Source: Actinoplanes sp. M2I2 (GTDB lineage: Bacteria; Actinomycetota; Actinomycetes; Mycobacteriales; Micromonosporaceae). Taken from it: 64,000 nt of DNA. Numbering within the stretch: position 1 is the stretch's first letter; the number at the start of each line of letters is the position of its first letter. The translations under genes and the position numbers were made by a program. The notes beneath the pieces are model-generated. The model did not search any database. It was not told the origin of the DNA and saw nothing but the letters and a program-made list of their open reading frames with translations. Where the stretch lies: contig NZ_JALPVJ010000009.1 of the NCBI RefSeq assembly GCF_023544445.1, forward strand, positions 248,001 through 312,000. The letters are read 5' to 3'. Shown here piece after piece: positions 1-64,000 of this stretch.

Positions 1-1304
1 TCTACGCGGCCGACATTCTCACCAAGGCGGCCCCGGCCGCCACGGTCGACATCATCGACCGGCTTCCGACCCCGTACGGACTGATCCGGTACGGGGTGGC
101 GCCCGACCACCCGCGGATCAAGGAGATCATCACGGCGCTGCACCACGTGCTGGAGGATCCGCGCATCCGCTTCATCGGCAACGTCGACTACGGCGTCGAC
201 GTCAAGCCCGAGGAGCTCACCCCGTTCTACGACGCCGTGGTGATCGCGACCGGCGCCGACCGTGACCGGGAGCTCGACATCCCCGGGATCGAGCTGCCGG
301 GCAGCCACGGCGCGGCCGACTTCGTCTCCTGGTACGACGGCCATCCGGACGTACCGCGGGAATGGCCTCTGACGGCGACGAAGGTGGCTGTGCTCGGAGC
401 CGGGAACGTCGCCGTCGACGTCGCCCGGATCCTGGCCAAGACCGCCGACGAGCTGCTCGAGACCGAGATCCCCGACAACGTGTACCGGGGTCTGCTGGCC
501 AGCCCGGTGACCGACGTGCACCTGTTCTCGCGGCGCGGCCCGGGGCAGGTCAAGTTCACCCCGATGGAGCTGCGCGAGCTCGACGAGTCACCCAACGTCG
601 AGGTCGTCGTGCACCCCGAGGGCATGGAGTTCGACGAGGGCAGCCTGGCCGCGATCCGGGCCCGGCGCTCGCTCAAGATGTGCGTCGACACCCTGCAGAA
701 CTGGTGCGCCCGCGACCCGCGCGACCGGCCGCGCCGTCTGCACCTGCACTTCCTGCAGGCGCCGGCCGCGGTCCTGGGCAGCGAGGAGACCGGCGTGACC
801 GGCCTGCGCACCGAGACGCAGGAGCTGACCGGTGACGGTTCGGTGCGCGGCACCGGCGAGTTCACCGACTGGGACGTGCAGGCCGTCTACCGGGCCATCG
901 GCTATCTGAGCCGCCCGATCGCCGACCTGCCGTTCGACGCGACCACCGGCACCATCCCGCACGACGCCGGCCGCGTGCTCGACCTCGACGGCGAGCGGGT
1001 CCCGGGCCTGTACGCGACCGGCTGGATCAAGCGCGGCCCGGTCGGCCTGATCGGCCACACCAAGAAGGACGCGAACGAGACGGTCACCAGCCTGCTGGCC
1101 GACGCCGACACGCTGCCGGCGGCCGTCCACCGCGACCCGGCCGACGTGCTCGGCTACCTCGACCAGCGCGGTCTCGACTACACCACGTGGGACGGCTGGA
1201 AGCGCCTGGACGAGCACGAGGTCGGCCTGGGCAGCCCGCACGGCCGTAAGCGGGTCAAGGTCGTGCCCCGCCACGAGATGGTCGGCATCAGCCGCAGCAG
1301 CTAG
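1..1304 (+). CDS. fprA: Ferredoxin-NADP reductase, FprA-like (5' end cut off by window)
   Basis: Flavoprotein of the adrenodoxin-reductase type, which passes electrons between NADPH and a ferredoxin through FAD. The reading frame is already open at base 3, so the N-terminal FAD-binding GxGxxG segment lies outside the window; residues just after it (RLPTPYGLIRYGVAPDHP) are typical of the family. The NADP-binding motif VLGAGNVAVDVARI lies in the first half, followed by SRRGPGQVKFTPMELREL. The family-typical C-terminal GWIKRGPVGLIGHTKKDA is also present. The frame ends in TAG at 1302-1304 and a hairpin follows. The internal GTG at 96 is not the start because homology continues upstream of it. 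Confidence in the family is high; the physiological partner is unknown. Confidence 0.93.
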   Translation, partial: YAADILTKAAPAATVDIIDRLPTPYGLIRYGVAPDHPRIKEIITALHHVLEDPRIRFIGNVDYGVDVKPEELTPFYDAVVIATGADRDRELDIPGIELPGSHGAADFVSWYDGHPDVPREWPLTATKVAVLGAGNVAVDVARILAKTADELLETEIPDNVYRGLLASPVTDVHLFSRRGPGQVKFTPMELRELDESPNVEVVVHPEGMEFDEGSLAAIRARRSLKMCVDTLQNWCARDPRDRPRRLHLHFLQAPAAVLGSEETGVTGLRTETQELTGDGSVRGTGEFTDWDVQAVYRAIGYLSRPIADLPFDATTGTIPHDAGRVLDLDGERVPGLYATGWIKRGPVGLIGHTKKDANETVTSLLADADTLPAAVHRDPADVLGYLDQRGLDYTTWDGWKRLDEHEVGLGSPHGRKRVKVVPRHEMVGISRSS

Positions 1305-1327
1305 ACCGTCGCCCGCACCCGGCGGCA

Positions 1328-1345
1328 CCCGGCAGAGATGCCGGG
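1328..1345 (+). terminator. Hairpin after the fprA-like gene
   Basis: A perfect 7-bp stem CCCGGCA / TGCCGGG with loop GAGA starts 24 bases after the stop codon. There is no U-tract, which is usual in actinomycetes. The 17-bp tandem array begins a few bases further on. Confidence 0.55.
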
Positions 1346-1352
1346 GTCGCCG

Positions 1353-1437
1353 GGTCAGGCGACGTGCCCGGTCAGGCGACGTGCCCGGTCAGGCGACGTG
1401 CCGGGTCAGGCGACGTGCCGGGTCAGGCGACGTGTCG
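1353..1437. repeat. Tandem array, 17 bp x 5, over a gene's stop codon
   Basis: Five consecutive copies of GGTCAGGCGACGTGCCC with only final-base or single-base variants. On the minus strand the first copy contains the last codons and the TGA stop (1423-1425) of the ribbon-helix-helix gene. The remaining copies repeat that gene end into the space before the fprA terminator. The period is not a multiple of three. Confidence 0.9.
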
Positions 1438-1767
1438 GGCCGGGCGCAGCAGGGTCAGCGCGCGCAGCGCCTCGGCCCGGGAGATCGGCTGGTCGTCCTC
1501 GGCCTGGACGGCCAGGGCCATCTCGATCGCCTGCCTGATCCAGGTCGTCTTGGGCACTTCGGCCGCCTTGGCCGCAGCGGCGACGGCCTGGTCGAGCTCG
1601 GTCGGCAGGCGCAGGGAACGCACGACCATGACCGGGGAGCCGACCGGCGGCAACGACTCCAGCAGGGCCTGCTCGTCCTCGGGCGCGGGCGGGGGCTGGA
1701 AGGTGAGGCCCTCCATGAACGTGGCCAGCTGCTCGGCCGACTGCGGTATGTCGTTGTCGTGACTCAT
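1423..1767 (-). CDS. Ribbon-helix-helix (CopG/BrnA-like) protein, putative antitoxin
   Basis: A 114-residue protein. The central segment VVRSLRLPTELDQAVAAAAK, followed by KTTWIRQAIEMAL, has the beta-strand/helix/helix pattern of ribbon-helix-helix DNA-binding proteins. Here it is preceded by an acidic, proline-rich N-terminal arm that could contact a partner. The ATG at 1767 overlaps the stop of the upstream BrnT-like gene (ATGA), so the two are translationally coupled. The gene order, toxin first and RHH antitoxin second, matches BrnT-BrnA. The longer upstream frame is rejected because it runs through the toxin gene. Its 3' end lies inside the 17-bp array. The role as antitoxin is inferred from fold and pairing. 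Confidence 0.7.
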   Translation of the reverse strand: MSHDNDIPQSAEQLATFMEGLTFQPPPAPEDEQALLESLPPVGSPVMVVRSLRLPTELDQAVAAAAKAAEVPKTTWIRQAIEMALAVQAEDDQPISRAEALRALTLLRPARHVA

Positions 1768-2054
1768 CGGGACCCCTCCCACCGGCTGAACTCCGTCAGT
1801 TCCTCGTCCGTCATGTCGCGCGCACCGATGATCTTCCAGGTGAGCTCCCCGGCGTGGTAGACCGCCACGATCAGCGGGCGGCCCGCCGCCGTCCGGCTCC
1901 ACACGGTCAGGACCGGGACGCCCTCGGCGCTGACCGCTCGCCGGGGCCACCGCCGCTGAGCCTCCAGTGCCTGCCGCACCTCGTGATGTTGGATGCTGTG
2001 ATGCCGGATGCCCAGCAGGGCGGCCAGCGCCCAGTCATCCCACTCGTACGGCAC
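1764..2054 (-). CDS. BrnT-like toxin candidate
   Basis: A 96-residue protein starting with GTG. The motifs VWSRTAAGRPLIVAVY, IIGARDMTDEEL and a final FSRWEG resemble the actinobacterial BrnT-like group, small RNase-fold proteins related to RelE; BrnT toxins inhibit translation. The gene overlaps the following RHH gene by four bases, as expected for a two-gene toxin-antitoxin operon. The segment GIRHHSIQHHEVRQAL carries several histidines that could be functional. Alternatives are an inactive regulator or a DUF4258-type protein. Activity is inferred only. Confidence 0.6.
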   Translation of the reverse strand: MPYEWDDWALAALLGIRHHSIQHHEVRQALEAQRRWPRRAVSAEGVPVLTVWSRTAAGRPLIVAVYHAGELTWKIIGARDMTDEELTEFSRWEGSR

Positions 2055-2108
2055 ACCCCCAGCGTACTACGCCCGTGATACGCCGGACCGGTCCTTGACG
2101 TGCCGCTC

Positions 2109-2597
2109 TCACCCGTCGGCCGGGCAGGCGCCGTCCTGATCGATGGTCCGCAGGATCCGCCGGCCGATCTCGCCCACCTGACGCTGCTGCCCCTTGGTGA
2201 GCGGATCGAAGACGAGGCGCTGCACCTCGGCGGCGTGCCCGGGGGCGGCCGCGACGACCTTGTCCCACCCGTCGTCGGTGAGGATCGCCAGCGTGTAGCG
2301 GCCGTCGGCCGGGTCGGGGATACGCCTGATCCAGCCCCGCTTCTCCAGCTTGGCCACGACCTGCGAGAGCCGGGACAGCGAACCCTCGGCGAAAGCGGCC
2401 AGGACGCTCATCCGCAGCGTCCGCTCCGGCGACATGGACAGGCCGGCCATCACCTGATACTCGAAGTGGCTGATGCCGGCGTCCCGCTGCATCTGCGTGT
2501 CGAGGGCGGCCGGCAACCGGATGAGCAGCCCGATCATCTCCCGCCAGGACTGCTGCTGCTCGTCGGTGAGCCAGCGCGGCTCGTCACCCGTACCCAT
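2109..2597 (-). CDS. MarR-family transcriptional regulator
   Basis: A 162-residue winged-helix regulator. It has the MarR arrangement: an N-terminal dimer helix, then ISHFEYQVMAGLSMSPERTL, the recognition region GSLSRLSQVVAKLEKRGWI, and the wing residues DPADGRYTLAILTDDG. A long C-terminal helix for dimerisation follows. It is transcribed divergently from the DoxX gene, and the shared 116-bp gap is AT-richer than its surroundings and contains inverted repeats. It therefore probably represses doxX and itself. The inducing ligand cannot be read from the sequence. Confidence 0.9.
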   Translation of the reverse strand: MGTGDEPRWLTDEQQQSWREMIGLLIRLPAALDTQMQRDAGISHFEYQVMAGLSMSPERTLRMSVLAAFAEGSLSRLSQVVAKLEKRGWIRRIPDPADGRYTLAILTDDGWDKVVAAAPGHAAEVQRLVFDPLTKGQQRQVGEIGRRILRTIDQDGACPADG

Positions 2598-2713
2598 GCC
2601 CCGATCATAACTTCACAACTAAAGTGATCTTCTCGACTGATGACTTGCGACTTGAAGTGAAGCTGCCCTAGTTTGACTCAACGCTTTAAGTCATCGATCG
2701 GCCGGAGGGCCCC
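2598..2713. promoter_or_regulatory. Divergent MarR/DoxX promoter region with inverted repeats
   Basis: This is a locally AT-rich gap. It contains the pair TGACT / AGTCA at 2674-2693. It also contains ACTTCA (from 2610) and TGAAGT (from about 2653) in opposite orientation, plus repeated ACTT/AAGT words. This fits one or more MarR operators covering both promoters. A purine-rich GGAGG lies just before the DoxX GTG. Confidence 0.5.
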
Positions 2714-3088
2714 GTGAACGTCGTCTTGTGGATCATCGCCGGCCTGCTGGCCGCGGCCTTCCTGGCCTCGGGCGTCCTGAAGATCGTGCAACCGAGGGAG
2801 AAGCTGGCCGCGTCGGGCATGGGGTGGGCGACCGACTTCAGCGCCGGCACCGTCAAGCTGATCGGCGCGCTCGAAGTGCTGGCGGCGATCGGCCTGATCC
2901 TGCCGGCGGCGCTCGACATCGCGCCGGTCCTGGTCCCGCTGGCCGCCCTCGGCCTGGTCCTCGTCATGATCGGCGCGATCGTGGTGCACGCGCGGCGCAA
3001 GGAGAACCAGCCCATCGGCATCAACGCGGTGCTGCTGATCCTCGCCGCCATCGTGGCCTGGGGCCGGTTCGGCCCGTACTCGTTCTGA
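2714..3088 (+). CDS. DoxX-family membrane protein
   Basis: A 124-residue protein with four predicted membrane helices, for example VLWIIAGLLAAAFLASGVLK at the N terminus. It has the DoxX hallmarks: SGVLKIVQPREKLA after helix 1, then GALEVLAAIGLILPAAL. DoxX-type proteins occur in redox or thiol stress contexts, but their biochemical role is poorly defined. The GTG start at 2714 follows a good GCCGGAGG ribosome site. The divergent MarR gene is its likely regulator. The stop codon lies in the first copy of a 21-bp tandem array. Confidence 0.85.
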   Translation: MNVVLWIIAGLLAAAFLASGVLKIVQPREKLAASGMGWATDFSAGTVKLIGALEVLAAIGLILPAALDIAPVLVPLAALGLVLVMIGAIVVHARRKENQPIGINAVLLILAAIVAWGRFGPYSF

Positions 3089-3157
3089 ACCTCGCGCCAC
3101 AAATTCTGAAGCTCGCGCCACGAGTCCTGAAGCTCCCGTCACGAATTCTGAAGCTCA
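3083..3157. repeat. Tandem array, 21 bp x ~3.6, from stop codon to stop codon
   Basis: Copies begin at 3083, 3104, 3125 and 3146, each opening with TTCTGAA(C/G)CTC or TCCTGAAGCTC. The first copy contains the TGA of doxX (3086-3088). The last reaches the TGA of the MFS gene (3155-3157, minus strand). The array therefore fills the whole convergent gap between the two genes. Confidence 0.88.
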
Positions 3158-4597
3158 GGTCGCCGTCGGCTTGCCGTCCGTGGCGGTCAGCGGGGTGGCC
3201 AGGTCCTCCAGGCTCCGGCCCTCGGCCTTGATCCCGAGGACCGCCTCGACCAGGCCGGCGGCGATCATCAGGCAGGCGCCGATCACGAAGGCCAGCACGG
3301 TGTCGCCGACCTGACCGGTGCCGACCAGGCCGGCGAAGAGCAGCGGGCCGGTGATGCCGCCGACCGCGGTGCCGATGGCGTAGAAGAAGGCGATGGCCAG
3401 CGCGCGGGTCTCCATGGGGAAGATCTCCGAGACGGTCAGGTACGCCGAGCTCGCGCCGGCCGAGGCGAAGAACAGCACCACGCACCAGCAGGCCGTCATG
3501 GTCACCGCGTTGAGCACGCCCTGGCTGAACAGCCACGCGGTGACCAGGAGCAAAACCCCGGAGAGCACGTACGTGCCGGTGATCATGATCTTGCGGCCGA
3601 CCGAGTCGAACAGGCGGGCCAGCAGCAACGGGCCGAAGAGGTTGCCCACGGCGATCACGGCGAAGTAGTAGCCGGTGCGGCCGGGTGGCACGTCGAAGAA
3701 CGTCTGCAGGATCTGCGCGTACCCGAAGGTGATGGCGTTGTAGAGGAAGGCCTGGCCGACGAAGAGCGACAACCCCAGCGCGGCCCGCTTCGGATACTGC
3801 CGGACGAGGGTCTTGGCGATCTCCCCGAAGCCGATCGTGCGGCGCTGGCGGATGGTGATGTATTTGTCGGCCGGCGCCAGCGTGACCTTGTCCTCACGCT
3901 CGACCGTCTGCTCCACCTCGCCGACCAGCTTCTCGGCCTCGTCGCCACGGCCGTGGATGAACAGCCAGCGCGGGCTCTCGGGCACATGCCGGCGTACCAG
4001 CAGGATCACGAAGCCGAGCACGACACCGAGCCCGAAGGCGACCCGCCAGCCCCAGCTGACCGGCAGCGCGGTGAGGATCGGGACGGTCAGCAGCGCGCCG
4101 AACGCCGCCCCGGCCCAGTAGGTTCCGTTGATCACGATGTCGATGCGGCCGCGGTACTTCGCCGGGATGAGCTCGTCGATCGCGGAGTTGATGGCCGCGT
4201 ACTCGCCGCCGATGCCCGCGCCGGTGACGAACCGGAACACGAAGAACCACCACGCGTCGAAGGAAAGCGCGGTCATCGCCGTACCGAAGAGATAGACGGC
4301 CAGCGTGAGGATGAAGAGCCGCTTGCGTCCGAACCGGTCGGTCAGCCAGCCGAAGAAGAGGGCGCCGAAGCACGCGCCGAGCACGTAGATGGCCGCACCG
4401 AGGCCGGTGACCTGGCTCTGGGTGATGTCCAGACCGCTGCCGGGCTCGGCCAGCCGCCCGGAGAGGTTGCCGACGATGGTGACCTCGAGACCGTCGAGGA
4501 TCCACACCGTCCCGAGGCCGATGACGATCATCCAGTGCCAACGGGCCCAGGGCAGGCGGTCGAGCCGCGCCGGCACGTTGGTGCGCACTTCTGCCAT
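3155..4597 (-). CDS. MFS metabolite/sugar transporter
   Basis: A 480-residue, 12-helix transporter of the major facilitator superfamily. Visible family signatures are the loop 2-3 motif GWLTDRFGRKRLF, the mid-protein RRHVPESPRWLF, a second loop LARLFDSVGRKIM, and SEIFPMETRALAIAF near helix 10. These place it with the sugar-porter or aromatic-acid/metabolite-H+ symporter groups, but the substrate cannot be fixed. It stands alone, convergent with doxX and divergent from the NADH dehydrogenase gene. The ATG at 4597 gives full family length. Confidence 0.88.
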   Translation of the reverse strand: MAEVRTNVPARLDRLPWARWHWMIVIGLGTVWILDGLEVTIVGNLSGRLAEPGSGLDITQSQVTGLGAAIYVLGACFGALFFGWLTDRFGRKRLFILTLAVYLFGTAMTALSFDAWWFFVFRFVTGAGIGGEYAAINSAIDELIPAKYRGRIDIVINGTYWAGAAFGALLTVPILTALPVSWGWRVAFGLGVVLGFVILLVRRHVPESPRWLFIHGRGDEAEKLVGEVEQTVEREDKVTLAPADKYITIRQRRTIGFGEIAKTLVRQYPKRAALGLSLFVGQAFLYNAITFGYAQILQTFFDVPPGRTGYYFAVIAVGNLFGPLLLARLFDSVGRKIMITGTYVLSGVLLLVTAWLFSQGVLNAVTMTACWCVVLFFASAGASSAYLTVSEIFPMETRALAIAFFYAIGTAVGGITGPLLFAGLVGTGQVGDTVLAFVIGACLMIAAGLVEAVLGIKAEGRSLEDLATPLTATDGKPTAT

Positions 4598-4810
4598 GCG
4601 GGCCGATCTACCCGTGATCGCTCACCATAACCCGGTGATGTGCGGCATGATGGCCGTATCCGCGTTTTCCCCTTGGCGGGCTGGGAATGTAGCCGTTCGA
4701 GAGCCTTGCGGGGTTTGCCCACCAGGCCTCCACAGTGTTGATACTCACGGCATAATCGGCCTGGTCAGGGTGCTCTACTTAACGAGACACCGAGCACCGA
4801 GGGAGTGGTA

Positions 4811-6295
4811 ATGCAGCGGCATCGGGTGGCAGTTATCGGAGCCGGTTTCGGGGGTCTGTTCGCGATCCGGGCGCTGCGCAACGCACCGGTCGACATCACG
4901 CTCATCAACGGCACGGCGTACCACTTGTTCCAGCCTCTTCTGTACCAGGTGGCGACCGGCGTGCTCTCCGAGGGCGAGATCGCCCCGCCGATCCGTGAGG
5001 TGCTGAAGCGCCAGGACAACGTCGACGTCAAGCTCGGCTGGGCCCAGCACGTCGACACGGAGAACAAGGTCGTGTCCGTGTCCGGCCCGGGCATCGATTA
5101 CACGGTGGAGTACGACACGCTGATCGTCGCCGCCGGCGCTTCGCAGTCCTACTTCGGCAACGACCAGTTCAACGACTACGCGCCCGGCATGAAGAGCATC
5201 GACGACGCTCTCGAGCTGCGCGCCAAGATCTTCGGCGCGTTCGAGATCGCCGACCTGCAGACCGACCCCGAGGCGCAGGAGCGCTGGCTCACCTTCGTGG
5301 TGGTCGGCGCCGGCCCGACCGGGGTCGAGATGGCCGGCCAGATCGCCGAGCTCGCCCACCGCAACCTGCCGGGCCAGTACAAGCACATCGACCCGCGCAA
5401 GGCCCGCATCATCCTGGTCGACGCGGTCGGCGCGGTGCTCAACACGTTCGGCGACCACCTGTCCACCCGGGCGCTGCGCCAGCTGCACCTGATGGGCGTC
5501 GAGGTCGAGCTCAACACCAAGGTGGTCGACGTCGACCTGAACGGCATCGAGGTCGAGTCCGAGCGCGGCCACCAGCGCATCCCGTCGATGACCAAGGTGT
5601 GGGCGGCCGGCGTCGCCGCTCCCCCGCTGGCCAGGCAGCTCGCCGAGTCGGCCGGGGCCGAGACCGACCGGGCCGGGCGGGTGCTGGTGCAGCCCGACCT
5701 GACCATCCCCGGGCACCCCGAGATCTTCGTGCTGGGCGACATGATGAACCTGGCCGGCCCGGACGGGCGCCCGCTGCCCGGGGTCGCCCAGGTCGCCATC
5801 CAGGGCGGCAAGTACGCGGCCGACGTCATCGAGCGCCGGCTGCGCCGCAAGCCCGAGCCCAAGCCGTTCAAGTACTTCGACAAGGGCAGCATGGCCACGA
5901 TCTCGCGGTTCTCCGCGGTGGCCAGCGTCGGCAAGTTCCGCCTGTCCGGCTTCTTCGCCTGGCTGATGTGGCTCGCCGTGCACGTGTTCTACCTGGTCGG
6001 CTTCAAGAACAGGTTCACGACGGTGCTGCACTGGGCGGTCAGCTTCCTGGGCCGGGGCCGCTCCGAGCGCGTCGCGACCGAGCAGCAGGCCTTCGCCCGC
6101 CGGGCCATGAAGCACTACGGCGACCCGTACCAGCTGGTGCGCGCGGCCCACGAGGCCGACGCCGCCGGGCAGATCAACCCGGCGCCGACCGACGCCGACG
6201 TGTCGGCCGGCATGCCCGCCGAGAAGCACCCGGCCGGCGTGGCCGCGCCGGAGAAGGCGACAGTCGCGCCGGAGAAGGCGACCGTCGGCAAATAG
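4811..6295 (+). CDS. ndh: Type II NADH dehydrogenase (Ndh-like, non-proton-pumping)
   Basis: A 494-residue membrane-associated flavoprotein that oxidises NADH and reduces quinone. The FAD-binding GAGFGGLFAIRALR is at the N terminus. The NADH-binding VVVGAGPTGVEMAGQIAELA is near residue 165, and VLGDMMNLAG belongs to the second FAD contact. A hydrophobic stretch near residues 375-400 probably anchors it to the membrane. I chose ATG 4811 over GTG 4805 because AGGGAG sits at the right distance only for the ATG. The last 17 residues contain a direct 21-bp duplication (6245-6286) encoding APEKATV twice, just before the stop. Confidence 0.92.
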   Translation: MQRHRVAVIGAGFGGLFAIRALRNAPVDITLINGTAYHLFQPLLYQVATGVLSEGEIAPPIREVLKRQDNVDVKLGWAQHVDTENKVVSVSGPGIDYTVEYDTLIVAAGASQSYFGNDQFNDYAPGMKSIDDALELRAKIFGAFEIADLQTDPEAQERWLTFVVVGAGPTGVEMAGQIAELAHRNLPGQYKHIDPRKARIILVDAVGAVLNTFGDHLSTRALRQLHLMGVEVELNTKVVDVDLNGIEVESERGHQRIPSMTKVWAAGVAAPPLARQLAESAGAETDRAGRVLVQPDLTIPGHPEIFVLGDMMNLAGPDGRPLPGVAQVAIQGGKYAADVIERRLRRKPEPKPFKYFDKGSMATISRFSAVASVGKFRLSGFFAWLMWLAVHVFYLVGFKNRFTTVLHWAVSFLGRGRSERVATEQQAFARRAMKHYGDPYQLVRAAHEADAAGQINPAPTDADVSAGMPAEKHPAGVAAPEKATVAPEKATVGK

Positions 6296-6301
6296 CCCCG
6301 A

Positions 6302-7120
6302 TCAGCGGGGGCGGACGGTCGCCCAGACCATCTTGCCCTCGCGGGTCGGCAACGCTCCCCAAGCCGCCGAGGCAGCCTGGACCGTCCGCAGCCCTTGGCC
6401 GCGGGCTTCCCACAGGTTGCCCGGCGGTTTCGTCTGGTCGATCGGTTGCGGCAGGCGCGGGTCGCCGTCGCAGACGGTCAGATGGACGCCGGCGCCGCGG
6501 CGCAGCACGGCCACCGCGATCGGGGTACGCGCGTGCTCGATCGCGTTGCCGGCCAGCTCGCTCATGACCAGCCGGGCCGGATAGAGCACCTCGGACAGCG
6601 TCCAGGCTCCGCACGCGTCGGTGACCAGGTTGCGGGCCAGCGCGGGCGTGTCCGGGTGCACCGGCAGCGCGAGCCGGAACCGGTTCGTGATCGGGCCGGC
6701 GGCCACCGCGGCCCGGGCCGCCCCCATTTCGTCGAAGAGCGGCAGCGAGTACGACGGTTCGAGCCGCCGCAACCGGTCGGCCAGGGCGGCCCGCCCGGGC
6801 AGGCAGGCCGCGATTCGCACCGGCGGCGCCATCGTCGCGGCCACCCGCGACACGGTCAGCCAGGCCGACGCGCCCTCCGCGCGCGGGTCGGCGAGATCGC
6901 ACAGGTCGAGGATCAGCCCGGCCGGGTGCCCGCCCAGCGCCTTCTTCACCGCCTCGAAGACGGTGCCGCGCAGCGCGTTCCCCCAGGCGCCGCGGACGGT
7001 GACGACCGTGATCGCGGTGTCCGCGTCGGCCGTGACGAGCACGCTGCCGCCGGCGTCGCGCGGCGCGGGACGGCCGAAGGATTGACGCCTGTTCATGACC
7101 GGCCAACGAAGATTCGGCAT
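6302..7120 (-). CDS. STAS domain fused to an anti-sigma-type ATPase domain
   Basis: A 272-residue protein. Residues about 25-115 look like a STAS domain (ITVVTVRGAWGNALR, GLILDLCDLADPRAEGASAW). Residues about 150-272 form a GHKL/HATPase domain of the RsbW/SpoIIAB type, with N-box MSELAGNAIEHA and a glycine-rich GQGLRTV. Such proteins bind sigma factors or anti-sigma antagonists; having both partner domains in one chain suggests a self-contained switch. It ends six bases from the ndh stop (convergent). The start could also be ATG 7096. The C-terminal pattern KMVWATV matches the partial gene at the right end of the window, so they are probably related. Confidence 0.8.
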   Translation of the reverse strand: MPNLRWPVMNRRQSFGRPAPRDAGGSVLVTADADTAITVVTVRGAWGNALRGTVFEAVKKALGGHPAGLILDLCDLADPRAEGASAWLTVSRVAATMAPPVRIAACLPGRAALADRLRRLEPSYSLPLFDEMGAARAAVAAGPITNRFRLALPVHPDTPALARNLVTDACGAWTLSEVLYPARLVMSELAGNAIEHARTPIAVAVLRRGAGVHLTVCDGDPRLPQPIDQTKPPGNLWEARGQGLRTVQAASAAWGALPTREGKMVWATVRPR

Positions 7121-7199
7121 AGGCGGCGACGGGTTCCCCCCGAAGAGATCACCATGCGCGAATATCGACGATTAACCCTAAAGGGGTCCCTCGTTCGGG

Positions 7200-10100
7200 T
7201 CAGCGGTTCCCCGCGTCCCGCACCTCCGGGGGCAGCAGCTCCCCCGAGATGGCCCGGTACGGCGGCCACTCCGGCACGGCGAGCTGATCGACGCCGACCG
7301 GGTCGGCCATCGCCCGGTCGATCGCCGCGCGCAGCCGGTTCTGCTCCTCGGCCGGGTTCTGATACCAGGCCACCGACCAGATCCGGTGCATGTGCCAGCC
7401 GAGCGCGCGCAGCTCCTCCTCGCGCAGGCGGTCCCGGTCCCGGGTGGACGCGATCGACTGGTAGTCGTGGCCGTCGAACTCGATGCCGATGGCGAACACG
7501 TCGTCGTCCTGGTCGGGGTGCAGCACGGCCAGGTCGATGAAGTGCCCGGCCGCGCCGACCCGCCGGCGTACGGAATAGCCCCACGACAGCAGCGCGGTGA
7601 GCACGGCATCCTCGAACGGCGACGCGTCTTCGCGGTCGGTGACCTCCCGGCCCAGGGTGGCCGCGGCCCGCTCGGCGTACTCGAGATAGGCCTTCAGATG
7701 CCGCACGCTCTCGTTGCCCATGTCGGGGACGTCGCCCGAGCGGATCGAGGAGACCACCTCGACGCGCTGGCGGGCGCGGGTGATGGCGACGTTGAGGCGA
7801 CGCCAGCCCTGGGGACGGTTGAGCGCCCCGAAGTTCGTACTGATCTTGTCGTTCTCGTCGTAGCCGTAGCCGATCGACAGGATGATCACGTCCCGCACGT
7901 CGCCCTGCACGGCCTCGAGGCTCTTGCAGAAGAAGCCGGTGAGCCGGTCACCGTCGTCCAGGTGGTGCTCGAGGTCGGGGCGCTCGGCCATCGCCCGGCG
8001 CACCGCCTCGTCGACCGCGTCGGCCTGCGCCACCGAGAGCGTGACCACGCCGAGCGTCTTGTCCGGCCGGGTGGCGTAGTGGTGCAGCACCCGCTCGGCC
8101 ACCGCGTCCGCCTCGATCGGGTTGTCCGACGTGGTCTGCCGCCGGTACACGCCGTCCACCAGGAACATCTCGACGCCGTGGTCGGGCTCCCGGGGATAGC
8201 TGCGGGTCAGCCCGACCAGCCGGCCGTGGTAGTAGGCGAGGTCGGCGAACGCGAACAGCGCCTCGTGCCGGCTGCGGTGGTGCCAGCCCAGGTGCAGGAT
8301 CGGGAAGGTCTCGCGGGCCAGGTCGAGGATCGACGGGTGGTCGACGACGTCGTCCTCGATCCGGTCGTAGAAGGAGGTCGGCGGGAGCTGCCGGTCGTCG
8401 CCCACGACCACCAGGGCGTCACCGCGGTAGATGCAGTTGATCGCGTCGGCCGTGGTCACCTGGGACGCCTCGTCGAAGATGACGGTGTCGAACTCCATCT
8501 CGGGCGGCAGGTAGCGGCTCACCGCGAGCGGGGACATCAGCAGGCAGGGCTTGAGACCCTGGACCGCGTGCCGGGCCTGCGCGAGCAGCTCCTGCACCGG
8601 CAGGTGGCCCGACTGCTTGTTGCCCTCGCGCCGGATCACGCCCGGTTCGCCGGCCGACGAGGCGGACGGGCGCCGGGCCTCGACGGCGTAGACGATGTCG
8701 GCCAGCGCCGCCCCGGCCAGCTCACGGTCGAGCAGCCGGTAGACCTCGACCAGATGGCTGCGGTCCTCGGCCGAGACGGGTTGCAGACCCGGGTCGTCGC
8801 GGATCACCGCGTCGGCCCAGCCCCGCAGCAGCGCGCGCTCGAGCACCGGCCAGACCCGCTCCACCGGGATCTCCTGTTCGGCGCAGAAGTCCAGCGCCTC
8901 CTCGAGACCGTGCTCGACCAGCAGCCGGCGGGCGTCCTCGTGCCGGAACCACTCGTGCTGGCCCTCCGGGTCGTGCAGCAGCTCGACCAGCAGGTCGCGG
9001 GCGTTGTCGTAGTCGCCCAGCCGCTCGGTGAGCTCACCGTGCCGGGCCGGGCCGAACGCGTCGAGCACCTGGGCGCGGGCCGACTCCCAGCCGGCCACCG
9101 TCGCCCCCAGCCCCTCGGTGGGCTGGGCGATCATCAGGGCGTGGGCCTGGTCGGCCGACATCGCCGCGTCCTCGCCGGTCATCAGCCGCCGGGCGTGCAC
9201 GGTCCACGCGACGACCTCGTTCATGGCCTCGTCGTCGGTCTTGGCGCCGCGGTAGACCGAGCCCAGCACGGCCGCGTGCGCGGCGGCCTCGGCCCAGATC
9301 GCCTCCTCGGCGTCGGTGGCCGCCTGCCGCTGCTCGGCGATCTCCATCGTCTCGTCCAGCGTGAGGTCGCGTCCGGTCGGGGCGGCGTAGGCCCGGATCA
9401 TCTCGGCCGCCGCGTGCAGCGGTTTGATGTGCGCGCGCAGCCAGGACACAGCGTCGGCGATGGCGCCCTCGCCCAGTTCGGGCCGCGGCGCCCGGGCCGG
9501 AGCGGACCGCAGGGTGGTGCGGAAGCGGGTGAACTCGTCGCGGGCCTCGTTGACGATGCGCAGCAGCGCGCTGTTGGGCCGGGGCGCGCAGACGTGCACG
9601 GTGACGGCGGGCAGCGCCTCGGCCGGCACCTCGCGGATCACCTCGTCGGCGGTGTGCATGGCCTCCTGGATCGCGTGGAAGTCGGTGTCCAGGCCGTTCC
9701 AGTGCCGTCCGAGCAGCTCGGCGTGCTCGGCCTCGGCCTCCTTGAGATCCTCGACGGCCTGCTTCCACGCGGCCGCGTCCTCGACGTTGGCCACGGCCTG
9801 GGCCGGCTTGACGTCGGGCAGCGCCGCCTCGACCGCCTTCTGCTTGTCGCGGCGGTAGGGCCGCAGGAGCTTGCGCGGGCCCCGGTGCCGGGTGAGCCGG
9901 TCGGCCACCTCGGTGATCGGCTCCTCGAGCACACCCTCGTCGAAGTGCCGGCGGGCCTGCGTCTCGGTCTCGCGTACCCGCTCGATGGCCAGGCGCAGCG
10001 TGCGGACGGCGGCGTGCGCGGCCGGCATCCCGCCGGTCTCGAACCAGGCCGGCTCGGGCTTGTGCTCACGGTTGATCAGGTCGGCGATGGTGATGACCCG

Positions 10101-11978
10101 GGTCGAGTCGCCGAAGGTGACCACGTTGGGCAGGCCGAGCCGGGCGGTGACCCGGTCGAGGCTCTCCTGCCGCGCTTCCAGGCGGTCGGCCTCCTCGGCG
10201 AACTTGTTGGCCAGGTGGTCGGCCTGGGCGGCGTTGAGCGGCTTGAGGTCGACCGCCTCGGGCACCAAGTGCGACAGGTCCGGCACGCCCGACAGGTCGT
10301 CGGCCGACGGCAGCTCCGACCACGGGATGCCGCCGTAGCGCAGGGCGGCCAGGTGGCGGGTGAGGTCGGTGGCCGCCTTCTGCACCGGGTGGATGCTGTC
10401 GACGGTGAGCCAGTCCTCCTCGACCTTGGGCGGCCGCTTGCCCGCGTGCGCCGAGAGGGCGGCCAGGCGGGCCGCGCCGGACGGCTCGTGCAGGTCGAAG
10501 GCGTCGGCCAGGGTGGAGTTGGCGATCACCGTCTCGGCCAGCTTGCCCAGCGCGGTCAGGGCCTGACGCAGCCGGCCGTCCAGCGGCTCGCGGTCGATCG
10601 CCTCCCGCCACAGGTACGTCTCGCTGCGGACCCGGCCCAGCCGGGCCACCGCGTCGCGCAGGCGATAGAGCGCCTCGCCGGTGAGCTCCTGCGGCGCGAC
10701 GGCGGCGACCGGCGCGGCCGGCACGTCGAGCAGGCGTGCGGAGAGGCCGAGCACCTCGAACAGGCTCCGGCCGAGCGGTTGCCGGACCCGGTTCAGGGCT
10801 TCCGCGTACGCGGTGAGCCGCTCACGCCGCTCCCGGACCGCCCGCCGGTCGATCGGATCCATGGTGGCCAGCGGCACCGGGTCGGTGTCGAGCGCGGTGG
10901 CCAGCGCGGCCGCCACCTGACGCCGCCCGACTAGGTCGCTGTGCAGGGCGAGCAGATAGTTGCCGAGCCCGGCGTCGGTCAGCCGGCGCTGCACCGTGTC
11001 GAGCGCGGCGGCCTTCTCGGAGACGACCAGCACCCGCTTGCCGGCGTGCATCAGCCCGCCGACCATGTTGGCGATCGTCTGCGACTTGCCGGTGCCGGGC
11101 GGGCCGTCGAGCACGAAGCTGCGACCGGCCACCGCGGCGGCGACCGCGACCCGCTGGCTGGCATCGGCGTCCAGGATCAGCGGCACGTCCTCGGGCGGCG
11201 CGACGACGTCGATCCGTTCGACCGGGGTGGGTTCGAAGGCGAACGCCCGGTCGGCGTCGCCGGTGGCCAGCGCGCGAACGACCGGGTGCTCGACGATGTG
11301 CGGCTCGTTCTCGTAGAGGTCGTAATACATGGCCTCGCGGTGCACGCTCAGGCAGGACAGCGTGACCGTCTCGTCGGCGTACCAGCCGCGCCGCTCGCCG
11401 ATGGCCACATCGATCTTGGCCCACAGCACCGTGACGTCGAGCTCGGCCAGCGAGTTGATCTCGGGGATGTCGATGTCCAGCTCGGCCATCCGCACGACCA
11501 GCGCCGGGTTGACGATCGGGTCCTCGGGCCGCGCGACCAGCCGCGGCCCGGCCGCGTCGATCTCGACCGGGACCAGCAGGATCGGGCTCTCGTGCGGGCC
11601 GTCCTCGTCCGACCAGTGCAACATGCCCACGCCGAGATAGAGCGGGGACACCCCCCGGTCGAGCAGTTCGAGCCGGCTGCGGCGCCAGAAGTGGTGCAGC
11701 AGCGCGCCGAGCTGCTCCTCGGGCAGTTCGGTGCGCAGCACGTGCCCGGTGGCGTCGCCCTCGTCGTGGAAGGCGTAGCCACCGCCCTCCTGCAGCACCT
11801 TCACGATCATCTTCGGCGACGGGCCGGTGATCTCGACGGCGCCCGAGGAGACGCGGGCGAAGTTGAGCAGGGGGTTGCTGCCGGTCAGATCGACCAGGCC
11901 GGAACGCCAGCTCTCCAGGGCCGACCGTACGTCGGCGCCTGGGATCCCACTCGAATCCGCTTCATGATCCGGCCACAT
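7200..11978 (-). CDS. DUF4011-SF1 helicase-nuclease (Vsr/DUF559-type), candidate anti-phage protein
   Basis: A single 1592-residue gene. The N-terminal region WRSGLVDLTGSNPLLNF is the DUF4011 signature. A superfamily 1 helicase follows: Walker A DGPPGTGKSQTIANM near residue 290, Walker B DTVIFDEASQ near 1166, VVVGDDRQLPPTSF, and C-terminal helicase motifs LEAVQGDVRDVIILSIGYG and RLNVAITRAR. The last 150 residues form a PD-(D/E)xK nuclease of the Vsr/DUF559 type: SPFEDAVLTAL, HFIDLAVL, IGIEFDGHDY and DRDRLREEELRALGW. The domain order matches the DUF4011-helicase-Vsr defence architecture (called Hhe). It is likely a stand-alone gene; no neighbour looks like a partner. Nucleolytic anti-phage action is inference. 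Confidence 0.85.
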   Translation of the reverse strand: MWPDHEADSSGIPGADVRSALESWRSGLVDLTGSNPLLNFARVSSGAVEITGPSPKMIVKVLQEGGGYAFHDEGDATGHVLRTELPEEQLGALLHHFWRRSRLELLDRGVSPLYLGVGMLHWSDEDGPHESPILLVPVEIDAAGPRLVARPEDPIVNPALVVRMAELDIDIPEINSLAELDVTVLWAKIDVAIGERRGWYADETVTLSCLSVHREAMYYDLYENEPHIVEHPVVRALATGDADRAFAFEPTPVERIDVVAPPEDVPLILDADASQRVAVAAAVAGRSFVLDGPPGTGKSQTIANMVGGLMHAGKRVLVVSEKAAALDTVQRRLTDAGLGNYLLALHSDLVGRRQVAAALATALDTDPVPLATMDPIDRRAVRERRERLTAYAEALNRVRQPLGRSLFEVLGLSARLLDVPAAPVAAVAPQELTGEALYRLRDAVARLGRVRSETYLWREAIDREPLDGRLRQALTALGKLAETVIANSTLADAFDLHEPSGAARLAALSAHAGKRPPKVEEDWLTVDSIHPVQKAATDLTRHLAALRYGGIPWSELPSADDLSGVPDLSHLVPEAVDLKPLNAAQADHLANKFAEEADRLEARQESLDRVTARLGLPNVVTFGDSTRVITIADLINREHKPEPAWFETGGMPAAHAAVRTLRLAIERVRETETQARRHFDEGVLEEPITEVADRLTRHRGPRKLLRPYRRDKQKAVEAALPDVKPAQAVANVEDAAAWKQAVEDLKEAEAEHAELLGRHWNGLDTDFHAIQEAMHTADEVIREVPAEALPAVTVHVCAPRPNSALLRIVNEARDEFTRFRTTLRSAPARAPRPELGEGAIADAVSWLRAHIKPLHAAAEMIRAYAAPTGRDLTLDETMEIAEQRQAATDAEEAIWAEAAAHAAVLGSVYRGAKTDDEAMNEVVAWTVHARRLMTGEDAAMSADQAHALMIAQPTEGLGATVAGWESARAQVLDAFGPARHGELTERLGDYDNARDLLVELLHDPEGQHEWFRHEDARRLLVEHGLEEALDFCAEQEIPVERVWPVLERALLRGWADAVIRDDPGLQPVSAEDRSHLVEVYRLLDRELAGAALADIVYAVEARRPSASSAGEPGVIRREGNKQSGHLPVQELLAQARHAVQGLKPCLLMSPLAVSRYLPPEMEFDTVIFDEASQVTTADAINCIYRGDALVVVGDDRQLPPTSFYDRIEDDVVDHPSILDLARETFPILHLGWHHRSRHEALFAFADLAYYHGRLVGLTRSYPREPDHGVEMFLVDGVYRRQTTSDNPIEADAVAERVLHHYATRPDKTLGVVTLSVAQADAVDEAVRRAMAERPDLEHHLDDGDRLTGFFCKSLEAVQGDVRDVIILSIGYGYDENDKISTNFGALNRPQGWRRLNVAITRARQRVEVVSSIRSGDVPDMGNESVRHLKAYLEYAERAAATLGREVTDREDASPFEDAVLTALLSWGYSVRRRVGAAGHFIDLAVLHPDQDDDVFAIGIEFDGHDYQSIASTRDRDRLREEELRALGWHMHRIWSVAWYQNPAEEQNRLRAAIDRAMADPVGVDQLAVPEWPPYRAISGELLPPEVRDAGNR

Positions 11979-12052
11979 GCCTCAATTTCAGCAAGTCGGA
12001 CGCCCGTCACGCTGGTGATTCGGCTACGTGCTTCCGGATATTTACGGCAATT

Positions 12053-12085
12053 CGGTCAGGCACCCCGAAACGGGGCGCCTGACCG
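12053..12085 (-). terminator. Strong hairpin terminator of the TetR-MMPL operon
   Basis: The arms CGGTCAGGC and GCCTGACCG pair perfectly, continued by CCCCG / CGGGG around a short loop. The hairpin begins 17 bases downstream of the MMPL stop (minus strand), between that gene and the helicase start. Confidence 0.85.
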
Positions 12086-12102
12086 AGGTCGTCCGGCCGC
12101 CG

Positions 12103-14280
12103 TCACGCCGCGTGGGCGGGCTCCTCGACGTCGCGCGTCTTCTCCGGCGTCCTCTCGAGGGCCGCACCCTCGACGTCGACCACCGGCAGCCAGGACAGCC
12201 AGCGCGGCAGCCACCAGGCCGTACCGCCGAGCAGCGCGATGGCCGCCGGAACGATGATCATGCGGACCACGATGGCGTCGAACAGGATGCCGATGGCCAG
12301 CGCGAACGCGATCGGCTTGATCGTGTCGTTGCCCTCGGGGACGAAGCCGGCGAAGACCGAGAACATGATCGTCGCCGCGGCCACGACCACCGGGGCGGCC
12401 TGCCGGAAGCCGGTCACCACCGCCTCGCGCGGCGCGACCCCGTGGGCGTGCGCCTCGTGCATCCGCGAGACCAGGAAGACCTGGTAGTCCATCGCGAGAC
12501 CGAACAGGATGCCGACGATGATGATCGGCGCCAGGCTCAGCAGCGGGCCCGTGGTCTGGGCGTTGACCAGGTCGGACAGCCAGCCCCACTGGAAGACCGC
12601 GGTGGTCGCGCCGAGCGCCGCGCCGATCGTGAGCAGGAAGCCGACCACGCCGACCACCGGCACCAGCAGCGACCGGAAGACGAGCACCAGCAGCACGAAG
12701 GCCAGACCGACGACCAGGATCAGATAGATCGGCAGCGCCTGGTCGAGTTTCTCCGACACGTCGATGCTGACCGCGGTCTGCCCGGTGACGTAGACCTCGG
12801 CGCCCGGGCCGTCGGCCACGTCGTCGCGGATGGCGTGCACCAGGTCGATCGTGGCCGTGTCCTCGGGACCGGAGCCCGGGATGATCGTGATCAGGGCGGC
12901 GTTCTGACCCTGGCTGACCTGGGGCTGCGCCACGAAGGCGACATCCGGCAGGGTGGCGACCTTCTCCCGTACGGACGCCGCGTACGCCGGGGCGCCGGAG
13001 CCGTCCACCAGCACCAGCAGCGGGCCGGCGAAGCCCGGGCCGAAGCGCTCGCTGATGATCTGGTCGGCCTTCTCCTGGCTGCTGCCCTCGGCCGGCCGCT
13101 GGATGAGCGTGGTCTGCATCGAGAAGAACGGGATCGCGATCACGGCCAGCGCCGCCACCGCGACGATCAGGCTGAGCACCCGCTGGTGGGTCACCATGTG
13201 GGCCCAGCCGCGGTAGAAGCCGCGGTCCTTCTTCTGGGTGGCGACCGGGTTGCCCCGCTCCTTGCGGGGCAGCGCCCGCAGGCCGACGGCCCCGAGGAAC
13301 GCGGGCACCAGCGTGATGGCCACCAGCACGGCGAAGACGATGGTGCCGGCCGCGGCCAGACCCATCTCGGTCAGGAACGGGATGCCGGCGACGGACAGGC
13401 CGGCCAGCGCGATCACGACGGTCAGGCCGGCGGTGACCACGGCCGAGCCGGCCGTGCCGACCGCGAGCGCGACCGCCTCGGGCACCGGCAGGCCGCGGCG
13501 CAGCTCCTGACGGAACCGGGTGACGATGAACAGCGCGTAGTCGATGCCGACCGCGAGGCCGAGCATGATCGCGAGGATCGGGGTGGTCGACTGCAGCTCG
13601 GTGAAGCCGCTCAGCGTGGTGATGCCGAGGGCGCCGATCGCCACGCCGGCCAGGGCGGTCAGCAGGTTCATGCCCGCGAGCACGAGCGAGCCGTACGTGA
13701 TGGCCAGCACGACCAGGGCCACGACGACACCGAGGATCTCGCCCGTGCCGCCGATGTCGGCCCCGGACTCCTGGGTCGCCTCGCCGCGCGCCTCGACGAT
13801 CAGCCCGGCCGACCGGGACTCGTCGACCACGGCGGTCAGCGCCTCACGCTCCTCGACGGTGATCTCCGACGCCTGGACGCCGTAGGTCACCGTGCTGTAC
13901 GCGGCCCGCTGGTCCTGCGACACGGCCGGCGCCTTGGGGTCGAGCGGGTTGCTGGCCGCGACCACGCCGGGCAGCTTCTGAAGCCTCGCCACGACTGCGG
14001 CGACCTGGGCCGCGCTCGCCTGGTCGGTGATCCGGCCGGTGCCGGGGGCCTCCATGACCACCTGGGCGGTCGCGCCGGCCGAGGCGGCGCCGAACCGCTC
14101 CTCCATCAGCTCGAGCGCCTTGGTCGACTCCTGCCCCGGGATCGAGAAGGAGTTGACCATCGTGCCCGAGAGCGTGGCGGCGCCGGCGCCCAGAGCGATC
14201 ACGGCCACCAGCCAGGCGACCATGACGAGCGCCTTGTGGCGTACCGCGCCCAGTCCCAAGCGGTGCAGCAACGTTGCCAT
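12103..14280 (-). CDS. MMPL-family RND-type membrane transporter
   Basis: A 725-residue MMPL protein with two-fold symmetry: each half has one membrane helix, a large extracellular loop and five further helices. Characteristic segments are GLAVGIDYALFIVTRFRQEL in the first half and GLAMDYQVFLVSRMHEAH in the second; the aspartates after MD/ID are the proton-relay positions of the family. Such pumps export lipids, antibiotics or siderophores. The ATG at 14280 has AAGGA about ten bases upstream and lies 13 bases after the TetR gene, so they form an operon under TetR control. A longer start is possible but overlaps tetR. Confidence 0.9.
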   Translation of the reverse strand: MATLLHRLGLGAVRHKALVMVAWLVAVIALGAGAATLSGTMVNSFSIPGQESTKALELMEERFGAASAGATAQVVMEAPGTGRITDQASAAQVAAVVARLQKLPGVVAASNPLDPKAPAVSQDQRAAYSTVTYGVQASEITVEEREALTAVVDESRSAGLIVEARGEATQESGADIGGTGEILGVVVALVVLAITYGSLVLAGMNLLTALAGVAIGALGITTLSGFTELQSTTPILAIMLGLAVGIDYALFIVTRFRQELRRGLPVPEAVALAVGTAGSAVVTAGLTVVIALAGLSVAGIPFLTEMGLAAAGTIVFAVLVAITLVPAFLGAVGLRALPRKERGNPVATQKKDRGFYRGWAHMVTHQRVLSLIVAVAALAVIAIPFFSMQTTLIQRPAEGSSQEKADQIISERFGPGFAGPLLVLVDGSGAPAYAASVREKVATLPDVAFVAQPQVSQGQNAALITIIPGSGPEDTATIDLVHAIRDDVADGPGAEVYVTGQTAVSIDVSEKLDQALPIYLILVVGLAFVLLVLVFRSLLVPVVGVVGFLLTIGAALGATTAVFQWGWLSDLVNAQTTGPLLSLAPIIIVGILFGLAMDYQVFLVSRMHEAHAHGVAPREAVVTGFRQAAPVVVAAATIMFSVFAGFVPEGNDTIKPIAFALAIGILFDAIVVRMIIVPAAIALLGGTAWWLPRWLSWLPVVDVEGAALERTPEKTRDVEEPAHAA

Positions 14281-14293
14281 GTCCGTCGTTTCC

Positions 14294-14863
14294 TTACTGC
14301 TGAGGGGCCTCGCGCCCGTGGCCGAGCGCGTCATAACTGACGTCGATGAGGTCGCCGATGTCCGCGCCGAGAGGTTTCTCGCGCAGCGCGACTCCGGCCA
14401 CGGCGAGGGCGCCGAGCGCGCCGACCACCCGGATGGCGCGGACCGGATCGGCCTCGGGGTCGACCGCGAAGGCCTCGAAGACCGGCTCGCCGATGCTCTC
14501 CATGGCCGCGCCGAACTCGCTGTCGAGCGAGTTGGCCAGACCGGTGAGCAGCAGGGCCACCGTGCCCGGGCCGTCCGCGGCGAGCCGGGCCACGCTGGTG
14601 ATCACCGCGCGGTCGCGGACCGGGCCGGGCGCGAGGGCGGAGACCTCGTCGGCGATCTCGCGGATGTCGCGCCGGACCCGGTCGATCACCGCCTGCTGCA
14701 GCGACTCCTTGGTCGGGTAGCGGTGCAACAGGCCCGTCTTGGAGTAGCCCACCGCGTCGGCGATGCGCTGGATCGAGGTCTCCTTGAAGCCGTGCCGGGC
14801 GAACAGGGTCGCGGCGGCTTCGAGGATCTCGTCGTCGATCTGCTGCTTGGTGGGCCGCGGCAT
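14294..14863 (-). CDS. TetR-family regulator of the adjacent MMPL pump
   Basis: A 189-residue protein. The helix-turn-helix is clear: ILEAAATLFARHGFKETSIQ, RIADAVGYSKTGLLHRYPTK and ESLQQAV in the first 60 residues. The remaining helical domain would bind an inducer. It is the first gene of a two-gene operon with the MMPL transporter. The three palindromes directly in front of its ATG (14867-14910) are the obvious operators. This is the usual design for an efflux pump induced by its own substrate. Confidence 0.92.
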   Translation of the reverse strand: MPRPTKQQIDDEILEAAATLFARHGFKETSIQRIADAVGYSKTGLLHRYPTKESLQQAVIDRVRRDIREIADEVSALAPGPVRDRAVITSVARLAADGPGTVALLLTGLANSLDSEFGAAMESIGEPVFEAFAVDPEADPVRAIRVVGALGALAVAGVALREKPLGADIGDLIDVSYDALGHGREAPQQ

Positions 14864-14866
14864 GGG

Positions 14867-14910
14867 GACCAGACTAGTCGGTGAGGGACCAGACTGGTCG
14901 GCGACCGACC
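14867..14910. promoter_or_regulatory. Triple palindromic operator upstream of TetR-MMPL
   Basis: Two copies of a 13-bp palindrome lie 20 bp apart: GACCAGACTAGTC (14867-14879, one mismatch) and GACCAGACTGGTC (14887-14899, perfect GACCA/TGGTC arms). A third, overlapping palindrome GGTCGGCGACCGACC has perfect 6-bp arms (14896-14910). The first begins four bases from the TetR start codon, so binding would block transcription or initiation. Confidence 0.75.
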
Positions 14911-14976
14911 GTGGCGGTCCTCACAGTGGGCGTTGACGTCCTTCAGGTGCTTCCTTCAGGCCTACCGCAGACGGAG

Positions 14977-15008
14977 CGGCCGGCTACGGGTTTCCCCGTA
15001 ACCGGCCG
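14977..15008 (-). terminator. Hairpin terminator of the trypsin-like protease gene
   Basis: The arms CGGCCGG and CCGGCCG, continued by TACGGG / CCCGTA around a small loop, lie about 22 bases beyond the protease stop in its direction of transcription. Confidence 0.75.
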
Positions 15009-15030
15009 TCGAACCTCTCCGTGCTCTTCC

Positions 15031-15798
15031 TCAGCGAGTGACCTCAGTGACCCACCCGGCGAGGTTGTCCACCCGGGCCGCGCTCTCGATCTCGGTGTGC
15101 GGGCACGACGGGCCGTTGCTGACGATCGCGACCAGCGCCGGGCCCTTGCGGCCCCGCTCGACGAAGAACGGGCCCCCCGAGTCGTACGGGCACGGGGTGG
15201 TGTCCGCCTGCGGCGAGTTGCCCTTCAGCTGCGTGACCGAGTCGGTGAGCCCGACCACCTCCATCTTTCCGGTGCGCAGCCAGGTCACCGGCGCCGGGCT
15301 GGTGCTGGTCGTGGAGCCGTAGCCGGTGAGCCGCAGGATGTCCCCGGCCTCGGGCGCCGTCCGGCCGACCCGGATCGGGCGGACGTCCCGGATCGGCTCG
15401 GCCAGCTTGGCCAGCGACACATCGGCGGTCGTCGACTGCCGGACCGCGACGATCTCGACCTCATGACCACGCTTCGTGTTCGTGAGGTCGGTGCGGCCGA
15501 CGGTCGCGATCGTCGAGTCGGCGACCGGGCGCTCGACCCGGACGCCGCTCGCGTCCCGGAAGCAGTGCCCCGCGGTGATTACCCACTGCGGGGCGATCAG
15601 CGCACCGGAGCAGGCGCTGTTGCGCTTGCCGCCGTCGGCCGTCGGGATGCCGGTCATCGTCAGCTTGACCGAGAAGGCGTACCGACCGGGCTTGACCTGT
15701 TCACCGTTGGCGATCGCGCCGGCCGGCCCGGCGAACCCGAACAGCACGGCGGCGACCACCCCGGACGCGGCGAGAATCGATCTCTTCCTCTGTCCCAT
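15031..15798 (-). CDS. Secreted trypsin-like serine protease (S1 family)
   Basis: A 255-residue protein with a signal peptide (RKRSILAASGVVAAVLFGFA, cleavage after AGA). The catalytic triad is visible: His in VITAGHCF, Asp in TTADVSLAKL and Ser in CPYDSGGPFF. Four cysteines fit the disulfides around His and Ser. The N-terminal IANGEQVKPG resembles the trypsin activation site. It is exported and probably degrades extracellular protein. Single gene with its own terminator. The substrate pocket is not identified. Confidence 0.92.
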   Translation of the reverse strand: MGQRKRSILAASGVVAAVLFGFAGPAGAIANGEQVKPGRYAFSVKLTMTGIPTADGGKRNSACSGALIAPQWVITAGHCFRDASGVRVERPVADSTIATVGRTDLTNTKRGHEVEIVAVRQSTTADVSLAKLAEPIRDVRPIRVGRTAPEAGDILRLTGYGSTTSTSPAPVTWLRTGKMEVVGLTDSVTQLKGNSPQADTTPCPYDSGGPFFVERGRKGPALVAIVSNGPSCPHTEIESAARVDNLAGWVTEVTR

Positions 15799-16037
15799 TC
15801 GGACAACCTAGACCGATCGATCAACCCCGGCGAATCGGGGAAGACCCCGGGTGAACCCTGAGTGTCGCGGAGGCCATTTGACGGCGTGCGCGGCTTTTCC
15901 CCGCTTCCCGCGTCACCTTTCCGACGCTCCGGCCCCGTTCCCGGGTCCGGGTACGACCGGGGTCCGGCCCGGATGTTCCCAGCTGCTTGCCTGCCTAGTT
16001 TCAGGTTCGACACAGGATTCGGGCTTGGGGGGAACTG

Positions 16038-18251
16038 ATGGGCAGGCGACCGGTGACGGTACGCATGGCGCGCTGGAGCGCCGAACATCCGTGGCGCGCG
16101 ATCGCGCTCTGGGTGGTCTTCGTGGCGGTGTGTTTCCTGGGCGGCAACGCGGCCGGCCTGCAGGAGGCCACCGCCCAGGACGACGCGATCGGCGAGGCCG
16201 GCCGCGCGTACGTGATGATCGACGAGGGCGGGTTCGCCGACCAGCCCGCCGTCGACAACGTTCTGATCACCGCCCGTTCCGGCCGGCTCGACACCGCGGC
16301 CGCCCAGCGCGCCGCGGCCGACGCCACCACCACGCTACGGTCGGTCACCGGTGTCGCCTCGGTGGGCAAGCCGATCCCGGCCAACGACGGCTCGGCGCTG
16401 CTCGTGCCGATCACCATGGCCGGCGATCCCGAGACCGCCTCGGACCGCGTCGAGCCGCTGCGCGCGGCGACGGCCCGGGTCCAGGAGTCCCATCCCGAGC
16501 TGCGGGTCGAACAGGTCGGCGAACCGTCGATCACCAAGGCCCTCGACGACACCCTCGGCGACGACTTCAAGCGGGCCGAACTGCTCAGCCTGCCGGTCAC
16601 CCTGGCCATCCTCATCGTGGTCTTCGGCGCGCTGATCGCCGCCGGCGTGCCCGTGCTGCTGGCGCTGTCGTCGGTGGCCGCCGCGATGGGCCTCTCCACG
16701 CTGGCCTCGCACCTGGTGCCCTCGACCGACACCACCGCCCCGGTCATCCTGCTGATCGGCATGGCGGTGGGCGTCGACTACTCGCTCTTCTACGTACGCC
16801 GGGAACGGGAGGAACGCGCCAAGGGCCGCGGCCACGTCGACGCGGTGGAGATAGCCGCCGAGACGTCCGGGCACGCGGTCGTGGTCAGCGGCACGGCGGT
16901 CATCATCGCCATGGCCGGGCTGTTCCTGGCCGGCGACACCACGTTCTCGTCGCTCGCCGTGGGCTCCATCCTGGTGGTCGCCGTGGCCGTGCTGGGCTCG
17001 CTGTCCGTGCTGCCGGCGATCCTGGCCAAGCTGGGCCGCTGGGTCGACCGCCCCCGCGTGCCGTTCCTGTGGCGCCTCACCGCCCGCCGTCCCGACGGCG
17101 CGTCCGGCTCCCGCTTCTGGCGGGCCGTGCTGCACCCGGCGCTGCGCTGGCCCGCGGCGACCCTGCTGGTCAGCGTGCTCGCGCTGCTGACCCTGGCCGC
17201 CCCGGCGCTCGGCATGAAGCTCAAGTTCCCCGGTACGGAGGACCTCCCCCGCACCACGCCGGCCATGCAGGCCTACGACCGGCTCGCCCCGGCGTACCCC
17301 AGCAACGGCACCAACCACACGGTCGTCGTGAAGGCCGCCGCCACGTCGGCCGGCGACGTCAAGGCCGCGCTCACCGACCTGGCCGAGAGCACCCGGGGCA
17401 ACCGCCTGTTCGCCCCGCCCGAGCAGACCGGCCCCGACATCGAGGTCTCCCCCGACAAGACGGTGACCGTGCTCGACCTGGCGACACCGTTCACCTCCCG
17501 CAGCGACGAGGCGGCCGACTCCCTGCACGAGCTCCGCACCACCCTGGCGCCGGCCGCGCTGAACGGTCTCGACTACGCCGTCGGCGGCAGCGTGGCCGCG
17601 AGCGAGGACTACGCCGAACACGTCTGGAAGAAGCTGCCGCTGGTGGCCGGGTTCGTGCTGGTGCTCACGTTCCTGGTGATGGCCTGGACGTTCCGCTCGG
17701 TCGTGGTCGCGCTGACCTCGATCCTGCTCAACCTGCTGTCCGTCGGCGCCGCGTACGGCCTGCTGGTGCTGGTCTTCCAGGGCAGCTGGGCCGAGGGTCC
17801 GCTGGGCTTCACGTCGATGGACGCGATCGTCAGCTGGCTACCGCTGTTCCTGTTCGTGGTCCTGTTCGGCCTGTCCATGGACTACCACGTCTTCGTGGTC
17901 TCCCGGATCCGCGAGGCGGTCCAGCGCGGCGTCCCCACCCGCGAGGCGGTAGCCGAAGGCATCACCGGCTCGGCCGGCACCGTCAGCAGCGCCGCCCTGG
18001 TCATGGTCGCCGTGTTCTCGATCTTCGCCACCCTGTCCACCATCGACATGAAACAGCTGGGCATCGGCCTGGCCGCCGCGATCCTCCTGGACGCGACGAT
18101 CATCCGCGCCGTGGTCCTGCCCTCCGCCATGACACTGCTGGGCCAGGCCAACTGGTGGGCGCCGCGCTTCCTGCGCCCCCGAGGCCGCCACGAGGCCCCC
18201 GAGGTAACCGCCCCACCGACCCCCGAGCCCGAACTGGCCGGCCGCCACTGA
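16038..18251 (+). CDS. MMPL-family membrane transporter, second copy
   Basis: A 737-residue RND/MMPL protein with the same two-half architecture as the gene at 12103-14280. Signatures are GMAVGVDYSLFYVRREREER in the first half and GLSMDYHVFVVSRIREAV in the second. The N terminus ARWSAEHPWRAIALWVVFVA is the usual cytosolic lead into helix 1. The ATG is preceded by a GGGGGG-rich ribosome site. It has no regulator gene beside it, unlike the first MMPL gene. The substrate is unknown. A strong hairpin follows its stop. The overlapping 1.5-kb-longer frame on the same strand is a GC-rich shadow. Confidence 0.9.
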   Translation: MGRRPVTVRMARWSAEHPWRAIALWVVFVAVCFLGGNAAGLQEATAQDDAIGEAGRAYVMIDEGGFADQPAVDNVLITARSGRLDTAAAQRAAADATTTLRSVTGVASVGKPIPANDGSALLVPITMAGDPETASDRVEPLRAATARVQESHPELRVEQVGEPSITKALDDTLGDDFKRAELLSLPVTLAILIVVFGALIAAGVPVLLALSSVAAAMGLSTLASHLVPSTDTTAPVILLIGMAVGVDYSLFYVRREREERAKGRGHVDAVEIAAETSGHAVVVSGTAVIIAMAGLFLAGDTTFSSLAVGSILVVAVAVLGSLSVLPAILAKLGRWVDRPRVPFLWRLTARRPDGASGSRFWRAVLHPALRWPAATLLVSVLALLTLAAPALGMKLKFPGTEDLPRTTPAMQAYDRLAPAYPSNGTNHTVVVKAAATSAGDVKAALTDLAESTRGNRLFAPPEQTGPDIEVSPDKTVTVLDLATPFTSRSDEAADSLHELRTTLAPAALNGLDYAVGGSVAASEDYAEHVWKKLPLVAGFVLVLTFLVMAWTFRSVVVALTSILLNLLSVGAAYGLLVLVFQGSWAEGPLGFTSMDAIVSWLPLFLFVVLFGLSMDYHVFVVSRIREAVQRGVPTREAVAEGITGSAGTVSSAALVMVAVFSIFATLSTIDMKQLGIGLAAAILLDATIIRAVVLPSAMTLLGQANWWAPRFLRPRGRHEAPEVTAPPTPEPELAGRH

Positions 18252-18267
18252 CCCACCCCACCACCCC

Positions 18268-18297
18268 GAGGCCCCCGGCATCGCCGCCGGGGGCCTC
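18268..18297 (+). terminator. Hairpin terminator of the second MMPL gene
   Basis: A perfect 12-bp stem, GAGGCCCCCGGC / GCCGGGGGCCTC, with a six-base loop, 16 bases after the stop. Confidence 0.85.
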
Positions 18298-18300
18298 CCA

Positions 18301-18502
18301 CACGCTCACCGCACCCCACAACACCCGACCGAACGCCGCGCTCCAACGCTCAGGGTGGGCATCGAGCCAGCACGCTCGCCACACCCGACCGAACGCCGCA
18401 CGTCAACACCCGGGGCGGGCATCCAGCCGGCGCACGCTCGCGGCACCCGACAACACCCCACCGAGCGCCGCGCTCCGACAACTCGGCCGGGCATTCAGCC
18501 GA
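18301..18502. repeat. Three imperfect direct repeats of about 62-70 bp
   Basis: Copies begin near 18301, 18371 and 18433, each with CACGCTC, an ACCCGAC or CACCCGAC box, the word CCGA(A/G)CGCCGC, and GGGC(G/A)GGCAT or GGGTGGGCAT. They fill most of the gap between the MMPL terminator and the convergent PHP gene (18252-18586). I see no gene here. Confidence 0.75.
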
Positions 18503-18586
18503 CAGGGGCGCGATGCCGCATCCCTGTCCCGGCCGGTGCGGGGCCGGCGTACCGGCCGCCGGAAACCGGTAGGCGACCGCCGGCCC

Positions 18587-19426
18587 TCAGCAGATCCAGT
18601 AGTCCTCGGGCCGCCGGCTAGGGCGGAAGCCGTGCGCTTCGGCCACGTGCGCGGCCTCCCGGAACCCGGTGGCCAGAGCCGCCGGCAGGTGCGCGTCACT
18701 GCCGAAGGAGATGGCCCGGCCGCCCTCCTCGCGCCACCACCGGAGGATCTCCGGGTGCAACGGCACGCGCGTATTGACCTCGAGAACGCGATCACCCGCG
18801 GCGATCGCCCCGAGGGCAAGACGAAACTCCTCCTCGAACGCCCACGGGTCGAACGGCTCGGCATCGACCGGCCAGGCCCGCACCGGGTAGTCGATGTGCG
18901 CGAACACCTCGAACACCGCGCTCCCCGCGATGACAGCCGGAACCTGCCCCAGATAACGCCGCAGCGCCGCATCCCGCCCGTAGTGCTCGAACAGACCCGG
19001 CGGTTCGTAGAAGGTGACCCCCACCGGCAACCCGTGCAGCGACCCGAGCACCCGATCGAACCGCCCAGCCCCCAAAATCCTCGCAACAGCCTCAGCATGC
19101 AGATGCGGCTCACCGATCTCGACACCGCTCAGCACCCGCAGCCCGGGAAAGCGCTCCCGGCAGCGCTCGACCCCCGCGAGATACCCAGCCGCGTCGAACA
19201 CCGGCGCCCTGACCCGCCCCGCCGCATCGGCAAAGGCCCGAACCTCCCGGCTGGCCTCCAGAGTCCCCCGATCCGCCGTCCAGACAACGTGGTCGACGTG
19301 CTCGGTGAACGCCACCGCCGGCAGCCCGATCTCCACCGCCCGCGCGCAGGTGCCCTCCATATCTCCCACCCACGTATCCCAAGACCATTCACTGTGCACA
19401 TGACTGTCAGCCGGCAGCGCGTGCAT
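18587..19426 (-). CDS. PHP-domain phosphoesterase (histidinol-phosphatase-like)
   Basis: About 279 residues of the polymerase-and-histidinol-phosphatase (PHP) superfamily, a metal-dependent TIM-like barrel. Motif 1 DSHVHSEWSWD lies at the very N terminus. AVAFTEHVDH, LSGVEIGEPH, HIDYPVR and FGSDAHLPAAL supply the other metal ligands. The family includes HisK histidinol-phosphate phosphatases, but there are no histidine genes nearby, so the substrate is open. I chose ATG 19426; ATG 19456 is an alternative. Further upstream the frame runs through a 36-bp repeat array that gives a repetitive glycine/tryptophan extension, which I reject. Confidence 0.85.
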   Translation of the reverse strand: MHALPADSHVHSEWSWDTWVGDMEGTCARAVEIGLPAVAFTEHVDHVVWTADRGTLEASREVRAFADAAGRVRAPVFDAAGYLAGVERCRERFPGLRVLSGVEIGEPHLHAEAVARILGAGRFDRVLGSLHGLPVGVTFYEPPGLFEHYGRDAALRRYLGQVPAVIAGSAVFEVFAHIDYPVRAWPVDAEPFDPWAFEEEFRLALGAIAAGDRVLEVNTRVPLHPEILRWWREEGGRAISFGSDAHLPAALATGFREAAHVAEAHGFRPSRRPEDYWIC

Positions 19427-20578
19427 CCCCCCGCCCACCGTTCCCTCCACGCCCATACCCCCACCCTGCCCGGCTCCGGCCTCAGTCACCGCCCCGATCT
19501 CCCCCGACGACCGACCCGGACGCCGAACACCCACAGCAGCCGAAGAGGCCTGTCCCATCCACGCCGGCCGCCCACCACCCAAGCCACCCAACCACGTGTG
19601 GCCACGCCTGAAGCCACGCCCATCGGCCCCGCCGGCAACGCCCGCCAGCCAGCGCCCATCGGCCCCGCGGGCCCCGCCCGCCAGCCAGCGCCCATCGGCC
19701 CCGCAGGCCCCGCCCGCCAGCCAGCGCCCATCGGCCCCGCCGGCCCCGCCCGCCAGCCATGCCCTCGGGCCACCCCGGCCACGCCAGCCATGCCCGTCAG
19801 CCACGGCGGCCACGGCAGCCACGGCGAGGCCCGCAAGATGCGCCCACGCCGAAGCGGGCGCCAGCCCAGTTCCTGTCCAGCGATCCGCACGCCACCCGGC
19901 CCGCGCATGAAGCGACGGCGACTCCGATCGTCACGATGGCCACCCACGCGTTGTCGCTCAAGCCACGCCAGTCCGCACCCGGCGAATTCACTCGGAACCG
20001 AACGCTTACCGGACGCCCATCTCGGCGACCAGAACGGTCCCGGTTCCCCGCCCCGCTTCACACCGGTGACGCCGTGCAGTGCAATCAGCAGCACCCGTTC
20101 GATCCGCAGACCATCCCGCTCCGCTCGCATCCCGGCGAGCTCAACCTCCGCTGACCAGCAAGGAGCCGACGCCGCCGACCGCAGGTCGAAGACCGGCTCG
20201 ACCGACTCACAACCGCGACGTACTGACCGCAACCGGCACGGTCCTGCTCCCGCAACCCACCACAAAGGCCCGCCCGCCCAAGCCGCCCCACAGTCCCCCG
20301 ACCACAGCGCGGCAGCCAGACCCCACACCCGCCAAGGTGACCGCCGCCACAATCACGCACCCAGCAGCCGGTGAGCCAACGACAAGCCGTCACCTGCTCG
20401 CCCCCAAGGGCGGGGCCGGGGGGGGCCCAGCACCGCCCAATGTGGGTTTACGGGCAGGGTGGGGGGCCCCGGGCCCGCCCGTCCACCGCAACAAACCCCA
20501 ACCCACCAAGCCGCCGCAACCCCACCCAGCCAAGATCATCCCCAGGCGCAGGACCGACGAGCGACCGTCCACCCCACC
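19427..20578. other. Gene-poor, low-complexity intergenic region
   Basis: 1.15 kb between the PHP gene and ftsH. It carries the 36-bp array near its left end and then C/A/G-skewed proline/alanine-like sequence, with G and C homopolymer runs near 20400-20475. All open frames here are repetitive or lack recognisable domains. A minus-strand stretch near 19830-19990 could encode one short hydrophobic segment (NAWVAIVTIGVAVAS), possibly a gene relic, but I cannot support a gene. Confidence 0.6.
19619..19758. repeat. Tandem array, 36 bp x 4
   Basis: Units begin at 19619, 19655, 19691 and 19727, each opening CCCATCGGCCCCGC and ending CGCCAGCCAGCG or a close variant. The period is a multiple of three, so long frames on both strands stay open through it. 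This produces false extended ORFs on both strands. Confidence 0.9.
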
Positions 20579-22636
20579 TCAGGAGGAAGCAGCAACCCCG
20601 TTAGCAGACGCAGCGTCGGTAGCGACCGGATGAGGAATACCCGGAGCCGGAGCAGACCCCGGCGCCTCACCCCGAGCAACCGCCCCCGGAGCCTCGGACG
20701 GGCTGATGCCGGCCGCGGCGTACGCGTCCGCCTCGTCCAGGGTCTCGGTCTGCAGCAACCGATGGGCCAGGCTGTCGAGCTGAGGCCGATGCGAGCGCAA
20801 CAAGGACAGAGCCTCGGTGTAGCACTCCTCCACGATCTTGCGAACCTCGGAATCGACCAGCTCCCGGGTGGCCGGAGCCACGCCGTCCAGCCCGAACGGG
20901 GACTCCTGCCCGGGCGGCGGCAGCACCGTGACCGGCCCGATGGCGTCGGACATGCCCCACCGGCCGACCATCTGGCGGGCGATGTTGCTGACCTGGTCGA
21001 GGTCGCTCTCCGCACCCGTCGTCATGTCGCCGAACACCACCTCCTCGGCGGCCCGCCCACCCAGCGCCCCGATGATGCGCCCCCGCAGATAGATCGCCGA
21101 GTAGCCGTACCGGTCGCTTGACGGGCTCTGGAAGGTGACGCCCAAGGCTTGGCCGCGCGGGATGATCGAGATCTTGCGGACGGGGTCGGCCCCCGGGGTC
21201 AGCATGCCCAGCAGGGCGTGCCCCGACTCGTGGAACGCCGTGCGCTCCTTCTCGTCGGGGGTCAGCATCAGGCCGCGGACCGTGCCCAGCACGATCTTCT
21301 CGAGCGCGTCGGTGAAGTCGTTGTTCTGCACCTGGCTGTGACCGCGGCGGGCGGCCAGCAGAGCGGCCTCGTTCACCAAGTTCTTCAGGTCGGCTCCGAC
21401 CATGCCCGGCGTGGACGCGGCGATGCCGTCGAGGTCGACGCCCGGGGCAACCGGCACACCGCGGGTGTGCACGACGAGGATGGCGTGACGCCCGGCCAGG
21501 TCGGGCGGGCTCACCACGACGCGGCGGTCGAAGCGGCCGGGGCGCAGCAGCGCCGGGTCGAGGACCTCGGAGCGGTTGGTGGCGGCCAGCACGACCACGC
21601 CCTCGCTGCCCGTGAAGCCGTCCATCTCGGTCAGGATCTGGTTGAGCGTCTGTTCGCGTTCGTCGTTGCCGCCGAGCGACTGGGCGCTGCCCCGGGCCCG
21701 GCCGATCGCGTCGAGCTCGTCGATGAAGATGATCGAGGGCGCCACCTTTTTGGCCTGGTCGAACAGGTCACGGACGCGGCTGGCGCCGACGCCGACGATG
21801 GCCTCGATGAACTCGGACGCCGAGATCGAGAAGAAGGGCACCTGGGCCTCGCCGGCGACCGCGCGGGCCAGCAGCGTCTTGCCCGTGCCGGGCGGGCCGG
21901 AGAGCAGCACGCCGTGCGGGATCTGCGCGCCGAGCTTGCGGTATTTGTCGGGCTCGCGCAGGAAGTCGACGATCTCGGTGACCTCCTGCTCGACCTCCTG
22001 GATGCCCGCGACGTCGGCGAAGGTCGTCCGCGGCCCGCCCTCGGGCTGGTAGAGCTTGGCCCGGGACTTGCCGAAGCTGCCCAGCACGCCACCCCCGCCC
22101 GCGGCGCCGGCCATGCGCCGGCTGATCCAGATGAACAGGGCGACCAGCAGGATCGTCGGCCCGAAGCCGATCAGCAGCTGCTGCCAGATGGGCGCGGGCG
22201 CGTCCGGCGGGTTGGCGTTGACCGGCACGTTGTCGGCCTGCAGCGACGAGAACAGGTCGTCGTCGGCGAACGAGGGCCGCTGCGTGGTGAAACGCTCGAC
22301 CTGCTCGGACTTGGTGTCACCGGTCGGCGTGTAGGCCACTTCCTTTTTGAACTGGCCCTCGATGGTGTCGGCGGTCGAGGTGATCTCGGCGACGTTGTTG
22401 CCCTGGACCTGGCTCAGGAAGAACGTGTACGACACCGGGGAGCGCTCGGGCGGCGCCAGGAAGAACGACGAGATGATCCAGTTGAGGGCCAGCAGCACGA
22501 CGAGCATGCCGCCGAATCGAATCCAGGACGAACGCGGCCTTTTCGGGCCACCGGGTGCGGGGGTGGGTGGCACACCCTCCACCTTCCACGGGTGGGGGCG
22601 CTGCGACGGCTTCGCGTCTGGAGCATCGGCGGGCAT
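20579..22636 (-). CDS. ftsH: ATP-dependent zinc metalloprotease FtsH
   Basis: A 685-residue membrane AAA+ protease that degrades misfolded and regulatory membrane proteins. It has an N-terminal membrane helix ([20 protein letters not shown]), a periplasmic domain and a second helix near residue 170. The AAA module follows: Walker A GPPGTGKT near 250, Walker [12 protein letters not shown] and [23 protein letters not shown]. The M41 zinc site is HESGH near 470, with the third ligand Asp in [10 protein letters not shown]. The C terminus is proline/alanine-rich. Many actinomycetes carry more than one ftsH; whether this is the housekeeping copy is unknown. No operon partner. Confidence 0.95.
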
Positions 22637-22798
22637 GGCGCGAAGCTACCCCTGACGGGTGACACAAATGCGTCGTCGTGACGCGCGTGACTCCTGCCAA
22701 TTTCCTGCAAGATCGCGGTGCGGCGGGGGCTGGACCGGAACCAGGAAGACGCGCGCCCGGGTGGGGGTCCGGACGCGCGCCTGCCTGAGGGGAAGGGT

Positions 22799-24007
22799 TT
22801 ACTGCCGAAGGTCGCAGGGGGCCAGGCCCTCGGCGTCGAGGTCCGGCTTCGCGGCGTTGCGGCCGATCGCCGTCTCGATCCGGTTGATGGTCGCGAACCG
22901 CTTGTCCTCCAGCGGGCCAAGGATCGCGTTGCGGATGAAGTTCGGGCCACCCTGGCCGACGCTCGACGCGATGCGGTTGTTCGCCTCGGCGATCTGCGTG
23001 TCGAGCAGGGCGAGGTTGCGGTCCACCTCGGCCTGCGCCTGGGCCGGTACGGCCGGCAGGTTGTCCACCGACGGGCAGTTCACGGTCGGCAGGGCCACGT
23101 TGCCGCCGCCGGCCGCGCCGTCACCTTCGCCGCCTGCACCGGGCACCTCGGTCGGCTGCTCGGCCGGGGCTTCGCCGCCCTCGCCGTTCTCGCCGCCCTC
23201 GCCGTTCCCGCCGTTCTCGTTGAGCGAGCACGTCGACAGGCCTTCGGCGTTCAGGTCGGGCTTGGCCGCGTTGCGGCCGATCGCCGTCTCGATCCGGTTG
23301 ATCGTGGCGAACCGCTTGTCCTTCAGCGGCCCGAGAATCGCGTTCTGGATGAAGTTGGCGCCGCCCTGACCGACCGACGTCCGCAGCCGGTTGTCGGCCT
23401 CGGCGATCTGCGTGTTGAGCAATTCCAGGTTGCGCTGCACCTCGGCCTGCGCCTGGGCCGGCACGGCCGGCAGGTTATCGACCGACGGGCAGTTCACCGT
23501 CGGCACCGCCGCGCCGCCTGCGTTGTCGCCACCGCCGGCGTTGTCGCCAGTGGACGGCACGTCGACCGGCTGCTGCGCCGAGGAGCCACCGTCCTGGTTG
23601 AGCGAACAGGTCGAAAGACCTTCGGCGTTCAGGTCGGGCTTGGCCGCGTTGCGGCCGATCGCCGTCTCGATCCGGTTGATCGTCGCGAACCGCTTGTCCT
23701 TCAGCGGCCCGAGAATCGCGTTCTGGACGAAGTTGGCACCGCCCTGACCGACCGACGTCCGCAGCCGGTTGTCGGCCTCGGCGATCTGCGTGTTGAGCAG
23801 TTCGAGGTTGCGCTGCACCTCGGCCTGGGCCTGCGCGGGCACGGCCGGCAGGGCGGTCAGCTGCGGACAGTTCACGGTGGGCGTCGCCTCCGCGGCCGAG
23901 GCGACGCCCAGGCCGACGCCGGTGATGACGACCGCGACCCCCACGACCGCACCGATCTGCCAGCGGCGCGAGGTCGTGCGGGACTTGTTGTACCGGGCTC
24001 TGTACAT
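22799..24007 (-). CDS. Secreted protein with three near-identical ~90-residue domains
   Basis: A 402-residue exported protein, not recognised as a named family. A signal peptide (WQIGAVVGVAVVITGVGLGV, cleavage near ASA-AEA) is followed by three copies of a helical domain. Each domain opens with TVNCP, contains LPAVPAQAQAEV, LLNTQIAEADNR or a close variant, and KRFATINRIETAIGRNAAKP, and closes with GLSTCSL or APCDL. The two cysteines of each domain probably form a disulfide. Linkers are Gly/Glu/Ala/Pro-rich. Copies 1 and 2 are almost identical in DNA at a spacing of 381 bp, so duplication is recent. ATG 24007 is preferred; ATG 24058 would give a charged extension. A CebR-like palindrome lies 54 bp upstream. 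Possible roles: adhesin or polymer-associated protein. Confidence 0.75.
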   Translation of the reverse strand: MYRARYNKSRTTSRRWQIGAVVGVAVVITGVGLGVASAAEATPTVNCPQLTALPAVPAQAQAEVQRNLELLNTQIAEADNRLRTSVGQGGANFVQNAILGPLKDKRFATINRIETAIGRNAAKPDLNAEGLSTCSLNQDGGSSAQQPVDVPSTGDNAGGGDNAGGAAVPTVNCPSVDNLPAVPAQAQAEVQRNLELLNTQIAEADNRLRTSVGQGGANFIQNAILGPLKDKRFATINRIETAIGRNAAKPDLNAEGLSTCSLNENGGNGEGGENGEGGEAPAEQPTEVPGAGGEGDGAAGGGNVALPTVNCPSVDNLPAVPAQAQAEVDRNLALLDTQIAEANNRIASSVGQGGPNFIRNAILGPLEDKRFATINRIETAIGRNAAKPDLDAEGLAPCDLRQ

Positions 24008-24060
24008 TGGGGCTGCGCCTTCCGCGACGGGGGACCGAAATTGGCTTCGGCCTTCCATAC

Positions 24061-24072
24061 GGGAGCGCTCCC
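24061..24072. promoter_or_regulatory. CebR/LacI-type palindrome GGGAGCGCTCCC
   Basis: A perfect 12-bp palindrome. With its flanks it reads CGGGAGCGCTCCCA, one base from TGGGAGCGCTCCCA, the operator of the cello-oligosaccharide repressor CebR in Streptomyces. It lies between the triplicated secreted protein gene and its upstream sequence. A further symmetric element, CTTAAG-N5-CTTAAG (24087-24103), lies next to it. Confidence 0.7.
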
Positions 24073-24148
24073 ATGAGAGTTGACCGCTTAAGCAACACTT
24101 AAGACGATCTTTCTCGACCCTCGACGAAACAGCAGGTCAGGCGGGGTC

Positions 24149-24460
24149 GTGCGGCTCAGCCTCAACGTGGCCGCGACCGGCACCGACGGCCTGCTGGCCG
24201 ACCAGCGCGCGCACACGCTCGACCTGGCCTTCGTCGGCGTCCCCTCGACGAGGATTCCAGGGCTGCACGTGCACGGCCTCGCCACGTTCCAGCCGCGCCT
24301 GCTCGTGCCCGCCGGGCATCCTCTCGCCTCGGCGCCGAGCGTCTCCCCGGCCGCCGTGGCCGACGAACCGTTCGTCGGCCTGTCGCCGGCAACCGGGTCG
24401 GCCGCCGAGGCCTTCCTCGCGCTGGTCGACGCGCACGTCGTCCGGCGCGACCGCTGCTGA
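24149..24460 (+). pseudogene. LysR-family regulator remnant (effector-binding domain only)
   Basis: The frame encodes residues resembling part of a LysR substrate-binding domain: RAHTLDLAFVGVPSTRIPGL, RLLVPAGHPLA and VADEPFVGLSP. The helix-turn-helix domain and the C-terminal half are missing, and the frame stops soon after FLALVDAHVV. This looks like a decayed regulator rather than a functional gene. It points towards the convergent oxidase gene. Confidence 0.6.
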
Positions 24461-24497
24461 CGGCGCTGCCGCTGCGCTCGGCCCCGCAGGCGACCGG

Positions 24498-25739
24498 TCA
24501 GAAGCCCAGGATCGCGGCCAGCCACGGGTTGCGGAACGTGCCGGCCGGGTCGTAACGGCGTACGAGCTCCTGGAAGTCACCGAAGTGCTCGTAGCTCGCC
24601 CGGATCGTCTCGGGCGTCTGGGTGAAGACCTTGCCCAGGTGGGCCCGCGGGGACAGCGGCGCGAGGCTCTGCTCCAGCTCGGCCACCACCGGCAGCACCT
24701 CCTCGGTGTCGGCGATCCAGGTGAAGTGCAGGGCCATGCTGTCGCGCTGGTAGTTCGGGCTCAGCCACAGGTCGTCGCCCTTGATGGTGCGGAGCTCGCA
24801 GACCTGGAGCACCGGGGCAACGCGCTGCCGGATCGCGGCCACGGCGTCGATGGCGGCCAGGCCGTCCTCGCGGGCGACGTGGTACTCGGACTGGAGCTCC
24901 TCGCCGCTCGACGGGGTGAACTCCATCCGGAAGTGCGGCAGCCGCTCGTGCCACGGGCCCGGGACGCCGCCCTGCTCGGTGCTGTTCATGGCCGGCATGC
25001 CCGGCACGGGGTGGCGCGGACCGTCGGCCAGGTAAGCGCCGTACCAGTCGCCGGTCATCGGCTCGGTGCGCTTGAGCCAGGCGTGGCTGATGTCGACGCT
25101 CGTCCAGTTGGTGAAGAGGCTGACGCTGTAGCCGTCGGCCAGCATCTCGTGCAGGTGCTGCTCGACCGAGGCCCGCGGCACGTTGTCGTAGACGTACTGC
25201 CGCAGCTCGAAGGCGGGCACGACGTCGAGCGTCAGGGCGACGACCACGCCGAGCGCGCCCAGGCCGACCACCGCGCCCGGGAAGTCGGCGTCGCCACGGG
25301 ACAGCGTGACCAGCTTGCCGGAGCCGTCGATGAACTCGATCGCCGAGACGGCGGTGGCCAGGTTGCGGTTGCGGACGCCCGAGCCGTGCGTGGCGGTGGC
25401 GACCGCGCCGGCCACCGAGATGTGCGGCAGCGAGGCCGTGTTGTGCAAGGCCAGGCCGTTGTCGTACAGGTGGGCGGCAAGCACGCCGTAGCGGATGCCG
25501 CCGTCGACCCGTACGGACTTGCGGTCGGCGCTGATCTCGGCGAGCCGGGGCAGCTCGGCCAGCGACAGCAGGGTGCCGTCGGTGTCGGCCATCCGGTTGA
25601 AGGAGTGGCCGCTGCCCAGGACCTTGATCGGCCCACCCTCGGCCACGATCTCCTGCACCTCGGTCACCGAGGCGGGCCGGCGCACGCTCTTCGCGCCGAA
25701 GACGACGTTGCCGGCCCAGTTGGTCACTCGCTCGCTCAT
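24498..25739 (-). CDS. FAD-dependent alditol/aldonolactone-type oxidase (AldO-like)
   Basis: A 413-residue oxidase of the vanillyl-alcohol-oxidase fold. The N-terminal PP-loop is GGPIKVLGSGHSFN; the His of GSGHSF is the covalent FAD attachment site in alditol oxidase. ISVAGAVATATHGSG and the C-terminal ALO-type domain follow, with TWIADTEEVLP, HLGKVFTQTPE and the terminal DPAGTFRNPWL. AldO oxidises xylitol or sorbitol with O2, releasing H2O2; aldonolactone oxidases are the nearest alternative. No signal peptide, so cytoplasmic. It starts at ATG 25739 and stands alone. Confidence 0.88.
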   Translation of the reverse strand: MSERVTNWAGNVVFGAKSVRRPASVTEVQEIVAEGGPIKVLGSGHSFNRMADTDGTLLSLAELPRLAEISADRKSVRVDGGIRYGVLAAHLYDNGLALHNTASLPHISVAGAVATATHGSGVRNRNLATAVSAIEFIDGSGKLVTLSRGDADFPGAVVGLGALGVVVALTLDVVPAFELRQYVYDNVPRASVEQHLHEMLADGYSVSLFTNWTSVDISHAWLKRTEPMTGDWYGAYLADGPRHPVPGMPAMNSTEQGGVPGPWHERLPHFRMEFTPSSGEELQSEYHVAREDGLAAIDAVAAIRQRVAPVLQVCELRTIKGDDLWLSPNYQRDSMALHFTWIADTEEVLPVVAELEQSLAPLSPRAHLGKVFTQTPETIRASYEHFGDFQELVRRYDPAGTFRNPWLAAILGF

Positions 25740-25897
25740 TCGACCACCCTAAATCGCCTACCTGTACGACCGGCAGGCCCGCCCGCCCGGCCGGAGCTCC
25801 GGAATCGGAACCCACTGCAAAAACCGACCGGAACGGGACAGTCCGCAGCCCCGTGGCCGAGGCGGTACGGTCGGGAAGGCCGATGGAGGCGTGAGCC

Positions 25898-25999
25898 GGA
25901 TGGCCGATGAGCTGGGATGGCCGTTGAGCTGGGATGGCCGATGAGCTGGGATGGCCGATGAGCTGGGATGGCCGAGGAGTTGAGATGGCCGAGGAGCAA
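25898..25999. repeat. Tandem array, 17 bp x 6, ending on a start codon
   Basis: Six copies of GGATGGCCGATGAGCTG. The last two drift towards GGATGGCCGAGGAGTTG and AGATGGCCGAGGAGCAA. The ATG in the last copy (25985) is the start of the next gene, so every unit carries an ATGGCCGA(T/G)GAG copy. With a 17-bp period these initiators fall in all three frames. Confidence 0.9.
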
Positions 26000-26443
26000 C
26001 CCCGCACCATGGCCGCGCAGGGCGTGGTCAACGTCATCGCGCGCGGTCTGCTGCGCACGCCGGTGCTTGCCCGCGGCATCGGCCGCTCCCTGATCACGCT
26101 CTATGTGATCGGCCGCCGCTCCGGCAAGCGTTACTCGATCCCGGTCGCCTACGTGCGGCACGACGGCACGCTGCTGATCGGCACGCCGTTCGCCTGGGCT
26201 CGCAACCTGCGCACCGGCGATCAGCTCGAGGTCTGCCACCTCGGCAAGATCAAGACCGCCGGCGTACGGGTCCACGCCGCCGAGGACGAGGTGGTGGCCG
26301 ACTACGCCGTCCTGGCCCGGGCCAACCACAGCTTCGCCAGGTTCAACAAGATCGGCCTGGACGCGGGCGGCAACCCGAACGTCGACGACCTGAACCGCGC
26401 ATGGCGCAACGGCGCGCGGGCGATCCGGCTGACGTTGCGATGA
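25985..26443 (+). CDS. Nitroreductase/deazaflavin (F420)-binding family protein
   Basis: A 152-residue protein with a split-beta-barrel fold typical of actinobacterial DDN-like, F420-linked oxidoreductases: LITLYVIGRRSGKRYSIPVA, DGTLLIGTPFAWARNLRTGD and GVRVHAAEDEV. It may reduce quinones or detoxify small molecules using F420H2. The chosen ATG 25985 has GAGGAG in front. An in-frame upstream ATG at 25934 would add 17 residues encoded by the 17-bp repeats and is unlikely. Cytoplasmic; single gene. An F420-dependent-type reductase also occurs at 57719. Confidence 0.75.
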   Translation: MAEEQPRTMAAQGVVNVIARGLLRTPVLARGIGRSLITLYVIGRRSGKRYSIPVAYVRHDGTLLIGTPFAWARNLRTGDQLEVCHLGKIKTAGVRVHAAEDEVVADYAVLARANHSFARFNKIGLDAGGNPNVDDLNRAWRNGARAIRLTLR

Positions 26444-26473
26444 GTTCGACGGGCTCGCCGAGTCCAAGCTGAC

Positions 26474-26869
26474 ATGACGGTCCTGTTCGCCGTCGGCGCG
26501 GAGGTGACCCGCGCGGACATCCCGTGCCTGTGCTCGGGCCTCGCCGACCTGCTGCGTGCCCGTCCCGATCGGCAGCAGGTCGATCGGGCCGGCCACCAGC
26601 CGCCCTCGAGCGAGGTGGTCTGCGACGTGTCCGCGGCCCGCCCCGACGTGGTCACCGTGGAGGCCCTCGCCCGGCTGCGCCTGACCGCCGGCCGCCACGG
26701 CTGGCGCCTCACCGTGCGCGGCGCCCGCCCCGAACTGATCGACCTGTTCAGCCTGATGGGGCTGGGCGGCTTCTTCGCCGCCGCCCAGCAGGCCGCCACC
26801 CGACAAGCCACCGCCACCCCGCAAACCACCGCCCCGCAGGCCAGCGCTGCCCCACCGCCGCCCACATAG
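26474..26869 (+). CDS. Small STAS-domain protein
   Basis: A 131-residue protein. SSEVVCDVSAARPDVVTVEA, LARLRLTAGRHGWRLTVRGA and ELIDLFSLMGLGGFF form a STAS-like beta/alpha unit as in anti-sigma antagonists and MlaB-type proteins. The serine normally phosphorylated in SpoIIAA is not evident, so a scaffolding or lipid-transport-type role is possible. The C-terminal 25 residues are Ala/Thr/Pro-rich and disordered. It follows the DDN-like gene by 30 bases in the same direction, without a strong ribosome site. Confidence 0.65.
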   Translation: MTVLFAVGAEVTRADIPCLCSGLADLLRARPDRQQVDRAGHQPPSSEVVCDVSAARPDVVTVEALARLRLTAGRHGWRLTVRGARPELIDLFSLMGLGGFFAAAQQAATRQATATPQTTAPQASAAPPPPT

Positions 26870-26921
26870 CCGCCCCGGCCCGCACCGGCGGCATCCGCCT
26901 CCCGGCCGCACTCCCCTGTCC

Positions 26922-26993
26922 CCGGCCGCACCCGCGGCACCGGCCGCACCCGCGGCACCGGCCGCACCCGCGGCACCGGCCGCACCCGCGGCA
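26922..26993. repeat. Tandem array, 18 bp x 4, degenerating to about 27046
   Basis: Four perfect copies of CCGGCCGCACCCGCGGCA, followed by shorter CACCCGCGA and CACCGGCGG variants. It lies between the STAS gene and the convergent sigma factor gene. Confidence 0.9.
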
Positions 26994-27127
26994 CCGGCGA
27001 CACCCGCGACACCCGCGACACCCGAGGCACCGGCGGCACCGGCGGATCGAAGGCCGCCGCCACCCGCTCAGCAGCGATCGCCGTTCCGCAGCTTTCGAGC
27101 GCGGGCGGTGAACGAGCACCAGCGGCG

Positions 27128-28108
27128 TCAGTCCTCCGGAGTGAGCTGGGCGGGCAGGCCGAAGAGCGGGAACAGCCGCGCGGTGTCGAGGAAGTTGTTG
27201 ATCCCGGTGATCCGGCCGTCCGAGATCTCGAGGACTATCAGCGCCCACGGCACATGGCCGGGCCCGGACGGATTCGGCCGGTACTGTGCGAAGGCCGGCA
27301 ACCCGTTGGCCACGACCGGAAGAAGGCGCGACCCTTCGCAGCCGGCGCCCGTGCCCGACATCCAGGCGGTGATGTCGCCGGTGCCGCGCAGCCACAACGG
27401 CAGCGGGGGCATCGACAGCGTCGCGTCTTCATGCAGCAGGGCGGTGAGCGCCGTGAGGTCGTACGCCTCGAAGGCCTGGACGTAGCGGGCCAGCAGCTTT
27501 TTCTGCTCGTCGTCCGAAGGCTCGAGCACCTGGGCGCCCTTGTCGGTGGCGGCGATCGTGGCCCGGGCACGCTGCAGGGCGCTGTTGACGCTCGGCACCG
27601 ACGTCTCGAGCAGATCGGCCACCTCCTGGGCCGACCAGGCGAGCACTTCGCGCAGGATCAGCACGGCCCGCTGTTTGGCCGGCAGGTGTTGCAGCGCGGC
27701 GACGAAGGCCAGCCGGATCGACTCGCGGTCGGCGACCACCTGGGCCGGGTCGGCGACCGCCGTGAGCACCCGCCCGTCGGGCACCGGACCGACCCAGATC
27801 TCGTCGGGCCGTGGCTCCCCCGGATGCGTCGCGTGGCCGTCGCCGGGCCCGCCGAAATCCATCGGCCGGGCCCGCCGCTGGGCGCTGCCCAGCATCGTGA
27901 GGCAGACGTTCGTGGCGATGCGGTAGAGCCAGGACCGCAGGGCCGAGCGACCCTCGAAGCCCTCATAGCTTTTCCACGCGCGCACGAGGGTGTCCTGGAC
28001 GGCGTCCTCGGCCTCGAAGGCGGAGCCGAGCATCCGGTAGCAGTAACCGGTCAGCTCGGGGCGGAACGTCTCCAGCTGGGACTCGATCGGGATCACTACG
28101 TCGCTCAC
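27128..28108 (-). CDS. ECF-type sigma factor with C-terminal SnoaL-like domain (SigG-like)
   Basis: About 326 residues. Region 2 is [20 protein letters not shown], followed by [19 protein letters not shown]. Region 4 is [20 protein letters not shown], followed by [13 protein letters not shown]. The last 130 residues (from about [20 protein letters not shown]) form a SnoaL-like fold, as in ECF groups whose C-terminal extension replaces a separate anti-sigma factor. I chose the GTG codon encoding V-S-D-V-V because the frame further upstream (to a TTG at 28288) overlaps the divergent gene. The alpha/beta hydrolase across the short gap is a candidate target. Confidence 0.88.
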
Positions 28109-28226
28109 CTGTCCGAACCTAGTGGAGGGGTACGACAAGAAAAACCTTCCGTCACGCCGATGAGTCCGCCGGGCGGGCCCGGTCTTAAGGCTGTCGCACA
28201 GGAACGAGACCTCACAGGAGCTCACG

Positions 28227-29051
28227 ATGACGAACTGGACCGCTGACAGCCTCGGGAACGGCGAGTACGCCGAGGTCAACGGGATCAACCTCTACTACGA
28301 GTCGCACGGCCAGGGGCGTCCGCTGATCCTGGTGCACGGCGGGCTCGGCTCGGGCGAGATGTTCGGCCCGATCATCGGCGAGTTCGCCGCGGGCCACCGG
28401 GTCATCCTGGTCGACCTGCAGGGACACGGCCGCACCGCCGACATCGACCGGCCGCTCGACATCCGGTTCATGGCCGACGACGTGGCCGCGCTCATCGATC
28501 ACCTGGGCCTCGACAAGCCCGATGTCGTCGGGTATTCGCTCGGCGGCGGGGTCGCCCTGCAGCTCGCCATCCGCCACCCCGGGAAGGTCGGCCGGCTGGT
28601 CGCCGGTTCGGCCGGCATCCGGCGCAGCGCGACGTACCCCGAGATCCTCGAGCAGCAGGGCCAGGTGGGCCCGGAGGCCGCGGAATTCATGAAAGAAACC
28701 CCGATGTACGAGCTGTACCAGCGGGTCGCTCCCCGGCCGGAGGACTTCCCCCGCCTGCTCGGCAAGATCGGCGAGGCGATGGCGAAGGACTACGACTACA
28801 CCGAAGAGGTCCGTAACCTCCAGGTGCCGACGCTGATCCTCGCCGCCGACGCCGACATGTGCCCGCCGAGCCACTTCGTCGAGGTGTTTGCGCTGCTCGA
28901 CGGCGGCCAGCGCGACGGCGGTTGGATGGGCGAGGGCCGGCCCAAGGGCGGGCACGCGCTCGCCATCCTGCCGGGTCTGACCCACTACAACGTGTTCATG
29001 TCCCCGCTGTTCGCCGCGGCCGCGATCAATTTCGTCGACGCCACGGAATGA
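28227..29051 (+). CDS. Alpha/beta hydrolase
   Basis: A 274-residue alpha/beta-hydrolase. The oxyanion segment is [15 protein letters not shown]; the nucleophile elbow is [13 protein letters not shown] with Ser as nucleophile. The acid is probably in [12 protein letters not shown], and the final His in PGLTHYNVF. The N terminus [14 protein letters not shown] is typical of the epoxide hydrolase/esterase group. The substrate is unknown. It is divergent from the SnoaL-tailed sigma factor gene, with about 120 bp between them, and ends with a strong terminator. Confidence 0.88.
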
Positions 29052-29077
29052 CCACCGCTCCTTCCGTGGGAGCCGCC

Positions 29078-29105
29078 GCCCCGCCCGCACCGATTCGGGC
29101 GGGGC
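29078..29105 (+). terminator. Hairpin terminator of the alpha/beta hydrolase gene
   Basis: A perfect 10-bp stem GCCCCGCCCG / CGGGCGGGGC with an eight-base loop, 27 bases after the stop. Confidence 0.85.
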
Positions 29106-29133
29106 AGGCCCACGGGCCACGGCCTCCCGCTGT

Positions 29134-29454
29134 TCACCACCAGGCCGAAAGACTCCGGGGCGATCGATCACGTCGGTGTGACGAGGCTGGCTTTGGGGAC
29201 CGGACCGGTGCCGGGCCGCGCTCGGAAAGCATGTCGGAGAGCGCCCGCATAGCCTGATAGACGCGGAACTTCGCCGCCTCCGGGGACAGGCCGAGCAGTC
29301 GCGCCGCCTCGTGTGTCGTCCGGTGGCTGAAGTAGGTCGCGACGAGGACATCCCGGTGCTGAGCCGGGAGCTGACGCAGCATCAGCTCCATCTGAGGCCG
29401 CTGATCTGTACGGTGCCCGATCGGGTCGGCGTGACGAGTCGGCATGCTTGGCAC
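29134..29454 (-). pseudogene. Sigma-factor region 4 fragment
   Basis: The frame encodes LRQLPAQHRDVLVATYFSHR, then TTHEAARLLGLSPEAAKFRV and YQAMRALSDML, a clear sigma-70 region 4 with its helix-turn-helix. Region 2 is absent: the upstream sequence on the same strand (29455-29711) gives no region 2 in any frame. The tail after the HTH is a low-complexity arginine/serine stretch. This is most likely the 3' remnant of an ECF sigma gene, although a free-standing small regulator cannot be excluded. Confidence 0.6.
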
Positions 29455-30431
29455 TTTGGTCGCCGATGAGGGCCAACTCCAGTGCGCACCTGCGGCGTAG
29501 TCGCCCGATCACCCGCCGACGATGCGTGAGGCCGACCGTAGGGGCTGGCTCGGTCCCGCGTACGCCCTCGTACTGCTGCTTGGTGGCCCGGCCATCGCGG
29601 AGGTGTCCCCGTTCTGATCGTGGAACAGGCGGCGGGCCCGTCGAGGCGGAGCAGCCACTGCAGATCCTCCAGGCGGTGCTCACCGCGATCCCACTTGGCA
29701 TCCGTTGCCACGCAGGGACGTGTCGCCCCGATTCCTCATCACGGAGCCGACACCACCTCGACCGGCAGAGCGAGGCATCACTGAGCCCGGGCCGCGAGAT
29801 GAGGCGGCAGCCTCCTGACGCAAGGCAATGCCGCCGACGACACGGTGCCGAACCATACGACTCGTAGGCCTGCCCATGAAAAGTCCCTCGGTGGTGTTGC
29901 GACACGAGAGCGGCCCAATGGTCAGCGCACCGCACGGCCCCTCGCCGGCGCATGGCACGGCCCGCTGACCGGCGCACCACACGCCCCTGCACCGGCGCAC
30001 CGCACGGCTGCCGGATCGGCGCACCGCACGCCCTTGACCGGCGCACCGCAGCGCTGCCTGATCGGCGCACCACACGCCCCTGCACCGGCGCACCGCACGG
30101 CTGCCGGATCGGCGCACCGCACGCCCTTGACCGGCGCACCGCAGCGCTGCCTGATCGGAGCACCACACGCCCCTGCACCGGCGCACCGCACGGCTGCCGG
30201 ATCGGCGCACCGCACGCCCTTGACCGGCGCACCGCAGCGCTGCCTGATCGGAGCACAGCACGCCCCATGGTCGGCGCGCCGCAAGCCCCATGGTCGGCGC
30301 GCCGCAAGCCCCATGGTCGGCGTACCCCACGGGCCCCCGCGATGTCGGCTTTTCAAATGGCGGATGTGGATCTCGCCAGTCGCCATCGCTGGCCGGAACT
30401 TGTCGTACGTGTGTTCGAAGATGGTCGTGTG
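29455..30431. other. Gene-poor region with nested repeats before the HNH gene
   Basis: About 1 kb without a supportable gene. The left 400 bp holds no frame with a recognisable domain. The right part is the 93-bp array. Open frames on both strands through this stretch are the translation of the repeat. Confidence 0.6.
29971..30249. repeat. Tandem array, 93 bp x 3, made of ~23-bp sub-repeats
   Basis: The word GCACCACACGCCCCTGCACC recurs at a spacing of 93 bp (copies begin near 29971, 30064 and 30157). Within each 93-bp unit, variants of GGCGCACCGCACG...GATC recur about every 22-24 bp. A related 19-20 bp motif, CCCCATGGTCGGCG(C/T)(G/A), continues to about 30325. The 93-bp period is divisible by three, so it opens a 31-residue repeat in frame with the following HNH gene. 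Confidence 0.88.
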
Positions 30432-31709
30432 ATGGAAGACGTGCAGCGACTGACTGAGGAAGCGGCGAAGCTCGCCGCGGCCCCATTGTGGCCGCTCGCC
30501 GACGATGAGATCACCGATCTTCTGCGTACGGCTCACCGCCTGGAGCAGGCCGCCGCAGCACTGCAGGCCCGGCTGGTGCAGCAGGCGGGCACCCGAGGCC
30601 TGCCCGCGACGCAAGGCCACCGCAAGATGGCTGCGTGGTTGCGCAGCACGCTGCGGATCGACCCGCACCCGGCCCGCGAGCTCACCGAACACGCTGCCGC
30701 GCTGACTCACCATCCCACGCTGGAGCAGGCGGTCCTCGACGGCTTCATCGACCTTCGCCAGGCCGCCGTGATCTCGACGACGGTCGCCGCGTTGCCCGCC
30801 GAGATCAGCGGCCTCGACGAGGTCAGCCTGGTCGACGCCGCCCAGATCGCCCGGCAGGCCGAGACCACGATGATCGACATGGCCGGCCGGCTTCCGGCCT
30901 ACCAGCTACGCCGGATCGGCGAACGCATCCTCGTCCACGTCGCCCCGGAGCTGGCGGACCGAGCCGACGAAGCCACCTCGGCCCGTCAGGAAGCACGCGC
31001 CCACCAGCGTCGCGGTGTCACCTTGTCCCTGCCGGTCGACGGACTGGTCCGAGTCTCGGGGTTCCTGGGAGCCGAAGATGTCGCCACGGTGGAAGCCGCC
31101 TTGCACCCGCTGTGCGCCCCGACGCCGGGCGACGACCGGACGGCGGCTCAGCGGCGTGCCGACGCTCTGATCGACGTGTGCCGGCTGGCGCTCCGCACCG
31201 GACAGTTGCCCGAGGACGGCGGTGAGCCACCCCAGTTGGCTGTCACCGTCGCCTACGATCCGCTGACCCGGAACCTCGGCTCCGCGATCACCGACACCGG
31301 CCGGCGCCTGAGCCGCGACACTGCCCGCAGGCTCGCCTGCGATGCCCGCGTCCTGCCGATCGTCCTCGGCGGCGACGGACAGATCCTGGACGCCGGACGC
31401 ACCCGCCGGCTGGCCACCGGAGCCTTACGCCGCGCCCTGCACATCCGTGACCGGGGCTGCGCTTTCCCCGACTGCGATCGGCCACCCCGCTGGACCGACG
31501 CCCATCACATCGTCGGCTGGACCGCCGGCGGCCCGACGAACTTGGACAATATGGTGCTGCTCTGCCGCCGCCATCACCGTCTCGTGCACCACCCCACCGC
31601 CGGCTGGCAGATCCGCCTCGGCGCCGACCGACATCCCGACTTCATTCCTCCACCAACCGTCGACCCCACGCGAACACCCCGCCGCAACCTCTACCACCGA
31701 CGCCAATAG
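30432..31709 (+). CDS. DUF222 / 13E12-type HNH endonuclease domain protein
   Basis: A 425-residue protein. The N-terminal DUF222 region starts MEDVQRLTEEAAKLAAAPLW. The C-terminal HNH motif RGCAFPDCDRPPRWTDAHHI, followed by NMVLLCRRHHRLVHH, carries the zinc and metal residues. These proteins are very common in actinomycete genomes, often in variable copy number; their nuclease role is assumed from the motif. I chose ATG 30432 because family members begin just before this helix. The open frame upstream to 29952 is the translated 93-bp repeat, and ATG 30357 is a second alternative. The last codons seed a 15-bp repeat downstream. Confidence 0.85.
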   Translation: MEDVQRLTEEAAKLAAAPLWPLADDEITDLLRTAHRLEQAAAALQARLVQQAGTRGLPATQGHRKMAAWLRSTLRIDPHPARELTEHAAALTHHPTLEQAVLDGFIDLRQAAVISTTVAALPAEISGLDEVSLVDAAQIARQAETTMIDMAGRLPAYQLRRIGERILVHVAPELADRADEATSARQEARAHQRRGVTLSLPVDGLVRVSGFLGAEDVATVEAALHPLCAPTPGDDRTAAQRRADALIDVCRLALRTGQLPEDGGEPPQLAVTVAYDPLTRNLGSAITDTGRRLSRDTARRLACDARVLPIVLGGDGQILDAGRTRRLATGALRRALHIRDRGCAFPDCDRPPRWTDAHHIVGWTAGGPTNLDNMVLLCRRHHRLVHHPTAGWQIRLGADRHPDFIPPPTVDPTRTPRRNLYHRRQ

Positions 31710-31800
31710 TGATGACGCCAGACGCCATAGCCATGACGCCAGACGACAAGAGCTCTGACGCCAATAGATCTGACGCCAATAGATCTGACGCCAACAGCCA
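31699..31800. repeat. Gene-end repeat: GACGCCAATAG copies after the HNH stop
   Basis: The last codons and TAG of the HNH gene (GACGCCAATAG, 31699-31709) recur at 31757 and 31772, and with one change at 31787, spaced 15 bp (GACGCCAATAGATCT). Weaker GACGCCA words lie between. Confidence 0.85.
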
Positions 31801-32077
31801 TCGGGAGACCACGAACCCGATTTCGCCACTCGCGGCCCGGTTTCGAGCGCCCTCCCGACATCAGCCTCCCGAACGCCTACAGCGCCGGCGGCCATGCTCA
31901 CGGACGTCCACCCTGAGCTTGCCCAGGACATTCCGGCCGCCGGCTGCGCCCAAGCCTCAGGTTCGACTTCCGGTTAGCCGAAATCTCAACCACGCAGAGT
32001 CCTCCGCACCAGCGTTCCGCGGGCACCAGCCTGCTGAGACCCCAACCCCGTCACTCTCTCCACACGAGCGACCGCCC
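31801..32077. other. Intergenic sequence without a recognisable gene
   Basis: Between the HNH gene-end repeats and the 53-bp array I see no frame with a domain or plausible ribosome site and no clear hairpin. Isolated relatives of the 53-bp unit (GACATCAGCCTCCCGAAC near 31858) suggest the array once extended further. Confidence 0.5.
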
Positions 32078-32400
32078 GACGTCAGCCCGCCGAGACCTAC
32101 CACCGCCAGCTCTCCACAGGAGCCAGCGCCGACGTCAGCCGGCCGAAACCCACCACCGGCAACTCTCCAAACGAGCTAACGCTGACGTCAGCCCACCGAA
32201 ACGCACCACCGGCAACTCTCCAGAGGAGCCAGCGCCGACGTCAGCCCACCGAAACCCACCACCGGCCACCGCTCACAGAGCCACCGCGGCCGACGGGGTG
32301 ACGGCGCGCCGGGCGAGTTCCGAAGAGGTCGCGCAACGTCAGCCCTCCGACCCCAGCACCCGCAACCCCAGCAGAGCCACCACGCGACGTCAGCCCTCCG
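32078..32400. repeat. Tandem array, 53 bp x 4, plus divergent copies reaching the YesL stop
   Basis: GACGTCAGCC(C/G) words lie at 32078, 32131, 32184 and 32237, exactly 53 bp apart, each followed by (C/G)CCGA(A/G)AC and ACCACCG. Divergent copies at about 32335 and 32386 complete the series. In the last, the TCA of GACGTCAGCC is the stop codon (32390-32392) of the YesL-like gene on the minus strand. Confidence 0.9.
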
Positions 32401-33025
32401 ACCGCATCCGTGGGCGCCGCAAAACCGCATGCACGGCGAAAAGGGTGTAGCCGGCCAGCACCGGTACGAGGGCCGGGTGGATGAAGGCGGCCAGGGTCAC
32501 CGCGACCAGGACCACGCCGGTTGTCGCGGCCAAGGCGGATGGTCTGGCGGCGACCAGAGCGGCCGCTCGGCGTACGGGATGGGCGGAGGACTGTCCGGCC
32601 AGGCCGGCTGCCAGCGCGGCGAAACCGGCGGCTGCGGCCGCGATCAGGAGCACGGCTGCGATCATGAGGGCGCCGCCTGGCACTGCGCCGCGGCGTAGTG
32701 CGGCGACGTCGACGGCCACCAGCCAGCCGACGGCGAGGACCAGTGGGCCGGACAGCAGGCCGGGCGCCAGGCGGGTGCGGAAGTCGGTCCAGCATTCGGC
32801 TGCGGTCGGCCACCGTCCGATCGTCAGCAGCCGGTGCACCGCGGCGCTGGCGGTGCCGCAGGCTGCTCCGGCTGTGACGATCGGGGCGCAGGCCAGGACG
32901 ACCAGGACGCCGAGCAGGGCCAGGTCGGCGGCGAGTCGCAGTGAGTCGCGCCAGTCGACCCCGGGTCTGACGGTGGCGGCCGGGGTCATCGTCGGGTCGT
33001 CGTGCGCAACGGCGTGGGGAGGCAC
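32390..33025 (-). CDS. YesL/DUF624-like membrane protein
   Basis: A 211-residue protein with about five to six hydrophobic helices (LALLGVLVVLACAPIVTAGA, LMIAAVLLIAAAAAGFAALA, FIHPALVPVLAGYTLFAVHA). Proteins of the YesL/DUF624 type sit in many sugar ABC-importer operons, including pectin-related clusters in Bacillus, with unknown function. The GTG start at 33025 is four bases after the permease stop and has AAGGG at a good distance, so it is coupled to the importer genes. ATG 32989 is an alternative. The assignment rests on topology and context. Confidence 0.65.
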   Translation of the reverse strand: MPPHAVAHDDPTMTPAATVRPGVDWRDSLRLAADLALLGVLVVLACAPIVTAGAACGTASAAVHRLLTIGRWPTAAECWTDFRTRLAPGLLSGPLVLAVGWLVAVDVAALRRGAVPGGALMIAAVLLIAAAAAGFAALAAGLAGQSSAHPVRRAAALVAARPSALAATTGVVLVAVTLAAFIHPALVPVLAGYTLFAVHAVLRRPRMRSEG

Positions 33026-33029
33026 GGCG

Positions 33030-33923
33030 TCAGCCCTTCAGGCCGCTGGTGTTGATGCCCTCTACGAGCAGGCGCTGGAAGGCTATGAAGAACAGGAACA
33101 CCGGGATCAGGGACAGCAGGGACATCGCGAACATGGGGCCGACTGCGCTTTCGCTGCTGGAGTCGATGAACAGGGTCAGGGCCACGGGTGCGGTGTAGTC
33201 CTTCAGGTCGGACAGGAAGACCAGTTGGCGGAAGAAGTCGTTCCAGGTCCAGATGAATGAGAAGATCGCGGTGGTCACCAGGGCCGGCCGGGAGAGCGGC
33301 AGGATCACGTGCCGGAAGATGCTGTAGGGCGAGGCGCCGTCGATGACCGCGGCCTCGTCGAGTTCGCGGGGGATGCCGCGCATGAACTGGACGATGAGGA
33401 AGACGAAGAACGCCTCGGTGGCCAGGAACTGCGGCACCAGCAGGGGCAGGTAGGGCCAGTCGCCGCCGACCCAGCCGAGGCTGCGGAACAGGATGTACTG
33501 CGGGATGATCAGCACGTGACCGGGCAGCAGCAGCGTGCCGATCATGAGGGCGAACCACACCCCGCGCAATCGGAACCGCAGCCGGCCCAGGGCGTAGGCG
33601 GCCAGCAGGCACGAGACCGAGTTGCCGACCACGGTCATCAGTGAGACCAGCGCGCTGTTGACGAAGAACCGGCCGAAGCCGACGTCGAACTTGTTCCAGC
33701 CGTCGCTGAAGTTGCCGGGCGTGAAGGTGCGCGGGATCAGCCCGATGTTGTTGACGATCTCCTGCGGCGACTTGAACGACGTGCCGACCATCCACACCAG
33801 CGGATAGAGCACCACCGCGAGGATCAGCAGCAGGGCGCCCAGGCGCAGAGCCTGACCCCGCGTGACCGTCACCGCGCCTTGTCGCATCACCGCGCCTTGT
33901 CGCATCACCGCGCCTTGTCGCAT
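33030..33923 (-). CDS. Sugar ABC transporter permease, MalG/CUT1 type
   Basis: A 297-residue inner-membrane permease with six helices. The EAA loop ELDEAAVIDGASPYSIFRHV, followed by ILPLSRPALV, contacts the ATPase subunit. No ATPase gene is present, as is common in actinomycetes, where a shared MsiK ATPase serves many CUT1 importers. The start overlaps the stop of the upstream permease (TGATG). The 18-bp array at this junction places ATG codons at 33923, 33905 and 33887 in frame, adding up to three MRQGAV repeats at the N terminus. The true start may be any of them. Confidence 0.9.
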   Translation of the reverse strand: MRQGAVMRQGAVMRQGAVTVTRGQALRLGALLLILAVVLYPLVWMVGTSFKSPQEIVNNIGLIPRTFTPGNFSDGWNKFDVGFGRFFVNSALVSLMTVVGNSVSCLLAAYALGRLRFRLRGVWFALMIGTLLLPGHVLIIPQYILFRSLGWVGGDWPYLPLLVPQFLATEAFFVFLIVQFMRGIPRELDEAAVIDGASPYSIFRHVILPLSRPALVTTAIFSFIWTWNDFFRQLVFLSDLKDYTAPVALTLFIDSSSESAVGPMFAMSLLSLIPVFLFFIAFQRLLVEGINTSGLKG

Positions 33924-33925
33924 CA
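33871..33925. repeat. Tandem array, 18 bp x 3, multiplying a stop/start junction
   Basis: On the minus strand the unit TGATGCGACAAGGCGCGG is repeated three times. The first copy contains the TGA stop of permease 1 and the overlapping ATG of permease 2; the later copies repeat this TGATG inside the coding frame of permease 2. Confidence 0.9.
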
Positions 33926-34906
33926 CCGCTCCTCGTTGTCGGAGTAGTGGACCCAGAAGCGGCCCGTGTTGAACAGCAGCACCGTGATCGCGCCGATCAC
34001 CAGGAGGAAGACCCACGCCATCGCGGACGCGTAGCCCATGTCCAGGTCGACGAAGCCGGCGATGTAGAGGTTGAGCGTGTACATGAGCGTGGAGTCGACC
34101 GGTCCGCCGGTGCCGTTGGAGAGCACGAACGCCGACGTGAAGCCCTGGAAGCCGTTGATCGTCTCGAGCACCAGGTTGAAGAAGATGACCGGCGACAGCA
34201 TCGGCAGGGTGATGTGCACGAACTTGCGCCACCCGCTCGCGCCGTCGACCGAGGCTGCCTCGTACAGCTCGACCGGCACCTGTTTGAGCCCGGCCAGGAA
34301 GATCACCATCGGCGCGCCGAACTGCCAGACGGCCAGCAGGATCAGGGTGGACAGCGCCCAGTCGGGGTCGTTGACCCAGGGCAGGCCTTCGATGCCGAAC
34401 AGCGCCAGGAACGAGTTGAAGGCGCCGTCGCGGTTGAACATGCTGACCCACACGATCGCCAGCGCGACGCTGCCGCCGAGCAGGGACGGCAGGTAGAACA
34501 GACCCCGGAACACCGAGATGCCGCGCATGGTGCGGTTGAGCAGCATCGCGACGGCGAGCGCGGCGGCCAGCTTGAGCGGCACGGCCACCAGGGCGAAGGT
34601 CACCGTCACCTGTACGGCGTGCCAGTACGACTGGTCGGCGGTGAACATGCGGCGGTAGTTGTCGAGGCCGATCCAGTTCGCCTCGGTCAGCGGGATCAGC
34701 GGGCTGTAGTCCGTGAAGCTCAGGTACAGCGAGATCAGCATCGGGATCGCCGTGATCCCGATCAGGCCCAGCAGCCACGGGGAGAGGAAGACGTACCCGG
34801 CCAGGTTCTCGCGACGCCGGCGGACCCGCCGCCCCGGCCCCCGGTCGTCGGGGGCGGCGGGGGCGGCGGAGGCCGGGTCGGTCGGACGGACCGGCATCTG
34901 TGCCAT
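33923..34906 (-). CDS. Sugar ABC transporter permease, MalF/CUT1 type
   Basis: A 327-residue permease of the binding-protein-dependent carbohydrate importer family. A basic, proline/alanine-rich N terminus leads into helix 1 (YVFLSPWLLGLIGITAIPML). The EAA motif is ELYEAASVDGASGWRKFVHI, followed by TLPMLSPVI. It pairs with the following MalG-type permease and the preceding lipoprotein receptor. ATG 34906 lies 14 bases after the binding-protein stop. The substrate is inferred from context to be an oligosaccharide related to uronate metabolism. Confidence 0.92.
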   Translation of the reverse strand: MAQMPVRPTDPASAAPAAPDDRGPGRRVRRRRENLAGYVFLSPWLLGLIGITAIPMLISLYLSFTDYSPLIPLTEANWIGLDNYRRMFTADQSYWHAVQVTVTFALVAVPLKLAAALAVAMLLNRTMRGISVFRGLFYLPSLLGGSVALAIVWVSMFNRDGAFNSFLALFGIEGLPWVNDPDWALSTLILLAVWQFGAPMVIFLAGLKQVPVELYEAASVDGASGWRKFVHITLPMLSPVIFFNLVLETINGFQGFTSAFVLSNGTGGPVDSTLMYTLNLYIAGFVDLDMGYASAMAWVFLLVIGAITVLLFNTGRFWVHYSDNEER

Positions 34907-34920
34907 GGTCACTTCGGTGC

Positions 34921-36252
34921 TCAGCTCTGCCCGATGGCTGCCTTGGCGGCGGTGACGAAGGAGGCCGCGCCCTGTTCCGGCGTCTGACGGCCGTAGACGA
35001 CCTCTTCGGCCACCCGGACCAGCTCGGAGCGGACCTTGCTGTGACCCTGCGGCGGCACGGTCGGCGGGTTGGGGCCGAACTTCTTCCCCAGCTCGTCCTG
35101 CACCGCGATGGTCTGCTTCATGTTGGGGTCGGACACCGTGTCGGCGACCTGCTTGCGGACGTCGAGGTTGGGCGGCAGGCCGCGGTCGGTGCCCAGGATC
35201 TTGCCGGCCTCGGGGTCGTTGGCCAGGAAGTTGATGACGTCGACGGCCACGTCCTTGTGCTTGCTGCCGCGGAACGCCGAGAAGTACATCGAGGCCCGGG
35301 CCCACTGCGCGCTCGGGTCACCCGGGTACGCGATGACGCCCAGCTCGCTGTCGGTGCTCTTCTTGAGCTCGGGCATCTGGTTGGCCCACACCCACGACGT
35401 GCCGGCCTTGCCCGTGGCGACCAGCTGCTTGCTGACGTCGCTGGCGTTGCCCTCGTGGATGACATCCGGCGTCGGGGTGGCGCCCTTGTCCCGTGCGCCC
35501 TTCCAGAGCGCGAACCACTTGGTGATGTCGGCCTCGTCGAAGCCCAGCTGCTTGCCGGCGTACAGGTCCTTGCCGCCCTGCCGCAGGTAGACCCAGAGCG
35601 CCTGGTAGACCGCGCTGGCGTCCTGGGTGCCGGGCAGATTGGCGGTCTTGGAGACGTTCGCCGCCCAGTCGATGAACTCCTCCCAGCTCATGCCGGTCTT
35701 GGGCTCGGGCAGCTTGTTCTTGCTGAGCAGGGTCTTGTCGTAGACCAGGCCCTGCGTGTTCTCGCCCATGGCGATGCCGGCCAGCTTGCCGTCGACCTCG
35801 CCGTACTTGAGCAGGCTCTCGGGGAACTTGCTGACGTCGAGCTTGCCGTTGCCGGTGTACTCGGTCAGGTCGAGGGTGACGCCGCGGCCGGCGTACTCGG
35901 AGATGTAGTTGTCGTCGATCTGGAAGATGTCGGGCGCGTTGCCGCCGGCGGTGAGCGTGGCCAGCTTGTCGAAGTAGCCCTGGTTTCCCTGCCAGGTCTT
36001 CTTGAACGTGACGTCCGGGTTTTTCTGGGTGTAGAGGGCGAGTGCCTGGTCGGTCAGTTCGGCGCGCTTCTCGGCGCCCCACCAGTAGATCGACAGCTCG
36101 GTCTTGCCGCCGCTGCCGCCCTCGTCGTCCCCGCCGCAGGCCGCGGCGCCGAGGAGCAGCGGCACGGTCAGGGCGGCGGCCAGCAGCCGTCGCCGGCTGA
36201 GAGGTGGCACGGTACGTTGAGCGGGCGTGATGCCCCGCGTGATGGGCTCCAT
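34921..36252 (-). CDS. Sugar ABC transporter substrate-binding lipoprotein
   Basis: A 443-residue extracytoplasmic solute receptor. A lipoprotein signal with a twin arginine (SRRRLLAAALTVPLLL) ends in the lipobox LGAAAC, followed by a Gly/Asp-rich tether. The mature part has the CUT1 family-1 pattern ELSIYWWGAEKRAELTDQAL, VTFKKTWQGNQGYFDKLATL and GNAPDIFQIDDNY. The ATG at 36252 follows AAGGAG. It is the second gene of the LacI-receptor-permease-permease-YesL operon. Aromatic residues in WW and Y positions suit sugar binding; the ligand is not proven. Confidence 0.92.
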   Translation of the reverse strand: MEPITRGITPAQRTVPPLSRRRLLAAALTVPLLLGAAACGGDDEGGSGGKTELSIYWWGAEKRAELTDQALALYTQKNPDVTFKKTWQGNQGYFDKLATLTAGGNAPDIFQIDDNYISEYAGRGVTLDLTEYTGNGKLDVSKFPESLLKYGEVDGKLAGIAMGENTQGLVYDKTLLSKNKLPEPKTGMSWEEFIDWAANVSKTANLPGTQDASAVYQALWVYLRQGGKDLYAGKQLGFDEADITKWFALWKGARDKGATPTPDVIHEGNASDVSKQLVATGKAGTSWVWANQMPELKKSTDSELGVIAYPGDPSAQWARASMYFSAFRGSKHKDVAVDVINFLANDPEAGKILGTDRGLPPNLDVRKQVADTVSDPNMKQTIAVQDELGKKFGPNPPTVPPQGHSKVRSELVRVAEEVVYGRQTPEQGAASFVTAAKAAIGQS

Positions 36253-36264
36253 GACGCTTCTCCT

Positions 36265-37299
36265 TCAGGAAGCGACACCTCCGTGGGCGATCACGTCGCC
36301 CGGGTCCGCAGGGCTGTGCGGACCCGGGCCCCGCCCCGTCGAGTCGCGGATGACCAGTTCGGTCTGCAGATGGATATGTGCGTTGGTGCGGCGGTCGTCG
36401 CCATGCGCGAGCAGCATGTCGACGGCCGCCCGACCAGCGGCGGCGGTGGGAGTCGCCACCGTGGTCAGCTTCGGGCGGGTGAGCCGGCTGAGCATGATGT
36501 CGTCGACCCCGACGACGCTGACGTCCTGGGGCACGCGGGCCCCGGCGGCCAGCAGACCCTCGATGAGACCGATCGCCATGAGGTCGTTGTAGGCGAGCAC
36601 GGCGGTGGAGCCGGATCGCAGCACGTCCTCGGCGACCGTGAGGCCGCCGACCTCGGTCGGCGGGTTGGGGCCGATGACGACGAGCTCGGCCCCGGCGCTG
36701 CGGGCCGTCGCGCCGGCCGAGCGCCGGATCTCCCGGCTGGTCCAGGAGCCGCGCGGACCGCCGAGCAGCGCGACCCGGCGGTGCCCGAGCGCGGTCAGGT
36801 GCTCGATCGCGATGCGGGCGCCGCGGGCGACGTCCATCACCACGGCCGGGATGCCGGCGATCTGCCGGTTGACCACGACCAGCGGCACCTCGCGGCTGAG
36901 CTGCTCGATCAGCGTGTTGCTCATGCGCGGGCTGACCAGCAGCACGCCGTCGACCTGCTTGGCCAGGGCGCGCACCACCTCTTCCTCGAGCGCCGCGTCC
37001 TCGTTGGTGTCGGCGACGAAGATGTGGTGGTCGTGCTTGCGCGCCTGGCTCTCGGCCGCCTTGATCAGCGGCGGGAAGAACGGGTTGGCGATGTCGGCCA
37101 CGATCAGGCCGATGTTGTAGGTGCGGCCGGTGATGAGCGCGCGGGCGGCCCGGTTGGGGCGGTAGCCCAGTTGCTCGGCACAGGCCAGCACGCGGCTGCG
37201 GGTGTCGGGGTTGACCAGGTGGGGCGCCGAGAACGTGCGGGACACCGTGGAGATGTGCACGCCGGACGCCCGGGCCACATCGCGGATGGTGACAGCCAT
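36265..37299 (-). CDS. LacI-family regulator of the sugar importer
   Basis: A 344-residue regulator. The LacI HTH is TIRDVARASGVHISTVSRTF, followed by the hinge helix GYRPNRAARALITGRT. The periplasmic-binding-type core follows (NIGLIVADIANPFFPPLIKA, VAVNRQ-like VVVNRQIAGIP, VALLGGP, VVGVDDIMLSRL). It leads the importer operon, 12 bases before the receptor gene. The palindromic TGCAAGCGGTTGCA in its promoter (37345-37358) is a typical LacI-family operator, so autoregulation and control of the divergent uronate operon are likely. Confidence 0.93.
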   Translation of the reverse strand: MAVTIRDVARASGVHISTVSRTFSAPHLVNPDTRSRVLACAEQLGYRPNRAARALITGRTYNIGLIVADIANPFFPPLIKAAESQARKHDHHIFVADTNEDAALEEEVVRALAKQVDGVLLVSPRMSNTLIEQLSREVPLVVVNRQIAGIPAVVMDVARGARIAIEHLTALGHRRVALLGGPRGSWTSREIRRSAGATARSAGAELVVIGPNPPTEVGGLTVAEDVLRSGSTAVLAYNDLMAIGLIEGLLAAGARVPQDVSVVGVDDIMLSRLTRPKLTTVATPTAAAGRAAVDMLLAHGDDRRTNAHIHLQTELVIRDSTGRGPGPHSPADPGDVIAHGGVAS

Positions 37300-37344
37300 G
37301 CCCAGCCTCCTTTGTGGCCCCGGTCACGTGATGACGCCCATTAA

Positions 37345-37358
37345 TGCAAGCGGTTGCA
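37345..37358. promoter_or_regulatory. LacI-type operator TGCAAGCGGTTGCA
   Basis: The arms TGCAA / TTGCA are perfect inverted repeats around a GCGG centre, the classical layout of LacI-family operators. It lies 46 bases upstream of the importer-operon LacI start and about 165 bases upstream of the divergent catabolic operon. Confidence 0.75.
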
Positions 37359-37432
37359 CTGCTGTCAATGCCGTTCTGTTGCGGCGAGGTTGCGAACCGC
37401 ATCTCGATACCCGCTCTTAGCCGGGCAAATAC

Positions 37433-37459
37433 GCGTCAACTGGCTGAGGTTATTGACGC
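37433..37459. promoter_or_regulatory. Inverted repeat GCGTCAA-N13-TTGACGC
   Basis: Perfect 7-bp arms; the right arm includes the -35 hexamer of the predicted rightward promoter. A regulator bound here would compete with RNA polymerase. The cognate factor is unknown. Confidence 0.5.
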
Positions 37460-37482
37460 CGTGGGATCGATCGTCCTAACTT
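37453..37482 (+). promoter_or_regulatory. Sigma-70-like promoter of the uronate operon
   Basis: A -35 TTGACG (37453-37458), an 18-base spacer and a -10 TAACTT (37477-37482) lie about 40 bases in front of the first gene of the rightward operon. Confidence 0.55.
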
Positions 37483-37521
37483 CGCTGCAAACCTTTGCCG
37501 CCCGGCGAACCGGGAGTGATC

Positions 37522-38805
37522 ATGGACAAGCACAGATCTGACGGCCGCACACCTGGCCGACGCCGGTTCGCGGTCGTCGGCACGGGCTCGCGCGCCGAGA
37601 TGTTCATCCGCGCGGTCACCGGCGACCACGCCGGCACGTCGGAGCTGGTCGCGCTGGCCGACGTCAACCAGTCCCGGATGGACGCCCACAACGGCTGGCT
37701 GACCACGCCCGTGCCCACCTACCAGGCGGCCGACCTGGCCGCCATGCTGGCCCGGGAGCGCGTCGACGAGCTGATCGTGACCAGTGTGGACAGCACCCAC
37801 GCCGGGCACATCGTCACCGCCCTCGAGGCCGGGTGCGACGTCATCACCGAGAAGCCGATGACCGTCGACGCGCCGAGCTGCGAGCGCATCCTCGACGCCG
37901 TCGAACGCACCGGTCACCGCGTACGGGTCGCCTTCAACTACCGCTTCAACCCGGTGCACGAGGTGGTGCGCACGCTGCTGGCCGGCGGCGAGATCGGCGA
38001 GATCGGCTCGGTGCACTTCGAGTGGCTGCTCGACGTGCGGCACGGCGCCGACTACTTCCGGCGCTGGCATCGCGACAAGGCGAACTCGGGCGGTCTGCTG
38101 GTGCACAAGTCCGGTCACCACTTCGACCTGGTGAACTGGTGGCTGGGTGCCGCGCCGGCCGAGGTCTACGCGTCGGGGCGGCTGTTCTTCTACGGCGAGC
38201 AGGGCCGGCGGCACGGGCACCCGGACGAGCGGTTCGCCCTCGATCTCGCCGCCGACCCGAAGCTGCGGGCGCTGTATCTCGACGCCGCGGCCGAGGACGG
38301 CTACCGCCGCGACCAGAACGTGTTCGCGCCCGGGATCACCATCGAGGACGACCTGGCCGTGCTGGTCCGCTATGACACCGGGGCCACGATGAGCTACCAC
38401 CTCACCGCGTACGCGCCGTGGGAGGGCTACCGGCTGATGGTCAACGGCAGCCGGGGCCGGCTGGAGCTGGAGGTGATCGAGAGCGACCACGTCAGCCCGG
38501 CGGCGGCCGGCATGGTGAAACAGGGCGCCAGCCCCGAGGCCGGGTCGGTGACGCTGACCGTCCGGCCGTTCTGGTCTTCCCCGTACGCGGTGGAGCTGCC
38601 GCCCGTGGACCGTGCGGGGCACGGTGGGGCCGACAAGCGGATGACCGCCGTGCTGCTCGGCGGCGAGACCGACCCCATGCACCGGTCGGCGACGGCCCGC
38701 GACGGCGCGCTGGCCCTGCTCACCGGCCTGGCCGCCAACGAGAGCCTGCGCACCGGCGGGCCGGTGCGGGTGACCGAACTGCTGACCCGGAAGGTGACCG
38801 ACTAG
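37522..38805 (+). CDS. Gfo/Idh/MocA-family oxidoreductase (first gene of the uronate operon)
   Basis: A 427-residue NAD(P)-dependent dehydrogenase. Nucleotide binding is RRFAVVGTGSRAEMF at the N terminus; the family motif EKPMTV follows near residue 115. The C-terminal sheet domain carries catalytic candidates in LVHKSGHHFDLVNWWLG. It is longer than the usual 330-380 residues, with an insertion around residues 220-270. ATG 37522 has GGGAG in front. The stop overlaps the GTG of uxaC by one base. It probably oxidises a sugar, sugar acid or glycoside hydroxyl. The exact substrate is unknown. Confidence 0.88.
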   Translation: MDKHRSDGRTPGRRRFAVVGTGSRAEMFIRAVTGDHAGTSELVALADVNQSRMDAHNGWLTTPVPTYQAADLAAMLARERVDELIVTSVDSTHAGHIVTALEAGCDVITEKPMTVDAPSCERILDAVERTGHRVRVAFNYRFNPVHEVVRTLLAGGEIGEIGSVHFEWLLDVRHGADYFRRWHRDKANSGGLLVHKSGHHFDLVNWWLGAAPAEVYASGRLFFYGEQGRRHGHPDERFALDLAADPKLRALYLDAAAEDGYRRDQNVFAPGITIEDDLAVLVRYDTGATMSYHLTAYAPWEGYRLMVNGSRGRLELEVIESDHVSPAAAGMVKQGASPEAGSVTLTVRPFWSSPYAVELPPVDRAGHGGADKRMTAVLLGGETDPMHRSATARDGALALLTGLAANESLRTGGPVRVTELLTRKVTD

Positions 38806-40211
38806 TGCCGGATCCCATTCTCACGACGGACCTCGCCCGCGAGCTGTACGCGGTGGCGCGCGACCTGCCGCTGATCAGCCCGCACGGCCACGTCGACCCG
38901 GCGCTGCTGGCCGACGACCAGCCGTTCGGCGACCCGGCCCGGCTGCTCATCGTCCCCGACCACTACGTCACGCGCATGCTGCTCAGCCAGGGCATCCCGC
39001 CGGACCGGCTGGGCGTGCCGCGCCGCGACGGCGGTCCGGTCGAGAGCGACCCGCGGGTGATCTGGCGGCTGCTGGCGGCGAACTGGCACCTGTTCCGGGG
39101 CACGCCCTCGCGGCTGTGGCTGGAGCAGACCTTCCGTACGGTGTTCGAGGTCGAGACCCCGCTGAGCCGGGACACCGCCGACGAGGTGTACGACGCGATC
39201 GCCGCGCGGCTGGCCGAGCCCGGCTTCCGCCCCCGGGCCCTGTTCGAGCGGTTCGGCATCGAGGTGCTCGCGACCACCGAGTCCCCCACCGACGACCTGG
39301 CCCGGCACGCCAAGCTGGCCGCCGACGGGTGGGGCGGCCCGGGCGGCCGGGTGATCACCACGTTCCGCCCGGACGACGTGGTCGACCTGGAGCGCGAGGG
39401 CTGGGCCGGCAACGTGGCCCGGATGGGCGAGCTCGCCGGCGAGGACACGGGCACGTACGACGGCTATCTGGCCGCGCTGCGCAGCCGCCGGCAGGCGTTC
39501 ATCGAGGCCGGCGCCACCTCGTCCGACCACGGCCACCCGACGGCCCGGACGGTCGCCCTGTCCCCGGCCGAGGCGGCCCTGCTGTACGAGCGGGGGCTGC
39601 GCGGGGAAGCGTCGGCGGCCGACGCCGAGACGTTCCGCGGGCACATGATCCTCGAGTTCGCCCGGATGTCGATCGACGACGGTCTCGTCATGCAGCTGCA
39701 TCCCGGGGCGTCGCGCGACTACAACGGGGCGCTCTTCGCGACGCACGGACGGGACGTGGGCGGCGACATCCCCCAGCCGACCAACTATGTGCACGCGCTA
39801 CGGCCGCTCCTGGAGGCGTACGGGATGGACCCCCGCCTGCGGGTGGTGCTCTACACGCTGGACGAGACGGCGTTCAGCCGGGAGCTGGCCCCGCTGGCCG
39901 GCGGCTATCCGGCGCTGTTCCTGGGCGCGCCGTGGTGGTTCCTCGACACCCCGGACGCGATGCGCCGGTTCCGCGAGGCGGTCACCGACTCGGCCGGGTT
40001 CTACAACACCGCCGGCTTCGTCGACGACACCCGGGCGTTCTGCTCCATTCCGGTACGCCACGACGTCGCGCGGCGGGTCGACGCGGCCCACCTCGCCTCG
40101 CTGGTGGCGCAGGACCGCCTGCCGTTCGACGAGGCGGCCGAGACGATGGCCGACCTCGCGTACCACCTGCCCAAGCGGATCTTCAAGCTCGAGAAGGGCG
40201 CCCATTCATGA
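38805..40211 (+). CDS. uxaC: Uronate isomerase UxaC
   Basis: A 468-residue amidohydrolase-superfamily isomerase that converts D-glucuronate to D-fructuronate and D-galacturonate to D-tagaturonate. The metal-binding PHGHVDP is near residue 28. Family segments ATSSDHGHPTARTV, DGLVMQLHPGASRDYN, THGRDVGGDIPQPTNY, and near the C terminus CSIPVRHDVARR with YHLPKRIFKLE, are all present. The GTG at 38805 shares a base with the previous stop (TAGTG), giving tight coupling. Its presence defines the operon as hexuronate catabolism. Confidence 0.95.
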   Translation: MPDPILTTDLARELYAVARDLPLISPHGHVDPALLADDQPFGDPARLLIVPDHYVTRMLLSQGIPPDRLGVPRRDGGPVESDPRVIWRLLAANWHLFRGTPSRLWLEQTFRTVFEVETPLSRDTADEVYDAIAARLAEPGFRPRALFERFGIEVLATTESPTDDLARHAKLAADGWGGPGGRVITTFRPDDVVDLEREGWAGNVARMGELAGEDTGTYDGYLAALRSRRQAFIEAGATSSDHGHPTARTVALSPAEAALLYERGLRGEASAADAETFRGHMILEFARMSIDDGLVMQLHPGASRDYNGALFATHGRDVGGDIPQPTNYVHALRPLLEAYGMDPRLRVVLYTLDETAFSRELAPLAGGYPALFLGAPWWFLDTPDAMRRFREAVTDSAGFYNTAGFVDDTRAFCSIPVRHDVARRVDAAHLASLVAQDRLPFDEAAETMADLAYHLPKRIFKLEKGAHS

Positions 40212-41494
40212 CCACGATCACCGGTGTCGAGGTGCACGACGTCCGGTTCCCCACCGCCGCGGCCGGCGACGGCTCCGACTCGATCAACCGGGGCGACTAC
40301 TCCGCGACCTACGTGGAGCTGAGCACCGACGAGGGCGTGACCGGGACCGGCTTCACGTTCACCAACGGGCAGGGCAACGAGATCACCTGCGCCTGCGTAC
40401 GGGCTCTGGCCCCGCAGGTCGTCGGGTTGTCGATGGACGCCTTCGCCGCCGAGCCGCTCGCGTTCCTGCGCTCGCTCACCGCCCACCCGCAGCTGCGCTG
40501 GCTCGGTCCCGAGAAGGGCGCGCTCCACATGGCGACCGGCGCGCTGGTCAACGCGGTGTGGGACCTGCGGGCCAAACTGGCCGGCCGGCCGATGTGGGAG
40601 CTGCTGGCCCTTCTGCCGACCGACGAGCTGGTGTCCTGTGTCGACTTCCGGCACATCGACGACGCGCTGACGCCGGCCGAGGCGGCCGCGATCCTCGACA
40701 AGGGCCGGGTGGGATTCGAGGACCGGCTCGCCACCCTGCGCAGCGACGGCTTCCCGTCGTACACGACCAGCGTCGGCTGGCTGGGCTACCCGGACGACAA
40801 GGTGCGCGAGCTGACCCGGGCCGCGTACGCCGAGGGCTGGCGGGCGATGAAGATGAAGGTCGGCGGCCCGGTCGAGGACGACGTGCGCCGGGCCCGGATC
40901 ATCCGCTCCGAGATCGGCCCCGACGCGCTGCTCATGATGGACGCCAACCAGATCTGGGGCGTCGACGAGGCGATCGCGACCATGGCCCGGCTGGCCGAGT
41001 TCGACCCGTACTGGATCGAAGAGCCGACCCACCCCGACGACGTGCTCGGCCACGCGCGCGTCCAGCGGGCGGTGGCCCCTGTCCGGGTCGCCACCGGGGA
41101 GGTCGCCGCCAACCGGGTCATCGTCAAGCAACTGCTGCAGGCCGAGGCGATCGGCGTGCTGCAGGTCGACGCCTGCCGGGTCGCGGGCATCCCCGAGGTG
41201 CTGGCCGAACTGCTGCTGGCCGCGAAGTTCGGCGTGCCGGTCTGCCCGCACGCCGGCGGGGTGGGCCTGTGCGAACTGGTGCAGCACCTGGCGATCTTCG
41301 ACTACCTGCGGGTCGGCACGTCGCTCGACGGCCGCATGGTCGAGTACGTCGACCATCTCCATGAGCATTTCGCCGATCCGGTGCGCACCCGCGACGGCCG
41401 CTACCTGGTGCCGGAGCGGCCCGGCTACAGCTCCGACATGCTGCCCGCCTCGATCGCCGAGTTCTCGTTCCCGGACGGTCCGGCATGGAGCTGA
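40208..41494 (+). CDS. Enolase-superfamily sugar-acid dehydratase (L-fuconate dehydratase-like)
   Basis: A 428-residue enzyme of the mandelate-racemase branch of the enolase superfamily, closest in pattern to L-fuconate dehydratase. The general base KxK is in WRAMKMKVGGP. The metal ligands are Asp in MMDANQIWG, Glu in WIEEPTHPDD and Glu in VATGEVAANR. The Asp/His dyad is in LQVDACRVAG and CPHAGGVGLCELVQH. All active-site residues are intact. It overlaps uxaC by four bases (ATGA). Between an isomerase and a fructuronate reductase, the expected job is dehydration of an aldonate to a 2-keto-3-deoxy acid, so it may act on mannonate or a related acid rather than fuconate. Confidence 0.85.
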   Translation: MTTITGVEVHDVRFPTAAAGDGSDSINRGDYSATYVELSTDEGVTGTGFTFTNGQGNEITCACVRALAPQVVGLSMDAFAAEPLAFLRSLTAHPQLRWLGPEKGALHMATGALVNAVWDLRAKLAGRPMWELLALLPTDELVSCVDFRHIDDALTPAEAAAILDKGRVGFEDRLATLRSDGFPSYTTSVGWLGYPDDKVRELTRAAYAEGWRAMKMKVGGPVEDDVRRARIIRSEIGPDALLMMDANQIWGVDEAIATMARLAEFDPYWIEEPTHPDDVLGHARVQRAVAPVRVATGEVAANRVIVKQLLQAEAIGVLQVDACRVAGIPEVLAELLLAAKFGVPVCPHAGGVGLCELVQHLAIFDYLRVGTSLDGRMVEYVDHLHEHFADPVRTRDGRYLVPERPGYSSDMLPASIAEFSFPDGPAWS

Positions 41495-42933
41495 CCCGCT
41501 CGGCTCTGCCCGGTGTGCCGGCCGGCTGCCGCCCCCGGATCGCGCCGCCCGCCCCGGGGATCGTCCATCTCGGGATGGGCGCCTTCCACCGGGCCCACCA
41601 GGCCGTCTTCACCGAGGACGCGATGGCCGCGGGCGGCGGCGACTGGGGCATCGTCGGCGTCGCGCCACGCTCCCGGGAGGTCGTCGACGCGCTGCGGGCG
41701 CAGGACGGGCTGTTCAGCGTCACCACGCTCGGCCCGGACGGCAGCAGCACCCGGGTCGTCGGGTCGTCGGCCGGGCAGCTGCACGCCGCGGCCGACCCGG
41801 ACGTCGTGGTGGCCCTGCTGGCCGACCCGGCCATCCGGATCGTGACGCTGACCGTGACCGAGAAGGGCTACAAGCTCGACCCGGCCACCGGGCGCCTGCT
41901 GCTCGACGACGAGTTGCGCGCCGACCTCGAGACCGGGCGGTCCCCGCGTACGGTGCCGGGCTTGCTCATCCGCGGGCTGGGTGCCCGCCGGCGGGCCGAC
42001 GCCGGGCCGATCGCATTGATGAGCTGCGACAACCTGCCGGCCAACGGGCACCGGATGCGCGGGCTGATCACCACGCTGGCGGCGGCGACCGCGATCAGCG
42101 ACTGGGTGCGCGAGAACGTCACGTTCCCGGGCACGATGGTCGACCGGATCGTGCCGGCCAGCACGGCCGAGACCCTGGCGGTGGCGGCGCGGGCCCTGGG
42201 CGTACGGGACCGGGCCGCGGTCAGCGCCGAGCCGTACTCGGCCTGGGTGATCGAGGACGACTTCCCCGCCGGGCGGCCCACCTGGGAGCTCGCCGGGGCG
42301 GTGCTGACCGGCGACCCCCGGCCCTGGGAGAGCCTCAAGCTGCGGACGCTCAACGGCGTGCACTCGGCGATCGCCTACCTCGGCGCGGTGGCCGGGCACG
42401 AGACCATCGCCGCCGCCCTGGCGATGCCCGGCCTGGAGGGGGCGATGCGCCGGTTCATCGCCGAGGACATCGCCCCGAGCCTGGTGCCGCCGCCCGGCGT
42501 CGACACCGTCGCGTACGGGGAGGAGGTGCTGGCCCGGTTCGCGAACCCGGCCATGGGGCACCGGACCGTGCAGGTGGCGATGGACGGCACGCAGAAACTG
42601 CCGCAGCGCGTGCTGCACACGATCCAGAACCGGCGGGAGGCCGGTGCGGTGCCCCGGTGGGCCGCGCTGGTGGTGGCCGCGTGGATGCGCTTCGTCCAGG
42701 GCGTCGCCGACGACGGAAGCCCGCTGCCGCTGGACGACCCGCTGGCTGACCGGATCCGGGCACGGCTCGCCGCGTCGCCGGCCACCCCGGACGGGGTGGT
42801 CGAGGCGCTGCTCGGCCTGGACACGGTCTTCCACCCGGCGCTGGCCGAGGACGCGGAGCTGCGGGCCGCCCTGGTGGAGTGGCTGACCGCCCTGGAGAAG
42901 CACGGCGCGGCCGCGACGCTGGCCGGTGTGTGA
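41485..42933 (+). CDS. uxuB: Mannitol dehydrogenase-family oxidoreductase, UxuB-like fructuronate reductase
   Basis: A 482-residue NAD-dependent polyol/uronate dehydrogenase. The N-terminal nucleotide fold is IVHLGMGAFHRAHQAV. The long-chain mannitol-dehydrogenase signatures are TLTVTEKGYKLD, MSCDNLPANGHRM, KLRTLNGVHSAIAYLG and DGTQKLPQRVL; the lysines and histidines of the last two form the active site. Following UxaC, reduction of D-fructuronate to D-mannonate (or tagaturonate to altronate) is the likely step. The start overlaps the dehydratase gene by ten bases. Confidence 0.88.
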   Translation: MELTRSALPGVPAGCRPRIAPPAPGIVHLGMGAFHRAHQAVFTEDAMAAGGGDWGIVGVAPRSREVVDALRAQDGLFSVTTLGPDGSSTRVVGSSAGQLHAAADPDVVVALLADPAIRIVTLTVTEKGYKLDPATGRLLLDDELRADLETGRSPRTVPGLLIRGLGARRRADAGPIALMSCDNLPANGHRMRGLITTLAAATAISDWVRENVTFPGTMVDRIVPASTAETLAVAARALGVRDRAAVSAEPYSAWVIEDDFPAGRPTWELAGAVLTGDPRPWESLKLRTLNGVHSAIAYLGAVAGHETIAAALAMPGLEGAMRRFIAEDIAPSLVPPPGVDTVAYGEEVLARFANPAMGHRTVQVAMDGTQKLPQRVLHTIQNRREAGAVPRWAALVVAAWMRFVQGVADDGSPLPLDDPLADRIRARLAASPATPDGVVEALLGLDTVFHPALAEDAELRAALVEWLTALEKHGAAATLAGV

Positions 42934-44060
42934 TGACGACGGCAGGAGCGCCGCGGGTGGCGCTGATCGGGGCGAACGGGCACGGCCGGTGGCACCGGCG
43001 CCGGATCGCCGAGCTGTCGGCCGACGGGATCGCGTCGCTCGCCGGGCTGGCCGATCCCCAGCCGATCGACCCGGCACCGAACGTACCGGCCTTCACCGAC
43101 CACCGTGAGCTGCTGGCGGCCACGGCGCCCGACGTGGTGGTGATCTGCACGCCGCCGCACACTCATCTGCCGATCGCGCTGGACGCCCTGGCGGCCGGAT
43201 GCGACCTGCTGCTGGAGAAGCCGCCGGTCACCTCGGTCGCCGCCCACGAGACCCTGCTGGCCGCCCTGCGGTCCACCGGTCGCGCCTGTCAGGTGGGCTT
43301 CCAGGCGCTCGGATCGGTGGCCTGGTCCCGGTTCCGCGAGGCGCTGCCGTCGCCGGTCACCGGGCTCACCGCGGTGGCCTCGTGGAAACGCGACGACGCC
43401 TACTACGCCCGTTCGCCGTGGGCCGGGCGGCGGGTCGTCGGCGGCCGGCCGGTCGTCGACGGCGCCCTCGTCAACCCGCTCGCCCACGCGGTCATGCAGG
43501 CCCTGGCCGCGGGCGCGGCGGCCGGCGCGGGCCGGCCCCGGCAGCTGGAGGTCGAGCGCTACCGGGTGCGGCGGATCGACGTGGAGGACACCGCGTTCGC
43601 CCGGATCACCTTCGACAACGGGCTGCCGCTGCTGGTCGCGGTGACCCTGGCCGGCGAGGACTTCATCGCCGGCGAGATCGAGGCGCGCGGGCCGGACGGG
43701 CGGGCGCTGCTCGAATACCCGACCGACCGGCTGGCGCTGCCCGGCGCCGGCCTGACCGACGTGCCGGGCCGCACCGACCTGCTCACCGATCTGCTGCGGC
43801 ACCGCCGGGAGGGCACGCCGCTGCTCGTGCCGCTCGAGGCGACAGCCGACTTCACCGTCGTGCTCGAGGCGCTGACCCTGCCCGACGCGCCCGAGCCACA
43901 CCTGCTCAACTCGGACACGGTCCGGGTCGACGGGCCGGACCGGACGATCACCGGCATCAACGCGCTGCTGCGCCGGGCCGCGGCGACACCGGCGCTGCCG
44001 TCCGAGCTCGGCGTGCCCTGGGCGGTCACCCCGTACCGTCGCCGTTTGCCCGCCACCTAG
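42933..44060 (+). CDS. Gfo/Idh/MocA-family oxidoreductase (last gene of the uronate operon)
   Basis: A 375-residue dehydrogenase. The N-terminal Rossmann motif is VALIGANGHGRWHRRRIAEL; LLLEKPPVTS is the conserved catalytic-lysine EKP motif. The C-terminal half (DGALVNPLAHAVMQAL) suggests the common Gfo/Idh/MocA fold with an active-site histidine. It shares a base with the previous stop (TGATG). Only distantly similar to the operon's first gene, so the two probably act on different substrates or different positions of one sugar. Confidence 0.85.
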   Translation: MTTAGAPRVALIGANGHGRWHRRRIAELSADGIASLAGLADPQPIDPAPNVPAFTDHRELLAATAPDVVVICTPPHTHLPIALDALAAGCDLLLEKPPVTSVAAHETLLAALRSTGRACQVGFQALGSVAWSRFREALPSPVTGLTAVASWKRDDAYYARSPWAGRRVVGGRPVVDGALVNPLAHAVMQALAAGAAAGAGRPRQLEVERYRVRRIDVEDTAFARITFDNGLPLLVAVTLAGEDFIAGEIEARGPDGRALLEYPTDRLALPGAGLTDVPGRTDLLTDLLRHRREGTPLLVPLEATADFTVVLEALTLPDAPEPHLLNSDTVRVDGPDRTITGINALLRRAAATPALPSELGVPWAVTPYRRRLPAT

Positions 44061-44111
44061 GGTCGCGGATCGGACAGGGCCGTCGCCGCCCGGGCGTCCT
44101 ACGCTGCGGAG

Positions 44112-46010
44112 ATGACACAGACGACGTCACTCGCCGATTTCCTCGGTACGACCGAGGTCGGCCGGCTCACCGCGGATCAGCGGCGGCTGATCGTCGAGCA
44201 GGCGCTGCTGCTGCTCGAGCAGAACTACGCGCTGCTGCCGTTCAAAGTGGCCCGTTACGGCATCAACCCGCTGCAGCGCCTGCGGTTGCTCCTGCAGCGC
44301 CTCGGCCGCGACGGCGACGCCGAGCTCGAGTGGGCGACGCACCGGGAACTGCTAGAGGTCTTCAACTCGCTGCGCGACCTGCACACCCGGTACACGCTGC
44401 CGCAGCCGTTCAACGGCGTCGCCGTGTTCCTGCCGTTCCTGCTCAAGGAGTTCACCGAGGACGGCCGCCGGCGCTACCTGGTCAGCCGCCGCCAGGCCGG
44501 CCAGCCCGAGCTGGACGACCGGGGGTTCCGCTTCGGCGTCGAGGTGACGCACTGGAACGGCGTGCCCGTCGCGCGGGCCGTCGAGCGCTTCGCCGAGCGG
44601 CTGCCGGGCGCCAACGCCGAAGCCCGCCGGGCGCGGGCCGTGCAGATGTTCACCGTCCGCTCGCTGGCGTTCGCGGCGCCGCCCGACGAGGAGTGGATCA
44701 CCCTCGGCTACCGGGGCGAGGACGGGCAGCCCGGCGAGATCCGGCTGACGTGGAGCGCGACGCCGATCGAGACCGCGACCGCGTCTTCCGCATCGCCGTC
44801 GGCCGACACGCCGCTGGGGCTCGATGTCGAAGGGGCCCAGCTGGCCCACCTGCGCGCCCAGTTGTTCGCCCCCGAAGCGCTGGCCGGTCGGCCGGCCGCC
44901 GCCGGGCCCGAGAGTGTTCCGGTCACCCCCGAGCTGACCACCGTCTTCGAGGCGCGGCGCGTCACCGTGGGCGGCCGGGCCGTCGGACATCTGCGCATCC
45001 GCACGTTCCTGCCGACCGCGAGCGGCATCGTCGGCTTCGTCCGGGAGTTCGCCCGCCTGCTGGCCGTGCTCCCGCCGGACGGCCTCGTGCTCGACGTGCG
45101 GGGCAACGGCGGTGGCGCGGTCGTCGCCTCCGAGCTGTGCCTGCAGGCGCTCACCGCCCGTCCGGTCGAGCCCGAGCCGGCCCAGTTCGCGGTGACGTCG
45201 CTCAACCTGCGCCTGTGCCGCAGCAACGACAACCTGCGGCCGTGGCTGCGGTCGATGGAGCAGTCGCTGGAGTCCGGTGCGCCGTACTCGGCCGGCATCC
45301 CGTTCACCGAGCGGGAATGGCTCGAGGCGGTCCCGCAGGCCTACTTCGGCCCGGTCGTGCTGCTCACCGACGCCCGCTGCTACTCGGCCACCGACATCTT
45401 CGCCGCCGGCTTCCAGGACAACGGGATCGGCCCGGTGCTGGGCACCGACGGCAACACCGGCGCCGGCGGCGGCAATGTCTGGCAGCTGGGCGACCTCATC
45501 GGCGCGCTGGCCGGCCGCTCCGACGGGCCGTTCAAGCCGCTGCCCCTGGGCGCCGGTCTGTCGCTGGTCATCCGGCGCGTGCTCCGCGTGGGCGCCAACG
45601 CCGGCACGCCCCTGGAGGACTACGGCGTCGTGCCCGACGCACGCCACCACACCACCCGCCGCGACATCCTGCACGACGACGCCGACCTGCTGACCGCGGC
45701 GGCCGGCCTGCTGGAGAAGTCGCCGCCGCGCCGCTTCGACGTCACGCTCTCCGAGGACGAGGGCTCGATCACCGCGGTCTTCGAGGTGCTGGGCGTCGAC
45801 CGGGCCGACTTCGAGGTGGACGGGCGGCCGCGCTACAGCGCCGACCTGGACGGAGCCGGCCCGGACGGAGCCGGCCCGGTCGAGGTGGCCAACTGCGGGG
45901 GCGCGGAGCTGGTTCGCGTACGGGGTTTCGACGCCGGCACGTGCGTCGCGCTCCGCACCTTCGTCCGCCGGGGTGACGCGCTGCGGCCGCTCGAGACTTT
46001 GGCCGACTGA
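44112..46010 (+). CDS. S41-family (tail-specific/tricorn-type) serine peptidase
   Basis: A 632-residue protein. The core has the S41 pattern: VGHLRIRTFLPTASG, then LVLDVRGNGGGAVVASELCL, and the nucleophile segment VVLLTDARCYSATDIFAAGF, where Ser after CY is the predicted catalytic residue. No signal peptide is visible, so it may be cytoplasmic, which is unusual for C-terminal processing proteases. A PDZ-like segment may lie around FGVEVTHWNGVPVARAVERF. A 15-bp direct duplication near the 3' end encodes DGAGP twice. It starts 51 bases after the uronate operon and could be read through from it. Confidence 0.8.
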   Translation: MTQTTSLADFLGTTEVGRLTADQRRLIVEQALLLLEQNYALLPFKVARYGINPLQRLRLLLQRLGRDGDAELEWATHRELLEVFNSLRDLHTRYTLPQPFNGVAVFLPFLLKEFTEDGRRRYLVSRRQAGQPELDDRGFRFGVEVTHWNGVPVARAVERFAERLPGANAEARRARAVQMFTVRSLAFAAPPDEEWITLGYRGEDGQPGEIRLTWSATPIETATASSASPSADTPLGLDVEGAQLAHLRAQLFAPEALAGRPAAAGPESVPVTPELTTVFEARRVTVGGRAVGHLRIRTFLPTASGIVGFVREFARLLAVLPPDGLVLDVRGNGGGAVVASELCLQALTARPVEPEPAQFAVTSLNLRLCRSNDNLRPWLRSMEQSLESGAPYSAGIPFTEREWLEAVPQAYFGPVVLLTDARCYSATDIFAAGFQDNGIGPVLGTDGNTGAGGGNVWQLGDLIGALAGRSDGPFKPLPLGAGLSLVIRRVLRVGANAGTPLEDYGVVPDARHHTTRRDILHDDADLLTAAAGLLEKSPPRRFDVTLSEDEGSITAVFEVLGVDRADFEVDGRPRYSADLDGAGPDGAGPVEVANCGGAELVRVRGFDAGTCVALRTFVRRGDALRPLETLAD

Positions 46011-46132
46011 CGCGGGAGCCGATCGCGGCCCGGGTCAGCGGCCGTGGTGCACGTGGGCGGCCCATTGCGTCGGCAGCGCGGGACGGCGGGCGCGGTGGGC
46101 GCGGACGGCGTGGTGCAGAGCGGTGGCAGCGC

Positions 46133-46701
46133 GTGTCCCGGCGGGTCGACGCGCTGGTGGCCGAGGCCGTCACCACGGCGGGAGCTACGTCCGGCGCCAC
46201 GGCCGAGGTGGTGACCAGGCCCGCGATCGCGGAGGCCCTGGCCCGCCGCGACGCGATCGCCCTGGAGTTCCCCGACCGCCCACCTGGATCGGGGACCGCT
46301 GGCGGGCCGCCTTCGTGCGCGTCCACCGTGCGTACGGCCTCGATCCGACCGTCGTCTGGCCCCGCCTCTGGACCGTCCTGCCGGACCACCTGCGCACCGA
46401 CATCTCCACCGCCCAGCTCGCCTACACATCCGCGTCCACGCTGACCGGCTGGGCCGTGCTGTACGGCGCACTGGGCGTGGTGTGGTGGCCCGCCGTGGCG
46501 ATCGGCGCCGTGCTGGGCGGGGTCGGGGTGCTGCGGGCCCGGGCCGCCACCGCCACCGTCGGTGATCTGGTGGAGACCGCCGCCGACCTCTACGGGCCGG
46601 CGCTCGCCGAGCAAGCGTCCGGTCCCCTCACCACCGCTCTCGGCCACGAGATCAGCGACCGGCTCCGCAAGGATCCGGCGCCCGGCGTGTTCCCGGAGTA
46701 G
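46133..46701 (+). pseudogene. Small membrane protein gene with an apparent frameshift
   Basis: The first 50 codons (from the GTG at 46133, SRRVDALVAEAVTTAG to RDAIALEFPDR) make sense in one frame. The continuation PTWIGDRWRAAFVRVHRAYG to DRLRKDP makes sense in a second frame. The switch is at about 46280-46287, where one missing C in a short C run would restore a single protein of about 190 residues. The second part has two hydrophobic helices (STLTGWAVLYGALGVVWWPA, VAIGAVLGGVGVL). No family recognised. It could be a real null allele or a sequencing error. Confidence 0.65.
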
Positions 46702-46739
46702 GGCCGAGCCGGGTTGCTCCGGCCTGCGACGATCCATCG

Positions 46740-47654
46740 GTGCGGCGGCGTGGATGGGTGATCGTGGTGCTGGCGGTGCTCGTGGCGGCCGTGCTGGCCG
46801 GGCACAGCCTGATCCCCCGTGTCGGTGGCGACCCGGGAAGCATGGTGCAGACGTTCCTGCCGTGGTTGGGGTTGAGCGTTCCGGTGCTCGCGGTGCTCGG
46901 CTGGTGGCGACGGCCCGCGGTGGCGTTGCCGGCCGTGCTGCTGCCGCTGACCGCCTGGCTCGTCGTGTTCGGGCCGGCGCTGTGGCCCGACGACCGGGGG
47001 CACGACCTGATCGCCGTGCAGCACAACGCGAGCGACGAGAACCCGGACCCGGCCGGGACGGTGCGCGAGCTGCTGCGGGTGTCACCCGATCTGGTGGCGC
47101 TCGGTGAGGTGCTGCCCGAGAGCGTTCCGGCGTACGAGGCGGCGTTCGGCGCCGCCTACCCGTACCACGCCGTGCACGGCACCGTGGCCCTCTGGTCGCG
47201 GCATCCCTTCGCCTCGGTCGGGCCGCTCGACATCCGGCCGCGCGCCTTCGGGGCCGACTGGAACCGGGGGTTGCGCGCGGTGGTCCGCACCCCGCGAGGC
47301 GAGATCGCCGTCTTCGTCGCGCACCTGCCGTCCGTACGGATGGGGGTCAAGGGTTTCGCCACCGGACCGCGGAACGAGGCCGCGGACCGGCTCGGCGCGG
47401 CGCTGGCGGCCGAGCCGCACGACCGGGTGCTGCTGCTGGGCGACCTGAACGGCACGGTGGACGACCGCGGCCTGCGACCGGTCACCGAGCTCGTGCACAC
47501 CGACGCGGCGTTCGCCTTCAGCTGGCCCGCCCGGGCTCCCGTGGCCCGCATCGACCACATCCTCGGCCGCGGGCTGACCGTGACGTCGTTGTGGTCGCTC
47601 CCCCGCACCGGCAGCGACCACCTCCCCATCGCGGCGCGGATCCGGGCGTCTTAG
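46740..47654 (+). CDS. Membrane-anchored endonuclease/exonuclease/phosphatase-family protein
   Basis: A 304-residue protein with about three N-terminal hydrophobic helices (WVIVVLAVLVAAVLAGHSLI and two more up to residue 80), then an EEP domain. ALGEVLPES carries the catalytic Glu. The other motifs are RVLLLGDLNGTVDDRGL, RIDHILGRG and TGSDHLPIAARI, with the final SDH motif. The domain acts on nucleic acid, sphingomyelin or phosphoinositide phosphodiester bonds; the topology places it outside the membrane. GTG start at 46740. It ends four bases inside the convergent DUF6807 gene. Confidence 0.88.
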   Translation: MRRRGWVIVVLAVLVAAVLAGHSLIPRVGGDPGSMVQTFLPWLGLSVPVLAVLGWWRRPAVALPAVLLPLTAWLVVFGPALWPDDRGHDLIAVQHNASDENPDPAGTVRELLRVSPDLVALGEVLPESVPAYEAAFGAAYPYHAVHGTVALWSRHPFASVGPLDIRPRAFGADWNRGLRAVVRTPRGEIAVFVAHLPSVRMGVKGFATGPRNEAADRLGAALAAEPHDRVLLLGDLNGTVDDRGLRPVTELVHTDAAFAFSWPARAPVARIDHILGRGLTVTSLWSLPRTGSDHLPIAARIRAS

Positions 47655-48388
47655 CGGAGGTCGCGGACGAGCACCCGCAGATGCCGGGTCAGGGTGTCGC
47701 CGGCCGGGATCAGGAGCGGCTTCTCGTACGCGAGAGCGGCGCAGACGCCGACGTAGTCGCCGGTGCGGACGAACCAGCGGTCGTCGGCGGCCAGGCCCCG
47801 GAACGTCAGGGCGTAGTTGTCGCCGACGGTCAGCGTCAGGGCCGGGGCGGCGCTGCCGTGCTCCGCGTCCGCCACCGCCGTGTCCGCGCTCGGGCAGCGC
47901 CAGAAGAAGCCGCCGTAGCCCGCCCCGCCGGTGCGGCCGTTGGTCGCCGGGCTGCCCAGGGTGACCGGCTGGTCGTCGGGCGCGGTGAGGGCGTACCGGA
48001 AGGAGAGCTCCCAGCCGCCGGGCGCGGGCGAGGCCGCGATCCGGCGGCGTTCGGTCAGAACCGTGCGCTCGTCGCCGTCGCACCAGCGCAGGAGCTCGGT
48101 GTCGCCGTCCCAGCGGTCGTGCCGGACGGTGCCGTGGTCCTCGAGCCACGTGTAGCCCCGGTCGCGGACGAAGGTGCGGCCGCCCCAGAAGTTCCGGCCG
48201 TTCACGTCGGCCAGCGTCACCGACGCGCCCAGGTGCCACGGGTGGTCGAAGCACAACTCGTCGGTGACGACCGTGCCGCCGAGGGTGCGGACGGGATGCA
48301 GGTAGGGGCGCGGGGCCAGGCGGATGTCGAGGGGCGGGTCGACGACGTAGGTGGCCACCTCGACATCGCCGACCTGCAGCGACTTCAC
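47651..48388 (-). CDS. DUF6807 (PmoA-family) protein
   Basis: A 245-residue beta-rich protein with the DUF6807 pattern: RPYLHPVRTLGGTVVT, CFDHPWHLGASVTLADVNG, NFWGGRTFV and GGFFWRCP. The paired histidines of the first two motifs are conserved and could bind a metal or sugar. The annotation 'methane oxygenase PmoA' in databases is misleading; the family is usually found in carbohydrate clusters with Gfo/Idh/MocA enzymes, and its function is not established. The GTG start overlaps the isomerase stop (GTGA); last gene of the four-gene operon. Confidence 0.85.
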   Translation of the reverse strand: MKSLQVGDVEVATYVVDPPLDIRLAPRPYLHPVRTLGGTVVTDELCFDHPWHLGASVTLADVNGRNFWGGRTFVRDRGYTWLEDHGTVRHDRWDGDTELLRWCDGDERTVLTERRRIAASPAPGGWELSFRYALTAPDDQPVTLGSPATNGRTGGAGYGGFFWRCPSADTAVADAEHGSAAPALTLTVGDNYALTFRGLAADDRWFVRTGDYVGVCAALAYEKPLLIPAGDTLTRHLRVLVRDLR

Positions 48389-49188
48389 GCGACGGCCGCC
48401 TGGTAGCCGGCGATCGCCTCGGCCAGGACGGCGGCGCCCGGCCGGGCCCACACGTCCTCGTGGAAGACCTCGACCTCGACGTGGCCGTCGTAGCCGGTCT
48501 CGCGCACCGCCCGGGCGAACCGGCGCAGGTCGACCGACCCGGTGCCGGGCAGCCCGCGGCCCAGCAGGACCCCCGCCGGCAGCGGCGTGATCCAGTCGGC
48601 CAGCTGGAAGGCGGCCAGGCGGCCCTGCCGGCCGGCCTCGGCGATGCCGTCCCACACCTTGTCGTCCCACCACAGGTGATAGGTGTCGATGACGACGCCG
48701 ACCGCCTCGGCGGGGTACGGCGCGGCCAGTTGCAGCGCCTGGTCGAGGGTCGCCACCACGCACCGGTCGGAGCAGAACATCGGGTGCAGCGGCTCGATGG
48801 CCAGACGGACGCCGGCGGCCAGCGCGTCGGGGACCAGCGCGCCGATGGCGTCGCCGACGTGGCGGCGGGCGCCGTCCAGGTCGCGGCTGGTGCCGGGCAG
48901 GCCGCCGCTGACGAGCACGAGCGTGTCGGTGCCGAGGGTGGCCGCCTGCTCGATGGCGCGCCGGTTCTCGTCGTACCAGTGGCTCTCGTGGAAGAAGCCA
49001 CCCCGGCACAGCGACGAGACGGTCAGGCCGGCGTCGCGGACGAGCGCGGCCGCCTTGTCGGTCCCGTACTCCGACACCTCTTCACGCCACAGCCCGACCG
49101 CGCCCACACCGGCCTCGACGCACCCGGCCACCAGGTCGTCGAGCGGCCACCGCTTGGTGGTGGCCTGGTTCAGCGAGAAGCCCCTCAT
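48385..49188 (-). CDS. Sugar phosphate isomerase/epimerase (xylose-isomerase-like TIM barrel)
   Basis: A 267-residue AP-endonuclease-2-type TIM barrel. Metal-ligand segments are VRLAIEPLHPMFCSD (Glu), VGVVIDTYHLWWD (Asp, His) and VEVEVFHEDVW (Glu). Members isomerise ketoses, epimerise inosose, or cleave 3-keto-glycosides by elimination; the neighbouring Gfo/Idh/MocA and DUF6807 genes favour the last possibility. It overlaps both neighbours by four bases, so the operon is translated as a unit. Confidence 0.85.
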   Translation of the reverse strand: MRGFSLNQATTKRWPLDDLVAGCVEAGVGAVGLWREEVSEYGTDKAAALVRDAGLTVSSLCRGGFFHESHWYDENRRAIEQAATLGTDTLVLVSGGLPGTSRDLDGARRHVGDAIGALVPDALAAGVRLAIEPLHPMFCSDRCVVATLDQALQLAAPYPAEAVGVVIDTYHLWWDDKVWDGIAEAGRQGRLAAFQLADWITPLPAGVLLGRGLPGTGSVDLRRFARAVRETGYDGHVEVEVFHEDVWARPGAAVLAEAIAGYQAAVA

Positions 49189-50288
49189 GCGTCCAGCCCC
49201 ACCGTCGTCAGCCAGGCGCCGGCCCGGTGGGCCGCGAGCGAGGCGTCCGGTAGCAGCCCGGCTTCGTCGGCCAGTCTCATGAGGGTCAGCAGATGCCGCG
49301 GCGACCGTCCCGACTGGGCCCCGTTGACCATCGTGAAGTGGTCCTGGTGCCCGGCCAGCCAGTTGAGGAAGACGATGCCGGTCTTGTAGTGGTAGGTCGG
49401 CGCGGCGAACAGGTGCCGGGCGAGCGGCAGCGTGGGACCCAGGATCCGCTCGTACGCCGGGACGTCGCCCTCGTCGAGTGCCCGGAGCGCAGCCGCGGCG
49501 GGCGGCGCGATGACCGCCAGCACGCCCAGCAGCGCCTCGGAATGGCCGTGGTCGTCCCCGAGGATCAGCGACGGGTAGTTGAAGTCGTCCCCGGTGTACA
49601 TGCGAACGCCCGCCGGCAACCGCCGCCGCATCTCGATCTCGTACTCCGCGTCGAGCAGCGACAGCTTGATGCCCTCGACACGGTCGCGGTGCTCGTCGAT
49701 GATCTCGAGCACCGTCTCGCGCCGGCCCCAGTAGCCGGCCAGCGCCGGGTCGAACGCCTCGCCCAGCCAGTGCAGCAGCACCGGCTTGTCGGACTGGGCG
49801 AGCAGCTCGCCGTACACCCGCTTGTAGTCATCGGCGTCGCGGGCGGCCGCGGCCAGGTGCCGGCTGCACATCAGCACCGGAGTCGCGCCGGCGTCCCGTA
49901 CGTCGTGCAGCTGCTCCAGATAGGCCTTGGTGATCTCGTCGATCGTGGCCGGGCCGGGCGGCAGCTGGTCGGTGCCCACGCCGGCGACGACGGCCCCGCC
50001 GGCCGACCGGGCCTCGGCCGCGCTGCGCCGGATCAGCTCGCGGGTGACCGGGTAGTCGAGCCCGGCGCCGCGCTGGGCGGTGTCCATCGCCTCGGCCACC
50101 CCGAAGCCGTACGACCAGAGGTGGTGACGGAAGCGCAGCGTCGCGTCCCAGTCGAGCGCGGCCGGCGCGCCCGGGATGTTCTCGGCGTGCGGGTCGGCCG
50201 TGACCGGTGCGGCGGCGTACGCGATGCGGCTCGTGAAGGCGCCCTGAGCCCGGTACTGAGCGCCGTGACCGCTGAACTCGACGGTCAT
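49185..50288 (-). CDS. DUF993 / dihydrodipicolinate-synthase-like aldolase
   Basis: A 367-residue DUF993 protein, distantly related to the DapA/NAL class I aldolase barrel. Visible segments are LWSYGFGVAEAMDTAQRG, AVVAGVGTDQLPP, VLMCSRHLAAAARD, KPVLLHWLGEAFDP and RVEGIKLSLLDAEYEIEMRR. In the last, the lysine in GIKLSLLD is a good Schiff-base candidate. It would cleave or form a C-C bond in a keto-acid or keto-sugar. Overlaps the genes on both sides by four bases. The substrate is not known for this family. Confidence 0.8.
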   Translation of the reverse strand: MTVEFSGHGAQYRAQGAFTSRIAYAAAPVTADPHAENIPGAPAALDWDATLRFRHHLWSYGFGVAEAMDTAQRGAGLDYPVTRELIRRSAAEARSAGGAVVAGVGTDQLPPGPATIDEITKAYLEQLHDVRDAGATPVLMCSRHLAAAARDADDYKRVYGELLAQSDKPVLLHWLGEAFDPALAGYWGRRETVLEIIDEHRDRVEGIKLSLLDAEYEIEMRRRLPAGVRMYTGDDFNYPSLILGDDHGHSEALLGVLAVIAPPAAAALRALDEGDVPAYERILGPTLPLARHLFAAPTYHYKTGIVFLNWLAGHQDHFTMVNGAQSGRSPRHLLTLMRLADEAGLLPDASLAAHRAGAWLTTVGLDA

Positions 50289-51436
50289 CGGCTCAGCTCC
50301 GGGATCTCCAGGCGGCGGCCCTCGCGGGACGACCGGAGGCCCAGCTCGGCCACCTGCACGCCGCGGGCGCCGGCCCAGAGGTCGCCGGTGTACGGGCCGT
50401 CCTCGGCGACGTACCGCAGGAACTGCTCCCACTGGGCGCGGAAGCCGTTGGCGAAGACCTCGTTGTCGGGCACCTCCTGCCACTGCTCGCGGAAGCGCTG
50501 CGCGGTCGGCACGTCCGGGTCCCAGACCGGCTTGGGGGTGGCCCCGCGGGGCTGGATGCGGCAGTGGTGCAGGCCCGCGACCGCGCTGCCGTGGGTGCCG
50601 TCGACCTGGAACTCGACCAGCTCGTCGCGGTTGACCCGGACGGCCCAGGACGAGTTGATCTGGGCGATGACCCCGCCGTCGAGCTCGAACAGCCCGTAGA
50701 CGGCGTCGTCGGCGGTGGCCGCGTAGGGCTCGCCGGCCTCGTCCCAGCGGCGGTCGATGTGCGTGACCGAGCGCGCGGTGACCGCGTTGACCGGACCGAA
50801 GATCTGCTCGAGGACGTAGTGCCAGTGCGGGAACATGTCGAGCGTGATGCCGCCGCCGTCGGCCGCCCGGTAGTTCCACGACGGACGCTGGGCGCCCTGC
50901 CAGTCGCCCTCGAAGACCCAGTAACCGAACTCCCCCCGTACGGAGAGGACGCGCCCGAAGAAGCCGCTGCGCACCAGCCGGTGCAGCTTCTGCAGACCCG
51001 GCAGGTAGAGCTTGTCCTGCACCACGCCGTGCTTGATGCCGGCCGCGTCGGCCTCGCGGGCCAGGTCGACCGCCTCGGTGAGGCTCTCGGCGACCGGCTT
51101 CTCGGTGTAGATGTGCTTGCCCGCCTCGATCGCCGCGCGCAGCGCCTTGACCCGGGCCGAGGTGACCTGGGCGTCGAAGTAGATCCGCACGTCGGGGCGG
51201 GCCAGCGCGCCGGGCAGGTCGGTCGTCCAGTCGGTCAGCCCGTGCTGCTCGGCCAGCGCGCGCAGCTTGGCCTCGCTCCGGCCGACCAGCACCGGCTCGG
51301 GCCACAGGACGGTGCCGTCGCGCAGCGGCAGACCGCCGTCGGCCCGGATGGCCAAGATCGAGCGGATCAGGTGTTGTCGCAGGCCCATGCGGCCGGTGAC
51401 GCCGTTGAGGACGATGCCGAGGGGGGTGCGGTCCAT
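50285..51436 (-). CDS. Gfo/Idh/MocA-family oxidoreductase (first gene of the LacI-controlled operon)
   Basis: A 383-residue dehydrogenase with an unusual N-terminal nucleotide motif (GIVLNGVTGRMGLRQHL, closer to dihydrodipicolinate-reductase style). The catalytic motif is YTEKPVAES near residue 115. GGGITLDMFPHWHYVLEQ contains the conserved active-site histidines. ATG 51436 has GGAGG in front. It leads the coupled operon that ends with DUF6807. The promoter contains the operator GGTAAGCGCTTTCC and diverges from the lacI gene. Confidence 0.88.
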   Translation of the reverse strand: MDRTPLGIVLNGVTGRMGLRQHLIRSILAIRADGGLPLRDGTVLWPEPVLVGRSEAKLRALAEQHGLTDWTTDLPGALARPDVRIYFDAQVTSARVKALRAAIEAGKHIYTEKPVAESLTEAVDLAREADAAGIKHGVVQDKLYLPGLQKLHRLVRSGFFGRVLSVRGEFGYWVFEGDWQGAQRPSWNYRAADGGGITLDMFPHWHYVLEQIFGPVNAVTARSVTHIDRRWDEAGEPYAATADDAVYGLFELDGGVIAQINSSWAVRVNRDELVEFQVDGTHGSAVAGLHHCRIQPRGATPKPVWDPDVPTAQRFREQWQEVPDNEVFANGFRAQWEQFLRYVAEDGPYTGDLWAGARGVQVAELGLRSSREGRRLEIPELSR

Positions 51437-51471
51437 GGGTATGCCTCCGGCTCGGAGCTGGAAAACGTTGA

Positions 51472-51485
51472 GGTAAGCGCTTTCC
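51472..51485. promoter_or_regulatory. LacI-type operator GGTAAGCGCTTTCC between lacI and the four-gene operon
   Basis: A 14-bp near-palindrome (12 of 14 positions symmetric) with the LacI-family core AAGCGCTT. It lies 36 bases upstream of the Gfo/Idh/MocA start and about 85 bases upstream of the divergent lacI start. The same site, 13 of 14 bases identical on the opposite strand, lies upstream of the pectate lyase gene. Confidence 0.82.
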
Positions 51486-51569
51486 TGATACCGTACGGGC
51501 GTGCCGCCGGGCGGGCAAGACCGGCGGCGGTATCCTCCGACCGACATCGGGACTCTCGTGGGGGTGGGC

Positions 51570-52568
51570 GTGGCGACCTTGGCCGACGTGGCGCGCCGGG
51601 CCGGGGTGTCCACCGCAACCGCATCGCGGATCATCAATGGCAGCTCGAAGCCGGTCACCGAGGAGCTGCGGACGCGCGTGCTGGCCGCCGTGGCCGAGCT
51701 GCGTTACGTGCCCAACGCGCACGCCCAGATGCTGGCCCGCTCCAACCGCAACGCGGTCGGCGTGCTGGTGCACGACGTCTCCGACCCGTACTTCGCGGAG
51801 ATCACCCGCGGCCTGCAGCGCGTCGCCACGGCCCACGGCCGCCTGGTCATCATCTGCAACACCTTCCGCGAGCCCGCGCGGGAGCTGGAGTACATCGACC
51901 TGCTGCACGCCCACCAGGTCGCGGCCATCGTGGTGGCCGGCTCGGGATACCTCTCCTCCGACGCCGAGACCGAGCTGCACGACCGCCTGACCGCCTTCGA
52001 GACGACCGGCGGGCGCATCGCGGTGATCGGCCGCCACTCGCACACGTCCGACGCCGTGCTGCCGGCCAACGAGGAGGGCGGCTTCCTGGCCGGGCAGCAC
52101 CTGTTCGAGCTGGGCCACACGGCGGTCGGCGTGATCGCCGGCCCGGCCGCGCTGACCACCACCGCCGACCGCCTGGCCGGTCTGCGACGGGCCGCCGCGG
52201 CCCACGACCGGACGCTGCGCGTGGTCCACGCCGACTTCACCCGCGACGGCGGCGAGGCGGCGGCCGCGCGGCTGCTGGCCGACGAGCCCGGCCTGACCGC
52301 GTTGGCCGCGCTGAACGACTCGATGGCCGTCGGCGCGCTGGCCGCCCTGCGCGGCGCGGGCCGCGCCCTGAGCGTCGTCGGCTTCGACGACATGCCCGTG
52401 GCCCGCGACGTCACGCCCGCGCTGACCTCCGTACGACTGCCCTTGACCGAACTGGGCGAGCGGGCCATGGAGCTGGCCCTCGACCCGCCGCCGCCGGGGT
52501 CACCGCCCCGGATCGAGCACGTCGGCGCCGAGCTGATCCGCCGGGACAGCACCTGGGCCGCCCCGTAG
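51570..52568 (+). CDS. LacI-family regulator of the pectate-lyase/four-gene regulon
   Basis: A 332-residue regulator. The HTH is TLADVARRAGVSTATASRII, followed by the hinge region LRYVPNAHAQMLARS. The effector domain follows (NAVGVLVHDVSDPYFAEITR, AVIGRHSHTSDAV, LAALNDSMAVGALAAL, LSVVGFDDMPVARDVTPALT). GTG 51570 best fits the start just before ATLADV; GTG 51564 and 51558 are alternatives. It diverges from the four-gene operon across the operator at 51472 and probably also controls the pectate lyase. The effector is likely a sugar breakdown product. Confidence 0.92.
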   Translation: MATLADVARRAGVSTATASRIINGSSKPVTEELRTRVLAAVAELRYVPNAHAQMLARSNRNAVGVLVHDVSDPYFAEITRGLQRVATAHGRLVIICNTFREPARELEYIDLLHAHQVAAIVVAGSGYLSSDAETELHDRLTAFETTGGRIAVIGRHSHTSDAVLPANEEGGFLAGQHLFELGHTAVGVIAGPAALTTTADRLAGLRRAAAAHDRTLRVVHADFTRDGGEAAAARLLADEPGLTALAALNDSMAVGALAALRGAGRALSVVGFDDMPVARDVTPALTSVRLPLTELGERAMELALDPPPPGSPPRIEHVGAELIRRDSTWAAP

Positions 52569-52587
52569 CAGCCGGGCACGGCCGGGC

Positions 52588-53334
52588 TCACAGATCGGCG
52601 CACGTCCGCTCGTCGGGCAGCAACGGGCGGATCACCAGTGCGACCCGGCGGCCTTCGGACTCCCAGCGGGTGTCGGGGCCCGCGTCGCCCAGCGCGGCGA
52701 GCACCGGCCCCGCCTCGGCCGGCCCGAGCACCTGGCAGGGTTGCGACGGCGCCCCCGCGAGCCCGGACAACGGCACGGCGAGCGGCCACGGCCGGGCCTC
52801 GCCTCGACCGTCCGACCCGGCCGGGACCAGCACCGCGTACCGCTCCGGCCGGTATTCGCCGGCGTCGGCGCCGCTGCCGAGCGCGGCGTCGGCGAACGCC
52901 ACCACCTCCCCCCGGTCACCGCCGTCGTCCGCATCCGGGCCGGCCACAGTGGTCTCGTGGGTGCCCGCCTCGTCGGCTATCCGCACGGTGAGCACGTCGC
53001 CGTCCACGATGTCGCTGTCGTGAACGCGTCCCTGGAAGAGACCGGCCTCCTGCGCGAGACGGTACAACTCGGTGATCCGGTCGGCCGGGACGGTGCGCCG
53101 GACGCCGCTGAGCACCGCGCCGCGGGTCTCGCCCCGCACCACCGCGGTTCCGTCCCCGAAGAGCGTGAAATCCGGCAGGGTCCACTGCTCGACGGGTGGC
53201 GCCAGGCCACCGCCCCGGTCCACCGTCACGATCGCGGTCGCCGGGTCCGTCGGCCGGCGCGGAGGCTCATCCGAGCCGCACGCCGACAGCAACAACAGGA
53301 TCGGGCCGGCGTACAGCGGCAGTCTGCGGTTCAT
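52588..53334 (-). CDS. Lipoprotein of unknown function
   Basis: A 248-residue lipoprotein. The signal RRLPLYAGPILLLLSAC ends in a lipobox (LLSAC). The mature part is largely beta-type and acidic, with TLPDFTLFGDGTAVVRGE, ITELYRLAQEAGLFQG and VLTVRIADEAGTHETTVAG. The C terminus has cysteines in SQPCQVLGP and DERTCADL that may pair. I do not recognise a family beyond general similarity to secreted actinobacterial lipoproteins. It is convergent with lacI (19 bp gap). Confidence 0.7.
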   Translation of the reverse strand: MNRRLPLYAGPILLLLSACGSDEPPRRPTDPATAIVTVDRGGGLAPPVEQWTLPDFTLFGDGTAVVRGETRGAVLSGVRRTVPADRITELYRLAQEAGLFQGRVHDSDIVDGDVLTVRIADEAGTHETTVAGPDADDGGDRGEVVAFADAALGSGADAGEYRPERYAVLVPAGSDGRGEARPWPLAVPLSGLAGAPSQPCQVLGPAEAGPVLAALGDAGPDTRWESEGRRVALVIRPLLPDERTCADL

Positions 53335-53404
53335 CGTTGTCGGACGCTCTCCGGGGTGAACGGGTTCCGATGGGCCCCTCGCGAGACCCACCGGAACCCT
53401 CAAC

Positions 53405-55765
53405 TCAGGACCGGGCCACCGTGTACGTGCCGGCGCCGGCCTTGTTGACCACGATCACGCCGACGCAGCCGTCCGCCGGCGCCGTGTAGCCGACCTGCTC
53501 CGGCTGACCCGGGCCGGCCGGGGTCGCGGCGATGGCCGCGCCACGGGCCTTGACGTCCGGCTCGGTGCCGCCGGACTCGACCAGGAACAACTCCGGGTCC
53601 TGCGCGGCGGCGCCCGGGGTGACCGTGAACGTCACCTGCTGGCCGGCCGTCAGACAGGAGGTCCAGGACGTGACCACGTCCCCCGCGCCCAGCTGCCGGG
53701 TCGCCGTGCCGGTGAGCAGCTCGCCGTTGTCGGAGAGCTGGACGACGTACTCGCCGGTGCCGGCCAGCCGGCGGACCTGCGGGTAGTAGTCGCCGAGCGG
53801 CCGGTGCCCGGGCGACGAGTTGACCGCGACGAAGTCGACGGTGTCGGTACCGATCGCGCTCGTGCCGAGCAACTGGGTGAGCGCCCGGTCGTCGTAGAGG
53901 CGCAGGTCGTCGTCGGCGCCCGTCGGCGGTCGCACCGCCACCACCGACCAGGCCTGGTGCCGGGTGTCGTAGCGGTAGTTGTGCTCGGCGGGCGGGGACG
54001 TGCCCCGGACCGCCGCGCCGTCGGTGAGCGGCTGGCGGTAGCCGTAGTCGATCGTGTTCTGGAACAGCGACCCCAGCGCGGGATCGCCGACCTGCTTGTT
54101 CTCCTGGCCCCGGGTCGCCCAGTAGCCGGCGAACGTGGTCACGCGGGCGTTGAGGAAGGTGTCCCAGACGTTCGTCAGGCTGTCGTTGTAGGTGTCGGTG
54201 CCGTCGTCGGCCGTGTCCACCAGATCCCACAGGGCGCCGGCGACGCGGCCCTCCACCTGATCGCCGTTGTCCCAGCCGGGCGTGCCCCAGGTCGCGGTCT
54301 CGATGTTGCCCCGGCCGCCGGAGATGTCGGGGTTGTTGAGCACCGCCGTGCCGTACCAGTCGGCGAAGCCCTCGACCCAGGCGCAGATCGGCCCGGACTG
54401 CCGGGTGACGAAGTGGGTGCGGCAGGCCGGCTGCTCGCTCGGCGGCATGTTGTCCTCGTAGACGTCGTCCATCACGCCGTGCCCGAGCTCGTGGACGACC
54501 ACCCACGGCTCACCCGGGTCGGGCGCGCCCAGCCGCACCTCGTCGTCGCGGGGATCGTAGAAGGCACCGCGGTTGATGCCCGCTTCCCACTCGATGTCGA
54601 TGTTCTGGCAGTTGGTGTCGCGCTCGTCCCAGCAGTCGCCCGGCGTCCAGGCCGCGGCGGTGTCGGCCGTGTCGAACGCGTGGTAGGCGGGCATCTGCGC
54701 GGCGTTGGTGGGCCGCAGGGTGCCGAACCCGATCGTCCGGCCGGTGCCGACGTTGTTCCGCGTCGCCGTGTCGTATTGATACGGGTCGTCGTCGTCGTTC
54801 TCGACCTTGTACTGCGAGCCCTCGGTGACGGCTCGGAGGTAGACGTCCTGACCTCCACCGCCGAGGCCGTCGTTGTTGTCGAAGCAGGCGCGGAACGAGC
54901 CCTGCCCGTCGGCCAGCCCGGAGGCCAGCAGGTCGTCGCCGAACGTGTCCTCGTCCCAGACCTGGTATTGCAGGTTCTTGGACGGGTGGGGGACGCCGTT
55001 GTTGTCCAGGTACTCGAGCGTCGCGGTGACGCACGTCGGCTGTTCGACGGCCGCACCGGGCGAGGCCGGGTCGTCGCTGAACGGCTTGGGCAGGCCGGCC
55101 TTGCTGGCGGGCCGATATGGCACCGAGGGGTTGGCCGGCACCCGCACGGTGCCCGGCGGACTGGACTTCGCCACGTCACCGTCGGCCAGTCCCAGCCGCG
55201 ACTCTCGCGCCGAGGCGCCGATCGTGAGCGGCAGGTGGAACTCGTTGCTGCCGTACTCCGGGCCTCGCGCCGACGTCGCCTGCACGCGCAGCACGGTCGC
55301 TCCGGCCGCGACCGCCGTGACGTCGGCCTCGAACCGCAGGGTACGGCCCGGAACGGCGGCCACCCCGGCGGTGATCGTGCTGACCGCGCCCAGGTCGGAC
55401 GGCAGCTTGGACGCCGTCCGGGCAGCGGTGAACCCGGCCGGGACCTCGGCCCAGGTCAGCGGCGCCGGCAGGGCGACCCGCACCGTCAGGTCGTCCAGGG
55501 GGATCTGAGCGTCGACCGTGAAGCTCAGCCGGGCCTTCTGCCCGACGGCCGGGGCCGCGCTCAACGTCGCCCCGACCGTGGCGCAGCGGGTCCATTCCGA
55601 GGGCGCCGAATCGCAATCGGCCGCGGCGGGCACAGCTGCGGTTGGTGGCGCTGCGGTCGGTGGGGCTGCGGCAGCCGGCGCCGGAAGCCCGAAGGCGCCG
55701 GCGGCCAGGGCCAGCAAGGCGGCGCCGACGATCTTTCTGTCTCGCGGTGAATGGTAGTGGTGCAC
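53405..55765 (-). CDS. Large secreted zinc metallopeptidase (HExxH)
   Basis: A 786-residue exported protein. The signal peptide ends in the alanine-rich GLPAPAAAAPP stretch. An N-terminal immunoglobulin-like segment (VGQKARLSFTVDAQIPLDDL) precedes the catalytic centre: HELGHGVMDD near residue 445 binds zinc through its two histidines, with Glu as base. WVEGFADWYGTA about 45 residues later offers the third ligand Glu. The C terminus is a beta domain for binding or folding. It is a gluzincin-like protease, but a specific peptidase family is not assigned. GTG start with GGGAGG; a 21-codon leader ORF lies directly upstream. Confidence 0.85.
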   Translation of the reverse strand: MHHYHSPRDRKIVGAALLALAAGAFGLPAPAAAAPPTAAPPTAAVPAAADCDSAPSEWTRCATVGATLSAAPAVGQKARLSFTVDAQIPLDDLTVRVALPAPLTWAEVPAGFTAARTASKLPSDLGAVSTITAGVAAVPGRTLRFEADVTAVAAGATVLRVQATSARGPEYGSNEFHLPLTIGASARESRLGLADGDVAKSSPPGTVRVPANPSVPYRPASKAGLPKPFSDDPASPGAAVEQPTCVTATLEYLDNNGVPHPSKNLQYQVWDEDTFGDDLLASGLADGQGSFRACFDNNDGLGGGGQDVYLRAVTEGSQYKVENDDDDPYQYDTATRNNVGTGRTIGFGTLRPTNAAQMPAYHAFDTADTAAAWTPGDCWDERDTNCQNIDIEWEAGINRGAFYDPRDDEVRLGAPDPGEPWVVVHELGHGVMDDVYEDNMPPSEQPACRTHFVTRQSGPICAWVEGFADWYGTAVLNNPDISGGRGNIETATWGTPGWDNGDQVEGRVAGALWDLVDTADDGTDTYNDSLTNVWDTFLNARVTTFAGYWATRGQENKQVGDPALGSLFQNTIDYGYRQPLTDGAAVRGTSPPAEHNYRYDTRHQAWSVVAVRPPTGADDDLRLYDDRALTQLLGTSAIGTDTVDFVAVNSSPGHRPLGDYYPQVRRLAGTGEYVVQLSDNGELLTGTATRQLGAGDVVTSWTSCLTAGQQVTFTVTPGAAAQDPELFLVESGGTEPDVKARGAAIAATPAGPGQPEQVGYTAPADGCVGVIVVNKAGAGTYTVARS

Positions 55766-55776
55766 GTGACCTCCCG

Positions 55777-55842
55777 TTATCGCGTGCGGAAACGGCGGGA
55801 GCGCACCAACCAGGAACCGACGATAGCGAGGACACGAGCCAT
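55777..55842 (-). CDS. Possible 21-residue leader peptide before the metallopeptidase
   Basis: ATG 55842 to TAA 55777 encodes MARVLAIVGSWLVRSRRFRT plus one Arg, a hydrophobic then strongly basic mini-protein. An AGGGG lies about eight bases before the ATG. The stop is 11 bases before the metallopeptidase GTG and just ahead of its GGGAGG, so translation of the leader could affect that site. TAA is rare in this GC-rich window. It could also be chance. Confidence 0.4.
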   Translation of the reverse strand: MARVLAIVGSWLVRSRRFRTR

Positions 55843-56273
55843 AGATCGGCCCCTACCTGCGCCAAGTCGGCTGGATCGTCGCCCCCGTATCGACGAGCGT
55901 CGGTAGATTACGCGCCCGTCCGGCCACGTAGGACAGTTATCCGAAATAGGCGTGTGCCAATTTGGTTGATCTATTTCCGGCCTGCCGGTGGCACCGGCGG
56001 CCACCCCGGTCCCGACCCGCGGCGGGAGGGGTGCGCCGACTGGCGGGTCGACGCACCCCGGTCCTCAGCCCGTCGGCGGGGCCAGGGACGAGTCTCCCGG
56101 CATTCCCGCGCGCGCGATCGGTGTTGCGTCCTCAGTGGATATCACGGACGAAGGGCTTCGATCTACCCCGTTGTGAAATATTCGTTCAAGAGACGCTTAT
56201 TTCAGAGTTCCGTCTGCAAATTTCCTGCGTCACTCCATCCATTGACGGTGGTCGACCGGCGTGTGACCGTGGC

Positions 56274-56287
56274 GGCAAGCGCTTACC
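56274..56287. promoter_or_regulatory. LacI-type operator GGCAAGCGCTTACC upstream of the pectate lyase gene
   Basis: Reverse-complemented it reads GGTAAGCGCTTGCC, identical at 13 of 14 positions to the operator at 51472. It lies 33 bases before the pectate-lyase start codon, in a 554-bp intergenic region otherwise without a gene apart from the leader ORF on the other strand. Confidence 0.82.
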
Positions 56288-56319
56288 CGCACGTCAGGCG
56301 ATCGCCGAGAGGATCCGCC

Positions 56320-57594
56320 ATGCCCATTGCCACGTCACTTGTCGCCGCTGTTCTGCTGGCTTTCGCTCCCCCACCCGCGGCGCCTGCCGTCCCTCCGGCG
56401 GCGCTCGCCCTGGCCCGGCAGGGCATCTCGCCCGGCGACGGCTGGGCGTCGGCCGGCGCGGGCACGACCGGTGGCTCGGCGGCCGGCGACGCCGACGTGT
56501 TCGTCGCCCGCGACCGGGACGAGCTCGTGGCCGCCGTCGCCGGCAACACCCCGAAGATCGTCTTCGTGCGGGGCCGGATCGACCTGCGTGAGGGCCGGAG
56601 CTGCCAGGACTTCGCCGACCCGGAATACTCGCTCGACGCCTTCCTGGCCGCGTACGAGGGCTGGACCACCCGTCCCACCGGCCCGGTCGAGGACGCCCGG
56701 GTGCGTTCGGCCCGCGCCCAGTCCGAGCAGATCCGGGTCGTCGTGGGCAGCAACACGACGATCATCGGTCTCGACGGCGGCCGGCTCGAGCACGGCAGCC
56801 TGGTGCTGACCAACGTGAGCAACGTGATCGTCCGGAACCTCGAGGTGACCGACGCCGCGGACTGCTTCCCGGCCTGGGACCCGACCGACGGCTCGGCCGG
56901 CAACTGGAACTCGCTCTACGACCTGGTGTCGCTCAGCGGCGCGACCAACGTGTGGCTGGACCACAACACCTTCAGCGACGGCAACAACCACGACGCCGAC
57001 CAGCCGCTGTACTTCGGCCGGCCCTACCAGGTGCACGACGGCGCGACCGACTTCATCCGCGGCTCCGACCTGATCACGGTGTCCTGGAACGACTACTACG
57101 ACCACGACAAGACGATGCTGATCGGCTCGACGGACACGCCGGGCGTCGACGTCGGCAAGCTGCGCGTCACCGTGCACCACAACCGTTTCGGCAACGTCGT
57201 GCAGCGCGCGCCGCGGGTGCGGTTCGGGCAGGTCGACGTCTACAACAACCTCTATGTGGCCACGGACGAGGAGTACGGCTACTCGCTCGGCGTGGGCGTC
57301 GAGTCGAGCATCTACGCCGAGAACAACTACTTCCGGTTGAGCGCCGACGTGCCCGCGTCGGACGTGATCGCGTACTGGAAGGGAACCCGGATCACCGAGC
57401 GCGGCTCGCTCGTGCAGGTCTCGGGGAACGCGCCTCGCCCGGTCGACCTGGTGGCGGCCTACAACGCGGCCCACGACCCCGACCTCGCCCCGGACGCCGG
57501 CTGGACCCCGGTCCTGCGTACGGGGGTCGATCCGACCGCTTCCGTGCCGGCGCTCGTCAGTGCCGGCGCCGGCATCCGCCGCGTGCTGCGCTGA
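56320..57594 (+). CDS. Secreted pectate lyase, polysaccharide lyase family 1-like
   Basis: A 424-residue exported beta-helix enzyme that cleaves polygalacturonate by beta-elimination. The N terminus MPIATSLVAAVLLAFA is a signal peptide. Pectate-lyase features are the parallel-helix repeats (SNVIVRNLEVTDAADCFPAW) and the Ca-binding asparagine/aspartate-rich WLDHNTFSDGNNHDADQP. Further motifs are HDKTMLIGSTDTPGVD and the catalytic-Arg segment VVQRAPRVRFGQVDVYNNLY. ATG 56320 has GAGAGG in front. The LacI-type operator in the promoter links it to the four-gene operon; unsaturated galacturonides would feed UxaC-type metabolism. Confidence 0.93.
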   Translation: MPIATSLVAAVLLAFAPPPAAPAVPPAALALARQGISPGDGWASAGAGTTGGSAAGDADVFVARDRDELVAAVAGNTPKIVFVRGRIDLREGRSCQDFADPEYSLDAFLAAYEGWTTRPTGPVEDARVRSARAQSEQIRVVVGSNTTIIGLDGGRLEHGSLVLTNVSNVIVRNLEVTDAADCFPAWDPTDGSAGNWNSLYDLVSLSGATNVWLDHNTFSDGNNHDADQPLYFGRPYQVHDGATDFIRGSDLITVSWNDYYDHDKTMLIGSTDTPGVDVGKLRVTVHHNRFGNVVQRAPRVRFGQVDVYNNLYVATDEEYGYSLGVGVESSIYAENNYFRLSADVPASDVIAYWKGTRITERGSLVQVSGNAPRPVDLVAAYNAAHDPDLAPDAGWTPVLRTGVDPTASVPALVSAGAGIRRVLR

Positions 57595-57718
57595 GCCGCC
57601 AACCGACGCGGCCGGTACCGGCTGTTTAGCGAAACGACGCAGGTCAGGCCCCGGATCACGGCCGGCGAAAATGACAGTTCGGCCCTCGCCGGCCGCCGGG
57701 ACCGGGCACGCTGTGGGC

Positions 57719-58336
57719 ATGCACATCGGCGTGATCGGGGCAGGACAGCTCGGCGCAACCCTCGCCGAGTGGTGTGTGGAGGGCGGCCATGACGTGGCGG
57801 TCACCTCGCGGCATCCGGAGCGGCTCGGCGACGTGGTGAGTCACCTCGGCGGGCACGGGACGGCGCTGCCGGTGCCGGCGGCGGTCGAGTTCGCCGACGT
57901 GGTGCTCTTCGCGCCCAACTGGGAGTCGGCGCCCGAGGCGATCGAGCTGGCCGGCACGACACTCGACGGCAAGATCGTCATCGACGCCACCAACCCCACC
58001 GGTCCGCTGCTCGACGGCGCGCCCAGCGGGTTCGAGAGCCTGATGCACCTGGCGCCCAAGGCGCACTGGGCCAAGGCGCTCAACACGCTGCCGGCCAACG
58101 TGCTGCAGCGCCGGCGCGGGCACGACCCGCTGCTGGCCGAGTTCGTCTGCACCGACCTGCGCGACGCCCGTCAGGCCGCCTCGACGCTGATCCGCGACAT
58201 GGGCTTCGCGCCGTTCTACGCCGGCGGGGCCGAGGCGGCCCGCCTCACCGAGCCCGGCGGGCCGTTGCAGAGGACCGAGATCGACGTCTTCCACGCCAAG
58301 GACGCCCTGGCCGAAGCCCTGGTCACCCTGCGCTGA
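57719..58336 (+). CDS. NADPH-dependent F420 reductase-like oxidoreductase
   Basis: A 205-residue Rossmann protein. The N terminus HIGVIGAGQLGATLAEW is the NADP motif; TSRHPERL selects NADPH. Later segments IVIDATNPTG, KALNTLPANVLQ and GFAPFYAGG fit the NADPH:F420 oxidoreductase (Fno/NpdG) group or the related coenzyme-independent short reductases. ATG 57719 follows a weak ribosome site. Single gene, convergent with the anti-sigma gene. Confidence 0.8.
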   Translation: MHIGVIGAGQLGATLAEWCVEGGHDVAVTSRHPERLGDVVSHLGGHGTALPVPAAVEFADVVLFAPNWESAPEAIELAGTTLDGKIVIDATNPTGPLLDGAPSGFESLMHLAPKAHWAKALNTLPANVLQRRRGHDPLLAEFVCTDLRDARQAASTLIRDMGFAPFYAGGAEAARLTEPGGPLQRTEIDVFHAKDALAEALVTLR

Positions 58337-58358
58337 GCTGCTGTACAAGCTGAGCGGG

Positions 58359-58381
58359 CTGAGCCCGGCGGACGGGCTCAG
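58359..58381. terminator. Bidirectional hairpin between reductase and anti-sigma genes
   Basis: A perfect 9-bp stem CTGAGCCCG / CGGGCTCAG with loop GCGGA. The right arm contains the stop codon of the anti-sigma gene (minus strand), so it serves mainly the reductase transcript. Confidence 0.7.
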
Positions 58382-59094
58382 ACGTCGACCGTGACGAACT
58401 GCTTGCCGCTGGTGTTGACGACGCGTACGGACCGGACCTGCTCGGGATCGATGAGGGCGCTGCCGTTGAGCGTCGTGCCGCCCGACTCGCCGGCCGGCGA
58501 CACCAGCCAGCTGCCGGCGAAGGCCGTCGTCCCGTCCCGGGCGACCACCTCGAGCACGCACTTCTCCCCGGCCGGGATGCCCCCGACGGTGGCCGTCACC
58601 CGCACCCAGCCGGCCGCCGGGGTCATCGCCACCTGCATGCGCGCCCCGGTGGAGGCGTCGGTGGCCGACCCCAGGCGGGCGCCCGCGGGCACCGACAGCG
58701 TCGCCGTGGGCTGGGCCACCGGCTCCGCGGGAGGCGCCGTTCCCCGCCCGACCAGCACCCCGCCGGCGATCGCGACGGCGGCGGCCGCGGCGGCGATCGA
58801 CGTGACCGCGGCCAGCCGGCGATAGCGGTGGCCGGACGATTCCCGCCGCACCTGACGCAGCGTGCGCTGAAGCACCAGATCGGCGTCCTCGGGCGGGCCG
58901 TCGAGCAGCATCTCCTCGGGCACCGCGCCCAGCTGGTCGGACCACTGCCGAAGCGAGTCCCGCTCGGCCCGGCACTCGGAGCAGCCGGACAGGTGTTCGT
59001 CGGCTCGGGCCTTCTCCTCCTCGGACAGCATGTCCAGCAGGTAACCGGCCAGGTCGACGTGGTCGTTGATCGGCGCGCTCTCCGGCGTGCTCAT
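58378..59094 (-). CDS. Membrane anti-sigma factor (zinc-finger/RskA type)
   Basis: A 238-residue protein. The cytoplasmic N-terminal anti-sigma zinc-binding motif is DEHLSGCSECRAERDSLRQW (HxxxCxxC). One membrane helix (TSIAAAAAAVAIAGGVLVG near residue 95) and an extracytoplasmic RskA-like beta domain (VRVTATVGGIPAGEKCVLEV) follow. The ATG overlaps the stop of the ECF sigma gene (ATGA), so both are made together. It should hold the sigma factor inactive until an extracellular signal is received. Confidence 0.93.
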   Translation of the reverse strand: MSTPESAPINDHVDLAGYLLDMLSEEEKARADEHLSGCSECRAERDSLRQWSDQLGAVPEEMLLDGPPEDADLVLQRTLRQVRRESSGHRYRRLAAVTSIAAAAAAVAIAGGVLVGRGTAPPAEPVAQPTATLSVPAGARLGSATDASTGARMQVAMTPAAGWVRVTATVGGIPAGEKCVLEVVARDGTTAFAGSWLVSPAGESGGTTLNGSALIDPEQVRSVRVVNTSGKQFVTVDV

Positions 59095-59624
59095 GATGCC
59101 AACCGTTCCGTGCCGGCCTCGCGCAAGGCCCGCAGCGCATAGAAGGACCGCGACTTCACGGTGCCCGGCGGGATGCCGAGCACCTCGGCGGCCTCGGCCA
59201 CCGTGTTGCCTCTCAGATAGACCTGTTCGAGCACTTCACGATGCTCGGACGAGAGCCGGCTGAGCGCGTCGACGACGACCATCGACGTGACCACCCGATC
59301 GGAGTGGTCCTGCTCGACCGCGGCGTCGGGCGGGCTCTCGGCCACCTCGGGCGGCCGCCTGTTCCGCGCGCGGATCTGGTCGAGCACGATGTTGCGGCAG
59401 ACCGTGAGCAGCCAGCCGCGGACGGAGCCCTTGCCGTTGTTGAGGCTGTCGGGGTGCCGCCAGGCGCGCACCAGCGCCTCCTGGACAACGTCCTCGGCGG
59501 CGGCGCGGTCGCGGGTCAGCTGCGTGGCGTACGCGAGCATGGCCCGGCCGTGTTCCTGGAACAACGATCTGACCAGCGCCTCATCGGCCACCTCCCGGTG
59601 TGGTCTCTGTCTGCTCGACGGCAT
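59091..59624 (-). CDS. ECF sigma factor, SigK/RpoE-like
   Basis: A 177-residue sigma factor. Region 2: LFQEHGRAMLAYATQLTRDR, AAAEDVVQEALVRAWRHPDS and VRGWLLTVCRNIVLDQIRAR. Region 4: SRLSSEHREVLEQVYLRGNT, followed by VAEAAEVLGIPPGTVKSRSF. ATG 59624 has GGGGAGAG in front. Forms a two-gene operon with the membrane anti-sigma factor. The divergent lipoprotein gene, separated by 230 bp, may be a target. Confidence 0.94.
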   Translation of the reverse strand: MPSSRQRPHREVADEALVRSLFQEHGRAMLAYATQLTRDRAAAEDVVQEALVRAWRHPDSLNNGKGSVRGWLLTVCRNIVLDQIRARNRRPPEVAESPPDAAVEQDHSDRVVTSMVVVDALSRLSSEHREVLEQVYLRGNTVAEAAEVLGIPPGTVKSRSFYALRALREAGTERLAS

Positions 59625-59856
59625 CCGTTTCTCTCCCCGCGGCACTTTTCTCCGGTGCCGTCTGCTTCGCAGGCGTATGACGACATCGATGAAAGTACTG
59701 CGCCGCGGCTACCGGGAGTACGCGCCCCATCGCCTCCCCGGATCAAGATTTTCCGGAAAGTGGCACATCCCGGTGAACCGCTCCGAGGAGCCGGGCGTGT
59801 GGAGGGCATCCCCATTGGACGGGCACCGGCGAACGGGTACTGAGATGGAGCGAGCC

Positions 59857-60687
59857 ATGATCAAGCGGAGCAGGACGATGTACGTCGTGGCCATGCTGGC
59901 CGGTCTGGCGAGCGTGGCGGCCTGCGGCAACCAGGCCGCGCCGACCGACGCCGCGGCCGACCTGCCGGTGCCGGTGGCGGTGCAGGCCTCCGAGGCGCCG
60001 CTGAACCCGCAGGGCCCGGGCGAGCTGCCCGATCTGGCCGGCGCGCAGGTCGACGAGGTCGCCCCGACGGCCGAACCCACTGCCGAACCCACTGCCGAAC
60101 CCACCGCCGCGCCGACCGCGAGCGTCCCGGTCGCCGACGAGGACGCCCAGGTCGACGAGGAGCAGCAAGCCGCCCCGGAGCCCGACGCCTCGCCCACGGT
60201 GGCCAAGACGCAGCGCTGGGTCAAGATCTTCAGCGGCCCGTCCCAGGCGGACATCACGCCGCCGAAGTCGCGCACCGCCGGCAGCAAGACGGTCGAGCTG
60301 AACACCCAGGACAACGGGCAGATCGGCACCTACGTGACCGACGGCGCCGGCCGCACGCTCTACCGCTTCGACAACGACAGCAACAAGCCGCCCAAGACCA
60401 CCTGCAAGGGCGACTGCGCGACCGCCTGGCCGCCGCTGCTGATCCGCTCCCCCGGCAAGATCTTCCCGGACGGCGTCGACCCGAAGACGGTCGGCTTCGT
60501 CGAGCGCGGCGACGGGACGTGCCAGGTGACCATCAACGGCTGGCCGGTCTACTACTTCGTCGCCGACGCCAAGGCGGGCGACCTGAACGGCCAGGGCCTG
60601 AACGGCAAGTGGTTCGCCATCAAGCCCGACGGCGGCAAGACCGCCGCGATCCCGGGGCCGCTGGCCTCCAGCGGCACCACCAAATAG
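59857..60687 (+). CDS. Lipoprotein with COG4315-type 'secreted repeat' domains
   Basis: A 276-residue lipoprotein. The signal MYVVAMLAGLASVAACG ends in the lipobox SVAAC. A low-complexity linker follows, with four EPTA/APTA repeats from a 12-bp direct repeat. A globular part at the C terminus carries TYVTDGAGRTLYRFDNDSNK, TTCKGDCATAWPPL and GWPVYYFVADAKAGDLNGQG, the pattern of the COG4315 repeat, whose function is unknown. ATG 59857 has GGAG close by; ATG 59845 is possible. It is divergent from the ECF sigma operon. Confidence 0.85.
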   Translation: MIKRSRTMYVVAMLAGLASVAACGNQAAPTDAAADLPVPVAVQASEAPLNPQGPGELPDLAGAQVDEVAPTAEPTAEPTAEPTAAPTASVPVADEDAQVDEEQQAAPEPDASPTVAKTQRWVKIFSGPSQADITPPKSRTAGSKTVELNTQDNGQIGTYVTDGAGRTLYRFDNDSNKPPKTTCKGDCATAWPPLLIRSPGKIFPDGVDPKTVGFVERGDGTCQVTINGWPVYYFVADAKAGDLNGQGLNGKWFAIKPDGGKTAAIPGPLASSGTTK

Positions 60688-60707
60688 CAGCTCGCACCCA
60701 TCGGGGG

Positions 60708-60739
60708 CGCGCCCGGCGGTCATCCGACCGCCGGGCGCG
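60708..60739 (+). terminator. Hairpin terminator of the lipoprotein gene
   Basis: A perfect 13-bp stem CGCGCCCGGCGGT / ACCGCCGGGCGCG with a six-base loop, 20 bases after the stop. Confidence 0.88.
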
Positions 60740-60798
60740 ACTGTGTTCGTACCCGGCCCCGACCGCGGCTGCGGCCCTGGCTCCGGCTCTGGCTCTGG

Positions 60799-60871
60799 CC
60801 CCCGACCCCGACCCCGACCCCGACCCTGGCCCCGACCCCGACCCCGACCCCGACCCCGGCCCCGGCCCCGG
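60799..60871. repeat. Hexanucleotide array (CCCCGA)n abutting the TetR stop
   Basis: About 12 units of CCCCGA with CCTGGC and CCCCGG variants. It ends directly against the TCA (TGA) stop codon of the TetR gene at 60872. Confidence 0.88.
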
Positions 60872-61507
60872 TCAGGGCAGCAGGGCCGCGCTGACCGTGT
60901 CGACATACCAGCGGTGGAAGCGCTCGGCCGGCCAGCCGCGCTGCCGCACGAGCCAGTCGTAGTTGCGCACGTCCATGGCCAGCCACAGCACGTCGGCCGC
61001 GGTGTCGACGGTGTGGTCCGGCCGCAGCTCGCCGGTGGCGAGGAGCTCGGCGGCGAACATGGTCATGCCGTGGCGGCGGTCGTCCAGATTCTTGTGCCAG
61101 ATCGCCGCCGCCTCGGGATCGGCGGTCGCGGCGGCCGCCAGGGCGAGCATCACCTGGGCCTGCCGGTCGTGGACGCCGGCCAGGTGGCGGGCGTAGCGCT
61201 CGAGCTTGGACCGCACGCCGGGGAGCGCCCGGATCTCGTCGACGAATCGGCGATCGGGCAGCGCCACGGGCTCGTCGTCGCCGGCGACCGTGACATCGAC
61301 CAGCGCGGACAGCAACGCCTGTTTGCTGCCGAAGACCTTGTAGACGGTCTGGATCGCCACGCCGGCCCCGGCCGCGACGGCGGTCAGCGGAGTGGCGGCG
61401 TAGCCCGGCTCGACGAACAGGGCCGACGCCGCTTCCAGGATCGCCTGCCGGGTCTGCCGGGCCTGCTCCTGTCGATGTGCCGACTCGTACCGTCTCTTGA
61501 CAGCCAC
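60872..61507 (-). CDS. TetR-family regulator
   Basis: A 211-residue protein. HTH: ARQTRQAILEAASALFVEPG, then LTAVAAGAGVAIQTVYKVFG, followed by SKQALLSALVDV. The C-terminal helical domain (ELRPDHTVDTAADVLWLAMD) is of the large TetR_C type. It is divergent from the methyltransferase gene over a gap of 54 bases that contains a perfect palindrome. It probably represses both. Ligand unknown. Confidence 0.92.
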   Translation of the reverse strand: MAVKRRYESAHRQEQARQTRQAILEAASALFVEPGYAATPLTAVAAGAGVAIQTVYKVFGSKQALLSALVDVTVAGDDEPVALPDRRFVDEIRALPGVRSKLERYARHLAGVHDRQAQVMLALAAAATADPEAAAIWHKNLDDRRHGMTMFAAELLATGELRPDHTVDTAADVLWLAMDVRNYDWLVRQRGWPAERFHRWYVDTVSAALLP

Positions 61508-61532
61508 GAGGTGAGTGTAGTGCTCTATTGGT

Positions 61533-61547
61533 TAGAGTCTCACTCTA
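61533..61547. promoter_or_regulatory. Palindromic operator TAGAGTCTCACTCTA
   Basis: Perfect 6-bp arms TAGAGT / ACTCTA around CTC, in the short gap between the divergent TetR and methyltransferase genes. A partial half-site (GCTCTA) lies about ten bases to the left. A TATCTA-like -10 overlaps its right arm. Confidence 0.8.
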
Positions 61548-61561
61548 TCTAAGGGGTACCG

Positions 61562-62041
61562 ATGTCGGCCACGGCAGAACCGCGACAAGGCGCCGAAGTG
61601 ATGCGCATCCCGCCGCCGCTGTATTACGCCGCCGGCCTGGCCGCCGGCGTCCTGCTCGACCAAGCGGTCGCGCTCCCGATCGGCGCGCGGCCCGCCACCC
61701 TCGTCGCCGGCGGGGTGATCGCGGTCGCCGGCCTGGCGCTGACCTCGGCCGGCGTCGCCACAGTGGTGCGGCACCGCACCACCCTGGTGCCGCACCACCC
61801 GGTCGGCACCCTGCTGACCGGCGGGGTCTACCGGCTGTCGCGAAACCCGATGTACGCCGGGCTCGCCGTGCTCTACCTCGGCCTGACGCTGATGATCGGC
61901 TCCTGGTGGCCGGCCGTCCTCGGGCCGCTGGTGATCATGGCCGTGCACCGGCTGGTCATCCGTCCCGAGGAGCGTTACCTGACCCGGCGGTTCGGCCGCA
62001 CCTACACCGATTACCAGCGCCGGGTACGCCGATGGCTCTAG
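61562..62041 (+). CDS. Isoprenylcysteine carboxyl methyltransferase-like membrane enzyme
   Basis: A 159-residue integral membrane protein with about four helices. The C-terminal cofactor segment GGVYRLSRNPMYAGLAVLYL, followed by RPEERYLTRRFGRTYTDYQR, is the ICMT/PEMT phospholipid-methyltransferase signature; the RNPMY and E..Y..RFG residues bind S-adenosylmethionine. The substrate is unknown in bacteria. AAGGGG lies in front of ATG 61562. The operator for the divergent TetR covers its promoter. Confidence 0.88.
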   Translation: MSATAEPRQGAEVMRIPPPLYYAAGLAAGVLLDQAVALPIGARPATLVAGGVIAVAGLALTSAGVATVVRHRTTLVPHHPVGTLLTGGVYRLSRNPMYAGLAVLYLGLTLMIGSWWPAVLGPLVIMAVHRLVIRPEERYLTRRFGRTYTDYQRRVRRWL

Positions 62042-62071
62042 CGGAACGGCGCGTTCGATAGGGTGATCCGA

Positions 62072-62863
62072 ATGGATCGTGATCTTCAAGTAGCCCGTGA
62101 GCTGGCCGCCGACCTGGCCGTCCGGGCCGGCCGGCTGCAGATCGAGCGGCGCGACACGCTGCGCGTGGGTGCCCCCAAGGCGCACGCCAACGACGTCGTC
62201 TCCGACGTCGACATCGCCAGTGAACGCCTCATCGTCGACGCCGTCCACGAGCACTGGCCCGACGACGCCATGCAGGCCGAGGAGGGTCACGGCCGGTCCG
62301 GCACGAGCGGCTGGACGTGGGTCGTCGACCCGCTCGACGGCACCCGCAACTACATCAGCCGCACCGGCCCCTGGTCGGTGTGTGTCGCGCTCTATCAGGG
62401 CGACCAGGCCCGGGTGGCGGTCGTGCACGAGCCCGTGGCCGGCGAGACGTTCAGCGCCGTCGACGGTGGCGGGGCGTTCCTGAACGGGGAGCGGATCACG
62501 GTGTCGGGCGGACCACCGCTGGGCGAGGCGCTGATCGGTGTCAGCTTCCAGCCCGGACCGGCGACCAAGGAGCGCGCGGGCCGGGTGATCCGGGACCTGC
62601 TCCCGGTGGCGGGCGACATCCGCCGGCTGCCGGCCGCGCTCAACCTGGTCTATCAGGCGGCCGGGCGGCTGGACGGCGGCCTCGCCCTCGACACGAACCT
62701 GTGGGACATCGCGGCCGGCGCCCTCGTCGCGCGGGAGGCCGGCGTGGTCCTCGGCGGCCACGGTCCGGACTTCACCACCGAGCTCACCGTCGGGGCCGCC
62801 CCGGCGCTGTGGTCCGCCCTGGCCGAGCGGGTGCGCGGGACTCTCCGGCCGGACGCCGGCTAG
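62072..62863 (+). CDS. Inositol monophosphatase-family phosphatase
   Basis: A 263-residue phosphatase. Family motifs: DVVSDVDIASERLIVDAV, the metal site WVVDPLDGTRNYISRTGPWS, and LALDTNLWDIAAGALVAREA. In actinomycetes this family covers inositol monophosphatase, histidinol phosphatase (HisN) and 3'-phosphoadenosine phosphatase, and the substrate cannot be assigned here. I prefer ATG 62072 (AGGGTG before it); GTG 62063 is possible. 30 bases after the methyltransferase stop, so the two may be co-transcribed. Confidence 0.9.
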   Translation: MDRDLQVARELAADLAVRAGRLQIERRDTLRVGAPKAHANDVVSDVDIASERLIVDAVHEHWPDDAMQAEEGHGRSGTSGWTWVVDPLDGTRNYISRTGPWSVCVALYQGDQARVAVVHEPVAGETFSAVDGGGAFLNGERITVSGGPPLGEALIGVSFQPGPATKERAGRVIRDLLPVAGDIRRLPAALNLVYQAAGRLDGGLALDTNLWDIAAGALVAREAGVVLGGHGPDFTTELTVGAAPALWSALAERVRGTLRPDAG

Positions 62864-63077
62864 CAGGTGGGCCGACGCCCGGCAAGGCGACCCGCGGACA
62901 GCAGGCAACGCCCGGCCGCTAGTAGGTACGCCAACGACTCATAAGGAGGAACCGGTATCGGCCGAAAGTCGGCATGTCCCACCTGTTCGGGTGAGTTTGG
63001 GTCCACCTGGGTGGCGGGCACAAGAGGCGGCGATGCAGGCGGCCGAACCGGCCGTCCGTGGAGAAGGAGCCTCGTAC

Positions 63078-63878
63078 ATGACCGTCACCACCTCGACCCG
63101 CACCGCCGGCACCGGCAAGGTCGATCTGACCAGCACGGACACCGCGAGTGAACTGATCACCGCGATGGCCGCCCTGCCCGCCGGCCACCCGTCGCGGCCG
63201 GCCCTGCGCGACCGCGCGATCGAGGCCTGGCTTCCGATGGCCCGTCACCTCGCGCAGCGCTACGCCGGTCGGGGCGAACCGGCCGACGACCTGTTCCAGG
63301 TGGCCGTCGTCGGGCTGATCAAGTCGGTCGACCGGTTCGAGGCCGACCGCGGGGTCGACTTCGCCGGCTACGCCATCCCGACGATCGTCGGCGAGATCAA
63401 GCGCCACTTCCGCGACCGCACCTGGTCCATCCGGGTGCCGCGCCGCCTGCAGGAACTGCGCCTGGCCATCACCGCCGCCAACGCGACGCTGAGCCACCAG
63501 CTCGGCCGGTCCGCGACCGTCGCCGACGTCGCCACGCACCTCGGGATCACCGAGGAGGAGGTGCTCGAAGGCCTGGAGGGCGCCCGCGCCTACAACGCGA
63601 CGAGCCTCTCGACCCCGGTCAGCGCCGACGGCAACACCGAGCTCGGCGAGACCCTGGGTGGCGAGGACCGCGAGTTCGAGGTGGCCGAGTTCCGCGTCGC
63701 GCTGGCCCCGGCCCTGGCGACGCTGGACGAGCGCGAGCAGCGGATCGTCCACCTGCGCTTCTACGGCAACCTGACGCAGTCGCAGATCGCCGAGCAGGTC
63801 GGCATCTCCCAGATGCACGTCTCCCGGCTGCTCACCAAGGCCCTGGTCAAGCTGCGCGGGCAGCTCGGCGACCAGTAG
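63078..63878 (+). CDS. sigF: SigB/SigF-family alternative sigma factor
   Basis: A 266-residue group 3 sigma factor. Region 2: PMARHLAQRYAGRGEPADDL, FQVAVVGLIKSVDRFEADRG and VDFAGYAIPTIVGEIKRHFR. Region 3: VPRRLQELRLAITAANATLS. Region 4: LDEREQRIVHLRFYGNLTQS, followed by QIAEQVGISQMHVSRLL. ATG 63078 follows AAGGAG; the upstream extension is rejected. Members direct general stress or development genes and are held by RsbW-type ATPases. The convergent gene at the window end encodes such an ATPase. Confidence 0.94.
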   Translation: MTVTTSTRTAGTGKVDLTSTDTASELITAMAALPAGHPSRPALRDRAIEAWLPMARHLAQRYAGRGEPADDLFQVAVVGLIKSVDRFEADRGVDFAGYAIPTIVGEIKRHFRDRTWSIRVPRRLQELRLAITAANATLSHQLGRSATVADVATHLGITEEEVLEGLEGARAYNATSLSTPVSADGNTELGETLGGEDREFEVAEFRVALAPALATLDEREQRIVHLRFYGNLTQSQIAEQVGISQMHVSRLLTKALVKLRGQLGDQ

Positions 63879-63888
63879 TCACCGCGAC

Positions 63889-63919
63889 CGCTCAGCCGGT
63901 GGACCTCACCGGCTGAGCG
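63889..63919. terminator. Bidirectional hairpin after sigF
   Basis: A perfect 12-bp stem CGCTCAGCCGGT / ACCGGCTGAGCG with loop GGACCTC, 10 bases beyond the sigF stop. The right arm is the first unit of the 19-bp array. Confidence 0.82.
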
Positions 63920-63983
63920 GCACGTCACCGGCTGAGCGGCACGTCACCGGCTGAGCGGCACGTCACTGGCTGAGCGGCACGTC
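63908..63983. repeat. Tandem array, 19 bp x 4, linking a terminator arm to a stop codon
   Basis: Units ACCGGCTGAGCGGCACGTC at 63908, 63927 and 63946, and with one change at 63965. The last unit contains the end of the coding sequence of the minus-strand gene; its stop TCA is 63963-63965. The first unit is the right arm of the sigF terminator. Confidence 0.9.
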
Positions 63984-64000
63984 GGCCCAGACGACCTTGC
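63963..64000 (-). CDS. Anti-sigma-type ATPase, C-terminal 12 residues only (rest outside window)
   Basis: The minus strand from 64000 reads KVVWADVPLSQ and stop. This matches the end of the STAS-ATPase at 6302 (KMVWATVRPR), so it is probably the last beta strand of a HATPase/RsbW-like domain. A location convergent with a SigF-type sigma gene supports this. Most of the gene lies outside the window. Confidence 0.55.
   Translation of the reverse strand, partial: KVVWADVPLSQ

Follow-up and report, generated by a model that had tools for sequence, protein, structure and literature searches.

A co-inherited oxidoreductase, DUF993 and TIM-barrel gene unit with a putative link to a proposed LacI-controlled pectin regulon

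4-Deoxy-5-keto-uronate is processed by the KduI-KduD-KdgK-KdgA pathway, and an oxidative uronate/aldarate pathway is made up of uronate dehydrogenase, galactarate dehydratase, KdgD and a semialdehyde dehydrogenase. C-glycosides are cleaved by the DgpA-DgpB/DgpC system, in which DgpC is an AP_endonuc_2 protein and a DUF6379 partner is encoded together with the barrel.

Here we describe a cassette of four genes on the minus strand (47651-51436) of a 64-kb window, the whole stretch of DNA analysed (Table 1). The coordinates are exact and the genes free of internal stops. From the first gene to the fourth the junctions read ATGA, ATGA and GTGA, so that every neighbouring pair overlaps by 4 nt, as an earlier note on this DNA had stated. 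The first three genes encode a Gfo/Idh/MocA oxidoreductase (Gfo), a DUF993 protein and a TIM barrel, together called the triad below.

The term DUF993 is absent from the literature searched (5.39 million papers), and DUF6807, the family of the fourth protein, appears in the excerpt retrieved merely within a tally of DUFs. Of the S. meliloti locus tags, SMc04132, SMc04133 and SMc04135 are tabulated among the proteins that differed in work on PhaR (excerpt of PMC12542648), and the passages retrieved from PMC11387232 mention SMc04134 solely as either a transcription factor or a gene under regulation. Among the matches listed for literature on pAO1 xylose, the Paenibacillus barrel, a LacI pectate regulon and the cassette annotations, the excerpts contain nothing on the triad.

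Table 1. The cassette, its divergent regulator and the neighbouring pectate-lyase gene in the window
Feature	Positions	Strand	Remarks
Gfo/Idh/MocA oxidoreductase	50285..51436	-	383 aa, ATG; first gene of cassette
DUF993 protein	49185..50288	-	367 aa, ATG
Xylose-isomerase-like TIM barrel (AP_endonuc_2)	48385..49188	-	267 aa, ATG
DUF6807 protein	47651..48388	-	245 aa, GTG start
LacI-family regulator, divergent from cassette	51501..52568	+	start maybe among GTG/TTG codons at 51558-51606
LacI-type operator GGTAAGCGCTTTCC (putative)	51472..51485	.	35 nt upstream of Gfo ATG
Second operator copy GGCAAGCGCTTACC (putative)	56274..56287	.	32 nt upstream of pectate-lyase ATG
Pectate lyase (PF00544)	56320..57594	+	424 aa; N-terminus signal-like by eye; operator motif in common with cassette

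Loci from the window's family retain the triad in 59 of 60 cases, and those from the genome_contigs set in 75 of 80; the two sets have three loci in common, and the 60 were sampled from 64 other family genomes with DUF993 (leaving out G396, G413, G457 and G488). Distance matrices of the three proteins correlate with each other (r 0.79-0.83; 136 sequences each, window included), a value reached in 0 of 500 permutations. Gfo, DUF993 and the TIM barrel are a conserved, co-inherited enzyme unit, beyond chance. No DUF993 relatives were found in viral contigs.

DUF6807 lies downstream on the same strand within 1.5 kb in 6/60 family loci and 3/80 genome_contigs loci, which rules it out as a core part of the cassette. 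It is an occasional, lineage-limited fourth gene, optional to the triad. The earlier note had taken the four genes as one unit and one complete pathway, and had named a failure to co-occur elsewhere as evidence against it. Three of the genes do recur as a unit, whereas DUF6807 mostly does not, and all four stand together only here and in some relatives; because DUF6807 is optional, a complete pathway of four proteins is unsupported. The protein itself matches PF14100 (182 bits, cut-off 27) and is predicted to form a galactose-mutarotase-like supersandwich. Its structural model, the only confident one of five, resembles GalM 4bze in fold (Z 15.3, 3.1 Å over 201 residues), with no significant sequence relative in the PDB.

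The DUF993 protein matches its Pfam model at 533 bits, above the curated cut-off, and is an orthologue of 4dnh (SMc04132; fold comparison Z 54.3). Its fold is that of dihydrodipicolinate synthase (DHDPS; Z 32.8 to 3flu, 2.1 Å over 286 residues), and K208, within GIKLSLLD, aligns with the DHDPS Schiff-base Lys161 and is invariant in 139/139 orthologues. Both earlier proposals, an aldolase-like protein and a plausible Schiff-base lysine in this motif, are thereby supported. Nonetheless, H173 occupies the position of DHDPS Tyr133 and MDTAQR stands in the place of GTTGE, an equivalence set by secondary structure, the K208 alignment stopping short of the motif. MDTAQR and HW are found in 36/36 DUF993 proteins, and G43, G46, E47 and Y133 are invariant in the 10 DHDPS-family proteins aligned. 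PF00701 was not reported on the DUF993 protein at E values up to 0.001; the DUF993 model alone matches. Since the GTTGE motif and Tyr133 are missing, a pyruvate-type aldolase role is uncertain.

Gfo scores 31.4, 58.7 and 83.6 bits against the GFO_IDH_MocA Pfam models (cut-offs 24, 22.9 and 27; Rossmann and C-terminal domains) and is an orthologue of the solved structure 3oqb, which has no specific name. K113 (in EKP), D200, H204 and the G52-R53 pair after strand 2 are present in 136/136 orthologues; we take K113, D200 and H204 to be the catalytic positions. Judging by search ranking, this subfamily stands apart from the known enzymes and lies no closer to DgpA, a glycoside 3-dehydrogenase (1.7e-10), than to inositol/sugar dehydrogenases (1.5e-16 for an inositol/L-glucose enzyme).

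The TIM barrel matches PF01261 (AP_endonuc_2) with 122.6 bits (cut-off 31.1) and is an orthologue of 3ju2/3qc0 (SMc04130) and 7vpf. Positioned by its relatives, where a Glu-Asp-His-Glu site is expected, E132, D168, Q195 and E238 are presumably metal ligands. The first, second and fourth are invariant, and the third is Gln in 130/139 proteins and His in 9/139; Gln is thus the rule and not decay in the window's protein, and it may still bind metal. Outside the barrel's own group, its nearest solved relative among the matches listed is IolI (profile E 6.6e-19). The 3-keto-glucoside 4-epimerase 6wn6 lies in the wider superfamily (E 5.2e-8), and no chain named DgpC is among the best 60 of 61 structure matches. 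The best curated match is hydroxypyruvate isomerase, at 32.6 bits far below its cut-off of 353.

These rankings bear on the substrate class proposed in the earlier note, in which Gfo would oxidise C3 of a pectin-derived glycoside, the TIM barrel would cleave the product by beta-elimination, DUF993 would split the keto-sugar and DUF6807 would be auxiliary. The DgpA/B/C system does, according to the excerpts retrieved, oxidise and cleave glycosides using a Gfo-family oxidoreductase, and the presence of 6wn6 in the barrel's superfamily fits as well. However, DgpA stands behind other dehydrogenases for Gfo, IolI is the solved relative nearest to the barrel beyond its own group among the matches listed, and a Pfam search reported no DUF6379 in the four cassette proteins.

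The link of the cassette to pectin comes from its upstream region. In a strict pattern scan covering the window's own 9.58-Mb genome, the palindrome GGNAAGCGCTTNCC occurs at four sites, with base composition predicting about 1.05 and the reversed-pattern control giving 0. One site lies ahead of the cassette. The others each stand before one of the pectate-lyase genes, three in all, that PF00544 (two) and PF03211 (one) detect in the genome. Two of these sites fall in the window, compared to 0.01 expected from shuffles. Five relaxed matches in the genome are split between open frames (three) and intergenic regions (two). In relatives, an ANCGNT palindrome is found upstream of Gfo in 105/135 loci, compared to 15.4 expected from shuffles. 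In Paractinoplanes atraurantiacus (L041) the pectate lyase near the cassette, with a pectinesterase gene in between, again has an operator copy of its own, 22 nt upstream of the ATG. In many relatives a comparable palindrome stands upstream of the triad, and no pectate lyase is nearby.

The rare palindrome common to the cassette and three pectate lyases suggests a putative LacI-controlled pectin regulon. Because the same putative switch precedes the three lyase genes, we propose a role for the cassette in the use of pectin-derived sugar acids; the pectin connection of the earlier note is thus strengthened, by way of the common operator. AAGCGCTT is a common LacI-family core, and the operators before the lyases could be a by-product of this motif if the triad served a cyclitol or ordinary monosaccharide pathway with IolG-, IolI/IolE- and aldolase-like enzymes. 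Gfo is weakly similar to an inositol dehydrogenase model (51/355 bits), and the IolI similarity of the barrel points the same way. We nevertheless consider this very improbable: all four strict sites precede the cassette or a pectate-lyase gene, and uronate and aldarate enzymes adjoin the triad in some relatives.

Using three queries on the fetched stretch around each triad locus, we found pectate lyases in 8/60 family loci and 4/80 genome_contigs loci (one locus in both) and none in the other 52 and 76. Forty control regions, drawn from 20 of the same genomes, contained no pectate lyase, pectinesterase, KdgD, galactarate-dehydratase-like gene or UxaC. For pectate lyase in the family (8/60 vs 0/40) the Fisher p value is 0.02, with five of the eight loci from one genus; in these five, tandem PL3-PL1 genes adjoin the cassette. 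KdgD is present in L069, L079, L084 and L093, together with a galactarate-dehydratase-like enolase in L069, L084 and L093 and a glucarate dehydratase-like gene in L079. L097 has a GarD/UxaA-type dehydratase, UxaC occurs in L189, L184 and L042, a Palleronia plasmid carries KdgD or a dehydratase of the oxidative pathway in its triad locus, and tripartite tricarboxylate carriers are also among the triad neighbours. The recognised neighbours are thus often sugar-acid genes, which argues against glycoside cleavage.

Plasmid pAO1 carries Gfo-DUF993-glycerate kinase, with no TIM match in a 31-kb region, which makes an essential glycoside lyase role for the barrel hard to reconcile. Taken with the rankings above, oxidation at C3 followed by beta-elimination of a glycoside is unsupported, and we regard it as improbable, real as its pectin link is. 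Gfo orthologues are missing from 7/15 plasmid regions, and such loci may handle a different substrate. Next to the DUF993/TIM pair, five plasmid loci that lack a Gfo orthologue have a 3-ketoacyl-ACP reductase by annotation, from the SDR family to which KduD belongs as well. A different or broader range of substrates is indicated by pAO1 and by the loci that contain CoA enzymes.

In a rival scheme, Gfo would act on a hexarate or an aldonate by oxidising C2. DUF993 would split the resulting 2-keto acid, giving hydroxypyruvate and an aldehyde of three (or two) carbons, and hydroxypyruvate would be interconverted with tartronate semialdehyde by the TIM barrel toward glycerate. Glycerate kinase is found in 7/11 annotated plasmid loci and stays with Gfo and DUF993 in pAO1, aldarate enzymes and carboxylate carriers adjoin the triad, and the altered carboxylate motif of DUF993 would suit a non-pyruvate donor. 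The hydroxypyruvate isomerase match of the barrel agrees with this scheme, but only at superfamily level, and on its own the scheme leaves the unsaturated end made by pectate lyases undealt with. We consider it rather unlikely.

We lean towards a reading in which the cassette supplies the enzymes that work inside the cell within a LacI-controlled pectin regulon: an oxidoreductase, an isomerase and a Schiff-base aldolase that together degrade a keto acid derived from galacturonate to C3 units. Pectate lyases would release (unsaturated) oligogalacturonides. On the resulting keto sugar acid the TIM barrel would carry out an isomerisation of the aldose-ketose type and Gfo would supply an NADP-type redox step. 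K208 of DUF993 would perform a Schiff-base retro-aldol cleavage to C3 units draining via pyruvate and/or glycerate, with DUF6807 as a possible anomer-handling accessory. A concrete version, which we put forward only tentatively, assigns a KduI-type step on 4-deoxy-5-keto-uronate to the barrel and a KduD-type reduction to Gfo, with DUF993 splitting unphosphorylated KDG to pyruvate and glyceraldehyde. Such a KDG aldolase would be redundant in L046, L050, L186 and L189 because KDPG-aldolase-like genes are present there.

The KduI model NF002091 has 0 matches in the window's genome, and E. coli KduI as query finds no match in the 140 loci of the triad search. Across genomes, KduI is equally common with DUF993 (13/65) and without it (13/56; p value = 0.82), so there is no signal of KduI replacement, and replacement as a genome-level rule is ruled out. 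The remaining 52 of the 65 sampled DUF993-bearing genomes have no KduI above the cut-off. If the proposed role is true, those making pectate lyases could be misjudged as unable to use the products, and soil actinomycetes would burn pectin by a route missed in current annotation. Furthermore, the structures 3oqb, 4dnh and 3ju2/3qc0/7vpf, which carry generic or placeholder names, would gain a shared, testable role.

Compared to DgpA-DgpB/DgpC, the cassette is alike in pairing a Gfo oxidoreductase with an AP_endonuc_2 barrel and differs in its subfamilies, its sugar-acid context and its lack of a DUF6379 partner. KdgD or dehydratase genes of the oxidative uronate/aldarate pathway share triad loci (the four KdgD loci and the Palleronia plasmid), but that pathway as known has no place for DUF993 or the TIM barrel. 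DUF993 resembles the DHDPS / N-acetylneuraminate lyase superfamily (PF00701) in its whole fold and Schiff-base lysine position, and differs by DTAQ for GTTGE and His173 for Tyr133, invariant in the set examined. It is conceivable, though short of likely, that DUF993 is a new class of Schiff-base aldolase (His for Tyr, DTAQ for the carboxylate loop) and that the triad is an undescribed, kinase-free pectin-uronate route, non-homologous to KduI-KduD-KdgK-KdgA, in about half of the sampled family genomes and in scattered bacteria of other phyla. Relative to that pathway, the cassette proteins come from other families, no kinase is among them, and the genome is without a KduI model match; in its isomerase, oxidoreductase and aldolase the cassette is alike, and it would serve the products of pectate lyases.

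The most likely role of the cassette is to supply the enzymes that act inside the cell in a pectin regulon. Its four genes form a unit with a 4-nt overlap at each junction (ATGA, ATGA and GTGA), which bears out the four-base overlaps described in the earlier note, and it has an operator motif in common with pectate-lyase genes. Within 300 nt upstream of the Gfo/Idh/MocA gene (Gfo), we found an ANCGNT-type palindrome in 105 of the 135 loci with enough sequence there, compared to 15.4 expected from shuffles. The strict form, GGNAAGCGCTTNCC, was scanned across one whole genome, that of the window (9.58 Mb), and has four sites (reversed control, 0; around 1.05 expected from base composition), the first being the cassette's own before Gfo. 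By family search this genome has two genes of PF00544 and one of PF03211, so the cassette and these three pectate lyases account for the strict sites. Relaxing the pattern brings in five more, three within open frames and two intergenic. The closest relative with a name is Paractinoplanes atraurantiacus, with 85-90% protein identity in Gfo and DUF993. There the site is found before the cassette and before the neighbouring pectate lyase, with a pectinesterase gene in between (locus L041). A spore photoproduct lyase gene (L251:7375-8541, a fetched region) lies upstream of the contig-7 pectate-lyase operator.

Features of the cassette, its surroundings and the strict operator sites (the site-to-ATG distances on contigs 7 and 15 were calculated by hand)
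Feature	Position	Strand	Remark
Gfo/Idh/MocA, DUF993, AP_endonuc_2 TIM-barrel and DUF6807 genes	51436 to 47651	-	Pfam, all above cut-offs
LacI-family gene	at 51501		divergent from cassette
Near-palindrome GGTAAGCGCTTTCC	51472-51485		35 nt upstream of Gfo start
Strict site 2	56274-56287		32 nt before pectate-lyase gene 56320-57594 (PF00544)
Strict site 3	contig 7		111 nt before ATG of another PF00544 gene
Strict site 4	contig 15		62 nt before ATG of PF03211 gene
Endonuclease/exonuclease/phosphatase-family gene	46740-47654		convergent; its end shares four bases with the DUF6807 gene end
Peptidase S41-type protein	44112-46010	other strand	

Among the genomes sampled, 65 of 121 from the family Micromonosporaceae and 29 of 396 from the phylum contain DUF993. 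We fetched 60 loci out of the 64 other family genomes with DUF993, together with the best 80 of at least 590 DUF993 relatives in genome contigs; three loci are common to both sets. The earlier note proposed a check of cassette conservation across the family, and the first three genes (the triad) are conserved: the same-strand neighbour of DUF993 is Gfo in 59/60 and the TIM barrel in 60/60 family loci, while DUF6807 follows within 1.5 kb downstream in 6/60. Among the best 80 contig loci, the corresponding counts are 75, 79 and 3, and DUF6807 occurs anywhere within the locus in 7/60 family and 7/80 contig loci. The three triad proteins diverge in step (r 0.79-0.83 for 136 sequences; 0/500 permutations). 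In locus L218 (genus g254), DUF993 is identical to that of Asanoa iriomotensis (L044). Directly after the triad TIM barrel, Paeniglutamicibacter encodes a second Gfo/Idh/MocA protein fused to DUF6807 (L079:12085-14109); in L069 the next gene, around 0.4 kb downstream, is aldose-1-epimerase-like (218.5 bits, below the cut-off of 251).

Pectate lyases are found in 8/60 family loci, 4/80 contig loci (counts that overlap, L171 and L048 being one and the same locus) and 0/40 control regions drawn from 20 of the same genomes. For the family this gives a Fisher p value of 0.02, although five of the eight loci come from one genus and are hence not independent. In these five (L211, L215, L216, L219 and L221; genus g254) the four-gene cassette directly adjoins tandem arrays of genes for two-domain PL3-PL1 pectate lyases. 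Many of the other neighbours that could be recognised are sugar-acid genes. For example, the triad is followed by KdgD and a galactarate-dehydratase-like enolase in L084 and L093, the latter also with a divergent pectate lyase. Locus L069 contains KdgD, such an enolase (274 bits, below the cut-off of 500), a pectate lyase, an aldehyde dehydrogenase, an ABC ATPase, LacI, DUF993 and the TIM barrel, with Gfo 8 kb distant. KdgD occurs in L079 with a glucarate-dehydratase-like gene (785.6 bits, slightly below the cut-off of 828.7), a galactarate/altronate dehydratase in L097, a tripartite tricarboxylate carrier in L107, and UxaC, a pectate lyase and a KDPG-aldolase-like stretch in L189. Further UxaC-like genes are found in L184, at the edge of L042 and, weakly, in L097, with 0/40 in controls. 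Six family loci and a further eight contain an NMT1-type ABC binding protein, which would likewise be in keeping with an acidic solute.

The common operator motif, the gene unit and the folds are what the data show, and from these we infer every catalytic step. The three folds would fit a chemistry in which a keto acid derived from galacturonate undergoes isomerisation, a redox step and Schiff-base retro-aldol cleavage. In a KduI/KduD-like version the substrate would be 4-deoxy-5-keto-uronate. The window's genome contains nothing that matches the KduI model, which exceeds its cut-off in 26/121 family genomes; KduI is not rarer in genomes with DUF993 (13/65 vs 13/56 in others), and the E. coli KduI query matched nothing in 140 loci or 40 controls. 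Alternatively, in a hydroxypyruvate version, the substrate may be a hexarate or aldonate, which sequence does not separate from 4-deoxy-5-keto-uronate. The glycoside cleavage proposed in the earlier note is a less probable alternative, for which we found no specific support.

Of 15 plasmid regions opened (11 annotated, four without annotation), tblastn finds a Gfo orthologue in 8 and the TIM barrel in 14. The triad is accompanied by a tripartite carboxylate carrier (Palleronia, Nitratireductor), an enolase (Chelatococcus, Nitratireductor) or glycerate kinase and an MFS carrier (Erwinia). The nicotine plasmid pAO1 of Paenarthrobacter nicotinovorans (L121) has a GMC oxidoreductase, aldehyde dehydrogenase, Gfo, DUF993 and glycerate kinase, with no TIM-barrel match in 31 kb. 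C3 acids would be the end products of keto-acid breakdown, and glycerate kinase recurs on the plasmids as a companion gene for them. A second locus type, six annotated plasmid loci without a Gfo orthologue (L122, L126, L129, L130, L131 and L132), contains CoA-transferase (6/6), acyl-CoA dehydrogenase and enoyl-CoA hydratase (5/6 each), glycerate kinase (5/6) and a sugar ABC carrier (3/6). A 3-ketoacyl-ACP reductase (SDR) adjoins DUF993/TIM in five of the six; in the Rhodococcus locus an SDR lies within a divergent gene run, with an unrelated Gfo gene close by. These loci are a candidate separate pathway built on DUF993.

Orthologues of the triad proteins have structures deposited with no function given: 3oqb for Gfo (489 bits), 4dnh (SMc04132, 392 bits) for DUF993, and 7vpf (242 bits) and 3ju2/3qc0 (SMc04130, 211 bits) for the TIM barrel. 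DUF6807 has no significant match in a PDB sequence search; galactose mutarotases and other supersandwiches related to them are among the best structural matches of its predicted model (Z around 15), a result to be treated with care as the best of five models has pLDDT 81 and the others 57-67. In Gfo, K113, D200 and H204 are kept and Gly-Arg follows the second strand (136/136 orthologues). Gly-Arg at this position is a mark of NADP rather than NAD, which suggests NADP as the cofactor. The TIM barrel has invariant E132, D168 and E238, with Gln (130/139) or His (9/139) as the presumed third ligand. Beyond its own group, the solved structures nearest to it are IolI (E 6.6e-19) and 5hmq (E 1.4e-12). 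The deposited name of 5hmq is 4-hydroxyphenylpyruvate dioxygenase, and we take its matched half to be a QuiC-type dehydroshikimate dehydratase.

The predicted DUF993 model (pLDDT 92) has Z scores of 54.3 to 4dnh and 32.8 to DHDPS, and a profile of 10 DHDPS-family proteins (probability 47.6, E 1.9e-4) aligns K208 with Lys161 and H173 with Tyr133. Every one of the triad orthologues (139/139) has K208, H173 and DTAQ at 69-72, and 36/36 DUF993 proteins of both locus types have the MDTAQR/HW/K/DD signature. Lysine chemistry is accordingly plausible for DUF993. Nonetheless, the pyruvate-carboxylate loop and the tyrosine of the DHDPS family are replaced in DUF993, which would therefore use a different donor or binding mode.
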